Assembly (NCBI GenBank): GCA_947037115.1
Contig: CAMQTN010000001.1
Coordinates: 61,500 to 125,499, forward strand
Length of the DNA stretch: 64,000 nucleotides
Direction of reading: 5' to 3'
Source of the DNA: an uncultured Lachnospiraceae bacterium
GTDB taxonomy: Bacteria; Bacillota; Clostridia; Lachnospirales; Lachnospiraceae
The notes beneath the pieces were generated by a model that worked only from the letters and a program-made list of their open reading frames with translations, was not told the DNA's origin and did not search any database. Every line of letters starts with the position of its first letter. Within the stretch, counting starts at the first letter, position 1. Shown one piece after another: positions 1-64,000 of the stretch. The position numbers were made by a program, and so were the translations under genes.

Positions 1-2
1 GT

Positions 3-491
3 GCAGGTTCATCCTTCGGGATCACAAGGGTGACGGAAGAGGCGCAGCTGGACGCCGCCATAGGGCTGGCATTTGATCATGACATGGAAGTCATTGTCGA
101 GGAGGAAGTAAAGGGGTTTGAAGTGGGCTGTGCCGTGCTTGGCACTGACGCGCTGACTGTCGGAAGGATTGACGAAATTGAATTGTCGGGAGGCTTCTTT
201 GATTATACAGAGAAGTATACGTTTAAATCCTCAAAAATTTACATGCCCGCAAGGGTAGGGGCGGCGGAAGAAAAACGGATACAGGAAGCGGCGGTAACGA
301 TCTACAGGGCTTTGGGGTGTTCGGGGTTTGCAAGGGTGGATATGTTTTATACACCGTCCGGAGAAATTGTATTTAATGAGGTGAACACCATCCCCGGCTT
401 TACCGCCCATAGCCGTTATCCTAACATGATGAAGGGAATCGGACTGTCTTTTCCGGAAATGCTGGACAGACTGACAGGTTTATATCTGTGA
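3..491 (+). CDS. D-alanine--D-alanine/D-serine ligase, VanG-type, C-terminal part (5' truncated by window edge)
   Basis: Open frame runs to the left edge; EVKGFEVGCAVLG...DEIELSGGFFDYTEKY...GFARVDMFY...FNEVNTIPGFTAHSRYP is an ATP-grasp Ddl/VanG signature. Confidence 0.85.
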   Translation, partial: AGSSFGITRVTEEAQLDAAIGLAFDHDMEVIVEEEVKGFEVGCAVLGTDALTVGRIDEIELSGGFFDYTEKYTFKSSKIYMPARVGAAEEKRIQEAAVTIYRALGCSGFARVDMFYTPSGEIVFNEVNTIPGFTAHSRYPNMMKGIGLSFPEMLDRLTGLYL

Positions 492-507
492 TGGGAAGGA
501 GGACACT

Positions 508-993
508 ATGCGTATCAGAAGAAGGATTATCGAGTATTCAAGGGGAAATAACCTGCACTGTTTCTGGCGGCTGTACAGATGGCAGAAAGAGACGGGCGAG
601 GGGCTTTGGCATGACGTACTCACATTTATGATGAGCCGGTGCGCCCACCGGCACGGAGGATATATCGGCCCGGATACGGTAATAAAAGAGAATCTGACAC
701 TTCCGCACGGGCTGCATGGGATTTTTATTTCAAGGTATGCGGAGATTGGGGAAAACTGCTGGATTTACCAGAATGTAACGATTGGAGAAGTGAACAGGAA
801 AGCGCCTGTCATAGGGGATCATTGTCTGATTGGCGCAGGCGCGGTCATTATTGGGGGAGTAAAAATCGGCAGCCATGTGAAAGTAGGCGCTGGCGCAGTG
901 GTAAACACGGATATTCCGGACGGATGCACGGTTGTTTCACAGGCGGTACGCGTGATAGGAGAAAAACAGAAAAATGAAGGATGCAGCATTTAA
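508..993 (+). CDS. Serine O-acetyltransferase-like left-handed beta-helix acyltransferase
   Basis: Hexapeptide repeats (IGPDTVIKENLTLPHGLHGIFIS...IGENCWIYQNVTIG...IGDHCLIGAGAVIIGGVKIGSHVKVGAGAVV); overlaps next gene by 20 nt. Confidence 0.8.
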   Translation: MRIRRRIIEYSRGNNLHCFWRLYRWQKETGEGLWHDVLTFMMSRCAHRHGGYIGPDTVIKENLTLPHGLHGIFISRYAEIGENCWIYQNVTIGEVNRKAPVIGDHCLIGAGAVIIGGVKIGSHVKVGAGAVVNTDIPDGCTVVSQAVRVIGEKQKNEGCSI

Positions 994-2107
994 AACAGGA
1001 CGCGCATGGATTGAGGTAGATATGGGGAATCTGCGTCACAATGCAGAGACCCTGAAAAAAGCCATGCAGCCGGGATGTGAACTGATGGCTGTTGTGAAAG
1101 CGCAGGCTTACGGGCATGGAGCTGTACAGACTGCTTCCTGTCTTAACGAGGTGGGCGTCCGGGCATTTGCCGTTGCCACGGCTGATGAGGGCATAGCCCT
1201 GAGAGAAGGCGGCGTCTGTGGGGAGATACTGATACTTGGGTATACAGATGTGGGGCGGGCGGCCGAACTGAAGGAATACGACCTGATGCAGACTCTGATC
1301 AGTCTTGCATATGCAGAAGCGTTGAATCATCAGGGCATTGCCGTAAAGGCACACATCAAAATAGATACAGGTATGCACAGGCTTGGGATAGCAAGCGGGG
1401 AGCTGTCTGCGGTTCGGAAACTCTTTTTCATGGAAAACATCAGCATATGCGGGATGTTTACCCATCTTTCCTGCGCAGACAGCAGGCATCCGGACGACAT
1501 TGCATTTACCAGAGGACAGATTGACAGTTTTTATACAATGACAGACGCTTTGCGGGACAGTGGGATCATCCTGCCCAAACTGCATATCCAGAGCAGCTAC
1601 GGACTTTTGAATTATCCCGATCTTGCCTGTGATTATGTGAGGGCCGGCATAGCCCTGTATGGAGTTCTCAGTTCCCCGGATGATGACACCGTTTTGCAAC
1701 CTGATCTGCGGCCGGTGTTTTCTCTGAAGAGCCGGGTGGCGTTAATCAGGGAAGTGGCAGCAGGCGGGAGCGTTGGATATGGCAGGAGCTTTACAGCCGG
1801 TCGTGATACTCGGATCGCCGTGCTGCCAATCGGGTATGGAGACGGTTTTCCGAGAAATTTGTCTGATGGAAAAGGCAGTGTACTGATCAATCAGTATGTT
1901 GTGCCTGTTGTGGGACGTATCTGCATGGATCAGTTGACCGTGGATATCACAGGCGCAGAAGGGGTGTCTGTGGGTGACATAGCAACGCTGGCAGGCGCGG
2001 AAGGATATGATGCATTGTCTGTCTCTGCCGTCGCGGATACTTCCGGGAGCATAAGTAATGAGCTGCTGTGCAGGATGGGGGCAAGGCTGCCCGTTATTGC
2101 CAGATGA
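974..2107 (+). CDS. Alanine/serine racemase (PLP, VanT C-terminal-domain-like, no membrane domain)
   Basis: AVVKAQAYGHGA PLP-lysine motif, HIKIDTGMHRLGI, IQSSYGLLNYP, GYGRSFTAGRDTRIAVLPIGYGDGFPR, GRICMDQLTVD. Confidence 0.88.
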   Translation: MKDAAFKTGRAWIEVDMGNLRHNAETLKKAMQPGCELMAVVKAQAYGHGAVQTASCLNEVGVRAFAVATADEGIALREGGVCGEILILGYTDVGRAAELKEYDLMQTLISLAYAEALNHQGIAVKAHIKIDTGMHRLGIASGELSAVRKLFFMENISICGMFTHLSCADSRHPDDIAFTRGQIDSFYTMTDALRDSGIILPKLHIQSSYGLLNYPDLACDYVRAGIALYGVLSSPDDDTVLQPDLRPVFSLKSRVALIREVAAGGSVGYGRSFTAGRDTRIAVLPIGYGDGFPRNLSDGKGSVLINQYVVPVVGRICMDQLTVDITGAEGVSVGDIATLAGAEGYDALSVSAVADTSGSISNELLCRMGARLPVIAR

Positions 2108-2321
2108 GATTTTGTTGCAGAAACTTCTTGCAGACAGTCTGCTTCTCTGATAAACTGATTACATCCGAGAAAGTGGAATCTGTATGCATACGCATGTCCG
2201 GCATTTCGCCACGATTTCCATTATTTTCATAGCAGCAGAAAAGCAGGCGCGAACGGAAGGGAGGTCAGAGTGTCATTTATGGGACAGGAAATATGATAGG
2301 ATCGTTTTATCAAATTTGAAG

Positions 2322-2350
2322 TTGACAAAATCGAACATCTGTTTTATCCT
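2322..2350 (+). promoter_or_regulatory. Putative recA promoter (TTGACA-N17-TATCCT)
   Basis: -35 TTGACA 2322-2327, 17-nt spacer, -10 TATCCT 2345-2350, upstream of recA. Confidence 0.65.
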
Positions 2351-2356
2351 ATGATA

Positions 2357-2370
2357 AGAACAGGTGTTCT
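2357..2370. promoter_or_regulatory. LexA/SOS-box-like operator AGAACAGGTGTTCT
   Basis: Contains GAAC-AGGT-GTTC, matching the Gram-positive LexA core GAACRNRYGTTC, just upstream of recA. Confidence 0.75.
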
Positions 2371-2388
2371 GAAAAGGAGAGCAGAATT

Positions 2389-3477
2389 ATGGAAAGAGAT
2401 GACAGATTAAAAGCGTTGGATGCGGCCCTTGGGCAGATAGAGAGACAGTACGGAAAAGGAGCCGTTATGAAGCTGGGTGATCCCTCCGTGCAGATGAATG
2501 TAGAGACAATCCCGACAGGATCGCTGAGCCTGGATATTGCATTGGGACTTGGCGGCATTCCGAAAGGCAGGGTGGTCGAGATTTACGGACCTGAGTCCAG
2601 CGGTAAGACCACGGTTACTTTACATATGATCGCAGAGGTGCAGAAAAGGGGCGGTATTGCAGGATTTATTGACGCCGAGCACGCACTTGATCCTGTCTAT
2701 GCGAAAAATATAGGTGTAGATATTGATAATCTTTATATTTCCCAGCCGGACTGCGGTGAGCAGGCGTTGGAGATCACAGAGATGATGGTGCGCTCGGGGG
2801 CTGTGGATATCATAGTAGTGGACTCAGTGGCAGCGTTGGTGCCAAAGGCGGAGATTGACGGTGATATGGGAGACAGCCATGTGGGCCTGCAGGCCAGACT
2901 GATGTCTCAGGCGCTCAGGAAACTTACGGCGGTGATCAGCAAGTCCAACTGCACTGTTATTTTTATCAACCAGCTGCGTGAGAAGGTGGGCGTTATGTTC
3001 GGAAATCCGGAGACCACTACAGGCGGCCGTGCGCTGAAGTTCTATTCCTCCGTGAGACTGGACGTGAGAAGGATCGAGGCGCTTAAACAGGGCGGCGAGG
3101 TGATCGGTAACAGAACCCGTGTTAAGGTGGTAAAGAATAAAGTTGCGCCGCCGTTCAGAGAGGCGGAGTTTGACATTATGTTTGGCGAGGGCATTTCCAC
3201 AGAGGGCGATATTCTGGATCTGGCTGCGGAGAATAATATTATCAACAAGAGCGGCGCATGGTACGCTTACGAGAGTAGTAAGATCGGACAGGGAAGAGAG
3301 AACGCGAAGCAGTATCTGAAGGATAATCCGCAGATCTGCGCCGAGGTGGAGAGAAAGGTCAGGGAACTCTTTAATTTGGAAGCGGGTCCTGCGGCGGAAG
3401 TACCGGCCGCAGAGAGTAATGCTGATGCCAAAACCGAGGGAAAGGCCGGGGGAAAGGCTGCAAAGAGCAAGGAATGA
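2389..3477 (+). CDS. recA: Recombinase RecA
   Basis: [17 protein letters not shown] Walker [27 protein letters not shown]. Confidence 0.98.
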
Positions 3478-3527
3478 CAGTGAAGAGACAGGAAAAGCCT
3501 GAGAAGATGCGGTGAGCGGAGAGAACT

Positions 3528-4145
3528 ATGATTGTAACGCAGATCAGCGGTATTACCAAAGGCCGCTGCCGAATTTATATAGAAGAAAAACCTGCCTTTG
3601 TGCTGTATAAGGGAGAGATGAAGCGGCTCGGGATCAGGGAAGGAGAGCCACTTCCGGAGGAGAGCCTGCGGGAAATTCAGGAGGAGATCCTGCCCGGACG
3701 CGCGAAGCGGCGGGCCATGAATCTGTTGCAGAGCAGGGATTACACGGAAAGCGGCCTGCGGGAGAAGCTTAGAAGCGGTGATTATCCGGAGGACTGTATC
3801 GAAGAAGCGCTTGCCTATGTGAAATCCTATGGCTATGTGGACGACCGCCGTTACGCGGAGGACTTTATTTCCTATAATCTGGACAGGAAGAGCAGGACAC
3901 GCATGGAGCAGGATTTGCTGCGGAAAGGGATCAGTAAGGATATGATTTGTGCCGCTTTTGAAGCATTGGAAGAACAGGGGACGAGACAGGATGAAGGCGC
4001 CATGATCCGCAGTCTGCTGGAAAAGAAAAAATATGACCCCAAAACAGCCACAAGGCAGGAAAAACAGAGAATGTACGCATTTCTATACCGCCGAGGTTTT
4101 CATTGTGAAGCGATTAACGGAGCTCTTTTGCTTGACATAACATAA
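3528..4145 (+). CDS. recX: Regulatory protein RecX
   Basis: RAMNLLQSRDYTESGLREKL...YVDDRRYAEDFI; directly downstream of recA. Confidence 0.92.
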   Translation: MIVTQISGITKGRCRIYIEEKPAFVLYKGEMKRLGIREGEPLPEESLREIQEEILPGRAKRRAMNLLQSRDYTESGLREKLRSGDYPEDCIEEALAYVKSYGYVDDRRYAEDFISYNLDRKSRTRMEQDLLRKGISKDMICAAFEALEEQGTRQDEGAMIRSLLEKKKYDPKTATRQEKQRMYAFLYRRGFHCEAINGALLLDIT

Positions 4146-4268
4146 ATTTCAGTATAGAATTATGTTGTTGTAGTTTTGCTGGCTATCGGGCTGTTGGGAA
4201 TGAGAAGTGACAGCCGTCAATAGATTTGGTAATGTACAATGAAAACTAAATAAGGAGGTGCTCCTGTA

Positions 4269-5816
4269 ATGTGGCAAGTTGTGGTAGCAATAGTCGTCAC
4301 ACTGGTGATCGCTGTGCCTGTAGCTGCATTGCTTGCAACCAACTATCAGAAAAAGATGGTGGAAGCAAAACTTGGCAATGCGGACGAGAAAGCCAGGGAG
4401 ATTATTGACGAAGCTCTCAAGACTGCTGAGACGAAGAAACGCGAGTCATTACTTGAGGTCAAAGAAGAGTCCATCCGCACAAAAAATGAGTTGGACAAGG
4501 AGATCAAGGAACGACGTGCCGAAGCGCAGCGTTATGAGCGTCGTGTGCAGCAGAAGGAAGAGAACATCGACAAGAAAGCGGACGCTATTGAGAAGAAGGA
4601 AGCGAGCCTGGCGGAGAAGGAAGAAGCTCTTGCCAAGCAGCGTGAAGAAATTTCCAAACTGAGCGAACAAAGATTACAGGAACTGGAACGAATCTCAGGA
4701 TTAACCTCCGAACAGGCAAAAGATTATCTGTTGAAAATTGTTGAAGATGAAGTAAAACACGAAACTGCTGTCATGGTCAAGGAGATGGAGAGCAGGGCGA
4801 AAGAGGAAGCGGACAAGAAGGCGAAGGAGTACGTGGTTACAGCCATTCAGAAATGTGCGGCAGACCATGTGTCCGAGACTACGATTTCTGTGGTACAGCT
4901 TCCAAATGATGAAATGAAGGGCAGAATCATCGGCAGAGAGGGACGGAATATCAGAACGCTCGAGACGATGACTGGCGTGGATTTGATCATTGACGATACG
5001 CCCGAAGCAGTTATCCTGTCTGGTTTTGACCCGATCCGAAGGGAAGTTGCGAGGATCGCACTCGAGAAGCTCATTGTGGACGGACGTATTCATCCGGCCA
5101 GAATTGAGGAGATGGTCGAGAAGGCGCAAAAGGAAGTTGAAGTCATGATCAAAGAGGAGGGCGAAGCGGCCACCCTCGAGGTCGGTGTACATGGGATCCA
5201 TCCGGAGCTGGTGAGACTGCTTGGTAAGATGAAGTTCAGAACCAGCTATGGACAGAACGCCCTCAAGCATTCCATTGAGGTGGCGCAGTTGTCTGGTCTG
5301 CTTGCGGCAGAGATGGGATTGGATGTCAGGATGGCGAAGCGTGCGGGACTGCTGCACGATATCGGTAAAGCGGTGGATCATGAGATGGAAGGATCCCATA
5401 TCCAGCTGGGCGTAGAGCTTTGCAGAAAGTATAAGGAGGGTCCGGTGGTTATCAATGCGGTGGAATCCCATCATGGAGATGTGGAGCCGCAGACATTGAT
5501 TGCATGTCTGGTACAGGCTGCAGACACCATTTCTGCTGCGAGACCGGGTGCGAGAAGAGAGACATTAGAAACATATACAACAAGATTAAAACAATTGGAA
5601 GACATCACAAACAATTTCAAAGGTGTGGATAAATCTTTTGCTATTCAGGCAGGTAGAGAGATTCGTGTAATGGTAGTTCCGGAACAGATCAGTGATTCTG
5701 ATATGGTGCTGCTCGCGAGGGATATTTCCAAGCAGATAGAGGCAGAATTGGAGTATCCAGGACAGATCAAGGTAAATGTGATTCGCGAGAGCCGTGTCAT
5801 AGACTATGCGAAATAG
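4269..5816 (+). CDS. rny: Ribonuclease Y
   Basis: N-terminal TM, coiled coil, KH domain ([15 protein letters not shown]), HD domain ([13 protein letters not shown]). Confidence 0.97.
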
Positions 5817-5825
5817 TGTGAAAGA

Positions 5826-5852
5826 CCCCGCAGAGTATTCTGCGGGGTTTCT
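5826..5852 (+). terminator. Rho-independent terminator after rny
   Basis: CCCCGCAGA-gtat-TCTGCGGGG followed by TTTCTTTG. Confidence 0.9.
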
Positions 5853-5894
5853 TTGTTATTCTATAGAAAATTGCAACAGTGTAAACCATTTAAG

Positions 5895-5943
5895 GAGAAT
5901 GCGGGGCATTCTCTGAATCGTCGCTGCCGGGCGACGGTTTTTT
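5895..5943 (+). terminator. Tandem hairpins; second one terminator-like
   Basis: GAGAATGC-ggg-GCATTCTC (5895-5913), then CGTCGC-tgccgg-GCGACG (5919-5936) followed by a T run. Confidence 0.65.
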
Positions 5944-6110
5944 TGTTGCATTTTTACCATAAATTGGCCTGGAAATCCTATAAAATTATCTCATCTGTAT
6001 ACTTGAGAAAATGGAATACTTATAGTAGAATAGATAGCGGTGTATGATTGTATACAATTATTCAATGATTCAACAAAACGAAATGCTGAGAAAGGAGCAT
6101 AATAGTAAAA

Positions 6111-7412
6111 ATGAAAGCGTACAAAGCGATGACCAGGAAAGAACTCACAGCGCAGAAGGCGGAACTTGAAAAGCAGTTCGCAGATGCCAGGGGAAAGGGG
6201 TTACAGCTTGACATGTCCAGAGGGAAGCCGGAACCGGCTCAGCTCGATATGGGAATGGGGCTTTTGGACGCCTTAAATTCCAGTTCGGATATGATGTCCA
6301 TGGAGGGCCTTGATTCCAGAAACTATGGACTTTTGACCGGTATCACAGAGGCGAAGCATCTGATGGCGGATGTGATGGATGTCCCGGCGGAAAATGTAAT
6401 TGTATTTGGTAATTCCAGTCTTTCAATCATGTACGATATGGTTTCACGTTCTGTAACCCATGGCGTTATGGGTTCTACACCCTGGTGTAAACTGGATAAG
6501 GTGAAATTTTTATGTCCGGTGCCGGGCTATGACAGACATTTTGCAATTACGGAGCATTTCGGTATTGAGATGATAACGATTCCAATGACCCCTGACGGCC
6601 CGGATATGGATCTGGTGGAGAAATACGTGTCCAATGATGAGGCGGTGAAGGGAATCTGGTGTGTGCCCAAGTATTCCAATCCGCAGGGGATCACTTATTC
6701 GGATGAGACAGTGAGAAGATTTGCGGCGCTTAAACCTGCAGCGAAAGATTTCCGGATTTATTGGGATAACGCTTATGCAGTACATCATTTATACGAGGAC
6801 AGACAGGATACGCTTCTGGAGATACTGGGCGAGTGTGAGAAGGCCGGAAACCCGGATATGGTATATGAATTCTGCTCCACCTCTAAGATTTCGTTCTCCG
6901 GCGCAGGTATAGCGGCCATGGCGTCCTCCCCGGCTAATCTGGAGGATATCAGGAAAACCCTGACACTGCGGACGATCGGTTATGACAAGGTGAATCAGCT
7001 TCGCCATGCCAGATTTTTCAAGAATCTGGAGGGCATGCATTCTCATATGAAAAAGCATGCGGATATCATCCGTCCCAAGTTTGAGGCGGTACTCTCAGTT
7101 CTCGAGAAAGAACTCGGCGGACTGGAAATCGGTGAGTGGACAAAACCGCTCGGCGGCTATTTCATCTCCTTCGAAGCTATGGATGGCTGTGCAAAGGAGA
7201 TCGTGGCAAAGTGTAAGGAGCTTGGTGTGGTTCTGACCGGCGCGGGTGCAACCTTCCCTTATGGGAAAGACCCGAAAGACAGCAATATCCGCATTGCGCC
7301 CACCTATCCCACAGCGGAGGAGATGGCTCAGGCAACAGATGTGTTTGTGCTGTGCGTGAAGTTAGTCAGTGTGGAGAAGCTGCTGCAGGAGGCGGTTGCC
7401 GAGACAGCCTGA
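6111..7412 (+). CDS. PLP-dependent aminotransferase class I (MocR-like aspartate aminotransferase family)
   Basis: LDMSRGKPEPAQLDMGMGLLDAL, CVPKYSNPQGITYSDETVRR, STSKISFSGAGIAAMASS. Confidence 0.88.
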   Translation: MKAYKAMTRKELTAQKAELEKQFADARGKGLQLDMSRGKPEPAQLDMGMGLLDALNSSSDMMSMEGLDSRNYGLLTGITEAKHLMADVMDVPAENVIVFGNSSLSIMYDMVSRSVTHGVMGSTPWCKLDKVKFLCPVPGYDRHFAITEHFGIEMITIPMTPDGPDMDLVEKYVSNDEAVKGIWCVPKYSNPQGITYSDETVRRFAALKPAAKDFRIYWDNAYAVHHLYEDRQDTLLEILGECEKAGNPDMVYEFCSTSKISFSGAGIAAMASSPANLEDIRKTLTLRTIGYDKVNQLRHARFFKNLEGMHSHMKKHADIIRPKFEAVLSVLEKELGGLEIGEWTKPLGGYFISFEAMDGCAKEIVAKCKELGVVLTGAGATFPYGKDPKDSNIRIAPTYPTAEEMAQATDVFVLCVKLVSVEKLLQEAVAETA

Positions 7413-7469
7413 AAAGAGAATGGAACTGACGTGAGGATGTTTGGTTTTGGGGAAAGGGACGAAGGTAAA

Positions 7470-8015
7470 ATGGCGGAGAAAAATTACGAACGTTTGGGCA
7501 GGGAACTGGTATACAAGGGAGCGATCATTGACTATTATCAGGATACGATCCGTGTTGCCAACGGCAACATCGCCAAGTGGGATCTGATCGATCACAAGGG
7601 GGCTGCGGCTGTTGTGGCTGTGAAGGAGGACGGAAAACTTTTGATGGTGCGTCAGTACAGGAACGCGCTGGACAGAGAAACGCTGGAGATTCCGGCGGGA
7701 GGTTTAAACAGTGTGGATGAACCTACAGACGTTGCCGCGGCCAGAGAGCTGGAGGAAGAGACCGGCTATGTGGCGGGCAAACTTGAGCTTCTTTTGTCTC
7801 TGCGCACGACAGTGGCCTTTTGTAACGAGAAGATAGACGTCTATCTGGCGACAGATTTGAAACCGGGGAAACAGCATCTCGATGAAGATGAATTTTTAAA
7901 CGTGGAAAGCCATGACCTGGACGAACTGGTACAGATGATTTTTGACTGTAAGATTCAGGACGGGAAAACGGTATCTTCCATATTGGCGTATGATAAAAAA
8001 TTACGCCGGGAATAG
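7470..8015 (+). CDS. NUDIX hydrolase (ADP-ribose pyrophosphatase-like)
   Basis: Nudix box GGLNSVDEPTDVAAARELEEETGY; start chosen at the Met with upstream AAGG. Confidence 0.9.
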   Translation: MAEKNYERLGRELVYKGAIIDYYQDTIRVANGNIAKWDLIDHKGAAAVVAVKEDGKLLMVRQYRNALDRETLEIPAGGLNSVDEPTDVAAARELEEETGYVAGKLELLLSLRTTVAFCNEKIDVYLATDLKPGKQHLDEDEFLNVESHDLDELVQMIFDCKIQDGKTVSSILAYDKKLRRE

Positions 8016-8157
8016 GAAAGACAGACGATAACAAATGCATGTACACCGCTTCGCGCGCATATACATTAGGAAAAGCAATACCTGATGGCAAATGAATTTG
8101 GGCAGAGGCGGTGTATTTTTATTGCGCAGACAGTTTCGGATAAAGAATGGCTATCAT

Positions 8158-8727
8158 ATGTCATATCTGTTTATGATCGGTTTCTTTTTGGGAATTTTGA
8201 TTGTAAATCTGGGGCATGAGACATGGATCAGTAACGGTGACCTTTTGGGCACGGATATGATGAGCCGGTTGAAAAACAGCAGGCCGGCGGGAGAGAGCCT
8301 TGTGGGATATATTTTGAAGCACAGGCTTTCGGCGGTCTGTGTTTTGGGTCTTGTATCCACTACCATCGTGGGAATGCCGGTTCTCGGCGCTTATATCTGC
8401 TATACGGGACTGGCGGCGGGGTGCCTTCTGTCCGTGGCGGTTGTCAGGTACGGGATCAGGGGACTGCTGTTTATGGCAGGCGTGCTGTTTCCGCAGGCCA
8501 TCTTGTTGGTACCGGCTTATATCGGCCTTTTTCTCTGGGCGGCGGACGTCAATCAGACGCTCTATGCGCCAAGGACACAGTTGGAGGGATATGAGCGGTT
8601 CAGCCGTCATTTTTACCTGAAAAAAGGCACGCAGATGGTTGGAATTGCGGCGGTTGTCATAATCGGATGCCTGTTGGAGAGTTATGTCAATCCTGGGATT
8701 CTGCATTTTGTTCTGAAAATCTTTTAA
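8158..8727 (+). CDS. spoIIM: Stage II sporulation protein M-like membrane protein
   Basis: Multi-TM protein (FLMIGFFLGILIVN...), position nudix-spoIIM-xerD; an upstream in-frame Met exists at 8092. Confidence 0.7.
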   Translation: MSYLFMIGFFLGILIVNLGHETWISNGDLLGTDMMSRLKNSRPAGESLVGYILKHRLSAVCVLGLVSTTIVGMPVLGAYICYTGLAAGCLLSVAVVRYGIRGLLFMAGVLFPQAILLVPAYIGLFLWAADVNQTLYAPRTQLEGYERFSRHFYLKKGTQMVGIAAVVIIGCLLESYVNPGILHFVLKIF

Positions 8728-8934
8728 AAAAATTTTTTTGTTCTTTTTTTCAAGATATAGTAGACATAAAATCATATGCGGACGATATGTTGTGCCTTGG
8801 TTTAAAAATGGCGCAAATGCCCATAAATTCTAGGAAAAATCCATTTGCTTTTCTAAAAATTTCTGATTATAATGGAACTCAGACAGTGTTTTGATTTACA
8901 TAAAGAGAATGCACAGGGAAGGGCTTCCGGGCAA

Positions 8935-9819
8935 ATGGAAAAAGAGATCGGCGCATTTATCGCGTATTTACATAATGTGAAGAATACCTCCGGCAATACG
9001 GAGATGTCTTACAGAAGAGATTTGGAGAAGGTACTGCATTTTATGGCTTCAAGGGATATCCATGAGGTCAGGGATGTGACGGCGCAGGATCTGGCGGACT
9101 ATGTGAAGTACCTGGAGGACAATAAGTTTGCGGCGGCTACCGTCTCCCGCAACATTGCGTCCCTGAAGGCGTTCTATCACTATATGGTGCAGGAGGGGCT
9201 GGTGGAGGAGGATATCTCCGATAAGCTCAAAGCCCCTAAGATCGAAAAAAAGGCGCCGGAAATCATGACGCCCGATGAGGTGGTGCGTCTTCTGGACCAG
9301 CCCTCGGGAGACAGTCCTAAAGAGATCCGTGACAAAGCTATGTTAGAGCTGCTCTATGCCACGGGAATCCGGGTGACGGAGCTGATCACGCTGACCCTTT
9401 CCGATATCAATATGCAGATGAGTTTTATCCTCTGCCGCGACCGCAACAAGGAGAGAATCATTCCCTTCGGTGCGGCGGCAAGGACGGCGATGGAGCGCTA
9501 TTTAAACGGTACCCGGGAAGAGATGCTTGAGAATAAAAAGTCGGATGTGCTTTTTGCAAACTGTTCCGGACAGCCTATGAGCAGACAGGGTTTCTGGAAG
9601 CTGATCAAACATTACGCAAAGAAGGCGGATATTCAGGCGGATATCACACCCCACACACTGCGGCACTCCTTTGCGGCGCATCTGGTGGAGAATGGCGCGG
9701 ATTTAAGAAGTGTGCAGGAGATGCTGGGACACTCCGATATTTCTACCACGCAGATCTATGCAAACCTGAATCATAATCATATCAGAGAGGTGTACGCGAA
9801 GGCGCATCCGCGCGGATAG
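8935..9819 (+). CDS. xerD: Site-specific tyrosine recombinase XerD
   Basis: LLYATGIRVTELITL, HTLRHSFAAHLVENGADLRSVQEMLGHSDISTTQIYA. Confidence 0.95.
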   Translation: MEKEIGAFIAYLHNVKNTSGNTEMSYRRDLEKVLHFMASRDIHEVRDVTAQDLADYVKYLEDNKFAAATVSRNIASLKAFYHYMVQEGLVEEDISDKLKAPKIEKKAPEIMTPDEVVRLLDQPSGDSPKEIRDKAMLELLYATGIRVTELITLTLSDINMQMSFILCRDRNKERIIPFGAAARTAMERYLNGTREEMLENKKSDVLFANCSGQPMSRQGFWKLIKHYAKKADIQADITPHTLRHSFAAHLVENGADLRSVQEMLGHSDISTTQIYANLNHNHIREVYAKAHPRG

Positions 9820-9871
9820 ACGGAGTAAATTCCTGTAGAATGAACTTCTGTTAAAGGGGCATGGGACTGTA

Positions 9872-10099
9872 TACAGAATATTCATTTTAGATGACGTGTT
9901 TATCACTTTTTCCCTACAGCCCGTTTTGCTGGATATCGGGCTTCCATTCTATAACGGATACTACTGGTGCGGAGAGAACCGTAAGATCTCGCAGGTGCCG
10001 GTGGTATTCTTCTCGTCGGCTTCCGACAACATGAATATCATTATGGCAATGAATATGGGAGGCGATGACTTTGTCAGGAAACCTCTTGACTTTGGTATG
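9872..10099 (+). pseudogene. Remnant of an OmpR/BceR-type response regulator receiver domain
   Basis: YRIFILDDVFITFSLQPVLLDIGLPFYNGYYWCGENRKISQVPVVFFSSASDNMNIIMAMNMGGDDFVRKPLDF: internal receiver segment missing and no DNA-binding domain. Confidence 0.75.
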
Positions 10100-10114
10100 A
10101 AATCGTACTATACT
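10086..10114 (+). promoter_or_regulatory. Putative promoter of marR-MATE operon (TTGACT-N17-TATACT)
   Basis: -35 TTGACT 10086-10091, exactly 17-nt spacer, -10 TATACT 10109-10114. Confidence 0.75.
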
Positions 10115-10138
10115 CTCTTTGGTACGATTTCATACCAA
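10092..10138. repeat. 17-bp perfect inverted repeat (candidate operator)
   Basis: TTGGTATGAAATCGTAC (10092-10108) / GTACGATTTCATACCAA (10122-10138), 13-nt spacer. Confidence 0.9.
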
Positions 10139-10173
10139 TTTGTTGTCTAAAGAAACCACAGGGGATTCTGCTT

Positions 10174-10626
10174 ATGAACACATATTCTTCCAAAGATCTG
10201 AAACGATATAACTATCTGGCGGGCGAGATTGAGGCGGCCTACCATGAAACCAATATGAAGTTAAAGATATCTGACAGCGCCATGGTTATTCTCTATGCGA
10301 TCTGCGATCAGGGGGATTCCTGTCTGCTTCGGGATATCTGCCGCAATTTTTGCATAAGCAAGCAGACGGTCAATTCGGCCCTGCGCAAGCTGGAAGCGGA
10401 GGGAGCGGTTTATCTGGAGGCCGCAGACGCCAAAAATAAGAGAGTCTGCCTTACGGAGCAGGGGAAGCGTCTGTCAGATCGGACTGCCAGAAAGATGATC
10501 GAGATTGAAAATGATATTTTTTCTTCCTGGCCGGAGGAAGAGGTGGAAAAGTATCTGGAACTGACAGAACGCTATCTGCATGATTTTAAAGTGAGAATCG
10601 GGAAATTGGAACATGAAACTTTTTGA
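10174..10626 (+). CDS. MarR family transcriptional regulator
   Basis: wHTH: SCLLRDICRNFCISKQTVNSALRKLEAEGAVYLEAADAKNKRVCLTEQGKRL. Confidence 0.9.
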   Translation: MNTYSSKDLKRYNYLAGEIEAAYHETNMKLKISDSAMVILYAICDQGDSCLLRDICRNFCISKQTVNSALRKLEAEGAVYLEAADAKNKRVCLTEQGKRLSDRTARKMIEIENDIFSSWPEEEVEKYLELTERYLHDFKVRIGKLEHETF

Positions 10627-10662
10627 GAGAATAGAGTTATGTAAACTACAAGGAGCAGGAAC

Positions 10663-12003
10663 ATGAAAAAAACATTGATTCAATTAAGTGACCACTTTAC
10701 CTATGCGAAATTGCTGCGGTTTACCTTCCCTTCGATCGCTATGATGGTGTTTACATCCATTTATGGTGTGGTGGATGGCTTTTTTGTATCCAATTTTGCG
10801 GGGAAGACGGCTTTCGCAGCCATCAATCTTGTCATACCTTTTATCATGATTCTGGGCGGCATGGGATTTATGGTCGGCACCGGCGGCACGGCGCTCGTTT
10901 CTCTGGTGCTGGGACAGAATGACAGGGAGCTGGCAAACCGCTATTTTTCCATGATGATCTACCTGACCGTGATCATGGGAATCGTCCTGTCGGGGGTGGG
11001 CTTTCTTCTGATCCGTCCGGTTGCGGGGCTGCTTGGCGCTACGCCGGAAATGATGGGCGACTGTGTGCTTTACGGCAGGATTACGATCGGATTCACCACG
11101 GCCTTTATGCTGCAAAACGTTTTCCAGAGCTTTCTGATTGCGGCCGAGAGACCGAAACTTGGTCTGGCGGCGACGGTGGCGGCAGGCGTGACAAACATGA
11201 TTCTGGATGCTGTCTTTGTGGGAGTCTTCCGGTGGGGCGTCGCCGGAGCGGCGCTGGCGACAGGGTTAAGCCAGTGCGTGGGAGGCCTTCTGCCCCTGCT
11301 TTATTTTATCCGTCCCAATACCAGTCTGCTGCGGCTGTCAGGGACGAGGCTGGAACTTAGGCCGCTTCTACAGGCCTGTGCCAACGGTTCCTCCGAGCTG
11401 ATGAGCAATGTCTCTGCCTCCGTCGTAAGTATGGTCTACAATTTTCAGCTGCTGAAGTATCTGGGGGAGAACGGTGTGTCGGCCTATGGCGTCCTGATGT
11501 ACGTGCAGTTCATTTTTGTGGCGATCTATATCGGCTATGCGGTGGGAGCAGCGCCCATTGTCAGCTTCCATTACGGCGCGGGAAATGAGGCGGAACTTAA
11601 AAATATGTTCCGGAAAAGTTTATGTCTGGTGTGGAGTGCAGGTGTGGTCCTGACAGTTCTGGCTTTTGGACTGGCGTCACCGCTGGCGCAGATTTTTGTC
11701 GGCTACGACGCGGAGCTGTTTGCGCTGACCAGACATGCCTTCCAGCTGTTTGCCTTTTCCTTCCTGCTGGCAGGTTTCAATATTTTTACTTCCTCGTTTT
11801 TTACTGCCCTGAACAACGGCGGGGTCTCGGCGGCCATATCTTTTATGCGGACGCTGATTTTCCAGACGGCTTCGGTATTGATTCTGCCGCTTCTTTTCGG
11901 TGTGGACGGTATCTGGTGGGCCATCACGGCGGCAGAGATTTTCGCCTGTGTCCTCTCGGCCGGATTTTTGACGGCCAAGCGGGGAAAATACCACTATATA
12001 TAA
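10663..12003 (+). CDS. MATE family efflux transporter
   Basis: 12-TM MATE pattern: FTFPSIAMMVFTSIYGVVDGFFVSNFAG...NLVIPFIMILGGMGFMVGTGG. Confidence 0.93.
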   Translation: MKKTLIQLSDHFTYAKLLRFTFPSIAMMVFTSIYGVVDGFFVSNFAGKTAFAAINLVIPFIMILGGMGFMVGTGGTALVSLVLGQNDRELANRYFSMMIYLTVIMGIVLSGVGFLLIRPVAGLLGATPEMMGDCVLYGRITIGFTTAFMLQNVFQSFLIAAERPKLGLAATVAAGVTNMILDAVFVGVFRWGVAGAALATGLSQCVGGLLPLLYFIRPNTSLLRLSGTRLELRPLLQACANGSSELMSNVSASVVSMVYNFQLLKYLGENGVSAYGVLMYVQFIFVAIYIGYAVGAAPIVSFHYGAGNEAELKNMFRKSLCLVWSAGVVLTVLAFGLASPLAQIFVGYDAELFALTRHAFQLFAFSFLLAGFNIFTSSFFTALNNGGVSAAISFMRTLIFQTASVLILPLLFGVDGIWWAITAAEIFACVLSAGFLTAKRGKYHYI

Positions 12004-12035
12004 AAAGGGGCTGCCGGCGGACGGCGGGCATGGAA

Positions 12036-12059
12036 AAGGGAGAGCATCAGCTCTCCCTT
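12036..12059 (-). terminator. Terminator for the DAHP synthase gene, may also serve the convergent MATE gene
   Basis: AAGGGAGAG-catcag-CTCTCCCTT between convergent genes; T run on minus strand. Confidence 0.8.
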
Positions 12060-13086
12060 ATTCATATTCTGCAATATCATAAATCAGCTTTTCGGAAGCC
12101 TCCCAGCCCAGGCAGGGATCGGTGATGGACTTGCCGTAGACGCCGCCGCCGATTTTCTGGCAGCCCTCCTCGATGTAGCTTTCGATCATGACGCCCTTGA
12201 CCATATTGTGGATGTCGCCGTTTAACTTGCGGCTGTGCATCACTTCCTTGACGATACGGATCTGCTGTTCAAACTCCTTGTTGGAGTTGCTGTGGTTTGC
12301 GTCGATGACGCAGGCCGGATTGACCAGATCGTAATCCTGATACAGGGTAAAAAGAGTGTTTAAATCCTCGTAGTGATAGTTCGGAATACTTCTGCCGTGC
12401 TTGTTGACAGAGCCGCGCAGGACGGCGTGGGCCAGCGGATTGCCTTCGGTGCGGACCTCATACCCTCTGTAGGTGAAGTCGTGGGGGCGCTGTGCCGCGT
12501 AGATAGAGTTCAGCATGACAGAGAGTGTGCCGCTGGTAGGGTTTTTCATACCGGCGGGTACACCGAAGCCGCTGGCTGTCATGCGGTGATGCTGGTCTTC
12601 CACGGAGCGGGCGCCGATAGCCACGTAGGAGAGAATGTCTTCCACATAGCCCCAGTTGTCGGGATAGAGCATCTCGTCCGCCGCAGTCAGCCCGGTTTCC
12701 TCTATGGCGCGGATTTGCATCTTGCGCATGGCGATCAGGCCGCTGGTGAAGTCGGGTTTCTTTTCGGGGTCGGGCTGGCTGACGATTCCCTTGTAACCTT
12801 CCCCCGTGGTGCGGGGTTTGTTGGTGTAGATGCGGGGAATCAGGATCAGCTTGTCCTTCACTTTCTCGTTGACCCGTGCAAGCCGGTTTACATAATCACA
12901 GACCGCCTCTTCGTTGTCTGCGGAGCAGGGGCCGATGATAACGATAAATTTATTACTTTTACCGGTGATGACATCCCGGATCTCAGCATCGCGCTCTTTT
13001 TTGATCTGTACCAGATGTTCCGGCATGGGAAACTGTGCGCGGATTTCGTCAGGTGTCGGTAATTTTGCTACATAATGGAAAGACAT
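12058..13086 (-). CDS. 3-deoxy-7-phosphoheptulonate synthase (DAHP synthase, AroF/G/H family)
   Basis: IIGPCSADNEEAVCDYVNRLA, IPRIYTNKPRTTGEGYKG, VIDANHSNSNKEF. Confidence 0.95.
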   Translation of the reverse strand: MSFHYVAKLPTPDEIRAQFPMPEHLVQIKKERDAEIRDVITGKSNKFIVIIGPCSADNEEAVCDYVNRLARVNEKVKDKLILIPRIYTNKPRTTGEGYKGIVSQPDPEKKPDFTSGLIAMRKMQIRAIEETGLTAADEMLYPDNWGYVEDILSYVAIGARSVEDQHHRMTASGFGVPAGMKNPTSGTLSVMLNSIYAAQRPHDFTYRGYEVRTEGNPLAHAVLRGSVNKHGRSIPNYHYEDLNTLFTLYQDYDLVNPACVIDANHSNSNKEFEQQIRIVKEVMHSRKLNGDIHNMVKGVMIESYIEEGCQKIGGGVYGKSITDPCLGWEASEKLIYDIAEYE

Positions 13087-13218
13087 GTCTTTTACTCCTC
13101 TGTAATCGTTGATTTCCGCGGGCGGTGAGCCAGACGCCGTGTCTGCACGGACATTTGGCGAATGCCGCGGGGGCCTTTGACTTTTCTGGCAAAAACACCT
13201 ATATTATAGTATATTGAT

Positions 13219-14628
13219 TCAGGAATGGCAAGAGGCGGGCGCTTTTCGGGAGACATGAAGCGCGGACACAGTGCACAGCAGTGTCTGTAACATCTGGCTG
13301 GCAAGCATCCCCCACAGGTATCCCTGTATGCCGAAGCGGGGGATGGCAAAAAAGACGAACAGCAGGCGCAGCAGGAGGCTTACCACACTGAACAGGAAGG
13401 TCTGAACCGTTTTGCCGATTCCGTTCAGGATGCTGTTTAGCATGCTGGCGATGTACATGAAAGGGCACAGAAAGCTTAGGGTCAGGATAAAGCTGCCTGC
13501 GAGCTCAGAGCCATAGAGCAGACGGCCGGCTGCTCTTCCGAAAAGGAGAAACATGGCGGTACAGGCAAAACCCAGAAGCAGACAGCTGCGGATCGAGGTC
13601 AGGATGGCCCGTTTTACCGCTGCCTGATTGCCGTTTGCATCCGCCTCGGAGACGATGGGCAAAAGCAGTACGGAGATGGAGTTGGTGACAGCGGAGGGAA
13701 ACAGGATAAGTGGCAGGCTCATTCCGGTCAGAACGCCGTAGACGCCCAGCGCGTCCGCATTGCTCAGCCCATATGCCATCAGGCGGTTGGGAATATAGAT
13801 GGCCTCCACACTCTGCAGCAGATTGATGACCAGGCGGTTGGCGGACAGGGGGACGGCCAGCTGCAGGAGTCGTCCGCAGATGTGTCGGTATGTGGAGAAT
13901 ACGGTCGAAAGGGCAGGCGAATGTCTTACGGGGACAGGAAATGCCTGGGGTGTCCGTCTGTAGGGGCTGGCGGGAAATACATGGTGCGCGCGGGCCAGAA
14001 TCGCCACCACTGAGACGATCATGGAGGCGCTTTCCCCGATGACAAGTCCGGCTACGGCGAAGCTGATCGTAGGGGTAAGGCCGTGTCTCTGGCAGATAAA
14101 GTAAATCAGGTATACGCTGCCCACGCGGCAGACCTGTTCCGCAAGCTGGGAAAAGGCAGGGATAGCGGTTTTCCTGATGCCGTAAAAGTAGCCGTTGATG
14201 CAGGAGTGCACACTGGCCATGGGAATGGAGAGGGCAATGATGCGAAGCAGGGGAGCGGTCCGCTCTTCCAGCAGAAAAGTCACAGCGATCTGGTCTGCGT
14301 ACAGGTAGATCGCGGATGCACAGACTGCGGACAGGAGCATGGCCAGAAGGAAACCTGCCCAGAGTGTGCGGAAGGAGCTTTTGTAGTCGCGGGTGCTCGT
14401 CTCGCTTGCCACATACTTGGAGATGGCAGTCTGGATGCCCGACACTGTGAGGGAGAAAGACAGTGCCAGTACGGGGGAAATAAGCTGATAAATACCCATA
14501 CCCTCCGCGCCGAATACATTGGAGAGAAAAACCCGGTAAAAAAAGCCGATGAAGCGGCTGACTAATCCGGTCAGAGTGAGAATAAGGGTTCCGGTTATCA
14601 GGGGATGCGTCCATTTCTTAAACGTCAT
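13219..14628 (-). CDS. Stage V sporulation protein B-like / MVF oligosaccharide flippase
   Basis: MTFKKWTHPLITGTLILTLTGLVSRFIGFFYRVFLSNVFGAEGMGIYQLI; start trimmed to MTFKKW. Confidence 0.9.
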   Translation of the reverse strand: MTFKKWTHPLITGTLILTLTGLVSRFIGFFYRVFLSNVFGAEGMGIYQLISPVLALSFSLTVSGIQTAISKYVASETSTRDYKSSFRTLWAGFLLAMLLSAVCASAIYLYADQIAVTFLLEERTAPLLRIIALSIPMASVHSCINGYFYGIRKTAIPAFSQLAEQVCRVGSVYLIYFICQRHGLTPTISFAVAGLVIGESASMIVSVVAILARAHHVFPASPYRRTPQAFPVPVRHSPALSTVFSTYRHICGRLLQLAVPLSANRLVINLLQSVEAIYIPNRLMAYGLSNADALGVYGVLTGMSLPLILFPSAVTNSISVLLLPIVSEADANGNQAAVKRAILTSIRSCLLLGFACTAMFLLFGRAAGRLLYGSELAGSFILTLSFLCPFMYIASMLNSILNGIGKTVQTFLFSVVSLLLRLLFVFFAIPRFGIQGYLWGMLASQMLQTLLCTVSALHVSRKAPASCHS

Positions 14629-14735
14629 AATGCACCATTTTTTGTATGTGATATGCTTTATGTTTATGCGGTAAAGGAAAAGAATAGAATTTTGAAACCG
14701 ATATAGTGTGGGCTTGTTGAGAAAGGGAAAACGCC

Positions 14736-16301
14736 ATGAAGTGGAATAAAAAAACGGTACTGATATTGGGACTGGCGGTATGCCTGTTTCTGGCGTCAAC
14801 GATCCAAACCGGCAGGTTTGCCTCGCAAAACAGAGCTCTGCTTGTGGAAAACGGGGAATTGTCCGTTGTTTTTTCCGCTGCCATGGCAAAGAACCTGGCG
14901 GTAACGGAGGGGTTACAGGCGCAGCCTGACGGAGCCGTATCTCTGGAAGAAGAGTGGCTTGAGAGTGGGTTCCACAAAAAGGGAGGCGTCTATCTGGTTG
15001 ATAGCAGCTATGAGTTACGCAGGATGCAGAGCCTGATAGAGAATGGGGAGGAGATCGAACCGGGAGTGCCTGCCGCGACGGCGTCTTACCGCCTGCGGGG
15101 AGACGTGGAGATAGGAAACAACAGCCTGTTTTCTATTGGAACGAAGGAGAATCCCTTTGGCGGTGTTTTTGACGGGGACGGACACCGTATCACGGGGCGT
15201 TTCCTCCTGGAAGACGGCGCGGAAGTGCCGGAGGATATGCTGTTTTATACGGATGCATCGGCACAAATAGAGAATCTGAAGATTTACAATGATCTTAGCG
15301 GCGGAGAAGTTTTTTTTAAGGTGGAAGACCTTCGGGGGTGTGAGGAACTGGAAAGCGATCTGGCGGAATATCCGGGATGTTCGATCCATTTAGAGATGAC
15401 AGGCTGGGATCTGGATGCAGGGCGGATTGTAGAAGTACTTCGCGGATATTGGGAAGGTATGACGGAGGACGGCGATTATGTCAGCGCGACTTTTTACCCG
15501 GATATGGATGAGAAGACTGCCAATGCAGAGGATTATACTGAGAGCGTGCAGGCGGCTCTGTGCGCGCTTGCCGGAGAGGAATATGCAGGGGCGGTAGAGG
15601 AGGCTTTGGAAAAGGAGGAGGGGTATCTCTGGTTTCTTCGCCTGGAACGGGTCGGAGGGCTGGTCTGCTGCTCCTTTGAGATCGGAGAGCCGGTATACGC
15701 ACCGGATACCTACTATTATGAGGGGGATAACATCGTTTACACGAATGCGGGCTACTATATCGCCGTGAGCGGAGAGTGGGAAAGAAAGGAGATTTCCTGT
15801 CAGTGTCTGCGTGTCCCTTATACACAAATGGTACATAGATGTATTGGGACCGGTGGAACCTATCGCGTGGAGGAGGTCGACCTTAATTTTGACGGAAAAC
15901 ATGATCTGTTAATCCATGAAGGGTATTCTGGCGGAACCGGGGGACAATGGGGCAATTACCGCGCCGCTGTCTGGGAGGAGGAGACTGGAACGTTTGTCTG
16001 GTTTCCTTCCTTGCCGGAACAGATTACCTCGTGCGAATTTGACGGCAGAAGGGTGGTATGTAACTGGCGGTCCGGATTATCCTATCAGGTTGTAGAAGTA
16101 TATGAGGTCGTAAACGGGGAATATGTCTGTACAAGAAAGCTGGTCTACCAGTCGGAGTTGACAGAGGGAGGCTGTTTGGAGGAGTTTTCCTATTATGAGA
16201 TGGGAGAGCTTGTGGAAACCCATCGCTTTTCAAATGAGGAGGAAATGGAAGCATTGACGGATGAGCTGTATTCGGATATGAATTACTGGCCGAAAGGATA
16301 G
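14736..16301 (+). CDS. Secreted/membrane-anchored hypothetical protein
   Basis: N-terminal hydrophobic signal ([14 protein letters not shown]), [16 protein letters not shown] beta-helix-like motif, C-terminal [28 protein letters not shown]. Confidence 0.75.
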
Positions 16302-16312
16302 GAGATATGACG

Positions 16313-17401
16313 ATGAAAAAAAAAGTAGTGGTAGGGATGTCCGGCGGGGTGGATTCCTCGGTGGCGGCACTTTTATTAAAGAGACAGGGTTATGACGTGG
16401 TGGGGGTCACCATGCAGATCTGGCAGGATGAGAGCCCCTCTGAAACAGCTGATCAGGGCGGCTGCTGCGGTTTTGGCGCGGCGGAGGATGCAAGGAGGGT
16501 TGCACAGATACTGGATATCCCTCATTATGTGATGAATTTCCGGCAGGAATTCCGGGAAAAGGTGATGGATTATTTTGTGGCGGAGTATCTGGCGGGCAGG
16601 ACGCCCAACCCATGCATTGCCTGCAACCGCCATGTGAAATGGGAGTCCATGTTGCACAGGAGTCTGGAGATCGGGGCGGATTATATCGCCACCGGCCACT
16701 ATGCCAGGGTTTTCAGGCTCGCAAACGGCAGATATGCCGTCAAAAATTCTGTGACGGCGAAAAAAGACCAGACCTATGCGCTGTACAGCCTGACCCAGGA
16801 CCAGCTTGCCCGCACCCTGATGCCGGTGGGGGATTACACGAAAGAGGAGATCAGACAGATGGCACAGGAGGCCGGGCTTTTTGTGGCCCATAAACCGGAC
16901 AGTCAGGAGATCTGCTTTATTCCCGACAACGATTATGCCGCCTTTATCGACAGGGAGGCGGGAGAGCGCGTTCCGAAACCGGGAAATTTTGTGACGAAGG
17001 ACGGTGAAGTGCTGGGCTCCCATCTGGGAATTACCCATTACACGGTGGGACAGCGCAAAGGCCTGAATCTGGCCATGGGGCGTCCTGTGTTTGTCACAGA
17101 AATCAGGCCTGATACGGACGAGGTGGTGATCGGTGAGGCAGACGAGGTGTTCGGGACAGCGCTTGTCTGCAGTCATATCAATTATATGGGGATGGAAGAT
17201 CTGCAAAAGCCGAGGGAGGTGCTTGCAAAGATCCGCTACGCCCATGCAGGCGAGAGATGTGTGATTGAGAAGACAGGGGAAGACCGGATCCGGTGTGTGT
17301 TTGAAAAGCCCGTCCGCGCCATCACGCCGGGACAGGCGGTGGTGTTTTACGAGGACGGGTATGTGCTGGGCGGTGGAACCATCATTGGACGGCCGGACTG
17401 A
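16313..17401 (+). CDS. mnmA: tRNA-specific 2-thiouridylase MnmA
   Basis: [21 protein letters not shown]-loop, [20 protein letters not shown]. Confidence 0.97.
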
Positions 17402-19057
17402 CAGCTTTGGGGGAATGTGAGGCATTCTCCCGATCAGGCGTGAGAGCGCCAGACCGTTTTTGGGCCTGCTTATTCTCATACATGCGGTCGTCTGCGATCT
17501 GATAGATTTTTTCTATGTTATATTCTTTCGGACTGCAGGAAGCATACCCGTAAGCGATGGACAGATGAAGATCGGGGATCTCCAGATTTTTTTCACGGAT
17601 ACATTCCTGAAACTCTCCTGTTATGGAAGAGATTTTCTCTGGATCCCCAGTCTCAGCGATGGCAATAAATTCGTCGCCGCCCATCCGGGCCACGATGCCA
17701 TAAGGACTGAAGGCTTTGTCTATGACTTCGGCGGCGCTTTTGATCAGAAGATCCCCTTTGGCATGTCCGTAGGTGTCGTTTGTGACTTTCAGATTGTTTA
17801 AGTCAAAACAGAAAACGGTATAGTCCGGATTTTCCATTTCCATAATGCGGTTCATGTATTCCATACAGTAGCGTCTGTTGTGAATCTTTGTCAGCTCATC
17901 GGTGTACGCGCTCCTGATCAGGGAGTTGCGTTCCGTCTCCTGCATCATTTTTTCGGTCAGATTGATATAGAAGGAAACCAGCAGAATAAAGATAAAGATG
18001 ACCAGTCCAAGGGGAGCGACACCCTTGACCGGGAGCAGTGTCACGCCGCGATAGCGGTCCATATAATAAAAGAGCAGGTCATAGAAAACACAGGCGGAGA
18101 GCAGGAGCATACCCACCAGAAACAGTTTGTGGACAAGCTGATGGCTGATGTGCAGATTCATAAATTCTACGATGACGAAGTAGACCAGATTGCAGACGAT
18201 CAGCGCCTGCATATATTTCAAAGTCGCCGCACAGTGTACCAGATCCACAGTGTGCAGGCCGATCAGTATGGTGGTGGCGGCAATCTGCACGGTGAGAAGC
18301 GCGCGGTAAAAATGATACATAAGAGGACGGTTCAGGGCGCGTACATCCTCCCGCATGTAAATGACAAGCGGGATGGGCGCCAGATAGAGCGCCAGGTATT
18401 CCAGCAGACCGATCGTGTACAGAGGCATGGAAAAGATCAGGAGGGCATTGTAATAGCATAACGTCCACAGCCCAGAAACAGGGGCAGCCTGTTTTCCGTC
18501 AAAATGACCCGGTAGACGTTTTTCCATTCATAGATCCGAATGGGATCAAAACGGGTAAAGGCGCTGTCTTCCCCAACGGTCAGGTGGAGCTTCAGCGTCT
18601 TTTCCGCATAGTTATCCGGGAGCTCGACAGTCAGGTGACCGCTTCCCACGGTCTTATGCTGGTTCAGTCTGTCCCATCCATACTGATAGATCTGATTGGC
18701 GTCCACATAAATCTTGACTGCGGTCTGTCTGACCGGCAGTAAAAGCGCGTTTCCCACGCAGTCCAGGCGGCCCGGGAAAGACCGTATCATGGTGATGGTA
18801 TCTCCTTTGTTTACGCTGTCAAAGCGAAACGTATCCAGAGATACGTTATGATAGGCACGGTCATTGATCGTGATATTCCAACCGTCGTTCAGGGTGACGC
18901 ATTGCGAGATGGAGGAATAGTCGCTGGAAAACATCCGGTCAATCATGGCGGTGGTCAGGCAGATGCTGATAACCGCATAAACAGTAAATAATGTTCTCAG
19001 GATGGTTTTTCGTGTGGGTTTCCTTTTCTCTTTCATGGTTTTGTCCTCTGGCAGCAT
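17382..19057 (-). pseudogene. Membrane diguanylate cyclase split by a frameshift/deletion (or two-part gene)
   Basis: ORF 18437-19057 (TM + extracellular beta-rich domain, ...NRLPLFLG) and ORF 17382-18527 (TMs + GGDEF, VARMGGDEFIAIAE) overlap out of frame and together read as one membrane GGDEF protein. Confidence 0.65.
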
Positions 19058-19080
19058 GGAAGTTTGTGGAGCGGAAAAGT

Positions 19081-19899
19081 TTATAATTTATGAAAAGTGG
19101 GAGTCCTTTTTTCATAGGTGGCATAATAGCGGAAGCCGGAGTCTTTCAAAATTTCGGCAGCCCGGTCGAAGGCGTGGGCAATCTGTCCCGGCGCATGGGC
19201 GTCGCTTCCGGTGGTGACAATCTCGCCGCCGAGTTCACGGTAGCGTTTCAGGACGCCGGCACATGGGTGCGGCTCACGAAGTCCCTTTGCCAGTCCGGCA
19301 GTGTTGAGTTCTATGCCTTTTCCCATAGCAATCAGCTTCGTCAGAATTTGATCAAAAATTTCGCGGTACATCTCGTAGGAGTACCCCTTATCCCGTTCGG
19401 GACCGTAGCGTACCACATAGTCCAGGTGGCCGTAGACATCGAAATTGCTGTAGGATTTCAGATTTTCCAGAATGGACTCGAAGTATTCCCGGTAGGCGTC
19501 CTGCGTGGATCGTCCTTCGTAGAAGGCTGGATAATAGGGATCCTTTCCGTTACAAAGGTGGGAGGAACCAATCACAAAATCATAATCAAGGGTGTTCACA
19601 AAGGCCGCGTTGAGGCGCGCCAGATGGGGCTGCAGGCCAACTTCCACGCCGAGGTACAGATGGGTCCGGTCCCCATATTTTTCACGGAGCATCAGGAAAT
19701 CATAGAGATAGGCGTCCGAGTTCAGCTCAAAGCATCCCGCCGGATCTGCTTCGGTGACGGGATAGTCAAAATCGTTGTGTTCCGTGAAACACATATCGGT
19801 AAGCCCCAGTTCGATTCCCCTGAGAATCATGTCCTCCATGGATGTGTCGGAATCCCCCGAAAAGTAGGAATGCAAATGAAAATCCGCTGTGCTTGGCAT
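19081..19899 (-). CDS. PHP-domain histidinol-phosphatase (HisJ family)
   Basis: MPSTADFHLHSYFSGDSDTSMEDMILRGIELGLTDMCFTEHND...HLDYVVRYG...TTGSDAHAPGQI. Confidence 0.9.
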   Translation of the reverse strand: MPSTADFHLHSYFSGDSDTSMEDMILRGIELGLTDMCFTEHNDFDYPVTEADPAGCFELNSDAYLYDFLMLREKYGDRTHLYLGVEVGLQPHLARLNAAFVNTLDYDFVIGSSHLCNGKDPYYPAFYEGRSTQDAYREYFESILENLKSYSNFDVYGHLDYVVRYGPERDKGYSYEMYREIFDQILTKLIAMGKGIELNTAGLAKGLREPHPCAGVLKRYRELGGEIVTTGSDAHAPGQIAHAFDRAAEILKDSGFRYYATYEKRTPTFHKL

Positions 19900-20140
19900 G
19901 GTAATCTCCTTCGTAGTCAATCAATGATATTACTATCAACAGTATAGTAGATGCGGGGAGAAAATACAATGTTTTGCAGTAGATGAATTTTCGTATATCA
20001 TATCTTTTTTGACTTGTGATTTTGTTCTGTGTATAATGAATGCAGGATGCCAGGGACGGCTGTTTTTAAGAACTGGCACAGTGGAAAGAAAATGGTGTCT
20101 GGTGTCTGCGTCTGGCTGGAAAAGATAACGGGGGATTATT

Positions 20141-21826
20141 ATGGCGATTATCGGAATTGATCTGGGAACGACGAACAGTCTTGCCTGTGTCTGTCAGGGT
20201 GGCAGGGCGGTTCTGATTCCCAATTCGTTGGGGGAGTCACTGACGCCCAGTGTTGTCAGTGTGGATGAAAATGGGGAGATCTGTGTCGGGGCCGTGGCAA
20301 AGGAGAGACTGATCTCACACCCGGCTGACACGGCGGCTTCCTTCAAGCGGTATATGGGAACAAACAAGGTGTTTACGCTGGCGGGAAATTCGTTTACGCC
20401 TCAGGAGCTTTCCTCCTTTGTCCTGCGCCAGCTCAAAGAGGATGCGGAGCGGTTTCTGGGCGAAGAGGTGACGGAGGCGGTGATCAGCGTCCCGGCTTAT
20501 TTTAACGACAACCAGCGGTATGCTACCAGGGAAGCCGGAAGACTGGCGGGAATCCACGTGGAACGTCTTGTCAATGAACCTTCCGCTGCGGCCCTGTTGG
20601 CGAGCCGGATCAGCAGAGAGGAGGAGGGCAGCTATCTGGTGTTCGACTTCGGGGGAGGGACGCTGGATGTGTCGGTGGTAGACTATTTTGACAATGTGAT
20701 AGAGATCGCTGCCGTCAGCGGTGATAACCGGCTGGGCGGCGATGATTTTGACGAGGTGATTGCCAGAAGCTTCTGCGCCCATCATCAGATGGATTATGAC
20801 GGCCTGGACCAGCAGAGAAAGGCGGCCCTTCTGCGCCTGTCCGAGAAATGCAAACGGAAGCTGACCGAGCGGGATGAGGCAGAGCTCGTATGGGAGGCGG
20901 AAGGGAAAAGGATGCCCTTAAATAATCTTCTCCTCGCGGGGCTTTCCCAGAGTTTGTTTGACCGTATTAGTCAAGTGGTAGAGACGTCGCTTCGGGACAG
21001 CGCCCGGTCGATAGAGGAAATCGATGAGATTGTTCTGGTGGGCGGCTCTTCCAAAATGCCGGTGATCTCCCTCTATCTGCAGACGCAGCTGAAAAGGAAA
21101 CCGGGCATGGTGGCTTCCCCGGACGAGGTGGTTGCCATGGGAGTCGGCATATATGCCGGAATCAAGGAGCGGAAACAGGATATCAGGGATCTGGTCTTGA
21201 CGGACATCTGCCCCTTTACGCTGGGGGTCAATGTGGTAAACTATGTGGATGGCGACAATCCGATCATGTCCGCGGTGATCGAGCGAAACAGCGTGCTTCC
21301 CTGCTCCAGGACAGACTGGTATACGAATGCCTGTGACAATCAGACGAAAATAGTTGTGGGCATCTATCAGGGAGAGGCGTTTTACTGTAACGACAATCTG
21401 AAGCTGGGTGTCATCGAGATGGATATTGCGCCGGTCAAAAAAGGGCAGACACGCCTGAAAGTGTGTTTTACATACGATATCAACGGCATTCTGGAGGTGG
21501 AGGTCACGGACTGCACGAATCCCGGGGTGGAGCGGGCGAAGAGGAAAGTGCTGACAAGTGAGAACCTGCGGCTGTCGGAGGAGGAAATAGAACGCCGGCT
21601 GGAGGAACTGCGTACATACAAACTGATGCCCTGTGGCGGTATACGGGCGAAAATGGTGATGGCCAGAGGCGAGCGGCTGTATTCCCAGACGCTTGGCGCA
21701 AGACGTCAGGAGGTTGCCGCCGTACTGGGGCAGATTCAACAGGCAGTTGCAGGCGGAGATGACAGGCGGCTTACCGAGTGCCTGCGGTTGGCGGAGGAGA
21801 TTTTCGACCGTCTGGAAGAATGGTAG
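20141..21826 (+). CDS. hscC: Hsp70 family protein, HscC-like
   Basis: IIGIDLGTTNSLACVCQGG, FDFGGGTLDVSVVDYFDN, LVGGSSKMPVI; short C-terminal part. Confidence 0.9.
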   Translation: MAIIGIDLGTTNSLACVCQGGRAVLIPNSLGESLTPSVVSVDENGEICVGAVAKERLISHPADTAASFKRYMGTNKVFTLAGNSFTPQELSSFVLRQLKEDAERFLGEEVTEAVISVPAYFNDNQRYATREAGRLAGIHVERLVNEPSAAALLASRISREEEGSYLVFDFGGGTLDVSVVDYFDNVIEIAAVSGDNRLGGDDFDEVIARSFCAHHQMDYDGLDQQRKAALLRLSEKCKRKLTERDEAELVWEAEGKRMPLNNLLLAGLSQSLFDRISQVVETSLRDSARSIEEIDEIVLVGGSSKMPVISLYLQTQLKRKPGMVASPDEVVAMGVGIYAGIKERKQDIRDLVLTDICPFTLGVNVVNYVDGDNPIMSAVIERNSVLPCSRTDWYTNACDNQTKIVVGIYQGEAFYCNDNLKLGVIEMDIAPVKKGQTRLKVCFTYDINGILEVEVTDCTNPGVERAKRKVLTSENLRLSEEEIERRLEELRTYKLMPCGGIRAKMVMARGERLYSQTLGARRQEVAAVLGQIQQAVAGGDDRRLTECLRLAEEIFDRLEEW

Positions 21827-21846
21827 AAACAAAGAAACGGCAAGGA

Positions 21847-22353
21847 ATGGAAAATGAGAGCAGGCGTCGCGTGGACGCGTTTATCCGATACTGGAATGCA
21901 TATAAGAGTTCCCATACCAGACCGGGGACGCTTGACTGGTGGAAGGGGTATCTTTTTTCGGAGGAATTTCAGGATATCCGCTTTCACCCGCAGGTGGTTC
22001 AACTGCTTGCGGACGAACGGAAATGGAGACATAAGTGGCATGGATTTTTTCAGTACACTTACATGACGGATGAGATAAAGGGTCTCCTGTGGGAGGCATA
22101 TGGTTTTCGGGAAGATGATGGGACTGCGTATCAGGATGATTTGCAGAAACTCTGGATATATCTGCATCCGAGGCGTATCAGGCGGCGTATGAAGGAGAGA
22201 ACAAAGCGTCTGTTCAGGGGAGCGGCGATTATTTTTATCCTGCTTTTCTGTATTTGGGGAGCCTGTATGACCAACGACGGGAGAGTGCTGGCTCCGATTG
22301 TGGTTGCGCTGCTATACTATACGGGAACGCTGTTTGGAGACATGCATAAGTGA
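21847..22353 (+). CDS. Small membrane protein, J-domain-less paralog of the downstream J-protein core
   Basis: DWWKGYLFSEEFQDIRFHPQVVQLLADE...LWEAYGFREDDGTAYQDD parallels DWWKEYLSSKEFQDIRYQSQVLETLADE...FWEAYGFRGDEETAYQGD in the next gene; C-terminal TMs. Confidence 0.8.
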   Translation: MENESRRRVDAFIRYWNAYKSSHTRPGTLDWWKGYLFSEEFQDIRFHPQVVQLLADERKWRHKWHGFFQYTYMTDEIKGLLWEAYGFREDDGTAYQDDLQKLWIYLHPRRIRRRMKERTKRLFRGAAIIFILLFCIWGACMTNDGRVLAPIVVALLYYTGTLFGDMHK

Positions 22354-22441
22354 CGCGTGCGGGTACCTGTATCGGAAGGGGTGCATGGGCAGCCGGAGCC
22401 GACCCGGTGACAGGGAAAGGGAACAGGAACAGGGACATAAC

Positions 22442-24211
22442 ATGAATATCTGGAATATACTCGGCATAGAGCCGACCACCGACAAAAAAGCCATCAGAAA
22501 AGCCTATGCGGCGAAGACAAAGGAGATTCACCCGGAGGATGCGCCGGAGGAGTTCAAGCGGCTGCACGAGGCGTATCAGGCGGCACTCGGGTACGCGGAT
22601 TATGTCAGACAGGTCGGGCAGTCTGGCGGCAGCGTGACGTCGTTTTACAAAACGGAGGAAAGCGCGCCGGAGGATGCAGAGAGAAACACTGCCGATGACA
22701 AAGAGGAGGACGTGCCGGAAAGTACCGGGAACAGGACGCAGGATAGCGAAACGGTGCGCACGGACGAAACCACGGAGGAACCCGGGCGGGAAGATCTGCG
22801 CGCCTACTTTGAGGAGAGCCAGGAGAAACACGGGCAGCAGGTTGCCGCGTTTTTGAACCATTGGAAAGCGTTTCAGGGTCCTTACCAAGATCAGGAGGCA
22901 ATGGACTGGTGGAAAGAATATCTGTCCTCAAAGGAATTTCAGGACATCCGCTATCAGTCACAGGTATTGGAGACACTGGCGGACGAGATCGACAATAAAT
23001 GTTTTTACGGCATTAATGAGGTAAAAATGCTTTTCTGGGAAGCTTACGGCTTCCGGGGAGACGAGGAGACCGCGTATCAGGGAGACCGGCAGCGGCTCTA
23101 TAGAAGCCTGTATCCGGCATATGAAAAACAGCGGCAGAATATACAGTACGAACAGAAATGGGCAAGAAATGATAAAATCCTCCGTATTTTTATTGGCATT
23201 GTGGCGGCGGCCCTCCTGGCAGTCTGTATTATGATTCCCGTGACGATTCACAGACAGCGGGAGAACGGACGGCGGTTTCTGGCCGACTATATGGCGCAGC
23301 GGTATCCAGCGGCGGGATTTTCCAGGCCGGAGCGGATCGATAAGGACAGTTCCGGCAATATTGTCTATAGAATGCGCCCGGCGGCCCACCCGGAACTGTC
23401 TGTCACCGCCACGGTGGAAACTGCGTATGTGGAGGGCGAGAAGGCATATCAGGTGACGGAGGATTACGGCCAGCTTATTTTTGAGCTTTATGCCGCACAG
23501 TACGGACTTGAGGCCGGACGGGTGACCTGTACGGAAGGGCCGGTTCTTAATTATACGGTTACCGAATACAGCGCACTGTTTTACTTCGACGAGGAAGAAC
23601 TGGATGCGTTCTGTGAGACAGCGGAGAAAATGTTTGCCGAGCAGGAGGAGCTGCAAACCATATCGGAAGTGGCTGTCTGTACAGAATACGTGTTATTCCC
23701 CGAAATTCTGTTTCAGGGAGGCGTGGAGTATTTTCCTTTTGCAGATATGCAGATCTATGATTTCAGAGGCAGGAAAGCGTCGGAGATTTCCGCCATGCTC
23801 CGGGACGCATATATGCGCTATATGTTCCAGTATGAATCCTGGAATATTACGACAGCGCAGTATCGGGAGTGGGGAGCGGCATACGAGAAAATCTGTGAAG
23901 AATGGGAGGACGACAACGGGGAGTGGCATGAGGTGTACGACCCGGATACAGGAGAGTATCTTTGCAGACTTTTTATCCCCACATATGAGATTTATGACGG
24001 CTACTACAGCTCTAACGGCAATATGCCCAGTCTGCCCAGAACGACGCGGATGATAACCGCAGGGAACGCGTACTATTTTTTGCAGGACCGGGAGGCAGAT
24101 TTGCATGTCGAGGGGGACGGCAGCGGATTTACGGTGGAATTTTACGGGACTGACATGTTTGTCGGAGAGAATCCGGAAGTGGAGTTTTATGATTTAAGGA
24201 ATTATTACTAG
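22442..24211 (+). CDS. J-domain membrane co-chaperone-like protein with large extracytoplasmic C-terminus
   Basis: NIWNILGIEPTTDKKAIRKAYAAKTKEIHPEDAPEEFKRLHEAYQAAL (HPE in place of HPD), TM segment ILRIFIGIVAAALLAVCIMIPVTI. Confidence 0.8.
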   Translation: MNIWNILGIEPTTDKKAIRKAYAAKTKEIHPEDAPEEFKRLHEAYQAALGYADYVRQVGQSGGSVTSFYKTEESAPEDAERNTADDKEEDVPESTGNRTQDSETVRTDETTEEPGREDLRAYFEESQEKHGQQVAAFLNHWKAFQGPYQDQEAMDWWKEYLSSKEFQDIRYQSQVLETLADEIDNKCFYGINEVKMLFWEAYGFRGDEETAYQGDRQRLYRSLYPAYEKQRQNIQYEQKWARNDKILRIFIGIVAAALLAVCIMIPVTIHRQRENGRRFLADYMAQRYPAAGFSRPERIDKDSSGNIVYRMRPAAHPELSVTATVETAYVEGEKAYQVTEDYGQLIFELYAAQYGLEAGRVTCTEGPVLNYTVTEYSALFYFDEEELDAFCETAEKMFAEQEELQTISEVAVCTEYVLFPEILFQGGVEYFPFADMQIYDFRGRKASEISAMLRDAYMRYMFQYESWNITTAQYREWGAAYEKICEEWEDDNGEWHEVYDPDTGEYLCRLFIPTYEIYDGYYSSNGNMPSLPRTTRMITAGNAYYFLQDREADLHVEGDGSGFTVEFYGTDMFVGENPEVEFYDLRNYY

Positions 24212-24290
24212 AAAGAAATTTGAATTATTTTACCAATTATTTTTGATTTACGTCTTGAATTTTTGGGATAAATTGGGTAAAATAAAACCG

Positions 24291-24308
24291 TTGACAAAAT
24301 TTTGTCAA
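24291..24308. promoter_or_regulatory. 18-bp perfect palindrome TTGACAAAATTTTGTCAA upstream of gap
   Basis: Self-reverse-complementary; contains a -35-like TTGACA; 73 bp before the gap start. Confidence 0.7.
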
Positions 24309-24380
24309 TCTTATCCATATCGGGTTGGCAAAATTATTATAGTAAAGTTATAAAAAATCAATATTCAGGAGGAACAAAAA

Positions 24381-25382
24381 ATGGCAGTAAGAGTAGCAAT
24401 CAATGGTTTTGGCCGTATCGGTCGTCTGGCATTCAGACAGATGTTTGGAGCAGAGGGTTATGAAGTTGTAGCGATCAATGATCTGACAAGCCCCAAGATG
24501 CTTGCACATCTGTTAAAGTACGATTCTTCTCAGGGTAAATATGCTCTGGCAGATACCGTAACTGCAGGCGAGGATTCCATCACAGTTGATGGTAAGACAT
24601 TAAAGATCTACAAAGAGCCCGATGCAAACAACTGCCCTTGGGGTGAACTCAAGGTTGACGTTGTTTTGGAGTGCTCCGGCTTCTATACCAGCAAAGAGAA
24701 GGCTCAGGCTCACATCAATGCTGGCGCTAGAAAGGTTGTTATCTCTGCTCCCGCAGGAAACGATCTTCCTACCATCGTATACAACGTAAACCATGAGACA
24801 CTTAAAGCTTCGGATACCATCATTTCCGCAGCTTCCTGTACAACAAACTGTCTGGCTCCCATGGCTAAGGCTCTGAACGATCTGGCTGGCATCAAGTCCG
24901 GTATCATGAGCACGATCCATGCTTACACAGGCGACCAGATGATCCTTGACGGTCCCCAGAGAAAGGGCGATCTGAGAAGATCCCGCGCAGGCGCAGTGAA
25001 TATCGTTCCCAACAGCACAGGCGCAGCAAAGGCTATCGGCCTTGTTATCCCTGAGCTGAACGGCAAGCTGATCGGTTCCGCACAGCGTGTTCCTACTCCT
25101 ACAGGTTCTACCACAATTCTGGTTGCAACTGTTGAGAAGTCCGTTACCAAGGATGAGATCAATGCAGCTATGAAGGCAGCAGCTACCGAGTCCTTCGGTT
25201 ACAACGAGGACGAGATCGTTTCTTCCGATATCGTAGGCAGCACCTATGGTTCCATCTTCGACGCTACCCAGACTATGGTTGGCGAGGACAACCTTGTACA
25301 GGTTGTTTCCTGGTATGACAATGAGAACAGCTACACTTCTCAGATGGTTCGTACCATCAAATACTTCTCTGAGTTAGCATAG
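24381..25382 (+). CDS. gap: Glyceraldehyde-3-phosphate dehydrogenase, type I
   Basis: [50 protein letters not shown]. Confidence 0.98.
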
Positions 25383-25399
25383 ATCAAAAAAGATTTATA

Positions 25400-25554
25400 A
25401 GACGTCAGAGGACGACGTCTGACAAATTCTAAGTTTTGACCGGCAGGTTAAAAAAGCAAACCTGCGCTTGATACTTGGAACTAATAAAGAGAGAAATAAA
25501 GAGGCTCGGCCGCTGGGCCGGGTCTCTCTTCATATACGGCTGCGGCCGCATATG
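25400..25554 (+). repeat. Tandem array of four hairpins in the gap-pgk spacer
   Basis: AGACGTC/GACGTCT (25400-25420); GCAGGTT/AACCTGC (25443-25465); CGGCC-gctg-GGCCG (25507-25520); CATATaCGGC-tgcg-GCCGcATATG (25531-25554). Confidence 0.75.
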
Positions 25555-25583
25555 CAAATAATATAAAACAGGAGGATACAAAA

Positions 25584-26816
25584 ATGGCATTGAATAAGAA
25601 ATCCGTAGATGATATCAATGTGAAAGGCAAGCGCGTCCTTGTGAGATGTGACTTTAACGTACCTTTGAAAGAGGGCAAGATTACGGATGAGACCCGTATC
25701 GTGGCTGCGCTTCCCACCATTCAGAAATTACTTGCGGACGGCGGAAAGGTAATCCTTTGCTCCCACCTTGGTAAGGTAAAGAACGGCCCCAATGAGGGTG
25801 AGTCCCTTGCGCCTGTAGCGGAGAGACTTTCCGAGAAGCTTGGCAAGCCCGTTAATTTCGTATCGGACTATAATGTGACAGGCGAGGCTGCTACGGCAGC
25901 TGTTGCAGCTATGAACGAAGGCGACGTAGTGCTTCTTCAGAATACCCGTTTCCGCGGCAAAGAGGAGACCAAGCCCACAGATGCAGGCGAGAACTTTGCG
26001 AAAGAGCTGGCTGACCTGGCTGACGTTTATGTGTGCGATGCTTTCGGTTCCGCCCACAGAGCGCACGCTTCCGTAGCTGTTGTGACCAAGTATATCACAG
26101 AAAAGGGCGGCGAGAATGCGGTTGGTTATCTGATGCAGAAGGAGATCGACTTCCTCGGCAATGCGGTGGAGAATCCCGTGAGACCTTTTGTGGCTATCCT
26201 TGGCGGTGCGAAGGTTGCCGACAAGCTGAACGTAATCAACAATCTGCTTGAGAAGTGCGACACGCTGATTATCGGCGGTGGTATGGCTTTCACTTTCCTG
26301 AAAGCGAAAGGCTATGAGATCGGTAATTCTCTGGTGGACGACGAGAAGCTTGACTACTGTAAAGAGATGATGGCTAAGGCGGAGAAGCTTGGAAAGCAGC
26401 TGCTGCTCCCCATTGATACCGGTGTTGCTTCCGGTTTCCCGAGCCCCATTGACGCTCCTGTTGAAGTGGAGTATGTTGACTCTGACAAGATTCCTGCCGA
26501 CAAGGAAGGTCTTGATATCGGGCCTAAGACGCAGGAACAGTTTGCAAATGCAGTGAAGACGGCTAAGACAGTTGTATGGAACGGACCTATGGGCGTGTTT
26601 GAGAATCCGACTCTGGCAAAGGGTACGATTGCTGTAGCAAAGGCGCTGGCAGAGACAGATGCAACCACTATCATCGGCGGCGGCGATTCCGCAGCGGCTT
26701 GTAACCAGCTTGGTTTCGCAGATAAGATGTCCCACATTTCCACAGGCGGCGGCGCTTCCCTTGAGTTCCTTGAGGGCAAAGAACTTCCCGGCGTTATGGC
26801 AGCAGACGACAAGTGA
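25584..26816 (+). CDS. pgk: Phosphoglycerate kinase
   Basis: [44 protein letters not shown]-type motif, [10 protein letters not shown]. Confidence 0.98.
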
Positions 26817-26834
26817 TGCGATGAGCAGAGCGAG

Positions 26835-26929
26835 AATGACCGAAGAAGAAAGAGGCTGTGCTTGCACGAAGCCTCTTTCGGATTCGGTCGTTTGAGGGTG
26901 CAACGCACCCGAGGAATTGCGGAGCAATT
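26835..26929 (+). repeat. Hairpin array in the pgk-tpiA spacer
   Basis: Nested AATGACCGAA...GAAAGAGGCT/AGCCTCTTTC...TTCGGTCGTT, then GGGTGC-aac-GCACCC, then AATTGC-gga-GCAATT. Confidence 0.8.
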
Positions 26930-26978
26930 GCGAGGCGAAGCATGTAGAAATTATAGCAAATATAAGGAGAATAGAATC

Positions 26979-27725
26979 ATGGCAAGAAAAAGAATTATCG
27001 CCGGCAACTGGAAGATGAACATGACTCCCAGTGAGGCTGTAGCGCTCTGCGCGACATTGAAGGATCTGGTTGTGAACGATGCGGTTGACGTTGTTTACTG
27101 TGTACCTGCTATTGACATTGTGCCTGTGGCTGAGGCTGTGAAGGGCACCAACGTGCATGTGGGCGCTGAGAATTTCTACATTGAGGATAAGGGCGCGTAC
27201 ACGGGCGAAATTTCCGCTCCCATGTTGAAGGATGCGGGCGTGGAGTATGTGATCATCGGGCACTCTGAGAGGAGAGAGTATTTTAAGGAGGACGACGCTT
27301 TCCTGAACAAGAAAGTGCTTAAGGCACTGGAGGCCGGTCTTGTGCCGATTCTTTGCTGCGGCGAGTCCCTGGAGCAGAGAGAGATGAACGTGACCATGGA
27401 TTGGATCAGATTGCAGATCAAGTCCGACCTGGCAGGCGTGACCGCTGATCAGGTGAAGGGTATGGTTATCGCATACGAGCCCATCTGGGCGATCGGAACC
27501 GGCAAGACAGCTACTTCCGATCAGGCGCAGGAAGTATGTAAGGGTATCCGTGACTGCATCGCTGAGATGTATGACGCAGCTACCGCAGAAGCAGTCCGCA
27601 TTCAGTACGGCGGTTCCATGAACGCTTCCAATGCGGCTGAATTGCTGTCCAAGCCTGATATTGACGGTGGTCTGATCGGCGGTGCGTCGCTTAAGCCTGA
27701 CTTTGGACAGATCGTGAACGCGTAA
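26979..27725 (+). CDS. tpiA: Triosephosphate isomerase
   Basis: [43 protein letters not shown]. Confidence 0.98.
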
Positions 27726-27763
27726 GCGGCATCTTTTTTAAAGGTGAAATAAAAATAGAGAGA

Positions 27764-27809
27764 ACTCACTTCGATTTTTGCAGGGCATAGAATCGAAGTG
27801 AGTTTTTTT
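27764..27809 (+). terminator. Rho-independent terminator after tpiA
   Basis: ACTCACTTCGATT / AATCGAAGTGAGT perfect 13-bp stem followed by a T run. Confidence 0.92.
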
Positions 27810-27839
27810 GAAAAGGGAATTGAAGAGGAGAGAAATTGT

Positions 27840-29447
27840 ATGGGCAGGATGATGGAGACTGAGGAGGAGGAAACAATTTCAAGATTCGGGTTGCAGAATG
27901 AGGACGGGATTGTCCTGAAAAGAAGTTTGCTTTACACGTTTTTGCTGGGCTTTTTTGCCCATGGTTTTCTGCTTGTGAATATCAGCGTTTCCCATGATGC
28001 TGTGTTTGACTTTTATGATGCTCTTTCGGCGCACCAGCATCAGATTGGGCTGGGAAGAATACTGGAACCTTTGTACAGGGAGGTGACGGCCTCCGGACTT
28101 TTAATGCCGTGGAGCCTTGGAATTGTCGCTTTTTTCTGGTTGGGACTTGCCGTTTTTTTAGTCTGCAAGCTGTTTGACTTGTTTGACAGGACGGAAGTTT
28201 TGCTGACTGCGGGAATCATGACGGTGAACATTTCGGTGACTGCCATAGGAGCTGCCTATACGCCCTGGCTTGCGGCCGATATGTTTGCGCTTCTGCTTGC
28301 GACGGCGGGCGTGTATTTTTGGAATCTCTATTTGAAAGAGCATCGGATCAGGAACCTGGCATTTGGTATGATGGCGGTTGTTATGTCCCTGTCCATCTAT
28401 CAGTGCTATCTGGCTGTGACGGTTGTGCTGATGATTCTGCTTTCCATGCAGAACCTGATCAAAAAGGACGGCGCCATGAGGGTGTTTCAGGATGGCTGTG
28501 CGGGCATCGGAATGATAGCGGCGGGCGGAATTGTCTATTATTTTCTGATGAAGTTTGTCTGTATTCTGGCAGGCACTCCCCTTGCGGAGGGCGAGTATGA
28601 CAGTGTGACAAATCTGTGGGATAATCAGGAATCGATTGCGCATAGGCTGGTATCCTGTCTGAAGGAGGAAGCGACACATTTCTTTGCAAAGGATGAAAAT
28701 ATTTATCCGTATCAGGCGGTATGGATCGTCAATCTGCTGCTTGCCTGTCTGTGTGTCTTCCTTGTTGTGCGCCTGGTGAGACTGGAAAGAGACGAATTTC
28801 AAAAGGGAGAATGGCTTCTGCTTCTGTTACTGGCGGCTGTTTTGCCTTTTGCGGCCTACATGATGCGACTGTTAAATCCCCATGTCCATGATTTGATGAC
28901 GTATGCTGTCTGGCTGCTGTATCTGGTGCCGATTCTTTTGTGGAAGTGGAATTTCTTAAGGGGCGGGGGCAGAATGATTCGACAGCAATCGACGGCATTT
29001 GGCAGAAGAATTTACGGTGCGGTTACAGTTTTACTTTCAATGATCCTCTTCTTTTATATACAGACGGATAATGCGGTGTATGTGAAGAAGGAGGTGGAGA
29101 GCAGGGCAACTTTATCCCTGATGACGGAGGTTATGGCTGAGATCGACCGGACGGAAGGCTACGTGCCGGGAGAAACAGAAGTTACCTTTGTGGGGGATAT
29201 CGCAGAGGTACTGGAGGAGATTCCGGGGACAGACCGGGTAAAAGGCGTTTCCGGATGTAACAAGTCTACTGCGATTACCTATAAGGAGACCTATCAGGCA
29301 TACTTTGACCATGTGATGCTGCGGGATGTGGAGGTCGTTTTCGACAATGTGACAGAGGAAAAGCCGGAGGTTATACAGATGCCCTCTTATCCCCAGACGG
29401 GATATGTACAGATGGTAGATCAGGTTGTGGTAGTGAAATGGAATTAA
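27840..29447 (+). CDS. Polytopic membrane protein, GtrII-like glucosyltransferase family
   Basis: Many TMs; SHDAVFDFYDALSAHQHQIGLGRILEPLYR resembles GtrII-family start. Confidence 0.65.
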   Translation: MGRMMETEEEETISRFGLQNEDGIVLKRSLLYTFLLGFFAHGFLLVNISVSHDAVFDFYDALSAHQHQIGLGRILEPLYREVTASGLLMPWSLGIVAFFWLGLAVFLVCKLFDLFDRTEVLLTAGIMTVNISVTAIGAAYTPWLAADMFALLLATAGVYFWNLYLKEHRIRNLAFGMMAVVMSLSIYQCYLAVTVVLMILLSMQNLIKKDGAMRVFQDGCAGIGMIAAGGIVYYFLMKFVCILAGTPLAEGEYDSVTNLWDNQESIAHRLVSCLKEEATHFFAKDENIYPYQAVWIVNLLLACLCVFLVVRLVRLERDEFQKGEWLLLLLLAAVLPFAAYMMRLLNPHVHDLMTYAVWLLYLVPILLWKWNFLRGGGRMIRQQSTAFGRRIYGAVTVLLSMILFFYIQTDNAVYVKKEVESRATLSLMTEVMAEIDRTEGYVPGETEVTFVGDIAEVLEEIPGTDRVKGVSGCNKSTAITYKETYQAYFDHVMLRDVEVVFDNVTEEKPEVIQMPSYPQTGYVQMVDQVVVVKWN

Positions 29448-29537
29448 AAGCAAAACTAACTTCACAAGCGTGTTTTTATTTGTTAGAATAGGACTATGGG
29501 GAAAAGCTTTCGGAATGAAAGCAGGATGGGTTACAAT

Positions 29538-31289
29538 ATGACACACAAAGAGAAGGCGGAACAACTTTTACATCAGAAATATCACTGCTCACAGGCGCTG
29601 TTCGGCGCGTTTGCATCTGATTTTGAGATGGATTTAAAGACGGCGTTTAAGATCAGCACCTGTTTTGGAGGCGGTATGCGTCAGGGCGGGGTATGCGGAT
29701 GTATTACGGCTTCCCTGCTTGTTCTTGGCATGGCGCTTGGCTTTTACGATTCCCAGGACACGGAACGGGAGGTCTATGGAAACAAAAAGACGGATGAGTT
29801 TATCAAGCGCTTCACGGAAGCGATGGACGGTGTGACACTGTGCAGGGATATTCTTGGCAAAGATATTTCCAAGCCGGAGGAGATGGCCATTATCCGAAAG
29901 GAAGGATTGATTTTGCAAAAGTGTCCCAGAGCGATTAATATCAGCATTGAGATTCTGGAAGATATGCTGGCGGAGTACTTGAAAGATGTGGCGCAGAGTA
30001 ATATTGACATGGAGGATATTCCGCGAAACGACGAGATGCAGGTAGTATTGAAAGAGATGGGGCTGATTCGCCGTTTCAGGAGAAATGTGAATAACCTGAT
30101 ACTTGACTCAGAGAAAAAGATCGGTTTTATTCAGTTTGATATCCGTAAGTTTAAGATCATCAATGATTTGTACGGAGAAAAATTCGGCGATGAGGTGCTT
30201 GATTTTGTTCTGAAACAGCTTCAGGAAATCTGTAACAGAAGACAGTTTTATGTAAACCTCCGGGGCGATGTGTTTATGGTAGTGACAGAGTATGAAGAGG
30301 AAGAGGAACTGGAGGCGTTTATATGGAAGCTGAACAGCAGAATTGATAATTTTAAGAGAGTGAAGCTGCAAATATCCTACGGGGTGTATACGGTCGAAGA
30401 CAGAGGGATGGAACTGAGGCAGATGGAAGACCGCGCCGGGATGGCAAGAAAGACGGCTAAAAACAGTGTGATCGGCAACATTGTATTCTATCAGGAGCAG
30501 TTTAAGGATTCTCTCTATAACAGACGGTTTATTGAAAGTAATATGGTGGCGGCCATTCTGGAACGACAGTATCTGATGTACCTGCAGCCGAAATACAGCA
30601 TCGAGAAAAACGAGATCATAGGCGCAGAGGCGCTTGTCAGATGGCGGCATCCGGAGCGGGGCATGATTTATCCGGATCAGTTCATTCCCGTTATTGAGGA
30701 AAACGGCTTTATCCGAAAAGTGGATTATTATATATGGGAGGAAGCCTGCCGGTTTATCAGACAGTGTATGGACGAGGGCCTGCCGGAATGCCCGATTTCA
30801 GTGAATGTCTCAAGGACCCATCTACAGGATGACGAAGTAATCCGCACGTTGGAAGACATGATTGAGAAAATCGGAATTCCAAAACATCTTCTGGAACTGG
30901 AGATTACGGAGACGGTGGACAATAAGCAGGTGAGCAGGAAGGCACTGCAACTGAAGGAAGAGGGATATAAACTGCTGATGGATGATTTCGGAAGCGGTTA
31001 TTCTTCCCTGAACATTCTATTGGAGACGCCCTTTGACCTGATCAAATTGGACAAAAAGTTCATGGAAAACATGATACTGTCCGACAAAGGCAGACTGATT
31101 TTGGAGCAGGTGACTGCTATGGCGAATAAGCTGGGGCTGGAACTTCTGGCGGAAGGTGTTGAGACGAAGGAACAGGTGGAGCTTCTGCGGAGTATTGGCT
31201 GCGACCAGGTGCAGGGATATTATTATGCGAAGCCCATGCCGAAGGAAGTTTTCTTTAAATTATTGCAGAAGCAGAATAAAAAAGCATAG
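29538..31289 (+). CDS. C_GCAxxG_C_C-like redox domain + degenerate GGDEF + EAL phosphodiesterase fusion
   Basis: HCSQALFGAF...FGGGMRQGGVCGCITASLLVLGMALG...CRDILG...KCPRAI, then NLRGDVFMVV, then EALVRWRHPERG, NVSRTHL, LELEITET, DDFGSGYSSL, LLAEGVET, QGYYYAKPMP. Confidence 0.88.
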   Translation: MTHKEKAEQLLHQKYHCSQALFGAFASDFEMDLKTAFKISTCFGGGMRQGGVCGCITASLLVLGMALGFYDSQDTEREVYGNKKTDEFIKRFTEAMDGVTLCRDILGKDISKPEEMAIIRKEGLILQKCPRAINISIEILEDMLAEYLKDVAQSNIDMEDIPRNDEMQVVLKEMGLIRRFRRNVNNLILDSEKKIGFIQFDIRKFKIINDLYGEKFGDEVLDFVLKQLQEICNRRQFYVNLRGDVFMVVTEYEEEEELEAFIWKLNSRIDNFKRVKLQISYGVYTVEDRGMELRQMEDRAGMARKTAKNSVIGNIVFYQEQFKDSLYNRRFIESNMVAAILERQYLMYLQPKYSIEKNEIIGAEALVRWRHPERGMIYPDQFIPVIEENGFIRKVDYYIWEEACRFIRQCMDEGLPECPISVNVSRTHLQDDEVIRTLEDMIEKIGIPKHLLELEITETVDNKQVSRKALQLKEEGYKLLMDDFGSGYSSLNILLETPFDLIKLDKKFMENMILSDKGRLILEQVTAMANKLGLELLAEGVETKEQVELLRSIGCDQVQGYYYAKPMPKEVFFKLLQKQNKKA

Positions 31290-31307
31290 ACAGGAGAATG
31301 CGGGGAT

Positions 31308-32240
31308 ATGGATTATAAGGCAATTCCGTTTGAACAGAGAATCAAGGATAACATTAGGAACTATGAGATGAATAACCTGTATGCGCTCGATACGCTGGCT
31401 GAATACTGTAAAGCGTTGTGCTCGGTGACGGATGCGACAGTTTTACTCACGGAGCGGCACGGGGAAAAAATTATATCGGTCGGCGGATTTGCCGGTTTTA
31501 AGCCGGATGTGGTAGGTGACCCCGGGCGCAAGGTCAGGGTTTACGGCAGGACCATAGCACATCTGTATGCGGATACGCAGAAAGTTTCTCCCGAAAAAAG
31601 AGAAGCGGTGGAGCGGATGCTGGACGGTTTTGCCAATATGCTTTCCCGTTGGGGAGAGGAGACTTATCTTCACACGGAGACTGCGATTTATGTGGATGAA
31701 CTGGAACAGAAGCTGAACGTACAGCATGTGCAGACCGCGAAAGGAGAGCAGGAGGATGCGCTCACCGGCGTGTATCACCGGCGGTATTTTGAGGAGCGCA
31801 TGAAAGTGATAGACAGGGCAGAAGTGGCGCCGGTAGCTGTCATTAACGTGAATATCAACGACTGGAAGTTTGTAAATGACCATTTTGGGGATGAGGAGAG
31901 CGACCGGCTGATTAAGACAGTTGCCGGGATTTTGAAGCAGGAGAAGAAACCCGACTATATCATTGGCCGTGTTGACGGGGATGTTTTTATTGTACTTATT
32001 CCCATGGCACAGGACGGGGAGGCCGAAAGTTACTGCGACCGTGTCCGGCAGGCGTGTCTTTCCTTTGAGGATAAGATTCTGGCGCCTTCGGTGGCCTGCG
32101 GTGTCGTCTACAAGACGAATGTGGAGGAGAAGATAGAGGATAAGCTCGACGATGCGGAGTATGAGATGTTCAATAATAAGTTCGAAGTGAAGAACGCACC
32201 GGGATACAGAGAGCGGCTGGAACATGGTCTTCACTCCTAA
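31308..32240 (+). CDS. GGDEF-like domain protein with degenerate signature (VDGDVF)
   Basis: DALTGVYHRRYFEERM...INDWKFVNDHFGDEESDRLIKTVA...IGRVDGDVFIVLIP. Confidence 0.85.
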   Translation: MDYKAIPFEQRIKDNIRNYEMNNLYALDTLAEYCKALCSVTDATVLLTERHGEKIISVGGFAGFKPDVVGDPGRKVRVYGRTIAHLYADTQKVSPEKREAVERMLDGFANMLSRWGEETYLHTETAIYVDELEQKLNVQHVQTAKGEQEDALTGVYHRRYFEERMKVIDRAEVAPVAVINVNINDWKFVNDHFGDEESDRLIKTVAGILKQEKKPDYIIGRVDGDVFIVLIPMAQDGEAESYCDRVRQACLSFEDKILAPSVACGVVYKTNVEEKIEDKLDDAEYEMFNNKFEVKNAPGYRERLEHGLHS

Positions 32241-32353
32241 TTCTAAAATAAGTATTAAATCCCTTTTTCTGGCTAAAAACGAGATAGAGATAGAAAACGA
32301 GAGATAATAGAAGAAAATGAAAGAAAAATCTTCATATGTGGGAATAAAACCAT

Positions 32354-32382
32354 TTGCAAACGCCCGCATATGAAGATAATAT
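32354..32382 (+). promoter_or_regulatory. Putative groESL promoter (TTGCAA-N17-TAATAT)
   Basis: Hexamers with 17-nt spacing immediately upstream of CIRCE. Confidence 0.7.
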
Positions 32383-32393
32383 ATGTTCTAGCG

Positions 32394-32420
32394 TTAGCAC
32401 TCAAACAAGAGGAGTGCTAA
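32394..32420. promoter_or_regulatory. CIRCE element (HrcA operator)
   Basis: TTAGCACTC-N9-GAGTGCTAA, exact consensus, upstream of groES. Confidence 0.98.
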
Positions 32421-32474
32421 CAAATTAAAAGAAAACACAAATGCATCACATAATTTAAGAAGGAGGCAATTATC

Positions 32475-32762
32475 ATGAAGTTAACACCACTTGGCGACAG
32501 AGTTGTATTAAAGCAGCTGGTAGCGGAGGAGACAACAAAATCCGGCATTGTTTTACCGGGACAGGGCAAGGAGAAACCGCAGCAGGCAGAAGTGATCGCA
32601 GTAGGCCCCGGCGGCGTTGTGGACGGGAAAGAAATTAAGATGGAAGTGAAAGTTGGCGATCAGGTCATCTTTTCCAAATATTCAGGCACAGAGGTGAAGC
32701 TTGAGGAGGATGAATACATTATCGTGAGACAAAGCGATATTCTGGCAGTTGTTACCGATTAA
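32475..32762 (+). CDS. groES: Co-chaperonin GroES
   Basis: [15 protein letters not shown]...[15 protein letters not shown]. Confidence 0.98.
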
Positions 32763-32796
32763 TCAGGAAATCAATATAAAAAGCAGGAGGACGTAA

Positions 32797-34422
<1,626 letters not shown>

Positions 34423-34545
34423 GGCGCAAAAGGAAAAACAAGCGGCGCGGAGCGACATTTGTTTTTCCAGCGCCGTGAACGAGCAAAGGGCCGTCGCAGA
34501 CGGACAGAAAGCGCGATAGCGCGTCTTTGCGAGTTTAATAGTGTA
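34423..34545 (+). ncRNA. Structured intergenic element, copy A (candidate RNA or palindromic repeat)
   Basis: Stem 1 GGCGC-aaaa-GGAAAAACAA/TTGTTTTTCC-a-GCGCC; stem 2 GCAAAG/CTTTGC enclosing CCGTC-gca-GACGG and GCGC-gata-GCGC; homologous to 61889-62010. Confidence 0.6.
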
Positions 34546-34549
34546 AAGG

Positions 34550-34593
34550 AAAGGACGTATCCCCCAAGTATGCTTGAGGGGATACGTCCTTTT
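34550..34593 (+). terminator. Very strong hairpin, probable groEL terminator
   Basis: AAAGGACGTATCCCC...GGGGATACGTCCTTT 15-bp stem plus inner CAAG/CTTG. Confidence 0.75.
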
Positions 34594-34697
34594 CGAGTGG
34601 ATGGTATGGCGAAGCCAAACGATAGCGAGAGGCTATGCCTCGAGCAATGCTGCGCCGAAATATTCAAGCGGCGCAGCCTCGAGTTGAGGCGGCGCCG

Positions 34698-35141
34698 TTA
34701 TTTTCTCATCTCCACAATATACTCTGTGGTGCCTTCTTCCAACGTCCTGGCACCTGTCAGCGCAAATCCGTGCTTTTCATAGAAACGTCTGGCATCTGTG
34801 TTTTTTTCCAATACCCACAGGGTCTTACAATTTTGCTGTTCTATGGCAAACTGGATCAGTTTTCCGCCGATGCCCTGATTTTCAAAAAAGGAATCCACAT
34901 ACAGTTCGTCAATTTTATCTCCCTCAATGTGCAGCATTCCCTTGACGAACACATCGTCATAAACCCAGATGTGTTCCAGTTTATCCGGGTTGTCCATATA
35001 TTCCTTTACCAGCGTATAGACCTGTATTTCCCCAAAAGATACTTTGTCGTTTTGGAAAATCCTTCGATAGTTCATACGTTTTGTAAACACAAGTATTTCC
35101 GCTATTCTGGAAGCATCGTCCACCGTGGCACGTCGTATCAT
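34698..35141 (-). CDS. GNAT family N-acetyltransferase
   Basis: MIRRATVDDASRIAEILV...LYVDSFFENQGIGGKLIQFAIEQ...WVLEKNTDARRFYEKHGF. Confidence 0.9.
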   Translation of the reverse strand: MIRRATVDDASRIAEILVFTKRMNYRRIFQNDKVSFGEIQVYTLVKEYMDNPDKLEHIWVYDDVFVKGMLHIEGDKIDELYVDSFFENQGIGGKLIQFAIEQQNCKTLWVLEKNTDARRFYEKHGFALTGARTLEEGTTEYIVEMRK

Positions 35142-35173
35142 TTCTCTATACCTTCCCCGACAGGTAAATTTGT

Positions 35174-35632
35174 TCATTGGTTTCTTAAGCGGTTCAATTC
35201 AGCGCGAAGCTGTTCGATTTCCACAATGGCCTGCTCGTATCTGCGATCTTTTTCTGCAATGACTCGTTCGTAGTTTCTCAGATCCTGATAATATTCCTCG
35301 CGGTCGAGACACCTTTTGCGAATCATTTCATCAGCGCTCATGCGAAACATTGTCTTGGAGGCTTCGTTTAAATATTCGTTCTTCTCTGCGATCATTTTAA
35401 TTTCCTCCCATGTGGTGGCTTTAAAAAGCATCGCCCATTTATGAATATGATATTTTCTATCTTCCTCTGTAGCCAATTCTATACGAGATAAGTTTACCAC
35501 ATTCAAGGTAAGGCTGTCACTGTATTTTCGATAATTTTTTATGTTTATCAGTTTATAAGAGGCGTAAAATTCAGGACTTTCCGGAAACAGGGTGTAGTCT
35601 AGAAAACCGATATGTATGACGGGCTTTGCCAC
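35174..35632 (-). pseudogene. C-terminal remnant of an Rpn/PD-(D/E)XK recombination-promoting nuclease (transposase-like)
   Basis: KPVIHIGFLDYTLFPESPEFYASYKLINIKN...LATEEDRKYHIHKWAMLFKATTWEEIKMIAEKNEYL; N-terminal nuclease core absent, no ATG at the frame start. Confidence 0.7.
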
Positions 35633-36003
35633 TGGCGTTCAAGTAGCCGGTATCAGCGGGCGTTTTTTTCATAGACGTGATTTCCTTTCGTGTTGACTCC
35701 TGCGGCGCACATTTTGGTCATCAGAATGACGACTGCTGCCGTGGGAAAGATAAGAGGGTTATCCCCAAAGATATTTATTGAAAGAAGAAATGATATTTTA
35801 AATATGTATAACATAAATAACAGGGAAATACAACTCCTTTTGCAGAGGTTTTTCAGGGAAAAGGGATAGACGGAATTTTGATAAACAGGACGGACAACAG
35901 GATTTGTGACATCATTTTGTAAATTATTTTGACTTACCGTGCAAATAATATTATAATAGCATAAAATGGCTATTATGTAATCCGACAAGGTTTTGGTGAG
36001 TAA

Positions 36004-38319
36004 ATGGCGACAGAAGAAAAGACAGAGCTGGTCTTTGACGACGGCAGAATTGAATCAATTGAAGAATTTCAGGCTCCGGAACAGCTTTACGATGAGCTTA
36101 TTGTCCGTGTGCGCAAATACCATCCTTCGACGGATATCAGTCTGATCGAGAAGGCATATGGGATCGCTTCGGATGCCCACAAGGGACAGGCGCGAAAATC
36201 AGGAGAGCCTTATATCATCCATCCGCTGTGCGTGGCGATTGTGCTTGCGGATCTGGAAATGGATAAAGAGACCATTGTTGCGGGACTGCTGCATGATGTG
36301 GTGGAAGATACTGTCATGACGGATGAGGAGATCAGGGAGCAGTTCGGGGAGGACGTGGCTCTCCTGGTGGACGGCGTTACCAAGCTGGATAAACTGAACT
36401 TTCACGGAGAACACGGAAATCAGGATAAAGATGCGGAAAAGCTTGAAAGACAGGCGGAAAATCTGCGTAAGATGTTTCTTGCAATGGCCAAAGATATCCG
36501 TGTGATCTTGATTAAGCTGGCGGATCGTCTGCACAATATGCGTACGTTACAGCATATGAGGCCTGAGAAGCAGCAGGAGATTGCGAGGGAGACGCTTGAC
36601 ATTTATTCTCCCATTGCCCAGCGTTTGGGTATATCAAAAATAAAGGTGGAATTAGACGATTTGTCATTAAAATATTTGGAACCGGAAGCCTACTATGATC
36701 TGGTGGATAAGATTGCCGTCAGAAAGAGCGAACGGGAGCGTTACATTCAGACGATCGTGGATGAAGTCGGCGAGCATATCAAACATGCGGGCATTCAGGC
36801 ACAGATTGATGGCCGTATCAAGCATTTTTTCAGTATTTACAAGAAAATGAAAAATCAGAACAAATCGATTGATCAGATTTATGATCTGTTTGCGGTGCGC
36901 ATTATTGTGGATACGGTGCAGGATTGCTATGCTGCGCTGGGAGTGATTCATGAGATGTATAAGCCGATCCCGGGCCGTTTCAAGGACTATATTGCCATGC
37001 CGAAGGCGAACATGTACCAGTCTCTGCACACCACGTTGATCGGTGCAAGCGGGCAGCCTTTTGAGATTCAGATCCGCACCTACGAGATGCACAAGGCGGC
37101 GGAGTACGGTATCGCGGCACATTGGAAGTATAAGGAAGCGTCCGACGGCAAGAAGGTAGAAACGCAGGAGGAAGAAAAGCTGGTATGGCTGCGCCAGATT
37201 TTGGAGTGGCAGCAGGATCTTTCGGACAATAAAGAGTTTATGAATCTGTTAAAGGATGATTTGAACCTCTTTGCCGACAATGTATACTGCTTTACTCCCA
37301 CCGGCGATGTAAAGAGCCTGCCGGCGGGTTCTACGCCTATTGATTTTGCCTACAGCGTGCACAGTGCAGTGGGCAATAAGATGATCGGAGCCAGAGTCAA
37401 TGGCAAACTTGTGACCATTGATTATGTGATCAGAAACGGCGACCGTGTGGAGATCATGACTTCCCAGAACTCCAAAGGCCCCAGCCGCGACTGGCTGAAT
37501 GTGGTAAAGAGCACACAGGCCAAAAATAAAATCAACCAATGGTTTAAAAATGAACTGAAAGAGGATAATATCGTCAGGGGGCGGGAACTGATCCACGCAT
37601 ACTGCAAGGCGAAATCCATCAACGCCACGGATGTTTTGACGCCGCAGTATGAGGAGTCCGTCATGAAAAAATATGGATTCCAGAACTGGGAATCCGTGCT
37701 TGCGGCGGTGGGGCACGGCGCTCTCAAGGAGGGGCAGATCGTCAACCGCATGCGTGAGCTTTATGAGAAGGATCATCGGAGAGAGATGACGGACGCCGAG
37801 GTGATGGCAGAGATTGAGGATAATATCCAGATTAATCGAAGCCGGACCGGCAGGAATCAGAGCGCCATTGTCGTAAAGGGTATCCATGATGTTGCGGTCC
37901 GGTTCTCCAAGTGCTGTAGTCCGGTGCCGGGAGATGAGATTGTCGGTTTTGTCACCAGGGGGAGAGGCATCTCCATTCATCGGACAGACTGCGTGAATCT
38001 CATGAATCTGCCTGAGATAGACAGAAACAGGCTGATTGACGCGGAGTGGCAGACGACGGGAGGAGCCGGTGGCGGAGAGAAGTATCTGGCGGAGATCAAT
38101 ATTTACGCAAACAACAGAAACGGACTTCTCGCAGACGTTTCCAGGGCGCTTACGGAGAAGGATATAGATATTCTTGCTTTAAATACCCGTGTGAGCAAAC
38201 AGGGGACGGCCACCATTATGGTCAGCTTTGAGATCAGCGGAAGAGAAGAGCTGCAGCGGATCGTGGATAAGATCAGAACGATTGAGAGTATTATTGATAT
38301 TGAGAGAACGAGCGGTTAA
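36004..38319 (+). CDS. RelA/SpoT family (p)ppGpp synthetase/hydrolase
   Basis: HD (GLLHDVVEDTVMTDEEI), synthetase (DLFAVRIIVDTVQDCYAALGVIHEMYKPIPGRFKDYIAMPKANMYQSLHTT), TGS, ACT. Confidence 0.97.
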   Translation: MATEEKTELVFDDGRIESIEEFQAPEQLYDELIVRVRKYHPSTDISLIEKAYGIASDAHKGQARKSGEPYIIHPLCVAIVLADLEMDKETIVAGLLHDVVEDTVMTDEEIREQFGEDVALLVDGVTKLDKLNFHGEHGNQDKDAEKLERQAENLRKMFLAMAKDIRVILIKLADRLHNMRTLQHMRPEKQQEIARETLDIYSPIAQRLGISKIKVELDDLSLKYLEPEAYYDLVDKIAVRKSERERYIQTIVDEVGEHIKHAGIQAQIDGRIKHFFSIYKKMKNQNKSIDQIYDLFAVRIIVDTVQDCYAALGVIHEMYKPIPGRFKDYIAMPKANMYQSLHTTLIGASGQPFEIQIRTYEMHKAAEYGIAAHWKYKEASDGKKVETQEEEKLVWLRQILEWQQDLSDNKEFMNLLKDDLNLFADNVYCFTPTGDVKSLPAGSTPIDFAYSVHSAVGNKMIGARVNGKLVTIDYVIRNGDRVEIMTSQNSKGPSRDWLNVVKSTQAKNKINQWFKNELKEDNIVRGRELIHAYCKAKSINATDVLTPQYEESVMKKYGFQNWESVLAAVGHGALKEGQIVNRMRELYEKDHRREMTDAEVMAEIEDNIQINRSRTGRNQSAIVVKGIHDVAVRFSKCCSPVPGDEIVGFVTRGRGISIHRTDCVNLMNLPEIDRNRLIDAEWQTTGGAGGGEKYLAEINIYANNRNGLLADVSRALTEKDIDILALNTRVSKQGTATIMVSFEISGREELQRIVDKIRTIESIIDIERTSG

Positions 38320-38323
38320 CAGA

Positions 38324-38386
38324 GTGAGAAGTACTTCTAAAGACGTCCCGCCATTGGACGGGACGCCAGGAAGTACTAAGTCTCAC
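38324..38386 (+). repeat. Nested hairpin after relA/spoT gene
   Basis: GTGAGA/TCTCAC, AGTACTTC/GAAGTACT, CGTCCCG-ccattgga-CGGGACG; no downstream T run. Confidence 0.8.
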
Positions 38387-38445
38387 CCGATAGAATGCCT
38401 GAAAAGCGGCATTCTCCGTATAGTAGAATCATGAGGGAGATTGGA

Positions 38446-39078
38446 ATGTCAGATTTAAAAATAGGAAGACTGATGCTGGGAATCTGTCAGACGAACTGTT
38501 ACTTTGTATACAGGGAAGGCGCTGGCGAGGTGATCTTTTTTGATCCGGCGGATAAGGGCGATTACATTTATGAGACTTTGCAGGAAAAGGGATTTCAGGT
38601 GAAGGGAATTTTGCTGACCCACGCTCATTTTGACCATATCTGGGGCTGTAACAGGCTGCGGGAGCTCTCAGGCGCGCCGGTTTACGCCTATGAAGAGGAA
38701 AAGGCGCTCTGTGAGGATGCAGTCGCCAATGTGTCGGATCAGGTGGGACGCCCCTGCACGGTAATTCCGGACAGATATCTGAAAGAGGGCGAGGAGATCA
38801 CCATAGCGGGCATGACCTGCAGGCTGGTCGCCACGCCGGGACATACAATAGGAAGCTGCTGTTACTATTTTGAAGAGGCAGGCATTCTCATTGCGGGAGA
38901 TACGCTTTTTCAGGAATCAGTGGGCAGGACGGATCTGGCGACGGGCAGTATGAGCGCACTTGCCAGATCAATCAAAGGCAGACTGTTCGTTTTACCGGAT
39001 GAGACGAAGGTTTACCCGGGGCATGGCGAGTCGACTACCATCGGACATGAGAAGGAGTACAATCCCTTTGTGCAGTGA
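38446..39078 (+). CDS. MBL-fold metallohydrolase (glyoxalase II-like)
   Basis: LLTHAHFDHIWG, ATPGHTIGSCCYYFEEAGILIAGDTLFQESVGRTD, YPGHGESTTIGHE. Confidence 0.93.
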   Translation: MSDLKIGRLMLGICQTNCYFVYREGAGEVIFFDPADKGDYIYETLQEKGFQVKGILLTHAHFDHIWGCNRLRELSGAPVYAYEEEKALCEDAVANVSDQVGRPCTVIPDRYLKEGEEITIAGMTCRLVATPGHTIGSCCYYFEEAGILIAGDTLFQESVGRTDLATGSMSALARSIKGRLFVLPDETKVYPGHGESTTIGHEKEYNPFVQ

Positions 39079-39245
39079 CCGGTGGATAAGAGAAAAACAA
39101 AGATAAACGCGGAACGTGTAAGGCGCGATGCGAATGACAGAACAATGGGCGATTGCGGGGTGTGGTAATCGCCTATCTCAATGTAACAGGCGAAAAGAAA
39201 GCGCGCGGGTGGGCATTTGTGAGCGGGCAGCAGGGAGGCTTGATA

Positions 39246-40007
39246 ATGGAAGGACAGATACAGGCGGCATCCGGCGCAAAACTGCGGGTACTGAACAGGG
39301 ATATCATTAAATATATCGCGATGTTTACCATGCTTCTCAATCACATCGCCCATATATTTTTGGTGAAAGGGACGCCCCTTTACGAAGTTTTGGAAGATAT
39401 CGGTTACTTTACGGCGCCGGCGATGTGTTATTTTCTGGCGGAGGGGTATGTCTGTACACGCTCCAGGTTCAAATACGGATTCAGGCTTATCCTGTTTGCG
39501 GTGATTTCTCAGATTCCTTTTCAGCTTGCATTCGGATATCAGAGCCTGAATATGATATATACCCTGCTGTGCTGTTTCCTGATTCTGGCGGTTGTGGAGA
39601 ACGTGGAAAGTCCGCTGTTAAAAATGGGGCTTGCCATGCTGCTTACGCTTGCCACGGTGTGCGGCGACTGGGGAGTGGCTGCGCCGATTTTTACGATCCT
39701 TTTTTACAATGGCAGAGGAGACAGAAAGCAGACGATACGGGCCTTCGCTGTGTGTTATGTGATTTTTGTGATATTGAATGTACAGAATTATATGAATGGT
39801 GAACCGGGAAACTGGACGGCGTATGCCGTTTTTCACGCCCTTCTCTCGGGTCTTGGAATCCTGGCGGCTGGGATTGCCATCGTGTTTTTTTATAACGGAA
39901 AGAGGATGGCGTTTGGCAAACGATTTTCTCAATGGTTTTTCTATCTGTTTTACCCTGTCCATCTGCTGATACTATATCTGATTAAAACAGGGGTGGAACA
40001 TAGGTAA
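39246..40007 (+). CDS. TraX family membrane protein
   Basis: LNRDIIKYIAMFTMLLNHIAHIFL...DIGYFTAPAMCYFLAEGYVCTRSRFKYGFRLILFAVISQIPFQLAFG. Confidence 0.85.
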   Translation: MEGQIQAASGAKLRVLNRDIIKYIAMFTMLLNHIAHIFLVKGTPLYEVLEDIGYFTAPAMCYFLAEGYVCTRSRFKYGFRLILFAVISQIPFQLAFGYQSLNMIYTLLCCFLILAVVENVESPLLKMGLAMLLTLATVCGDWGVAAPIFTILFYNGRGDRKQTIRAFAVCYVIFVILNVQNYMNGEPGNWTAYAVFHALLSGLGILAAGIAIVFFYNGKRMAFGKRFSQWFFYLFYPVHLLILYLIKTGVEHR

Positions 40008-40094
40008 ATCCTGAAGAAGTTTACATAATGTGTAGAACATGACGAAAGATAAGGTTAACATAACTCTGCGTATGCAAGAAAGAAGAGAAAGGAG

Positions 40095-41408
40095 ATGCAG
40101 GCCGGTATGGAAACAGAGAATGACATGGAAAGAGAACAGAAAATCAGGCAGGTGGCGGATAAGATCCTGCATCTTGCCCATGACGGGCTGCTGATCAACA
40201 TGCGCTTTCTTGACGTGGCACTCTCCAGGCTGCCTGTAGCATGCAGGACAGGTATGGGGGTTCATGTTTTTGACGGGGAAGGGCTGACCTGTGATCCGAT
40301 GCTTTTGATCAGCCAGTATGAAAAAGAGCAGGCAATGCCTGCAAGGACGTATCTGCACACGCTTCTGCACGCTGTTTTCTATCATGGTTTTCAGACGGAT
40401 AAAATGAATCCGGAATACTGGGATATGGCAACGGATATAGCGGTGGAGGCGGTGATTCTGGATATGGACCTGCACTTGACCAGACTTTCTTCCGATGGAG
40501 AGCTGGAGAGCCGTCTTATGCTTTTAAAAAAGCAGGCGGGCGGGTTGACGGCGGAGAAAATATACCGGCATTTCCGGATTGAGGAACCTTCCACGAAGGC
40601 GGCCGCAGAGTGGAGGCGGCTTAGCAGGCGGGACGAGCATATTTACTGGAACAGAAAAGAAGAGCTTGATCTTTCCCAGACAGAGTGGCGGAAAATCAGC
40701 GAGCGGATCCGGGCGGATTTAAAGAGTTTCAGCAAGGATAAAAATAAGGGGGAGGGCATAGCGGAAAATCTGGAGGAGGCTGTCAGGGAACGCTATGACT
40801 ATACGGCGTTTTTAAAGCGCTTCATGGCCATGGGAGAGGCCATACGGGTGAATGATGAGGAGTTTGACCATATCTTTTATACCTATGGACTACAGACTTA
40901 TGGAAATATGCCTTTGGTGGAGCCTCTTGAATATCAGGAGAACCATAAGATTAAAGATTTTGTGATCGCCATCGACACTTCCGCATCCTGCCGCGGGGCA
41001 ACCGTGCAGGCATTCCTGCGAAAAACCTATAACATCATGCAGGAGAGCGAAACCTTTTTCTCCAGGATCAATGTCCACATTATCCAGTGCGACAGCGAGG
41101 TACAGCAGGACATAAAGATCACGGAACGAAGTGAGTTTGACACTTTCCTGCAAAACGGAAAACTGACGGGGTTCGGTTCTACCGATTTCAGACCGGTTTT
41201 CGAGTATGTGGATGAACTGATAAGGGCGGGTGAATTTGAAGACCTGAAAGGACTGCTCTATTTTACGGACGGTTATGGGATTTATCCGGAACAGATGCCG
41301 CCCTATGACGCTGCTTTCGTGTTTCTGAAAGAGGATGATAATGCGCCGAAGGTGCCGCCCTGGGCGATCAGGATTGTGTTGGAAGAGGAGGATCTGGAAG
41401 AGAGATGA
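40095..41408 (+). CDS. VWA-like domain protein (DUF2201-type putative metallopeptidase/VWA)
   Basis: FVIAIDTSASCRGATVQAFLRKTYNIM, LLYFTDGYGIYPEQMPPYDAAFVFL; 3' end overlaps MoxR gene. Confidence 0.8.
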   Translation: MQAGMETENDMEREQKIRQVADKILHLAHDGLLINMRFLDVALSRLPVACRTGMGVHVFDGEGLTCDPMLLISQYEKEQAMPARTYLHTLLHAVFYHGFQTDKMNPEYWDMATDIAVEAVILDMDLHLTRLSSDGELESRLMLLKKQAGGLTAEKIYRHFRIEEPSTKAAAEWRRLSRRDEHIYWNRKEELDLSQTEWRKISERIRADLKSFSKDKNKGEGIAENLEEAVRERYDYTAFLKRFMAMGEAIRVNDEEFDHIFYTYGLQTYGNMPLVEPLEYQENHKIKDFVIAIDTSASCRGATVQAFLRKTYNIMQESETFFSRINVHIIQCDSEVQQDIKITERSEFDTFLQNGKLTGFGSTDFRPVFEYVDELIRAGEFEDLKGLLYFTDGYGIYPEQMPPYDAAFVFLKEDDNAPKVPPWAIRIVLEEEDLEER

Positions 41409-42931
41409 ATATTAAGGAAGCGAAAAAGTATATTAAGGATTCCGTAAAAATTTATTTAAAAAAGGATGAGGAGGGGGCTTACCGGATTCCCCTTGTCAGA
41501 CAGCGGCCCGTATTCCTTCTGGGTGCGCCGGGTATTGGCAAGACGGCGGTTATGGAGCAGATTGCGCAGGAATTGGGGATTGCGCTGGTCAGCTATTCCA
41601 TGACCCACCATACGAGACAGTCCGCTCTGGGACTTCCCTTTATCGTACACAGGGAGTACGGGGGACACGCCTTCGACGTGTCGGAGTATACCATGAGCGA
41701 GATCATCGCTTCGGTTTACGATGTGATGGAAAGGAGCGGCATCCGTGAAGGCATTTTGTTTCTGGACGAGATTAACTGTGTCTCCGAGACGCTTGCACCC
41801 TCCATGCTGCAGTTTTTACAGTATAAGATCTTTGGCAGGCATCAGGTGCCGGAGGGGTGGATTATTGTCACGGCGGGAAATCCGCCGGAGTACAATAAGT
41901 CCGTGCGGGAGTTTGATGTGGTGACCCTGGACCGCATGAAGATTCTGGAGGTGGAGGCCGACTACGGGAGCTGGCGGGAATATGCAAAGGACCGGAATAT
42001 CCACACGGCAGTATTAAATTATCTGGATATGAAAAAGGAAGATTTTTATCTGGTGGAGACCACTGTGCGGGGAAAGAGCTATGTCACGGCCAGAGGCTGG
42101 GAAGATCTGGCGCAGATGCTTGTCCTCTATGAGGAGGAGGGGCTTCCCGTGGAGGAGTCGCTGATCGGGCAGTATCTGAGAAACGACCGTGTTGCGAGAG
42201 AGTTCAGCGCCTACTATGATCTGTACAGAAAGTATCAGCAGGATTACCGGGTGGAGGATATTTTTGCAGGTACGGTGAGTGAACAGGTGAAGGACAGGGC
42301 AAGAAAGGCCGGATTTGATGAGAGACTTTCCCTGATGGGGATGCTGCTTGACAAGCTCAGGCAGGAACTGAAGGATAATGGCGGACAGGCGAAACTGTTA
42401 AAAGATTTGATGAATCCCCTGCGGGTTTTGAAACAGAAGGCGGAAACGGGTGCGGGTGCACAGGAGCTTGCAGCCATGCTGCAGCAACAGGCAGACGCGA
42501 GAGAACAGTCGATGGATTCCCTTGCCGGCGCCGGCGCTCTTTCGGCGGACGACAGACAGACGGGAAAGGTGATCGTCAGATTTTTGAGAGAAGGCGCGCG
42601 GGCGGTTCTGACGGCGGGCGTGCAGGACGGACAGGAGGCTTTTGCGAAGATCAAAGAGCGTTTCGACGGTCTTGTGGAGGAACACAGGAAGGATACAGCG
42701 CGGGAGCAGGAGCGTTTACACGGGCTTTTTACCTTTGTGGAAGATACGTTTGGCGAGGGAAACGAGATGCTGCTTCTGGTGACGGAGTGCACGGTGCAGG
42801 CAGACTGTGCGGCTTTTATCAACACTTACGGGTGTGAGGACTATGTCAGACACAACGAGGGACTGATGCTGACAGAGAGAAGCGATGTGCTGGCGGAGGA
42901 AATTAAGGCGCTGCATGAGATGAACATTTAA
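41405..42931 (+). CDS. MoxR-family AAA+ ATPase
   Basis: FLLGAPGIGKTAVMEQIAQELG Walker A, GILFLDEINCVSETLAPSMLQFLQ Walker B, VTAGNPPEYNKSVREFDVVTLDRM. Confidence 0.9.
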   Translation: MNIKEAKKYIKDSVKIYLKKDEEGAYRIPLVRQRPVFLLGAPGIGKTAVMEQIAQELGIALVSYSMTHHTRQSALGLPFIVHREYGGHAFDVSEYTMSEIIASVYDVMERSGIREGILFLDEINCVSETLAPSMLQFLQYKIFGRHQVPEGWIIVTAGNPPEYNKSVREFDVVTLDRMKILEVEADYGSWREYAKDRNIHTAVLNYLDMKKEDFYLVETTVRGKSYVTARGWEDLAQMLVLYEEEGLPVEESLIGQYLRNDRVAREFSAYYDLYRKYQQDYRVEDIFAGTVSEQVKDRARKAGFDERLSLMGMLLDKLRQELKDNGGQAKLLKDLMNPLRVLKQKAETGAGAQELAAMLQQQADAREQSMDSLAGAGALSADDRQTGKVIVRFLREGARAVLTAGVQDGQEAFAKIKERFDGLVEEHRKDTAREQERLHGLFTFVEDTFGEGNEMLLLVTECTVQADCAAFINTYGCEDYVRHNEGLMLTERSDVLAEEIKALHEMNI

Positions 42932-42999
42932 GGGCATTTCTGTGTCTCGTGCTGGAGAATGGCTCAAATGCAGGCATTCTCCGTATAGAGGGAGGTACT

Positions 43000-43902
43000 A
43001 TGATGGTAAGTGAACAGGCCACGGAGAGGGGCAGACTGCAGTTTGAGATTGTGTCGGAAACGGCGGCGCTGACAGCCTACAGCGGGCGCGATCATCTGCT
43101 TGTGATTCCGGAGACAGTGGACGGTTTCCCTGTGGTATGGATTGGGAAAAAGGCATTCTTAAGCTGCAAAACCCTGCGGGAGATCAGACTCCCGGAGAAC
43201 CTTGCGGGGATCGGAGACTGGGCGTTCGCCTACTGTGCGGGGCTGGAGACTGTGACCCTTCCTTACCGCAGGCTGGAGGTCGGACAGGGGGCTTTTAAGG
43301 AATGCATGGCGCTTTCACAGATCCGGGACTGCCGGGGAGGGGAAAAAAATGAGGACGTGCCCTTTCTGCTGGCGGCCACGGTGGGCATGCTTGACGCTTT
43401 TTATCTGTTTGCGCCGGAAAATGCGGGCACGAAAAACTGGCTTGCGGGCTTCGATTCGAGAATGGCGGCTCAGATGGCGCTTGCTGACAACGATGGGTTT
43501 TCTAAAATGCTTTTGTGCGGTGAGGAGGACTGCGGCAGCAGGGATACGGATATGGGCTATTATATGGAACAGAAGCGCAGAGGCAAGGTGCGGCTGGCCA
43601 TGCTCAGGCTGTTTCATGATTACGGGCTGAAAGAAAGTTTCCGGCAGGAACTTGTACAGTATCTTCTGGCCCATGTGAAAGGCTGTGAGAGTGAGGAGAC
43701 CTGGCGGGTGGTTCTGGAGGAGCATGGGGATGAACGGCAGTATTATGAGCTTCTGACCGGCCTTGGCGGCGTAAATGGAGATAATTTTCAGGCCATGATG
43801 GAGGACATGGGGGAGCGGCATGCGGAGATGAAGGCATATCTTATGCGCTATCATGACGGCCTGCGGAAAACGGAGGATGCTTTCGCCCGGTTTGAGCTTT
43901 GA
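43000..43902 (+). CDS. Leucine-rich-repeat (BspA/LRR_5-like) protein
   Basis: VIPETVDGFPVVWIGKKAFLSCKTLREIRLPENLAGIGDWAFAYCAGLETVTLP; GGAGG RBS at 42991. Confidence 0.8.
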   Translation: MMVSEQATERGRLQFEIVSETAALTAYSGRDHLLVIPETVDGFPVVWIGKKAFLSCKTLREIRLPENLAGIGDWAFAYCAGLETVTLPYRRLEVGQGAFKECMALSQIRDCRGGEKNEDVPFLLAATVGMLDAFYLFAPENAGTKNWLAGFDSRMAAQMALADNDGFSKMLLCGEEDCGSRDTDMGYYMEQKRRGKVRLAMLRLFHDYGLKESFRQELVQYLLAHVKGCESEETWRVVLEEHGDERQYYELLTGLGGVNGDNFQAMMEDMGERHAEMKAYLMRYHDGLRKTEDAFARFEL

Positions 43903-44012
43903 ACGGCAGGAAAAACGTAAGAATTTAGGACTTGCACAACGGACAGTTCTGTGGTATTATGTAATCTGCTTGATATTGAGAGGTTTTCAGGATTTACGGA
44001 ATGGAGGATATG

Positions 44013-44252
44013 ATGGAAGTATTGAGAATTATACTTACCGTGATTTATATTTTCATATGCGTGGCGTTGGTGGTTTTGGTACTGATGCAGGAGGGAAAGT
44101 CAGCAGGGCTTGGCGCGATCAGCGGAGCGGCGGAGACTTACTGGGGTAAAAACAAGGGCCGGTCCATGGAAGGGAAGCTCGTCAGGATTACGACGGGGCT
44201 TGCGGTTGGCTTCATGGTGTTGGCGGTTGTTTTAAACCTGACTTTATTCTAA
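44013..44252 (+). CDS. secG: Preprotein translocase subunit SecG
   Basis: VALVVLVLMQEGKSAGLGAISGAAETYWGKNKGRSMEGKL; followed by rnr and smpB. Confidence 0.92.
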   Translation: MEVLRIILTVIYIFICVALVVLVLMQEGKSAGLGAISGAAETYWGKNKGRSMEGKLVRITTGLAVGFMVLAVVLNLTLF

Positions 44253-44357
44253 GACGGAAAGATAAAAGCACTCTTGCAAAGGTAAGGGTGCTTTTCCTTT
44301 TGAACAGGCAAAGGCAGGGAAGGCCGGACGGCAAATGAGACAGGACATGGGAGAGAA

Positions 44358-46505
44358 ATGAAGACAGATCCGCAGTTGGAAAAAAGAAAAAATTTAATAT
44401 GTGAACTGGTTGCAGACGAAACCTACGTGCCGATGAAGGAGAAGGAAATGGCGGCCTTTATGCAGGTGTCCGGGACTGACAGAGAAGTTTTCAGGGAAGT
44501 GCTGCGGACGCTTTTGGCAGAGGGCAGAATACAGCTCACGAGTCAGGGCAGATATGTGAAGCCGGATAGTGAGCGGCCTGTAGGCACGTTTGTCAGCCAC
44601 GCCAGAGGCTTCGGTTTTGTAGAGGTGGAGGGCTTCGAGAAAGATTTTTATATTCCTGCGGAACATACAAAGGGGGCCTTTCATCTGGACAGAGTGCAGA
44701 TTATGCCTTTGACGGGAGACGGCGGGAAGCGGCGGGAGGCGGCTGTGGTCCGCATTTTGGAGCACGGAATAAAACAGCTCGTCGGCACCTATGAGCAGTC
44801 CCGGAATTTTGGCTTTGTAATCCCGGATAACGGTAAGATCGGCGCGGACGTTTTTGTGCCGGCAGAGCGTTCCCGAGGGGCGGTCACGGGTGCAAAGGTA
44901 GTAGTGGAGCTGACCTCCTATGGGGATGAGAGCCACAAACCTGAGGGAAAGGTCGTGGAAATTCTGGGTCACATCAATGATCCGGGTGTGGACATCCTGT
45001 CTGTCGTCCGCAGATATGAGCTGCCGGTGGAGTTTGGGGAGAAGGTTTTGAATCAGGCGGGGCGTGTGCCGGAGGAAGTGTCAGAGGCGGACAGGGCCGG
45101 ACGAATGGATCTGCGGGATTTGCAGATGGTGACCATAGACGGTGAGGATGCAAAGGATCTGGACGATGCGGTCAGTCTTTATCAGGATGAAGAGGGGCTT
45201 TATCATCTTGGAGTACACATTGCGGACGTGGCCAATTATGTGCAGGAAAATTCCGCCCTGGACTGGGAGGCCCTGGAGCGGGGAACCAGCGTGTATCTGG
45301 TGGACCGGGTGATCCCCATGCTGCCGCACAGGCTTTCAAACGGTATCTGTTCCTTAAATCAGGGTGTGGACAGGCTGGCTTTGAGCTGCTTAATGACCAT
45401 AGACGGAAAGGGGGAAGTGACAGATTATCAGATCGTGGAGACAGTGATCCGTGTGAACCGCAGAATGTCCTACACCAGTGTCAGAAAAATTCTGGAGGAT
45501 CACGATGAAGGAGAGATCGGGGAGTATGAGGCACTGGTGCCTATGTTTGAGCAGATGGAAGAGCTGGCGGCGATTCTCAGAAAAAGACGGCACAAACGGG
45601 GCTCCATTGACTTTGATTTTGCGGAGAGTAAGATCATTTTGGATGGGGAGGGGCATCCGGTCGATATTCAACCCTATGAGCGCAATGTGGCTACCCGGAT
45701 GATCGAGGACTTCATGCTTGCCGCAAACGAGACGGTGGCGCAGCACTTCTTCTGGATGGAGCTGCCTTTCGTATACCGTACCCACGAGGAGCCGGATACG
45801 GACAAGATCAGAAAACTTGCGACTTTTATACGGAATTTTGGTTACCATATGAAAGTGACGGGGGAGGAGATTCATCCCAAAGAGGTGCAGAAGCTGTTGG
45901 ATAAGATCGCGGATACGAAGGAGGAAATGATGATCAGCCGCCTGACCCTTCGGAGCATGAAACAGGCTAAGTATACGGTGGAATGCACAGGGCATTTCGG
46001 TCTGGCATGCCGGCACTACTGTCATTTTACTTCACCGATCAGGCGCTACCCGGATTTGCAGATTCACCGGATCATCAAGGAACAGCTCCGCGGAAAACTG
46101 ACCGAAGAGCGCATGAAGCATTATGAGGAAAGGCTCCCGGAGGTGGCCAGGCACGCTTCCAGGATGGAGCGGCGCGCTGCGGAGGCGGAACGGGAGACCG
46201 ATAAGCGAAAGAAAGCGGAGTACATGGAGGAGCATACCGGTGAGGTGTATGAGGGTGTGATTTCGGGCATAACCCAGTGGGGCATTTATGTGGAACTGCA
46301 AAACACGGTGGAGGGGCTGCTCCATGTGTCTGCGCTCCCGGGCGATTATTTTTACTGCGACGAGGAGGCCTGCGAGATGGTCGGAAAGGAGAGCGGTATC
46401 GTTTACAAACTGGGACAACGGTTGGCCGTACAGGTCAAAGGGGTGGACCGTCAGGCGGGGAATGTTGATTTTAAACTTCCGGAGGCGGCTGAGGATTTGG
46501 CGTGA
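44358..46505 (+). CDS. rnr: Ribonuclease R
   Basis: [65 protein letters not shown]1 domain at C-terminus. Confidence 0.97.
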
Positions 46506-46519
46506 AAGAGGGTGAGAGA

Positions 46520-46984
46520 ATGGCAAAGGAAGCGATGAAGCTGGTGGCGAATAACAAGAAGGCTTATCATGATTATTTTATTGAAGAAAAATATGAGGCG
46601 GGGCTTGCGCTCCACGGCACGGAAGTGAAATCCCTGCGCATGGGCAAGTGCAGCATCAAGGAGGCGTTTGTGCGGATTGAGAACGGCGAGGCTTTTGTCT
46701 ATGGCATGAATGTGAGTCCCTATGAGAAGGGAAATATTTTCAATAAGGATCCGCTGCGCGTGCGAAAACTCCTGCTGCATAAGGTACAGATCAGCAAACT
46801 TGCGGGAAGTATGGCAGGGCAGGGCTACACGATCGTTCCCCTGCAGGTCTATTTTAAGGACGGCAGGGCCAAGATAGAGATCGGGCTTGCCAGAGGTAAG
46901 AAACTTTACGATAAGAGGCAGGATATCGCGAAGAAGGATCTGCGCAGGGAACATGAGCGGGAATTTAAAATAAAAAATCTGTAG
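46520..46984 (+). CDS. smpB: SsrA-binding protein SmpB
   Basis: [43 protein letters not shown]...[13 protein letters not shown]. Confidence 0.98.
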
Positions 46985-47091
46985 CATTGCACAGACAAAG
47001 GAAAATGTGCTATACTGGACGCAGGATCAGTATCCTGTGTCTCAGGAATTACTTCGTAATTCTTCCGGCATTGCCGGGGATTACACCATAC

Positions 47092-47438
47092 GGGCCAGTC
47101 AAGGTTTCGACAGGGGTCCTGCAGCTGGAGAAGCTATCCGCAGGCTGATGCGTGAAATCGCAAACTTAAACACAAACGCTGAAGACAATTTAGCATACGC
47201 TGCCTAATGGCAGCTGTCCGCCTTAGTGCACCTGCACATTAAGAACCGGGCATCGACTATGCAGGAAACGACGCGGGGGACGCCTCTTACCCGCGGGCGT
47301 ATCAGAGGCTACTGAATCCATGAGGGTGTCTTTCTCCACATGGAGGAGGGAATGAGGAGCAATCCGGAATGAGAGACTATGATAGTAGAAGGACAGGGAA
47401 TGGGCTTTTGGACACGGGTTCGACTCCCGTCTGGTCCA
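47092..47438 (+). ncRNA. ssrA: Transfer-messenger RNA (tmRNA)
   Basis: 5' GGGCCAG pairs with 3' CTGGTCC; tag ORF ANLNTNAEDNLAYAA-stop at 47160-47207; T-arm GGGTTCGACTCCC; adjacent to smpB; CCA not encoded. Confidence 0.96.
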
Positions 47439-47639
47439 CTGGGATAAGTTCTTAAATACTCTTTTTATACGGGTGTTTAAGGACTTTTCTTTTTCTGAAG
47501 GTGAAATACTCACAAAAAATACGCACAGGAAATATACACATGCGGACCTGTTCACAATTCACTGGACATAGCTTCTGTTTAGCGGTAAAATAAGAATAAA
47601 TATGTTTTTTTTAATTCTTATGAGGAGGGTGGCAGAGCT

Positions 47640-49361
47640 ATGGCAACAGGCGCAGCAGCTAAAAAGAAAGACGGGAAAACAGGATTGCATTCCGTAAAGA
47701 CGAAACTGGTGGGGGCGATGGTGGTGGCCATGGCCATTATGTCGACATGCCTGTCGGTGGTATTGATCAGGAATCTGAGAATCCCCATGATGGAGTTAAA
47801 TCAAAGCTATCTTTATGATCTTGCGGTTGCCTACGGTGATAAAATGGAATCTGCCATTGAACTGCAGGGGTACAATACGGCGACGAATTACCATATTCTG
47901 GCGGAGTCTCTCGAAGGTGTGGGACTGGACGGTGTGGAGTCCAGCTACGCTTATCTGGTGAGCGGGGACGGCACGATACTCTACCACCCGGTGAAGGATA
48001 AGGTGGGAGATACGGCAGAGAGCGATGTGGTGAAAAATGTGGTTTCACAGATTGCGGAAGAAACCCTGCCGGAACCCGCTGTTGTGGAGTATACACTTAA
48101 CGGTTCGAAAAAATATGAGGCTTACTCTGTTACGGAGCGGGGACACTGTATTTTGGTGGTGTCCGCGGACAAGGATGATCTGATGAGCATCGTGCACAGG
48201 GTCACGGCTACAGGTACGCTGAGTACGGTTATTATGGTGGTGATTGCCAGCATTATCGCTTATCTGTTTGTGGGCAGGATTGTGAAGCCTGTCCTTGAAG
48301 TGACAGATGTGGTGGGCCGGCTGGCGCACATGGACTTTTCCGAAATTGAGGGACAGGACAGGCTTACGGCGCGCGCAGACGAGACAGGGCAGATGAGCCG
48401 CGCGGTGGCGGAGCTTCGCAGACAGCTTGTTGATATCGTAACCGAGCTGCGGGGCCAGAGTGAACAGCTTTTTGAGGCTTCCGACCTCATGAACGCCAAT
48501 GCCGCCGAGACAGCGACTACAGTGGAACAGGTAGAGAAAGCTGTTTCGGAGATCTCCGAGGGGGCAACCTCTCAGGCGGATGAGACGCAGAGAGCCACGG
48601 AGAATGTGATTTTGATGGGCAATATGGTGGAGGACACCACGAGGCAGGTCGAGGAGCTGACGGATAATGCCAATGCCATGAGAAAATCCAGCGAGGAAGC
48701 ATTTTCTATCCTGAAAGGACTGGAGAAGATCAATGATCAGGCCAAAGAGGCGATAGATGTGATTTATGAGCAGACCAACACGACGAATGAGTCGGCCATG
48801 AAGATCAGGGAAGCTACAACGCTGATTACCTCCATTGCCGAGGAGACGAATCTGTTGTCCCTGAATGCCAGTATCGAGGCAGCCAGGGCCGGGGAGCAGG
48901 GCAGAGGATTTGCAGTGGTAGCGAGCCAGATTCAGAAATTGGCGGAGCAGTCCAATGATTCGGCCAGACAGATTGAAACGATCATCGACTCTCTGATCGA
49001 GGATTCCCAGAAGTCTGTGGAGACGATGGAAGATGTGAAGAAGATCATGGAGAGCCAGAACGAGAGTGTGGGACGGACGAACGAAAGTTTTGTACAGGTG
49101 AGGGACGGCATTACGCAGTCGCTGGACGGTGTGAACCTGATTGCGGATAAGACGAGAAGGATGGATGAGGCCAGAATCAATGTGGTGGATGTGGTGCAGA
49201 ATCTGACGGCAATTGCCGAGGAGAATGCGGCGAGCACGGAGGAAACCTCCGCTTCCGTCACAGAAGTCAGCACCATTGTGTACAGTATTTCTGAGAATGC
49301 GAATAAACTCAAGGATATTGCGGAACATTTGGAGCAGAGCATGAGTATCTTCAAGATCTGA
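47640..49361 (+). CDS. Methyl-accepting chemotaxis protein (Cache-type sensor, HAMP)
   Basis: Signalling tip [40 protein letters not shown]. Confidence 0.95.
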
Positions 49362-49383
49362 TCAATGCCGCTGGGGAGAATCT

Positions 49384-49950
49384 ATGGAAAAGCGAGAGGA
49401 TGATCTGGTTGTCGGCGGCTATCGGTTTGCCACAACAGCGGATGCCGAGACGGCCAGAATGGAATTAAAAAAGGTGGAAAATCTGGAACAGCGCCTTGAC
49501 TACCGTAAGCCGCAAAATGTGCTGCTTGTCTATAACAGGGCGGTGGAAAATCAGGTTTTCCTGACGCCCATTGGTTTATGTTATCTGCAGAAAATGCAGG
49601 CAGAAATGAAAAAATGGGGTGTGCCCACGGATAAGATCCAACCGGTGCCGCTCCGTGGGACATTCAGTAACAAGACGGCAAACAGCAGAGTGATCAGATC
49701 GAGTGTGGCAAAAAGGCACCCGGAATATCATGGGAGGTTTGTCACTTCGGTGTTGATTAATGTGGTGCTGATACTTCTTGTGGCGGGGATGGTTGCGATT
49801 GCATGGAACAGCGACACGCCTAATATTATCAATTACAGGCAGGCTGTTGAGAACGAGTATTCGGCATGGGAGCAGGAGCTTACCGAGAGAGAGCGTGATT
49901 TGCGAAACGCTGAGCGGGAGATGCAGGCGGACATGTTGGAGACACAGTGA
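49384..49950 (+). CDS. Hypothetical single-TM protein
   Basis: TM VTSVLINVVLILLVAGMVAIAW then coiled-coil-like ENEYSAWEQELTERERDLRNAEREMQADML. Confidence 0.75.
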   Translation: MEKREDDLVVGGYRFATTADAETARMELKKVENLEQRLDYRKPQNVLLVYNRAVENQVFLTPIGLCYLQKMQAEMKKWGVPTDKIQPVPLRGTFSNKTANSRVIRSSVAKRHPEYHGRFVTSVLINVVLILLVAGMVAIAWNSDTPNIINYRQAVENEYSAWEQELTERERDLRNAEREMQADMLETQ

Positions 49951-49976
49951 CGGAAAGAAAGGCATAGGGGTGGTGT

Positions 49977-50654
49977 ATGGATAAATCGAAGATCCTTGTG
50001 GTGGACGATGAGAGCCGTATGCGCAAACTGGTCAGGGATTTTTTGGTAAAGAACCACTATGAGGTTGTGGAGGCGTCAGACGGAGAGGAAGCGCTGAACC
50101 TCTTTTTTGACAAAAACGATATGGATCTGGTGATTTTGGATGTGATGATGCCCAGGATGGACGGCTGGCAGGTATGCCGTGAAATCCGCGCTTACTCCAA
50201 AGTTCCGATTATTATGTTAACTGCCAAGTCAGACGAGAGAGATGAACTTCTGGGATTTGAACTGGGAGTTGATGAGTATATCTCCAAGCCCTTCAGCCCT
50301 AAAATTCTGGTGGCCCGTGTGGAGGCAATCCTTCGAAGGACAGGCCAGGCGGCCTCAGAGATGATCGTGGAGGCCGGCGGGATACGTCTGGATAAGCAGG
50401 CGCACAGTGTGGCTGTGGGGGATGAAACAATCGATCTCAGCTATAAAGAATTTGAACTTCTCGCTTATTTTATGGAAAATAAAGGGATTGCACTGTCCCG
50501 GGAAAAGATTTTAAACAGTGTCTGGAATTACGATTATTTTGGAGATGCCCGGACGATTGACACCCATGTAAAAAAACTTCGCAGCAAGATGGGCGCGAAG
50601 GGGGAACTGATCAAGACGATATGGGGAATGGGTTACAAATTTGAGGAAGAGTAA
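49977..50654 (+). CDS. OmpR-family response regulator
   Basis: KILVVDDESRMRKLVRDFL...VILDVMMPRMDGWQVCREIRAYSKVPIIMLTAKSDERDELLGFELGVDEYISKPFSPKIL; winged helix DARTIDTHVKKLRSKM. Confidence 0.96.
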   Translation: MDKSKILVVDDESRMRKLVRDFLVKNHYEVVEASDGEEALNLFFDKNDMDLVILDVMMPRMDGWQVCREIRAYSKVPIIMLTAKSDERDELLGFELGVDEYISKPFSPKILVARVEAILRRTGQAASEMIVEAGGIRLDKQAHSVAVGDETIDLSYKEFELLAYFMENKGIALSREKILNSVWNYDYFGDARTIDTHVKKLRSKMGAKGELIKTIWGMGYKFEEE

Positions 50655-50694
50655 TATCTGATATCTACAGAAAAAGTGTGAAAGGGAGAAAGCA

Positions 50695-53685
50695 ATGGCC
50701 AGACGTTGGTTTTACAAAGAAAAAATGTTTTTTACCTCGGAAGAACATGGCATCGGAGATTCAGATCAGGATAAAATCATAGAGCTGCTTGGAAAAAATG
50801 TGGCAGTCGGGGTGATTGGCGGTTTCTATGAGGAAGATTTTCCGCTTTATTTTATCAGTGAGTTTGCTCTTAAAAATATTGGCATGACTTTTGATCAGTT
50901 TATGGAGAGAACCGGAGGCAGTCTTCTGGAGGCTGTGTATGAGCCTGATCGGGAGATTTTTAAAAAGGTTTTTCTCCCCGGGGAGGAAGAAATCCGGGAT
51001 TACCGTATTATCAACAGCAAGGGGGAACCGGTCTGGGTGCGGGAGGTCAGGACGGAGTCCTTATCGGACGACGGCAGAAGGATATGGATCGGCGCGATCA
51101 GGCTGATCGATGAGGAGTATCGGATCAGCCAGTTGTCCAATGAGACCTTTCGGATGCTGCAGGACACCTATTTCAGAATCAGCTCCATCGATCTTGTAAA
51201 GAATACAATTGTTGACCTCAAATTCGTGGAGAGCGAAGCGTTGGAGGTGGAGCGGCTTAATGGTGATTACAGAATGACGGTCGCTTCCTGCGCCAAAAAT
51301 CATGTGGATAAAGAGGACAGTGAAGATTTTAAGAACGTCATGGCGCCGGAAAATCTGATGCAGGTGTTTATGAACGGGGGCGCGCCTATTCATTTCAGTT
51401 ATCTGCGGCTGGTGGAGGGAGAGTGGAAATGGGTACGGACAGATCTGGTGCCCGTAGAGAATTTCAGTGAAGAAAATGCCAGGGTCATATGGTATGTGAA
51501 AAATATTACCGAAGAGAAAGCCAAAGAAACCGAGATGACGGATCAGATGCTCCGAACAAATGCGGAGTTGGTCCAGGCAAAGAAAGAGCTTGAGGCGGCA
51601 AACCGGAAAATTCAGGAATCCAACCGCAAACTGCGCCGCACGCTCAGCGCGGAGGAACAGTACAGACAGGCGATTGTCTCCGAGGCGGTTTTTGTCTTTA
51701 ATGTAAATGTAACGAAGAATCTGATTGAGGATGAGTTTTATGAGCTGGCAGGCGGACAGATGGAACCGGTACTGTCCCGGATGGGGCTGCAGGCGCCCTG
51801 CAACGCGGATGATTTCTTTCTGGACTGGAGCAAGAAGCGGGTTTTCCCGGTGGACAGGGAGATTTACATACAGACCATGAATACGCGGCACCTGCTGGAT
51901 GCTTATGAGCGGGGAGAAAGCGAGCTGGTCGTTGAGATTGAGACTTCGGGTGCAGACGAGCAGCCCATGATTTTGAGGCACACGGTTCTGCTCACCAGGG
52001 ACGGCGTCAGTGGCGATGTACTTGCCCTCAATAATGCCAAAGACATTACGGAAATGCGCAGGAAGGACAGAGAGACCAAGCGGGCGCTTCTGGATGCCTA
52101 TGAGGCGGCGGACAGGGCAAGCTGTGCCAAGACGGATTTCCTGTCTAAAATGTCCCATGATATTCGGACGCCGATGAATGCGATTATCGGAATGACGGCC
52201 ATTGCTGGCACGAAGCTCCATGATCCGGATGGGGTGGAAGAATGTCTCGGCAAGGTTTCAGCGGCAAGCAGGCATCTGCTTTCCCTGATCAATGAGGTGC
52301 TCGATATGAGCAGGATTGAGTCGGGGACGCTGTCTTTGAATGAAGAGGATTTCAATATTCTTGATATGGTGGAAAGTCTGGTGAACACGCTGGTTGGAAA
52401 GACGCGGGAAAAGCGCCAGAGGATTGATTTCCGTGCCCACGAAGTTCACAATACCAATGTGAGGGGAGACGCATTAAGGCTGCAGCAGATTTTCATGAAT
52501 GTGATGAGCAACTCCATCAAATATACCGGGGAGGATGGGGTAATCAGTATAGATATTATGGAGAAGGACTCCAGCCAGGAACAGATCGGATGCTATGAGT
52601 TTGTGTTTAAGGACAATGGCATCGGGATGTCCGAGGAATTCCTTCAGCGAATTTATGATCCTTTTGAGCGGGCGGAGGACGTGCGGATCAGCAAAATTCA
52701 GGGTACCGGGCTGGGAATGACGATCAGCCGGAACATCATTCGCATGATGGGCGGCGATATCCAGATTGAGAGCGAGCCGGGAATCGGCACGATTGTAACA
52801 ATCACCGTGCCCTTAAAATACCAGATACCCGGCGTGGTAAACAGAGAAGATCTGGAAGGACGGACCGTGCTTGTGGTGGACGACGAGCCTTTTGCAGGGG
52901 AAAGTACCTGTGTTCTTTTACAAAATCTGGGGATGCATGGCGAGTGGGTGCAGTCCGGTGAGGAAGCGCTGGATTACATGCGGGAGAAACGGAAAAAGAG
53001 CGAGGATGTTTTTGCCGTTCTGGTGGATTTGAATATGCCTGATATGAACGGCATGGAGACAGCCAAAGCCCTGCGCAGTCAGGATGGAGAGGAGATGCCG
53101 CTCATATTGGTTTCCTCCCATGAGTGGGTGGATATTGAGGTGGAGGCACGGCTGTCCGGGGTGAATGCCTTTATCAGAAAGCCGTTAGATAAGAGCAGGC
53201 TGTTAAAGGCTTTCAGAAACTTTATGCCAAGGGAGACAATAAAGCCTTCGGAGGGAGCGTTGGAACAGCTGGGGGAAGTGGATTATTCTTCCAAACGGAT
53301 TCTTGTGGTGGAGGATAATGACCTGAACAGGGAGATTGCAGAAGAAATCCTTTCCATGACGGGCGTGAAAGTGGAGGCCGCGGAGAACGGGAAGGAGGCT
53401 GTCGATATGGTGACGGCTTCCAGCGAGGGGTATTACGATCTGATCCTTATGGACTTGCAGATGCCGGTTATGAACGGGCATGATGCAACCCGGGCGCTTC
53501 GGGCAATGGAACGGGAGGATATCAGAGAGATTCCCATCATTGCGATGACGGCGAATGCCTTTCTGGAAGATGTGCAGCAGTCGAAAGCCAGCGGTATGAA
53601 TGAGCATATGTCAAAGCCTTTGGATATCGACCAGCTGCAGCGGATGCTGTCAAGATGGCTGGGTAAGAAAAAAGCAGAAGTATAG
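50695..53685 (+). CDS. Hybrid sensor histidine kinase with PAS-like regions and two receiver domains
   Basis: FLSKMSHDIRTPMNAIIGMT H-box; GTGLGMTISRNIIRMMGG; receivers with LVDLNMPDMNG and LMDLQMPVMNG. Confidence 0.93.
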   Translation: MARRWFYKEKMFFTSEEHGIGDSDQDKIIELLGKNVAVGVIGGFYEEDFPLYFISEFALKNIGMTFDQFMERTGGSLLEAVYEPDREIFKKVFLPGEEEIRDYRIINSKGEPVWVREVRTESLSDDGRRIWIGAIRLIDEEYRISQLSNETFRMLQDTYFRISSIDLVKNTIVDLKFVESEALEVERLNGDYRMTVASCAKNHVDKEDSEDFKNVMAPENLMQVFMNGGAPIHFSYLRLVEGEWKWVRTDLVPVENFSEENARVIWYVKNITEEKAKETEMTDQMLRTNAELVQAKKELEAANRKIQESNRKLRRTLSAEEQYRQAIVSEAVFVFNVNVTKNLIEDEFYELAGGQMEPVLSRMGLQAPCNADDFFLDWSKKRVFPVDREIYIQTMNTRHLLDAYERGESELVVEIETSGADEQPMILRHTVLLTRDGVSGDVLALNNAKDITEMRRKDRETKRALLDAYEAADRASCAKTDFLSKMSHDIRTPMNAIIGMTAIAGTKLHDPDGVEECLGKVSAASRHLLSLINEVLDMSRIESGTLSLNEEDFNILDMVESLVNTLVGKTREKRQRIDFRAHEVHNTNVRGDALRLQQIFMNVMSNSIKYTGEDGVISIDIMEKDSSQEQIGCYEFVFKDNGIGMSEEFLQRIYDPFERAEDVRISKIQGTGLGMTISRNIIRMMGGDIQIESEPGIGTIVTITVPLKYQIPGVVNREDLEGRTVLVVDDEPFAGESTCVLLQNLGMHGEWVQSGEEALDYMREKRKKSEDVFAVLVDLNMPDMNGMETAKALRSQDGEEMPLILVSSHEWVDIEVEARLSGVNAFIRKPLDKSRLLKAFRNFMPRETIKPSEGALEQLGEVDYSSKRILVVEDNDLNREIAEEILSMTGVKVEAAENGKEAVDMVTASSEGYYDLILMDLQMPVMNGHDATRALRAMEREDIREIPIIAMTANAFLEDVQQSKASGMNEHMSKPLDIDQLQRMLSRWLGKKKAEV

Positions 53686-53835
53686 GCATGGAGGACTGGG
53701 TGTGGGAACACCCGGTTCACTTTTTTTAGAAAGATAAAAAAAGTGTTAAATATAGCACAATATACTTTACTTTTCCACAAAAATGGTTGTATTCTAAAGA
53801 GCGGACAGTGGGAGTTCTATCGTGGAGGAGGTAAT

Positions 53836-55608
53836 ATGAAAAGACGGTACATATATTTCGCAAAAAGGGCAATGTCGGTTTTGCTCGTGGCGGCCTGTTT
53901 TTCTACATTGCTTACAGGGTGCGGACAGACGGTGGAAGCGGCAGAAGAGGAAGGGACAGAGAGTAATGCGGTGCCGGTTGAGGTGCAGATACCGGAGGCG
54001 GGAAGCCTTACCCTGAAGAATGAATTTGTGGGAACGGTGAGCCCGGAGGAGTCGGTGTATGTGGTTCCTATGGTGTCGGCGGAGGTGCTGAACGCAGATA
54101 TAAATGTTGGTGATACCGTGACGGCAGGACAAGAGTTATGTAAACTTGATCCGGAGGCGGCAGAACTTCAGCTTGCCAGTGCAAAGGCCCAGTACAACAG
54201 TGCAGCGGCGGGCGTTGCGGCAGCCGAGGTGGGATATGAGATTGCCCAGGCACAGTACGACAGCACGGTGGCCCAGCTCGACGTCCAGAATGAACAGACC
54301 CAGCGGCAGAAGGATCTGACCATGTATCAGATGCAGATGCAGATTGACGGGATACATGACGGCATCGATGATATCAACGAGCAGATTGCGGATCTGGAGG
54401 AGGATCGGGAAGATCTCAAGGAGCAGAGGGACGACCTGAAAAAAGCGAGAAATCAGGCGGACGATTATGTGGAGCTGGCGCAGATGGAATATAATGCGGC
54501 CGATGCTACTTATGGTTACTCAAAGGCGCAGAGAGAGTATGATACTGCGGCTGCGCGGGTTACGATGATGGAATCGCCGGATTATGATAAGACACAGCAT
54601 GCAGATTATGATGAAGATTTGAAAGCTGCAAAGGAGGATCTGATAGCGGCAGATACTGCTTTACAAACGGCTGCAGGACAAATGAAAACTCACGAGGCAA
54701 ACCTACAGGCGGCCCGGAGCGCGGCTTCCCAGATGGATTCCGCCTATGAGCAGGCTAAGGCCGGCATCGAGCAGATAGACGACGGAAAAGAGAAGCTGGA
54801 AAATACCCTCTCCGACACCTATACAAGCCTTGGGCAGACAGAGACGGTAAAGAATCTGACGGAGGCCCAGCTTAATGTCAATACCCAGCCGGTGCAGGAG
54901 GCGGGCAAAAGAACGGCGGCTCTGGGGATAGATTCCGCGGCGGCGCAGGTAAACAGCGCGAAAGTGGGCGCGGCAGGCGCCAAGGTGGGAATCGACAGCG
55001 CGGAGTACCAGCTTGATATGTACACATTGACGGCGCCCATCGACGGTGTGATCGAGGCGGTGAATGTGAAAGCGCATGATTTTGCATCTCCCGGAAATCC
55101 GGCCTTTGTGATTTCCAACAAAGATACCATGACGGTCACTTTCGGCGTGAGCGAGGGGATTCGCGGCACCTTGAAGGTGGGCCAGAAGATAGAGGTGGAC
55201 AGGAACGGAAAAATTTACAGCGCCGCGATTACGGAGATCGGCAGTATGATTGACCAGGCGACGGGACTGTTTATGGTCAAGTCCTGTGTGAGCACGCCGG
55301 ACGACAGTCTGCTCACAGGCAGCACTGTTAAGGTTACAGCGGATACTTACAGCAGAAGCGGCGTCCTGCTGATCCCTTATGATGCGGTCTACTATGACGA
55401 CAGCCAGCCTTACGTCTATGTGGCAGTGGGAGATGTGGCCGAGCGCAGGGATATAGAGACGGATATTTTTGACGAGAAGACCATTACAGTTGTGTCCGGG
55501 CTGACGACGGAGGATCAGCTGATCACGAGCTGGTCGGCAAACCTGCGTGACGGCGCGGTGATATCGATACAGGAGGCCGAAGCAGCTTCCGCTGAGGCAC
55601 AAGAGTAG
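53836..55608 (+). CDS. RND/HlyD-type efflux periplasmic adaptor lipoprotein
   Basis: Lipobox STLLTGCG, long coiled-coil hairpin, MYTLTAPIDGVIEAVNVKAHDFASPGNPAFVI. Confidence 0.9.
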   Translation: MKRRYIYFAKRAMSVLLVAACFSTLLTGCGQTVEAAEEEGTESNAVPVEVQIPEAGSLTLKNEFVGTVSPEESVYVVPMVSAEVLNADINVGDTVTAGQELCKLDPEAAELQLASAKAQYNSAAAGVAAAEVGYEIAQAQYDSTVAQLDVQNEQTQRQKDLTMYQMQMQIDGIHDGIDDINEQIADLEEDREDLKEQRDDLKKARNQADDYVELAQMEYNAADATYGYSKAQREYDTAAARVTMMESPDYDKTQHADYDEDLKAAKEDLIAADTALQTAAGQMKTHEANLQAARSAASQMDSAYEQAKAGIEQIDDGKEKLENTLSDTYTSLGQTETVKNLTEAQLNVNTQPVQEAGKRTAALGIDSAAAQVNSAKVGAAGAKVGIDSAEYQLDMYTLTAPIDGVIEAVNVKAHDFASPGNPAFVISNKDTMTVTFGVSEGIRGTLKVGQKIEVDRNGKIYSAAITEIGSMIDQATGLFMVKSCVSTPDDSLLTGSTVKVTADTYSRSGVLLIPYDAVYYDDSQPYVYVAVGDVAERRDIETDIFDEKTITVVSGLTTEDQLITSWSANLRDGAVISIQEAEAASAEAQE

Positions 55609-55616
55609 GAGGCGGC

Positions 55617-58600
55617 ATGAATCTGACAAAATTATCAATGCGTCGGCCTGTATCAACAGCGCTGATCGTTCTGGCGCTGGTGGTATTCGGACTGACATCG
55701 GTACTCAGCTTCCGCCTGGAACTGACACCGGATATGGAAATGCCGATGCTGCTTGTTTATACCATTTATCCGGGAGCGGATCCGGAGAGCGTGGAGGAGC
55801 TGGTCACCAAGGAAATAGAGTCCGCAGGTGCGGAGCAGAGTGGCGTTACTACCTATACTTCCCAGTCCGCGGAAAATATGTCCATGGTCATGTTCCAGTA
55901 TGAGTACGGGACAGATTTGGACGAAGCCTACATGGATTTACAGACAGCGCTCAATACAGCGAAAGCGTCTATGCCGGAAGATGTGAATACCCCGGTGATC
56001 ATTGAGATGTCGATGGACCAGATGGAGACGATGGATGTCTCCGTGATGGCGGTGGGTGACAGTGATGTGCTCAGCTATGTCAACGACACCATGGTTCCGG
56101 AGCTGGAAACGCTGTCAGGAGTGGCGCAGGTTCAGGTGTCCGGCGGTAAAGAGAATTATATCAAGGTTGAGTTAAACTCTCAGGCAATGAAGCAGTACGG
56201 CGTTACTATGAGCGGCATTTCCCAGACGATTGCGGCTATGGATTTTACGGTGCCGGTGGGAAGCGTCAGCCAGGGAACGCAGGATATCTCGATTTCCAGT
56301 GCGGCGGATATTTCGGGTGTGGTACAGATTCAGAATATTCCGATCACCACAGCAAGAGGGCAGGTGATTCCGCTTTCAGAGCTGGCGACGGTGACGCAAA
56401 GCCAGATAGAGGATTCCGGCATCAGCCGCACGAACGGGCAGGAAGATATCACCATCGCCATTACCAAAAAAAAGAGTTACGGTACGGTGGATGTGACCAG
56501 ATCCGTTGAGAGGCTTCTGGAGAGATTGCAGGCTTCAAACGATACGGTCAGGATTGATGTGATCTACAATGCCAGTGAGGCTATCCTGTCGTCTCTGACC
56601 TCGGTGGGTAAGACACTGGTGCTGGGCGTCGTTCTGTCTATGATTGTACTCTTTATCTTTTTCGGGGATCTGCGGGCCAGCCTGATTGTGGGAAGCTCCA
56701 TGCCGATCTCACTGTTTGCGACCATGATCGGCATGAATATGCTCGGTTTTACCTTCAACGTGGTGACCATGGGTGCGCTGGTCATTGCCATCGGTATGAT
56801 GGTGGACAGCTCCATTGTCGTGCTGGAGAGCTGTTTCAGGCTAAAGGATCAGACGGGAGAGTATTATGATTCAGCCATAAAGGGAACCGGATATGTGACG
56901 GCTTCCATTGTTGCATCGACGATCACGACGGTAGTTGTGTATCTGCCCCTGAGTACCATGAAAGGGCTGTCGGGACAGATGTTTGCCCAGCTCGGCATGA
57001 CAATCATTATGGCGATGCTGACGTCCCTGATCGTTGCGATGACAATTATCCCGCTTTTGTTCGGTAAGTTTAAGCCGCAGGAGAAGAAGGAGCTTCCTGT
57101 AAATAAACTGCTGCGTAAGATTAATAGCGGCTATGAGAAAATATTACATAAACTTTTACATAAGAAGAAAACGGTTATGGTCATTGCAGTGCTTCTGCTG
57201 GTGGGTGCATTTGCGCTGGTGACCCATACAAACTCTGAGTTGATTCCGGCCATGGATGAGGGCGCTTTCAGCATCAGCGCAAGTTTCCGTTCCGGTACAA
57301 AGACGGAGACGGTGGAAGAACAGACGCTGTTTATGGAAGAGATGTTGGCTGCGGATGAGAACATTGATGAGTATTCCTACTCCGTTTCGTCCAGTTCTGC
57401 AAGGCTGACTGCCTATTTGAAGGACGACGCCGACATTTCCACGAATCAGGCTGTGGAGAAATATACCAGGGCGCTAAAAGATGTGACCGGTATGGATATC
57501 AGCGTCCAGTCCAGCGGCGCCAGCATGACAGCGATGATGGGAGGCGGTATTGAGATTGATCTGCAGGGAAGAGATCTGGATGATCTGAAAGAGGCTTCCA
57601 GAGAAGTGGAGGCTATGCTGCAGAAGATACCGGGCGTATTACAGGTATCCTCCGACATGGCTGACGCTTCCACACAGGTTGAGGTGGTTGTGGATCCGCT
57701 TAAGAGCATGGCGGTGGGACTGCCGCCCGTTCAGGTGGCGGGAGAGATGCGGAATACCTTAAGCGGTGTGGAGGCAGCTACCCTGACGAGAAGCGGAGAG
57801 GAGTATAAGGTTCGTCTGGAATATCCCGAGGGCGAGTATGAAAATATGAATGATCTGTTAAATCTGACGCTGGCAACGCCGATGGGAACACAGGTCCCTC
57901 TGTCGGAGATAGCGGAAATTCAGTATAAGGATGCGCCAATCACGCTGATCCGGGTGGACGGTATGTATCAGGTGGCGGTTACGGCGAACACAACTGAGGA
58001 AGATCGGTTTACCGCGCAGAGTGCGGCAGATGAAGCTATGGAACGTCTGGTTCTGCCAAGAGGCGTCACCCAGGCCGAAAGCATGATGAATGAGATGATG
58101 ATGGATGAGTTTCAGGCGATCATTGAAGCGATCTTTACGGCGGTGTTCCTGATTTTTCTTGTGATGGCCATGCAGTTTGAATCTCCCAGATTTTCACTGA
58201 TGGTTATGATGAGTATTCCTTTTGCACTGATCGGTTCTTTTGGACTCCTTTTCATTACAGGGGCCACGTTGAACATGGTGTCCCTGATGGGTGTGCTGAT
58301 GCTGGTCGGTATCGTGGTGAACAACGGTATTCTCTATGTGGATACGGTCAATAAGCTGCGGGAGGAAATGCCCTTAAACGATGCACTGGTGCAGAGCGGA
58401 CAGATGCGTCTGCGCCCGATCCTTATGACCACGCTGACAACGATCCTCTCCATGGTTCCCATGTCGCTGGGAATCGGCGACGGTTCTGTTATGATGCAGG
58501 GAATGGCGCTGATTATCATTGGCGGTCTGGTGGCATCGACCGTCCTGATCCTGATTTTGCTGCCAACCTTCTATCTGATTATTGATAAACAGAGCAGAAG

Positions 58601-58676
58601 GGAGAGCAGAGAAGCAAGGAGGATAAGAAGGGCACAGAAGAAAGAACGGAAAGCGGAGAAAGAATCAAAAGAATAA
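55617..58676 (+). CDS. RND efflux permease (AcrB/HAE1-like)
   Basis: SMRRPVSTALIVLALVVFGL...IYPGADPESVEELVTKEIE...two sets of TMs...MGVLMLVGIVVNNGILYVDTVN. Confidence 0.95.
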   Translation: MNLTKLSMRRPVSTALIVLALVVFGLTSVLSFRLELTPDMEMPMLLVYTIYPGADPESVEELVTKEIESAGAEQSGVTTYTSQSAENMSMVMFQYEYGTDLDEAYMDLQTALNTAKASMPEDVNTPVIIEMSMDQMETMDVSVMAVGDSDVLSYVNDTMVPELETLSGVAQVQVSGGKENYIKVELNSQAMKQYGVTMSGISQTIAAMDFTVPVGSVSQGTQDISISSAADISGVVQIQNIPITTARGQVIPLSELATVTQSQIEDSGISRTNGQEDITIAITKKKSYGTVDVTRSVERLLERLQASNDTVRIDVIYNASEAILSSLTSVGKTLVLGVVLSMIVLFIFFGDLRASLIVGSSMPISLFATMIGMNMLGFTFNVVTMGALVIAIGMMVDSSIVVLESCFRLKDQTGEYYDSAIKGTGYVTASIVASTITTVVVYLPLSTMKGLSGQMFAQLGMTIIMAMLTSLIVAMTIIPLLFGKFKPQEKKELPVNKLLRKINSGYEKILHKLLHKKKTVMVIAVLLLVGAFALVTHTNSELIPAMDEGAFSISASFRSGTKTETVEEQTLFMEEMLAADENIDEYSYSVSSSSARLTAYLKDDADISTNQAVEKYTRALKDVTGMDISVQSSGASMTAMMGGGIEIDLQGRDLDDLKEASREVEAMLQKIPGVLQVSSDMADASTQVEVVVDPLKSMAVGLPPVQVAGEMRNTLSGVEAATLTRSGEEYKVRLEYPEGEYENMNDLLNLTLATPMGTQVPLSEIAEIQYKDAPITLIRVDGMYQVAVTANTTEEDRFTAQSAADEAMERLVLPRGVTQAESMMNEMMMDEFQAIIEAIFTAVFLIFLVMAMQFESPRFSLMVMMSIPFALIGSFGLLFITGATLNMVSLMGVLMLVGIVVNNGILYVDTVNKLREEMPLNDALVQSGQMRLRPILMTTLTTILSMVPMSLGIGDGSVMMQGMALIIIGGLVASTVLILILLPTFYLIIDKQSRRESREARRIRRAQKKERKAEKESKE

Positions 58677-58682
58677 AACAGA

Positions 58683-60122
58683 TCACAGACCGGTTTCAGA
58701 CGATGATTGAATCTGAAACTGGTCTTTTCCGTTTCCTTTCGCTTCGTAGAGCGCCTTATCAGCGTTCTGGTAAAGCAGCTCGTAGGTATCGCTGCTGGCG
58801 GCCAGGCTTATGCCGATACTGATGGAGAGTTTCTGGTCCGGGTATTTGCTGTCAAAATTCTGGTGAACGATGGAGATAAATTTTCTAAGCATACCGTTGA
58901 TTTCCGCGGTAGAGAAGTCGCGGCCTGAGAACACGGCAAACTCATCGCCGCCAAGACGTCCGACGATATCTTTGTTGCGGTTAAAATAGTTTTCCAGAAT
59001 GGAGGCATATTCCCGCAGAACCTGATCCCCGACAGGATGACCGAGCTGGTCATTGATCAGCTTGAAGTTATCCATATCCATGATCATTAAAATTCCCTTA
59101 TCAGGCCTGTCAGCCAGCGACAGACGCACGAGCTCCTCAAAACTTTCTCTGTTGAGCAGTTTGGTCAGAGAGTCCATTCTGGCTTTCGTGCGGATCGTGC
59201 TCATCTCTCTGGAAAGTAAAGAGGACAGGCAGAAGAGCAGAGCGGAGGCGATTATGGCAATGACCAGCATGGGAGATTCAATCCGCCATAAGTCTTTTAG
59301 TACCTCGTTGCGGTTCATACAGGTGATGAAGTACCAGTCAGTGTTCGGGATTGTGTTAATGCTGACAAAATAGACGCTCTCGTCGCCCAGAATGTCAGTT
59401 TGGCCGGTTTGCCCGGCATCCAGAAGCCGGCTGATATTCTGGTACAGAAGAGATTCGTGTTCAGAGGATAAAACAGTGCCGGTAAACGCAGCGTCAGAGT
59501 CGGCCAAGATGAGCCGGCTGTCTCTGGTGACAAAAAGGGCGTGTTCGATTTTATCGTATGTAATTTCCTCCGCCAGCCGGGAGGCATAGTCCAGATAAAC
59601 ATCCGTGGACAGGACGGTCATTGCGGGAGAAGTGTCCAAAAGACTGGTTACGCTTACGCATGTGCCGCCCGTCATCGCATCCACATAGGGCTCACCGAAA
59701 GCGGGCAGGGAGTGTGAAAGGCCCTCCTGATACCAGTCGCGCTCCGTGACGACAAAGTCATCTTCGGGAACCCAGCCCGAGGCGTCGAAGTAATTTCCAA
59801 GGCTGTCTCCCATGTACAGGCCATAGGGATAAGCCTCGTGGGTGTCGACACTGGTGTACATCAACTCATAGACAGCCTCGTTTTCAAGGCCGAGCTGCTC
59901 GATCATATCCTTATAGACAGTCACTTCATTCAGGACAGATTCAGCCCATGCGCTGAGTTCTTCGGCATAATACTGTGACTCCAGCGAGAGTTTCTCTCTG
60001 GAAAGCGTCAGGATTTCCTGCCTGACAAGCATAAAAAAGATGATGATCATGATGAGAACGATGGGGACTATGGTGCTGACCAGTTTTATATTAGCCCAGA
60101 TATAACGACTTTTTGCTTTCAA
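58683..60122 (-). CDS. Diguanylate cyclase with Cache-like extracellular sensor
   Basis: N-terminal TM, extracellular sensor, DSLTKLLNRESFEELV, VGRLGGDEFAVFSGRD intact GGDEF. Confidence 0.93.
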   Translation of the reverse strand: MKAKSRYIWANIKLVSTIVPIVLIMIIIFFMLVRQEILTLSREKLSLESQYYAEELSAWAESVLNEVTVYKDMIEQLGLENEAVYELMYTSVDTHEAYPYGLYMGDSLGNYFDASGWVPEDDFVVTERDWYQEGLSHSLPAFGEPYVDAMTGGTCVSVTSLLDTSPAMTVLSTDVYLDYASRLAEEITYDKIEHALFVTRDSRLILADSDAAFTGTVLSSEHESLLYQNISRLLDAGQTGQTDILGDESVYFVSINTIPNTDWYFITCMNRNEVLKDLWRIESPMLVIAIIASALLFCLSSLLSREMSTIRTKARMDSLTKLLNRESFEELVRLSLADRPDKGILMIMDMDNFKLINDQLGHPVGDQVLREYASILENYFNRNKDIVGRLGGDEFAVFSGRDFSTAEINGMLRKFISIVHQNFDSKYPDQKLSISIGISLAASSDTYELLYQNADKALYEAKGNGKDQFQIQSSSETGL

Positions 60123-60283
60123 CTTAGAAATTCCTCCTGAAAAGGTAGTATAAACTCGCGTTTTTTTACAAAATGAATTTCCATAATTTTATCATATGCG
60201 CATGGAAAGTCAAGGCAGGACATCTATTGACAAATGAAGAGGGAGGTGCTAACGTTGTGGCAGCACCATAATCGGAAAATATT

Positions 60284-61768
60284 ATGAGGAAAAATTCTGA
60301 AAAGATGAAATATTCCATGAAAAGGCAGTTCGCTTTTATCTTTATAACGTTGATTACCGGAACGCTTCTTTTATGTCTGATTCTGAATTCGACCCTTCTT
60401 GGCACATATTACATTAATAAGAAACAGAATGCGCTGGTGAGCGCCTATTACAGTATCAATGAGGCTTCAAATGCGGGTGACATCACTTCGGAGGAGTATG
60501 ATATTGAGCTGAAAAAGATCTGTGATAAATATAATATTCAGGTGCTGGTGGCGGACGGGGAGTCGGAAGCAGTCAAGTATTCCATGAATGATCCGAAGGC
60601 CGTGCTCAAACAGCTCTTTGATAATATTTTTCTCGGTGTGAATGAGGACAGTCTCCTGTTAAATACTGACAATTACAAAATGCAGGTTGTCAGGGATTAT
60701 AAGACGCAGACAGAGTATATTGAAATGTGGGGGATATTGGACAATGGCTATCTTTTCATGCTGCGAAGCGCTCTGGAAGGAATCAGGGAGAGCGTGTCCA
60801 TCTCCAACCGCTTTCTGGCGTATGTAGGCCTGATCGCCATTCTGGCCAGCGCCTTTTTGGTGGTTTGGCTCTCGAACCGGGTCACGAAGCCGATTTTGGA
60901 ACTGGCAAATATTTCGGAGCGTATGAAGCATCTGGATTTTGAGGCAAAGTATACGGGAAATGACAAGACGGAGATTGCGATACTCGGCAATAACATCAAT
61001 GAACTGTCGGAAGCCCTTGAGGGTACAATCTCAGAACTCCGCACGGCTAACAATGAGCTTTTGAAGGATATAGAAAGAAAAGATAAGGTTGACGAGAGGC
61101 GCAGGGAGTTTCTTTCCAATGTATCCCATGAGCTCAAGACGCCGATCGCGTTGATACAGGGTTACGCGGAAGGGTTGAAAGAGGGAATCAATGATGATGA
61201 GGAAAGCAGGGATTTTTACTGTGATGTCATTATGGACGAGGCGTCCAGGATGAACGCGCTGGTAAAGAACCTTCTCACCCTCAATCAACTGGAAGCCGGA
61301 AACGATATTGTGAGTATGGAGCGCTTTGATGTGGCGGCTCTCGTGAAAAATTACATTAATTCCGCGGATATTTTGATCAGACAGAAGGGGATATCCGTCC
61401 GCATGGAGGATTACGGCCCTGTTTATGTCTGGGGCGATGAGTTTCGGGTGGAGGAGGTGTTTATGAATTATTTCACCAATGCCATCAACTATGCCCAGAA
61501 TGATAAGATCATAGATGTCAGGATGGCGAGGGTGGACGGCAGGGTACGGATATCGGTGTTTAACACGGGAAGCCCCATTCCGCAGGAGAGTGTGGATCAT
61601 CTGTGGGAAAAGTTTTATAAAGTAGATAAGGCGAGGACCAGAGAGTACGGTGGGAGCGGGATCGGTCTTTCCATTGTAAAGGCGATTATGGAGTCCATGC
61701 ATCAGGAGTATGGTGTCATAAATTACGATAATGGCGTGGAATTTTGGTTCCAACTGGATATGGCATAA
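60284..61768 (+). CDS. HAMP-containing sensor histidine kinase
   Basis: FLSNVSHELKTPIALIQGYAEGLKEGI, EFRVEEVFMNYFTNAINYA, GGSGIGLSIVKAIME. Confidence 0.95.
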   Translation: MRKNSEKMKYSMKRQFAFIFITLITGTLLLCLILNSTLLGTYYINKKQNALVSAYYSINEASNAGDITSEEYDIELKKICDKYNIQVLVADGESEAVKYSMNDPKAVLKQLFDNIFLGVNEDSLLLNTDNYKMQVVRDYKTQTEYIEMWGILDNGYLFMLRSALEGIRESVSISNRFLAYVGLIAILASAFLVVWLSNRVTKPILELANISERMKHLDFEAKYTGNDKTEIAILGNNINELSEALEGTISELRTANNELLKDIERKDKVDERRREFLSNVSHELKTPIALIQGYAEGLKEGINDDEESRDFYCDVIMDEASRMNALVKNLLTLNQLEAGNDIVSMERFDVAALVKNYINSADILIRQKGISVRMEDYGPVYVWGDEFRVEEVFMNYFTNAINYAQNDKIIDVRMARVDGRVRISVFNTGSPIPQESVDHLWEKFYKVDKARTREYGGSGIGLSIVKAIMESMHQEYGVINYDNGVEFWFQLDMA

Positions 61769-61888
61769 AGTGCAATGAGGAACACCCGGAACGCGTGTTG
61801 TGAGTGGCGGGGCTGAATGGTTTCCTGTGACTTCGCGATTCCCGGTCAGGTTTTTACTTGTAAGAATAGAAATTGTGGGGTATAATGT

Positions 61889-62010
61889 AATAACGCAGAG
61901 AAAAAGCAAACGGTGAAGAGCGGCATTTGTTTTTCTGCGTTATTAATGAGCAAACGTCCGATGAAACAGGACAAAGAGTGCGAAGCACGGTTTGCGAATT
62001 TAGATGTAGA
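61889..62010 (+). ncRNA. Structured intergenic element, copy B (candidate RNA or palindromic repeat)
   Basis: AATAACGCAG/CTGCGTTATT extended by AAAAAgCAAA/TTTGTTTTT; GCAAAC/GTTTGC enclosing GTCC/GGAC and GTGC-gaa-GCAC; homologous to 34423-34545. Confidence 0.6.
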
Positions 62011-62053
62011 GCATATATAATATTGGATTATGAATTACAGGGGAGATACGGAC

Positions 62054-62791
62054 GTGAAAAAAGCGAATGTGCTTCTGTGCGGTATGGCGGCAGCGTTTCT
62101 GATGACAGGCTGCGGTGAAGTTGAAGTGCTTGAACTGACACAGAATGAGACAGACTTAATATCGGAATATGCGGTTGGGGTGCTGGTGAAGAACGGTACG
62201 CTGCAAGGCAGCCGGCTGGTTGATACTGCGCCCGATGAGCTTGCGGAAGAAGAGGCTGGGACGGAAGAACCTGTCGAGGAAAACATGGAGGAAGAGCCCG
62301 AAACGGAAACTGGGGATCCCGCCGAAGTGGTGGATGTAAGTCAGGACGAGGAAGAGACACAGTCCATGGTATCCTCGGTGGAAGAATACTATGGCATTCC
62401 GAATGTGACGGTCAGTTATACGGGATATGAGATGGTTGATTCCTATCCGCAGGCGGAGGAGGGTGCTGTACCCTTTTTCTCGCTGGATGCGTCGCCGGGA
62501 ACACAGCTTCTGGTTTTAAAGTTTAATGTGCAGAACGTAAGCGGGGAAGACCAGTTGATGGATATGCTTGGATACGGAGCGACATTCAGGGTGTCCGTGA
62601 ACGGGGAAGCCAGCAAGGGTGCACTGGCGACGATGCTGGTAAATGACATGCAGACTTATGACGATGTAATCCCCGCAAATTCATCGGTAGAGTTGGTCAG
62701 TATTGTGGAAGTGCCGCAGGGGACGAATGCAGGCAGCATTGATTTCATTCTCCGCGGAAACGAGCAGGACGGAACGCTCAGACTGCAGTAA
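62054..62791 (+). CDS. Lipoprotein with DUF4352-like Ig-type C-terminal domain
   Basis: Lipobox AFLMTGCG, acidic linker, LLVLKFNVQNVSGEDQLMDMLGYGATFRVSVNGEAS; GTG start at 62054 or ATG at 62030. Confidence 0.75.
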   Translation: MKKANVLLCGMAAAFLMTGCGEVEVLELTQNETDLISEYAVGVLVKNGTLQGSRLVDTAPDELAEEEAGTEEPVEENMEEEPETETGDPAEVVDVSQDEEETQSMVSSVEEYYGIPNVTVSYTGYEMVDSYPQAEEGAVPFFSLDASPGTQLLVLKFNVQNVSGEDQLMDMLGYGATFRVSVNGEASKGALATMLVNDMQTYDDVIPANSSVELVSIVEVPQGTNAGSIDFILRGNEQDGTLRLQ

Positions 62792-62870
62792 CCATCAGGT
62801 GTTTTAAGACACGAAAAAGCGGATTGCCTGTAATAGAAAAAAGAAATTTGTAAAAATTTTGAAAATGGCG

Positions 62871-62899
62871 TTGACATCTAATAATTGATCTGCTATTAT
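62871..62899 (+). promoter_or_regulatory. rRNA operon promoter (TTGACA-N17-TATTAT)
   Basis: TTGACA 62871-62876 and TATTAT 62894-62899, upstream of 16S. Confidence 0.85.
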
Positions 62900-63206
62900 A
62901 TGAAAGTCGCTTGTGCGAAAACATTTCGAAGACAGCGGCGGGAAGAATGCAGGGCATTCTTTAGTAGTTAATTTCCGAAGGAAATTTACTACGCAGTACC
63001 TTGACAAATAAACAGTAATGCAACCCTGAAAGATTTCCAAGAGATTTTTCAGAAGAGAGTATCAGAACGATACAACCAGACAGACAGTAAGAGGGGTAAA
63101 TTCCCGGCAGAAATAAGCTGTAGTAAATTAACTGCGGCAGATGATAAGGGATTTACTTCACGGACAGAAGAAGCCAAGCTTATTCTGGTCCGGATCAAGA
63201 GATAAT

Positions 63207-64000
<794 letters not shown>

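Follow-up and report, generated by a model that had tools for sequence, protein, structure and literature searches.

The window, a stretch of 64,000 nucleotides from contig CAMQTN010000001.1 of an uncultured Lachnospiraceae bacterium, contains a forward-strand gene at 29538-31289 (stop codon 31287-31289), which encodes a protein of 583 amino acids with a C_GCAxxG_C_C domain (PF09719), a degenerate GGDEF domain and an EAL domain. This structure was derived from the ORF, the Pfam matches and 88 full-length homologues. A longer in-frame ORF opens at 29496, which is not the conserved start; the conserved start is the ATG at 29538, with M1 being invariant in the aligned relatives. Pfam scans located PF09719 at residues 15-143 (E 3.4e-22; 79 bits at a cut-off of 27 bits), GGDEF (PF00990) at residues 180-309 (E 1e-16) and EAL (PF00563) at residues 339-566 (E 5e-65), all three in one frame. 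The NCBIfam model TIGR01909 also scored above its cut-off (58 vs. 47 bits). The original prediction, which had given these coordinates and this reading frame, assigned the N-terminus to the C_GCAxxG_C_C family and placed it in front of GGDEF and EAL, was confirmed in all of these points, and its N-terminal motifs HCSQALF (C17), FGGGMRQGGVCGC (C53, C55), CRDILG (C102) and KCPRAI (C129) were all recovered. To these, a sixth conserved cysteine was added (C42, in TCFGGG).

The N-terminal domain comprises residues 1-148 (29538-29981), as defined by PF09719, an all-helical AF2 model, the conserved cysteines and dN/dS. It is followed by a variable linker (residues 149-176; 29982-30065) with a mean identity of 46% and a pLDDT below 50 at residues 149-171, which leads into a long helix (165-190). 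The degenerate GGDEF domain (residues 177-312; 30066-30473), assigned by PF00990 and conservation, carries RGDVF at residues 242-246, and the EAL phosphodiesterase domain (residues 335-575; 30540-31262) was assigned by PF00563, the alignment to the EAL domain of MorA and conservation in relatives.

The downstream neighbour on the same strand (31308-32240) encodes a protein of 310 amino acids, for which Pfam indicated a second degenerate GGDEF domain. Its motif DGDVF is kept in 22-23 of 23 relatives, and an N-terminal CxxxC is partly conserved (C34 in 18 and C38 in 14 of the 23). In about 20 relatives the fusion gene is followed by this second GGDEF gene, usually together with groESL, as in the window; since it does not adjoin the fusion gene in the remaining relatives, it is regarded as an optional partner. 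No gene neighbourhood was conserved across the relatives of the fusion: only a subset shares groESL, the glycolysis genes and the second GGDEF gene, so that the context gives no clue to signal or target. The host genome encodes one PF09719 domain, 20 GGDEF matches, several of them with intact motifs, and one PilZ protein, which indicates that c-di-GMP signalling is present in the host. A search of this genome for c-di-GMP-I riboswitches gave no match, with the control being equally silent. Elsewhere in the window, a GGDEF gene with an intact motif (17382-18527, reverse strand), a GGDEF gene with a dCache-like sensor region (58683-60122, reverse strand) and a tmRNA gene (47092-47439, forward strand; tag AEDNLAYAA) could be identified.

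Searching 85,462 species genomes for the fusion protein yielded 80 loci, of which nearly all span the whole protein with 65-82% identity. The hosts are Lachnospiraceae or metagenome bins with a related or uncertain label, and include the cultured strains Eubacterium plexicaudatum ASF492, Lachnospiraceae 10-1 and Bacterium D16-36, D16-56 and C-53. Within the same genus, a whole, split or broken copy was detected in 36 of 60 genomes, 33 of which have one full-length match. The alignment of relatives comprises 88 distinct full-length sequences. Stop codons, frameshifts or an internal deletion were observed in the fusion gene of some relatives (L011/L098, L044, L124, L062) and may reflect either real decay or errors of assembly.

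A profile of the fusion N-termini separates the fusions (288-304 bits) from stand-alone PF09719 proteins (at most 151 bits). With this profile, the fusion was found in ten of the 334 Lachnospiraceae genera sampled. Across 391 genomes of the class, no fusion was detected beyond this family; an earlier full-length search, in which three candidates were scored per genome, is weaker evidence on the range outside the family. PF09719 itself is common among anaerobes and is carried by 210 of 299 Lachnospiraceae genomes, usually as a stand-alone protein. In a tree of 75 PF09719 domains the fusions form one group (support 99/93), and judging from these sequences the PF09719-EAL fusion has one origin.

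In the EAL domain, the residues E364, N423, E455, E458, D482, D483, D505, E539 and E542 are invariant among the relatives, and K503 and Q559 are kept in nearly all of them. The signature residues align with those of the structurally solved EAL enzyme MorA, and a residue set of this kind has been classed as active (PMC12900916). The motifs EALVRW, NVS, ELEITET, DDFGSGYSSL, DKKF and AEGVET, on which an intact EAL domain had been predicted, are all present, so that the domain is considered catalytically intact by its residues. The likewise predicted replacement of GGDEF by RGDVF also held. R(S/G)DVF takes the place of the motif throughout the relatives, and as RSDVF is the usual form (84 of 88), the RGDVF of the window is a minority variant. 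The catalytic Glu is replaced by V245 (Ile in 1 of the 88 relatives), the GG[DE]EF motif of an active diguanylate cyclase is lacking, and the RxxD inhibitory site is absent from the domain as read by eye; the domain is predicted to be dead as a cyclase. The GTP-holding residues D201, F205, K206, N209 and D210 are kept. From complete EAL residues combined with R(S/G)DVF, a phosphodiesterase devoid of cyclase activity is predicted, and phosphodiesterase activity of the fusion protein is considered very likely, with c-di-GMP to pGpG being the expected reaction. Among solved structures, the GGDEF-EAL part is matched best by RmcA/PA0575 with GTP (5m3c, the top match), MorA, DosP and PA0861. Binding of GTP to GGDEF raises EAL hydrolysis in RmcA and RbdA (PMC10874727), and by analogy a GTP relay via GGDEF to EAL may operate in the fusion protein.

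Each of the six cysteines (C17, C42, C53, C55, C102, C129) is present in 87-88 of the 88 fusions, with one relative (L137) having Gly at C42. Four of them, C17, C53, C102 and C129, are the family cysteines and occur in all 75 PF09719 domains aligned. C55 is Cys in 18 of 18 fusion domains of the tree compared to 4 of 57 others, and C42 in 17 of 18 compared to 13 of 57; on the basis of this alignment, both are characteristic of the fusion clade. Selection was estimated as dN of each domain over dS of the whole gene (median of 23 pairs). The values for EAL (0.039) and the cysteine domain (0.041) were nearly equal, those for GGDEF (0.055) and the linker (0.106) higher. The cysteine domain is therefore under purifying selection as strong as that on the enzyme.

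The AF2 model of the cysteine domain (29538-29987; AlphaFold, 44 domains) is all helical with a pLDDT of 94.8 and a pTM of 0.90, and places C17, C53 and C102 at or beside helix starts. For the full-length model a pTM of 0.47 was obtained, and the relative placement of the domains is uncertain. A comparison of the cysteine domain with solved structures revealed no match by sequence, and by fold the best E was 2.2. Going by the model, PF09719 likely represents an unsolved fold. Remote kinship of the N-terminus with solved structures such as split-Soret cytochromes was also considered and dismissed, as neither sequence nor fold gave any match.

Clues to the chemistry of PF09719 were collected from its other occurrences. 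Its annotation describes a putatively redox-active family, and some members are selenoproteins (PMC13188914, PMC9312934). In one protein (L267, G515:C196) a 2x[4Fe-4S] dicluster ferredoxin domain is fused in front of PF09719, which hints at a role of the family in electron transfer or Fe-S chemistry. A dinitrogenase iron-molybdenum cofactor domain (Nitro_FeMo-Co, PF02579) is fused to PF09719 according to Pfam in L266, and judging by their sequences L268 and L150 are fusions of the same kind. Stand-alone copies lie beside genes for Mrp/NUBPL-type Fe-S carrier NTPases and near DUF134-like and metallo-beta-lactamase-like genes. FeMo-co-type genes were found near stand-alone PF09719 in 3 of 40 test and 0 of 40 control regions, which is suggestive only. 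By association, the fusions, the Fe-S carrier neighbours and the selenoproteins would point to redox or metal chemistry for PF09719. Further fusions, recognized by eye (L144-L147, L149), join it to GNAT acetyltransferase-like, NUDIX-like, MarR-GNAT-like and ketopantoate-reductase-like proteins. Genes for c-di-GMP turnover are not enriched beside stand-alone PF09719, EAL being present in 2 of 40 test and 2 of 40 control loci. A c-di-GMP gene lies next to stand-alone PF09719 in a few loci (L018, L038/L173, L021/L041), and since such pairs are too few, no link is claimed.

The original prediction had described a soluble cysteine-rich module in the input position of the fusion protein, which the present data support, and an input role of the cysteine domain is considered probable; the redox- or metal-gated turnover that it also suggested is kept as a candidate mechanism. 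In the preferred reading, to which a probability of roughly 0.45 is assigned, a cytosolic Fe-S or thiol redox sensor, possibly a metal sensor, gates the EAL phosphodiesterase via the GTP-binding, dead GGDEF domain. For the cysteine module we infer Fe-S or thiol chemistry: the four family cysteines together with C42 and C55 would either hold an Fe-S cluster or act as redox-active thiols, and the state of the cluster or thiols would be changed by oxygen or another oxidant, by metal supply or by electron load. Such a change could shift the helical domain, and the shift may reach the EAL dimer via the helix 165-190 and the GTP-binding GGDEF. In gut Lachnospiraceae, c-di-GMP and consequently motility or adhesion would in this way respond to local oxidation or metal status. 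The fusion is probably an undescribed tie of redox or metal state to the swimming-settling switch in strict anaerobes. More tentatively, it is conceivable that PF09719 is an Fe-S or thiol/selenol redox switch, with a fold unseen among solved structures, that was recruited once as an intracellular sensor directly gating c-di-GMP hydrolysis in strict gut anaerobes.

Among the alternatives, a metal sensor or structural site for zinc or ferrous iron, which would set the geometry of the phosphodiesterase dimer with no redox chemistry, is unlikely. It would fit the invariant cysteines in a helical fold, for which the helical, zinc-binding CZB domain of some cyclases is a precedent (PMC8846402), and a PF09719 member of Bacteroides thetaiotaomicron is listed, together with an Nramp metal transporter, in a group of iron-dependent genes (PMC10434189). 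However, the selenoprotein members and the ferredoxin fusion agree better with redox chemistry. In the Pfam scan, the fusion protein gave no match to the CZB zinc sensor profile (three His and one Cys). The cysteine domain could also be a passive tether for stability or localisation, with the phosphodiesterase being controlled by GTP through GGDEF alone. The retention of D201, K206, N209 and D210 in the degenerate GGDEF and the precedent of GTP control in RmcA and RbdA (PMC10874727) speak for such a tether, which is nevertheless rather improbable given six conserved cysteines and an N-terminus under the same purifying selection as EAL.

A reversed order of control, in which PF09719 keeps an electron-transfer or redox role of its own and is regulated by c-di-GMP or localised by EAL, would be in line with its usual stand-alone occurrence and its fusions to non-sensor GNAT-like and NUDIX-like proteins. 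EAL domains that are pure c-di-GMP receptors tend to lose hydrolytic residues. Here, all hydrolytic residues including the general base E539 are kept and PF09719 occupies the N-terminal position of the usual sensor, which makes this order of control improbable. An assembly chimera or a decaying gene, to which the stops, frameshifts or deletion in a few relatives (L011/L098, L044, L124, L062) might be taken to point, is practically excluded, as the architecture is also found in isolates and dN/dS is about 0.04; a chance join or chimera is ruled out by the 88 distinct relatives, isolates among them, and by dN/dS.

The original prediction had regarded the architecture as apparently uncharacterised, and a search of 5.39 million papers revealed none on C_GCAxxG_C_C together with EAL; no paper giving a function of PF09719 and no solved structure of it were found. 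In the text of a review with a census of c-di-GMP sensors, the domain is not mentioned. The class of sensor-GGDEF-EAL proteins is well known; a PF09719 sensor is not. Since PF09719 is joined here to an easily assayed enzyme, phosphodiesterase activity could serve as a readout of what the domain senses. If the redox-switch reading is true, it would represent a new class of second-messenger sensor and would provide PF09719 as a family with its first function that can be assayed. Known redox sensors such as flavin PAS, haem, hemerythrin and periplasmic CSS domains are mainly those of aerobes and facultative bacteria; the fusion would reveal a way in which redox or metal state is coupled to c-di-GMP in strict gut anaerobes.

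Several known systems resemble the fusion in part. RmcA (PA0575) of Pseudomonas aeruginosa is likewise a GGDEF-EAL phosphodiesterase tied to the redox state, whose EAL is activated by its GTP-binding GGDEF, but it senses via four PAS domains with flavin among the cofactors and does not contain such a cysteine module (PMC8846402). In PdeC and the other CSS-motif EAL phosphodiesterases of E. coli, the redox state of cysteines controls EAL (PMC8846402). Their sensor, however, is a Dsb-dependent periplasmic loop with two cysteines between transmembrane helices, whereas the fusion has a soluble, helical six-cysteine domain of an unrelated family; no CSS-motif periplasmic domain was found before its EAL, and Pfam gives PF09719, GGDEF and EAL only. 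Bhr-HD-GYP of Ferrovum also controls c-di-GMP hydrolysis by a metal-based redox sensor domain (PMC8846402), but with a hemerythrin di-iron site and an HD-GYP output, both of which are unrelated domains. DosP (PdeO) and PdeA (CC3396) share the fusion of a sensor or a degenerate GGDEF to an active EAL, and differ in that oxygen is sensed by a haem-PAS domain, or control is by GTP with no cysteine module present. The stand-alone C_GCAxxG_C_C proteins (PF09719/TIGR01909) consist of a homologous domain that has the four family cysteines, and they have no output domain; in the fusion clade, C55 and nearly always C42 come in addition to these four.

Follow-up and report, generated by a model that had tools for sequence, protein, structure and literature searches.

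A mobile hairpin repeat of Lachnospiraceae with an internal trinucleotide usually complementary to its left flank

Described systems closest to the element

IS608 recognises its target through pairing by guide bases, and the element can be retargeted by changing them (PMC5934647). The repeat family reported here was noticed as two copies, A and B, in a 64-kb stretch of Lachnospiraceae DNA (the window, meaning the whole stretch analysed). It resembles IS608 and the IS200/IS605 group in being inserted 3' of a short target that is kept as the left flank, in carrying beside a hairpin foot an internal guide complementary to that flank, and in that a change of guide goes with a change of target (PMC5934647). 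It differs in that the element has no coding sequence and several carriers have no Y1 gene, in that its one guide lies at the foot of the second module (H2) with none seen at the left-guide position, and in that stem 1 is prolonged by pairing of the left flank. As in IS200/IS605 elements, insertion at atpH/atpA and groEL is 3' of a short retained target without target duplication. With respect to their two guides, the one before H2 pairs with the left flank, no left guide was recognised, and right-end pairing was not evident by eye. Judged from its sequence, the element would seem to work most like IS608, and the lack of a Y1 gene in several carrier MAGs speaks against its membership in IS200/IS605.

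REPs are short interspersed palindromes with conserved stem mismatches, which are strand-specific and moved by TnpAREP (PMC8266576). The element shares the short structured form, stem mismatches and strand specificity of REP/REPIN sequences (PMC8266576), but it is ~115 nt long, has two modules, a sense-strand bias and a defined landing motif, and its alignment lacks the GTAG-type tetranucleotide found in REPs 5' of a 20–50 nt palindrome. BOX and RUP of pneumococcus and ERIC of enterobacteria are structured mobile repeats of ~100–130 nt in transcribed intergenic DNA, BOX having a modular build in which inner units are repeated (PMC3049150). These are the nearest known repeats in size and modular habit; the element differs from them in having neither terminal inverted repeats nor a constant target duplication, and in its sense-strand location at a -10 box or a stop codon, with flank-guide complementarity. 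A classical MITE moved by a DDE transposase was rejected, as the ends are not mutual inverted repeats and no constant duplication is seen between empty and filled sites.

Group II introns choose their targets through EBS-IBS pairing of the 5' flank with internal sequence. The element likewise has an internal sequence that pairs with its 5' flank; however, it is only 115 nt long, no ribozyme core or domain V was recognised in it, no splicing is expected, and several carriers have no reverse transcriptase match. To our knowledge, a flank-guide relation is known only in IS200/IS605-type elements and, at the RNA level, in group II introns. The family is a further sort of small non-autonomous mobile repeat, with such a relation.

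Fold, spread and partial copies of the family

Copies A and B are both present where the first-pass annotation had placed them, and the sequence contains the blocks GAGCGRCATTTGTTTTTC, GAGCAAA and TTTGCGARTTTA that it described as shared, together with every pairing-preserving stem difference that it quoted (Table 1). The 18-mer GAGCGRCATTTGTTTTTC occurs at two places in the window with up to 3 mismatches, in copies A and B, against a chance expectation of 0.12, and compared with their own shuffles the folds of A and B have z values of -3.9 and -4.8, respectively. Copy A starts immediately 3' of the groEL stop codon and, judged from the empty allele in relatives, ends at ~34538; thus, the last few bases of the interval first assigned to it (34423–34545) are host sequence. 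A terminator-like hairpin follows outside the element, and copy A therefore lies within the groEL 3' region.

Table 1. Features of copies A and B and neighbouring sequence (window coordinates), with example copies elsewhere in the family
Feature	Position or copies	Strand	Basis or remark
Copy A host flank, groEL stop TAA (left target trinucleotide)	34420..34422	+	conserved groEL end ...ATGATGTAA in relatives with and without the element
Copy A, entire element	34423..34538	+	model match; groEL TAA marks the left end, filled/empty comparison the right end
Copy A, covariance-model match	34421-34536		converted from contig coordinates
Copy A module 1 (stem 1 and hairpin H1)	34423..34474	+	folds, consensus pairs, covariation
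Copy A stem 1 arms, GGCGC / GCGCC	34423-34427 / 34470-34474	+	folds, consensus pairs, covariation
Copy A H1 arms	34432-34441 and 34459-34468	+	folds, consensus pairs, covariation
Copy A guide trinucleotide TGA	34476..34478	+	mismatched case, flank TAA
Copy A module 2 (H2), closing stem GCAAAG/CTTTGC, GA facing GA	34479..34534	+	folds, covariation
Copy A H2 inner hairpins, CCGTC/GACGG and GCGC/GCGC	within 34479..34534	+	
Terminator-like hairpin and T run, outside the element	34550..34594	+	read from sequence
tmRNA gene (RF00023)	47092-47441		
Promoter-like TTGTAA-17-TATAAT, immediately left of copy B	61858..61886	+	read from sequence; the family is found most often at promoter-type sites
Copy B, entire element (model boundaries)	61890..62001	+	model match, E 1.7e-20
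Copy B module 1, stem 1 AATAACGCAG (61889-61898) / CTGCGTTATT (61935-61944), with H1	61889..61944	+	sequence, fold
Copy B guide TTA	61943..61945	+	complementary to flank TAA (61888-61890)
Copy B module 2 (H2), GCAAAC/GTTTGC, GTCC/GGAC, GTGC/GCAC	61946..61999	+	sequence, fold
16S rRNA gene start	63207-64000		
Copies with all or part of themselves repeated downstream (examples)	L052, L258, L267, L246, L294		
Flank TAG / guide CTA	L059, L228, L229, L280, L289		
Flank TGA / guide TCA	L114, L299, L301, L311, L316		
Flank GAA / guide TTC	L112, L279, L291		
Flank TAC / guide GTA	L248		
Flank CAC / guide GTG	L261		

The element, ~115 bp long and coding for no protein, is built on its top strand of two modules: stem 1, variable in sequence and mostly paired, with hairpin H1, and then the three-way module H2. 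H1 (AAGAAAAACAAGCGRC...GRCATTTGTTTTTC) contains an irregular AAGCG/CATTT step in nearly all copies. In H2, two hairpins stand between (A)CGAGCAAAC and GTTTGCGAG(T), and GA lies opposite GA, so that tandem G/A mismatches close the module. The three bases between module 1 and H2, usually TTA, are the guide; the right end is degenerate. A covariance model (R1; 115 positions, 40 pairs) was built from 18 copies, in which 91.4% of cells are paired versus 36–47% with the 3' partners slid. Both sides have changed in 19 of the 40 pairs (shuffle mean 8.6) and in 54 cells (shuffle mean 15.6), values reached in none of 500 shuffles. Strong covariation across the 18 copies and in-place compensatory changes in orthologous copies uphold the selection on structure claimed earlier, and template switching could contribute to these changes. 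A variant of ~85 nt with H2 cut down to one hairpin is present in G172, G204 and, by match length, G147; loci of this variant (L125, L126, L128 and L130, from G172, G204, G170 and G147) are often in tandem at a spacing of 105–118 nt.

The family is interspersed, as the first-pass annotation had proposed. Further copies came at first from an exact pattern search of the source genome and Lachnospiraceae MAGs and were then collected by model search; the covariance model suggested there as a check recovered copies in both. The source genome has 27 copies at E ≤ 2e-7, or 32 when the cut-off is relaxed to E ≤ 0.006, copies A and B included, model E-values being rough. In model searches, in which most sequences were MAGs, 31 of the 37 genomes searched from the genus had the family, as did 33 of the 250 sampled from different genera of Lachnospiraceae, and other families of the order gave two weak matches only. 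One named isolate, Lachnospira eligens ATCC 27750, has one copy, at 449657-449765 on the reverse strand of NC_012780; it directly follows the stop codon of a gene for an MBL-fold hydrolase, and hemZ comes next. A strict H1 pattern found no carriage of the element on viral contigs. Weak model matches in G063 and G127 (L133:1430-1620 and L134:1430-1650) belong to a different repeat, which has inverted GTAACAGTTCAGCC / GGCTGAACTGTTAC-like ends and several copies per genome.

No family in Rfam 15 reached its gathering threshold or gave any match at E ≤ 10, which agrees with the earlier statement that the element belongs to no known class, and no known IS end or attenuator matching it was found. 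Each outcome named beforehand as speaking against that annotation, namely that only two copies exist, that covariation is absent, or that the segments match a known IS end or attenuator, is the opposite of what we obtained. The description as a structure-selected (RNA or extruding DNA) interspersed family of no known class is supported. Among open-licence PMC papers, we found no description of such repeats in Lachnospiraceae, and the family is apparently undescribed so far.

Partial and repeated copies are frequent. A repeat of the element's own sequence lies downstream of 62 of the 155 copies, within ~10 nt to some tens of nt; it may be a complete unit, just module 2, or a 5' portion that commonly ends near the H1 apex. 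Genome G256 contains solo left ends of 30–34 nt, located at GATATAA and also ending near the H1 apex. Such copies could result from deletion at a hairpin or from incomplete copying. Upstream of hemZ in Lachnospira eligens (L332:2120-2148), a truncated second copy (GCGAAAAGGAAGCAACG) adjoins the hemZ start codon, and its AAGGA could act as a ribosome-binding site.

Mobility, insertion sites and flank-guide complementarity

The element is mobile. At atpH/atpA it is present in the source genome only, among 36 genomes with a readable junction, and the flank is common to related empty alleles (GGTACAGATATAG followed by AAAATT in G033; GGTACAGATATAG followed by CAGCCGC...GAGTCA and then AAAAAAG in G000). 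The groEL 3' site has the element in some species, remnants in some and nothing in others, and comparison of a filled with an empty allele shows a single clean insert: between G034 and G003 with G033, GATGATGTAA joined directly to CGTAATAAGC becomes GATGATGTAA, GGCGC...GAGTATAA and CGTAATAAGC. Neither junction has a constant target duplication in filled/empty comparison; a 3-bp repeat of TAA is possible at groEL, and none was seen at atpH/atpA. In the relative G256, copies at different loci are 98.5% identical. The empty alleles of both sites retain the flank as host coding sequence, and the trivial explanation of complementarity, that the flank is part of the element, was rejected.

Insertion is almost always on the coding (sense) strand. 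For 155 copies, the orientation of the neighbours (upstream gene, downstream gene) relative to the element, approximate as it comes from simple ORF and codon-usage calls, is (+,+) in 79, (-,+) in 39, (+,-) in 13 and (-,-) in 1, the rest having one side unresolved; these counts reject random orientation. The left end lies 3' of GAT[AG]TAA, a flank shared by two classes of site, the extended -10 box (TGATATAAT) and the stop codon. There are 55 distinct sites within 5 nt of a stop codon, and the 27 of these at distance 0 comprise 17 TAA, 7 TAG and 3 TGA. Another 82 distinct sites are at a promoter-like hexamer, with TATAAT in 65, an extended -10 TG in 49, and a best -35 score of at least 4 in 40 versus ~18 in shuffles. 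In many promoter copies, the first base of the element is the last T of the -10 box, and usual promoter spacing would put the transcription start of such copies within the 5' arm of stem 1. Neighbouring genes are diverse (groEL, atpH/atpA, etfB/etfA, thyA, a MATE transporter gene, hemZ), and the fixed position by one gene class or pathway expected of a riboswitch or leader was not seen among them.

In most copies the guide and the three host bases on the left of the insert are reverse complements, with flank/guide combinations TAA/TTA, TAG/CTA, TGA/TCA and GAA/TTC. For guides other than TTA, 33 of 49 match the flank, whereas shuffles give 11.0 ± 2.6 and none of 10,000 reaches the observed value; copy A is among the 16 without a match, and copy B matches. 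Mutual information between flank and guide peaks at the antiparallel cells (-1,-3) and (-2,-2), at 0.23 bits each (0 of 5000 permutations), and is weaker at (-3,-1), with 0.10 bits (reached in 3 of 5000). Both classes of site contribute: guides match in 19 of 26 stop-codon copies versus 5.5 expected (0 of 5000) and in 12 of 16 promoter copies versus 6.0 expected (1 of 5000). In the small set of promoter copies with a -10 box ending at least 3 nt before the element, 4 of 6 match, which is not significant alone. Complementarity is also seen outside the discovery set, as TAG/CTA in L371 and TGA/TCA in Lachnospira eligens ATCC 27750. The first-pass annotation was right about structure and an interspersed family; mobility, sense-strand landing after a GATRTAA-type sequence and covariation between flank and interior lay beyond its view.

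Target choice and the mobilising enzyme

The reading that we prefer, with a probability of roughly 55%, is a non-autonomous hairpin element whose targets are chosen partly by base pairing and which later resides within transcripts. We infer a single-stranded intermediate, target choice by pairing and an enzyme acting in trans: the single-stranded hairpin form would be the substrate of a putative recombinase, the guide would pair with the target's final trinucleotide, which would remain as the left flank, as with the guide sequences in IS608. An altered guide would alter the chosen target. Insertion is precise, on the sense strand and 3' of a GAT[AG]TAA-like sequence, in practice at an extended -10 box or directly after a stop codon, after which the element would stand at a transcript start or between operon genes and its fold would tend to be kept. 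In G156, five copies with guide TCA occupy separate loci, all five with a TGA flank, and a sixth TCA copy, which lacks the 5' arm, is unpaired, which makes the guide appear inherited and the targets picked. Counting against this reading are the 16 mismatched non-TTA copies and the degenerate right end; moreover, no enzyme was found, the GATR 5' of the trinucleotide is not accounted for by the guide, and pairing can also be gained or preserved once a copy is inserted, given in-place compensation in orthologous copies. Flank and guide have changed together between the orthologous copies L285 and L289 (TAA before C with GTTA versus TAG before T with ACTA). In 18 same-site pairs of copies, with orthology judged from flank similarity, 24 base pairs have changed on both sides and are still paired, 18 are broken and 19 have changed on one side and still pair; some of these same-site pairs may be independent insertions. 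The L285/L289 change and the 24 double compensations therefore indicate that copies already in place also keep or regain their pairing, and the persistence of irregular steps in H1 and H2 speaks against repair as the sole explanation.

Template switching creates and repairs stems, multi-base compensatory changes included, and can do so without selection (PMC8794818). Targets could thus be set by the enzyme's own preference for GATRTAA, with complementarity made later by template switching (quasipalindrome correction) and having no role in targeting. Such a preference would account for GATR, unlike the guide, and the joint change in L285/L289 and the double compensations in same-site pairs agree with later repair; however, retention of the TCA guide at five separate TGA sites and in the unpaired orphan of G156, and the irregular H1 steps and GA/GA step of H2 left unrepaired in nearly all copies, make this account unlikely. 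A cis-acting RNA selected by the host, whether a 5' leader, an intercistronic regulator or an mRNA stabiliser, for which spread is secondary and stop-codon pairing is an RNA function, is less probable still. Near-exclusive sense orientation, location at transcript starts and just 3' of stop codons, and in-place compensation in same-site copies are what such an RNA would lead one to expect, but its neighbours are of the many kinds listed above, site occupancy varies between related species, and the flank of promoter copies and, by usual spacing, part of their 5' arm would be untranscribed and yet pair.

The enzyme was sought with Pfam profiles in carrier MAGs, and no mobilising enzyme was found by this search. 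Derivation from the IS200/IS605 or REP/TnpAREP world, with movement by a Y1 (HUH) transposase, is doubtful, though somewhat less so than the two accounts above, and overlaps the preferred reading. The logic is the same, in that a short target is retained with the insert precisely 3' of it, a hairpin stands near each end, a guide sits at the 5' foot of one, stems are irregular and one strand is specifically used (PMC5934647, PMC8266576), and Y1_Tnp occurs in some carriers (eight in G282, four in G244, and also in G204 and G172). Against it, Y1_Tnp (PF01797) was absent from G256, which is 99% complete and has the most recent copies, and from G156, G237, G147, G018 and G007, several of these six genomes being rich in copies and nearly complete, in Pfam-profile searches of MAGs that could miss divergent or unassembled genes; no left guide was found at the position it has in IS608, and no element was found with an ORF between such ends. 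Y1_Tnp was rejected as the mobiliser, as its presence does not track copy number, and so was a reverse transcriptase, which had no Pfam match in the MAGs of several carriers. An autonomous parent was also rejected: the solo left ends that a BLAST search for isolated ends recovered in G256 have ordinary genes on either side, and no ORF for a transposase was seen. Confidences given to these readings sum past one, since the Y1 account concerns the enzyme and overlaps the preferred reading.

A bolder form of the preferred reading is put forward only tentatively. A protein-less hairpin would select its sites by pairing of its own three-base guide, which would drift with its targets, lineages would specialise in TAA, TAG or TGA, an enzyme other than HUH Y1 would act on it, and promoters and stop codons would have been colonised across a major gut family.

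With the 155 copies analysed here, an abundant mobile family is added to one of the main families of gut bacteria, and by landing at a -10 box or a stop codon it spares genes. The family is a natural test of template switching versus selection as the cause of compensatory changes in stems. If the guide sets the target, this would be a naturally occurring inserter that can be retargeted and is much smaller than any IS, which would make the enzyme behind it worth finding.
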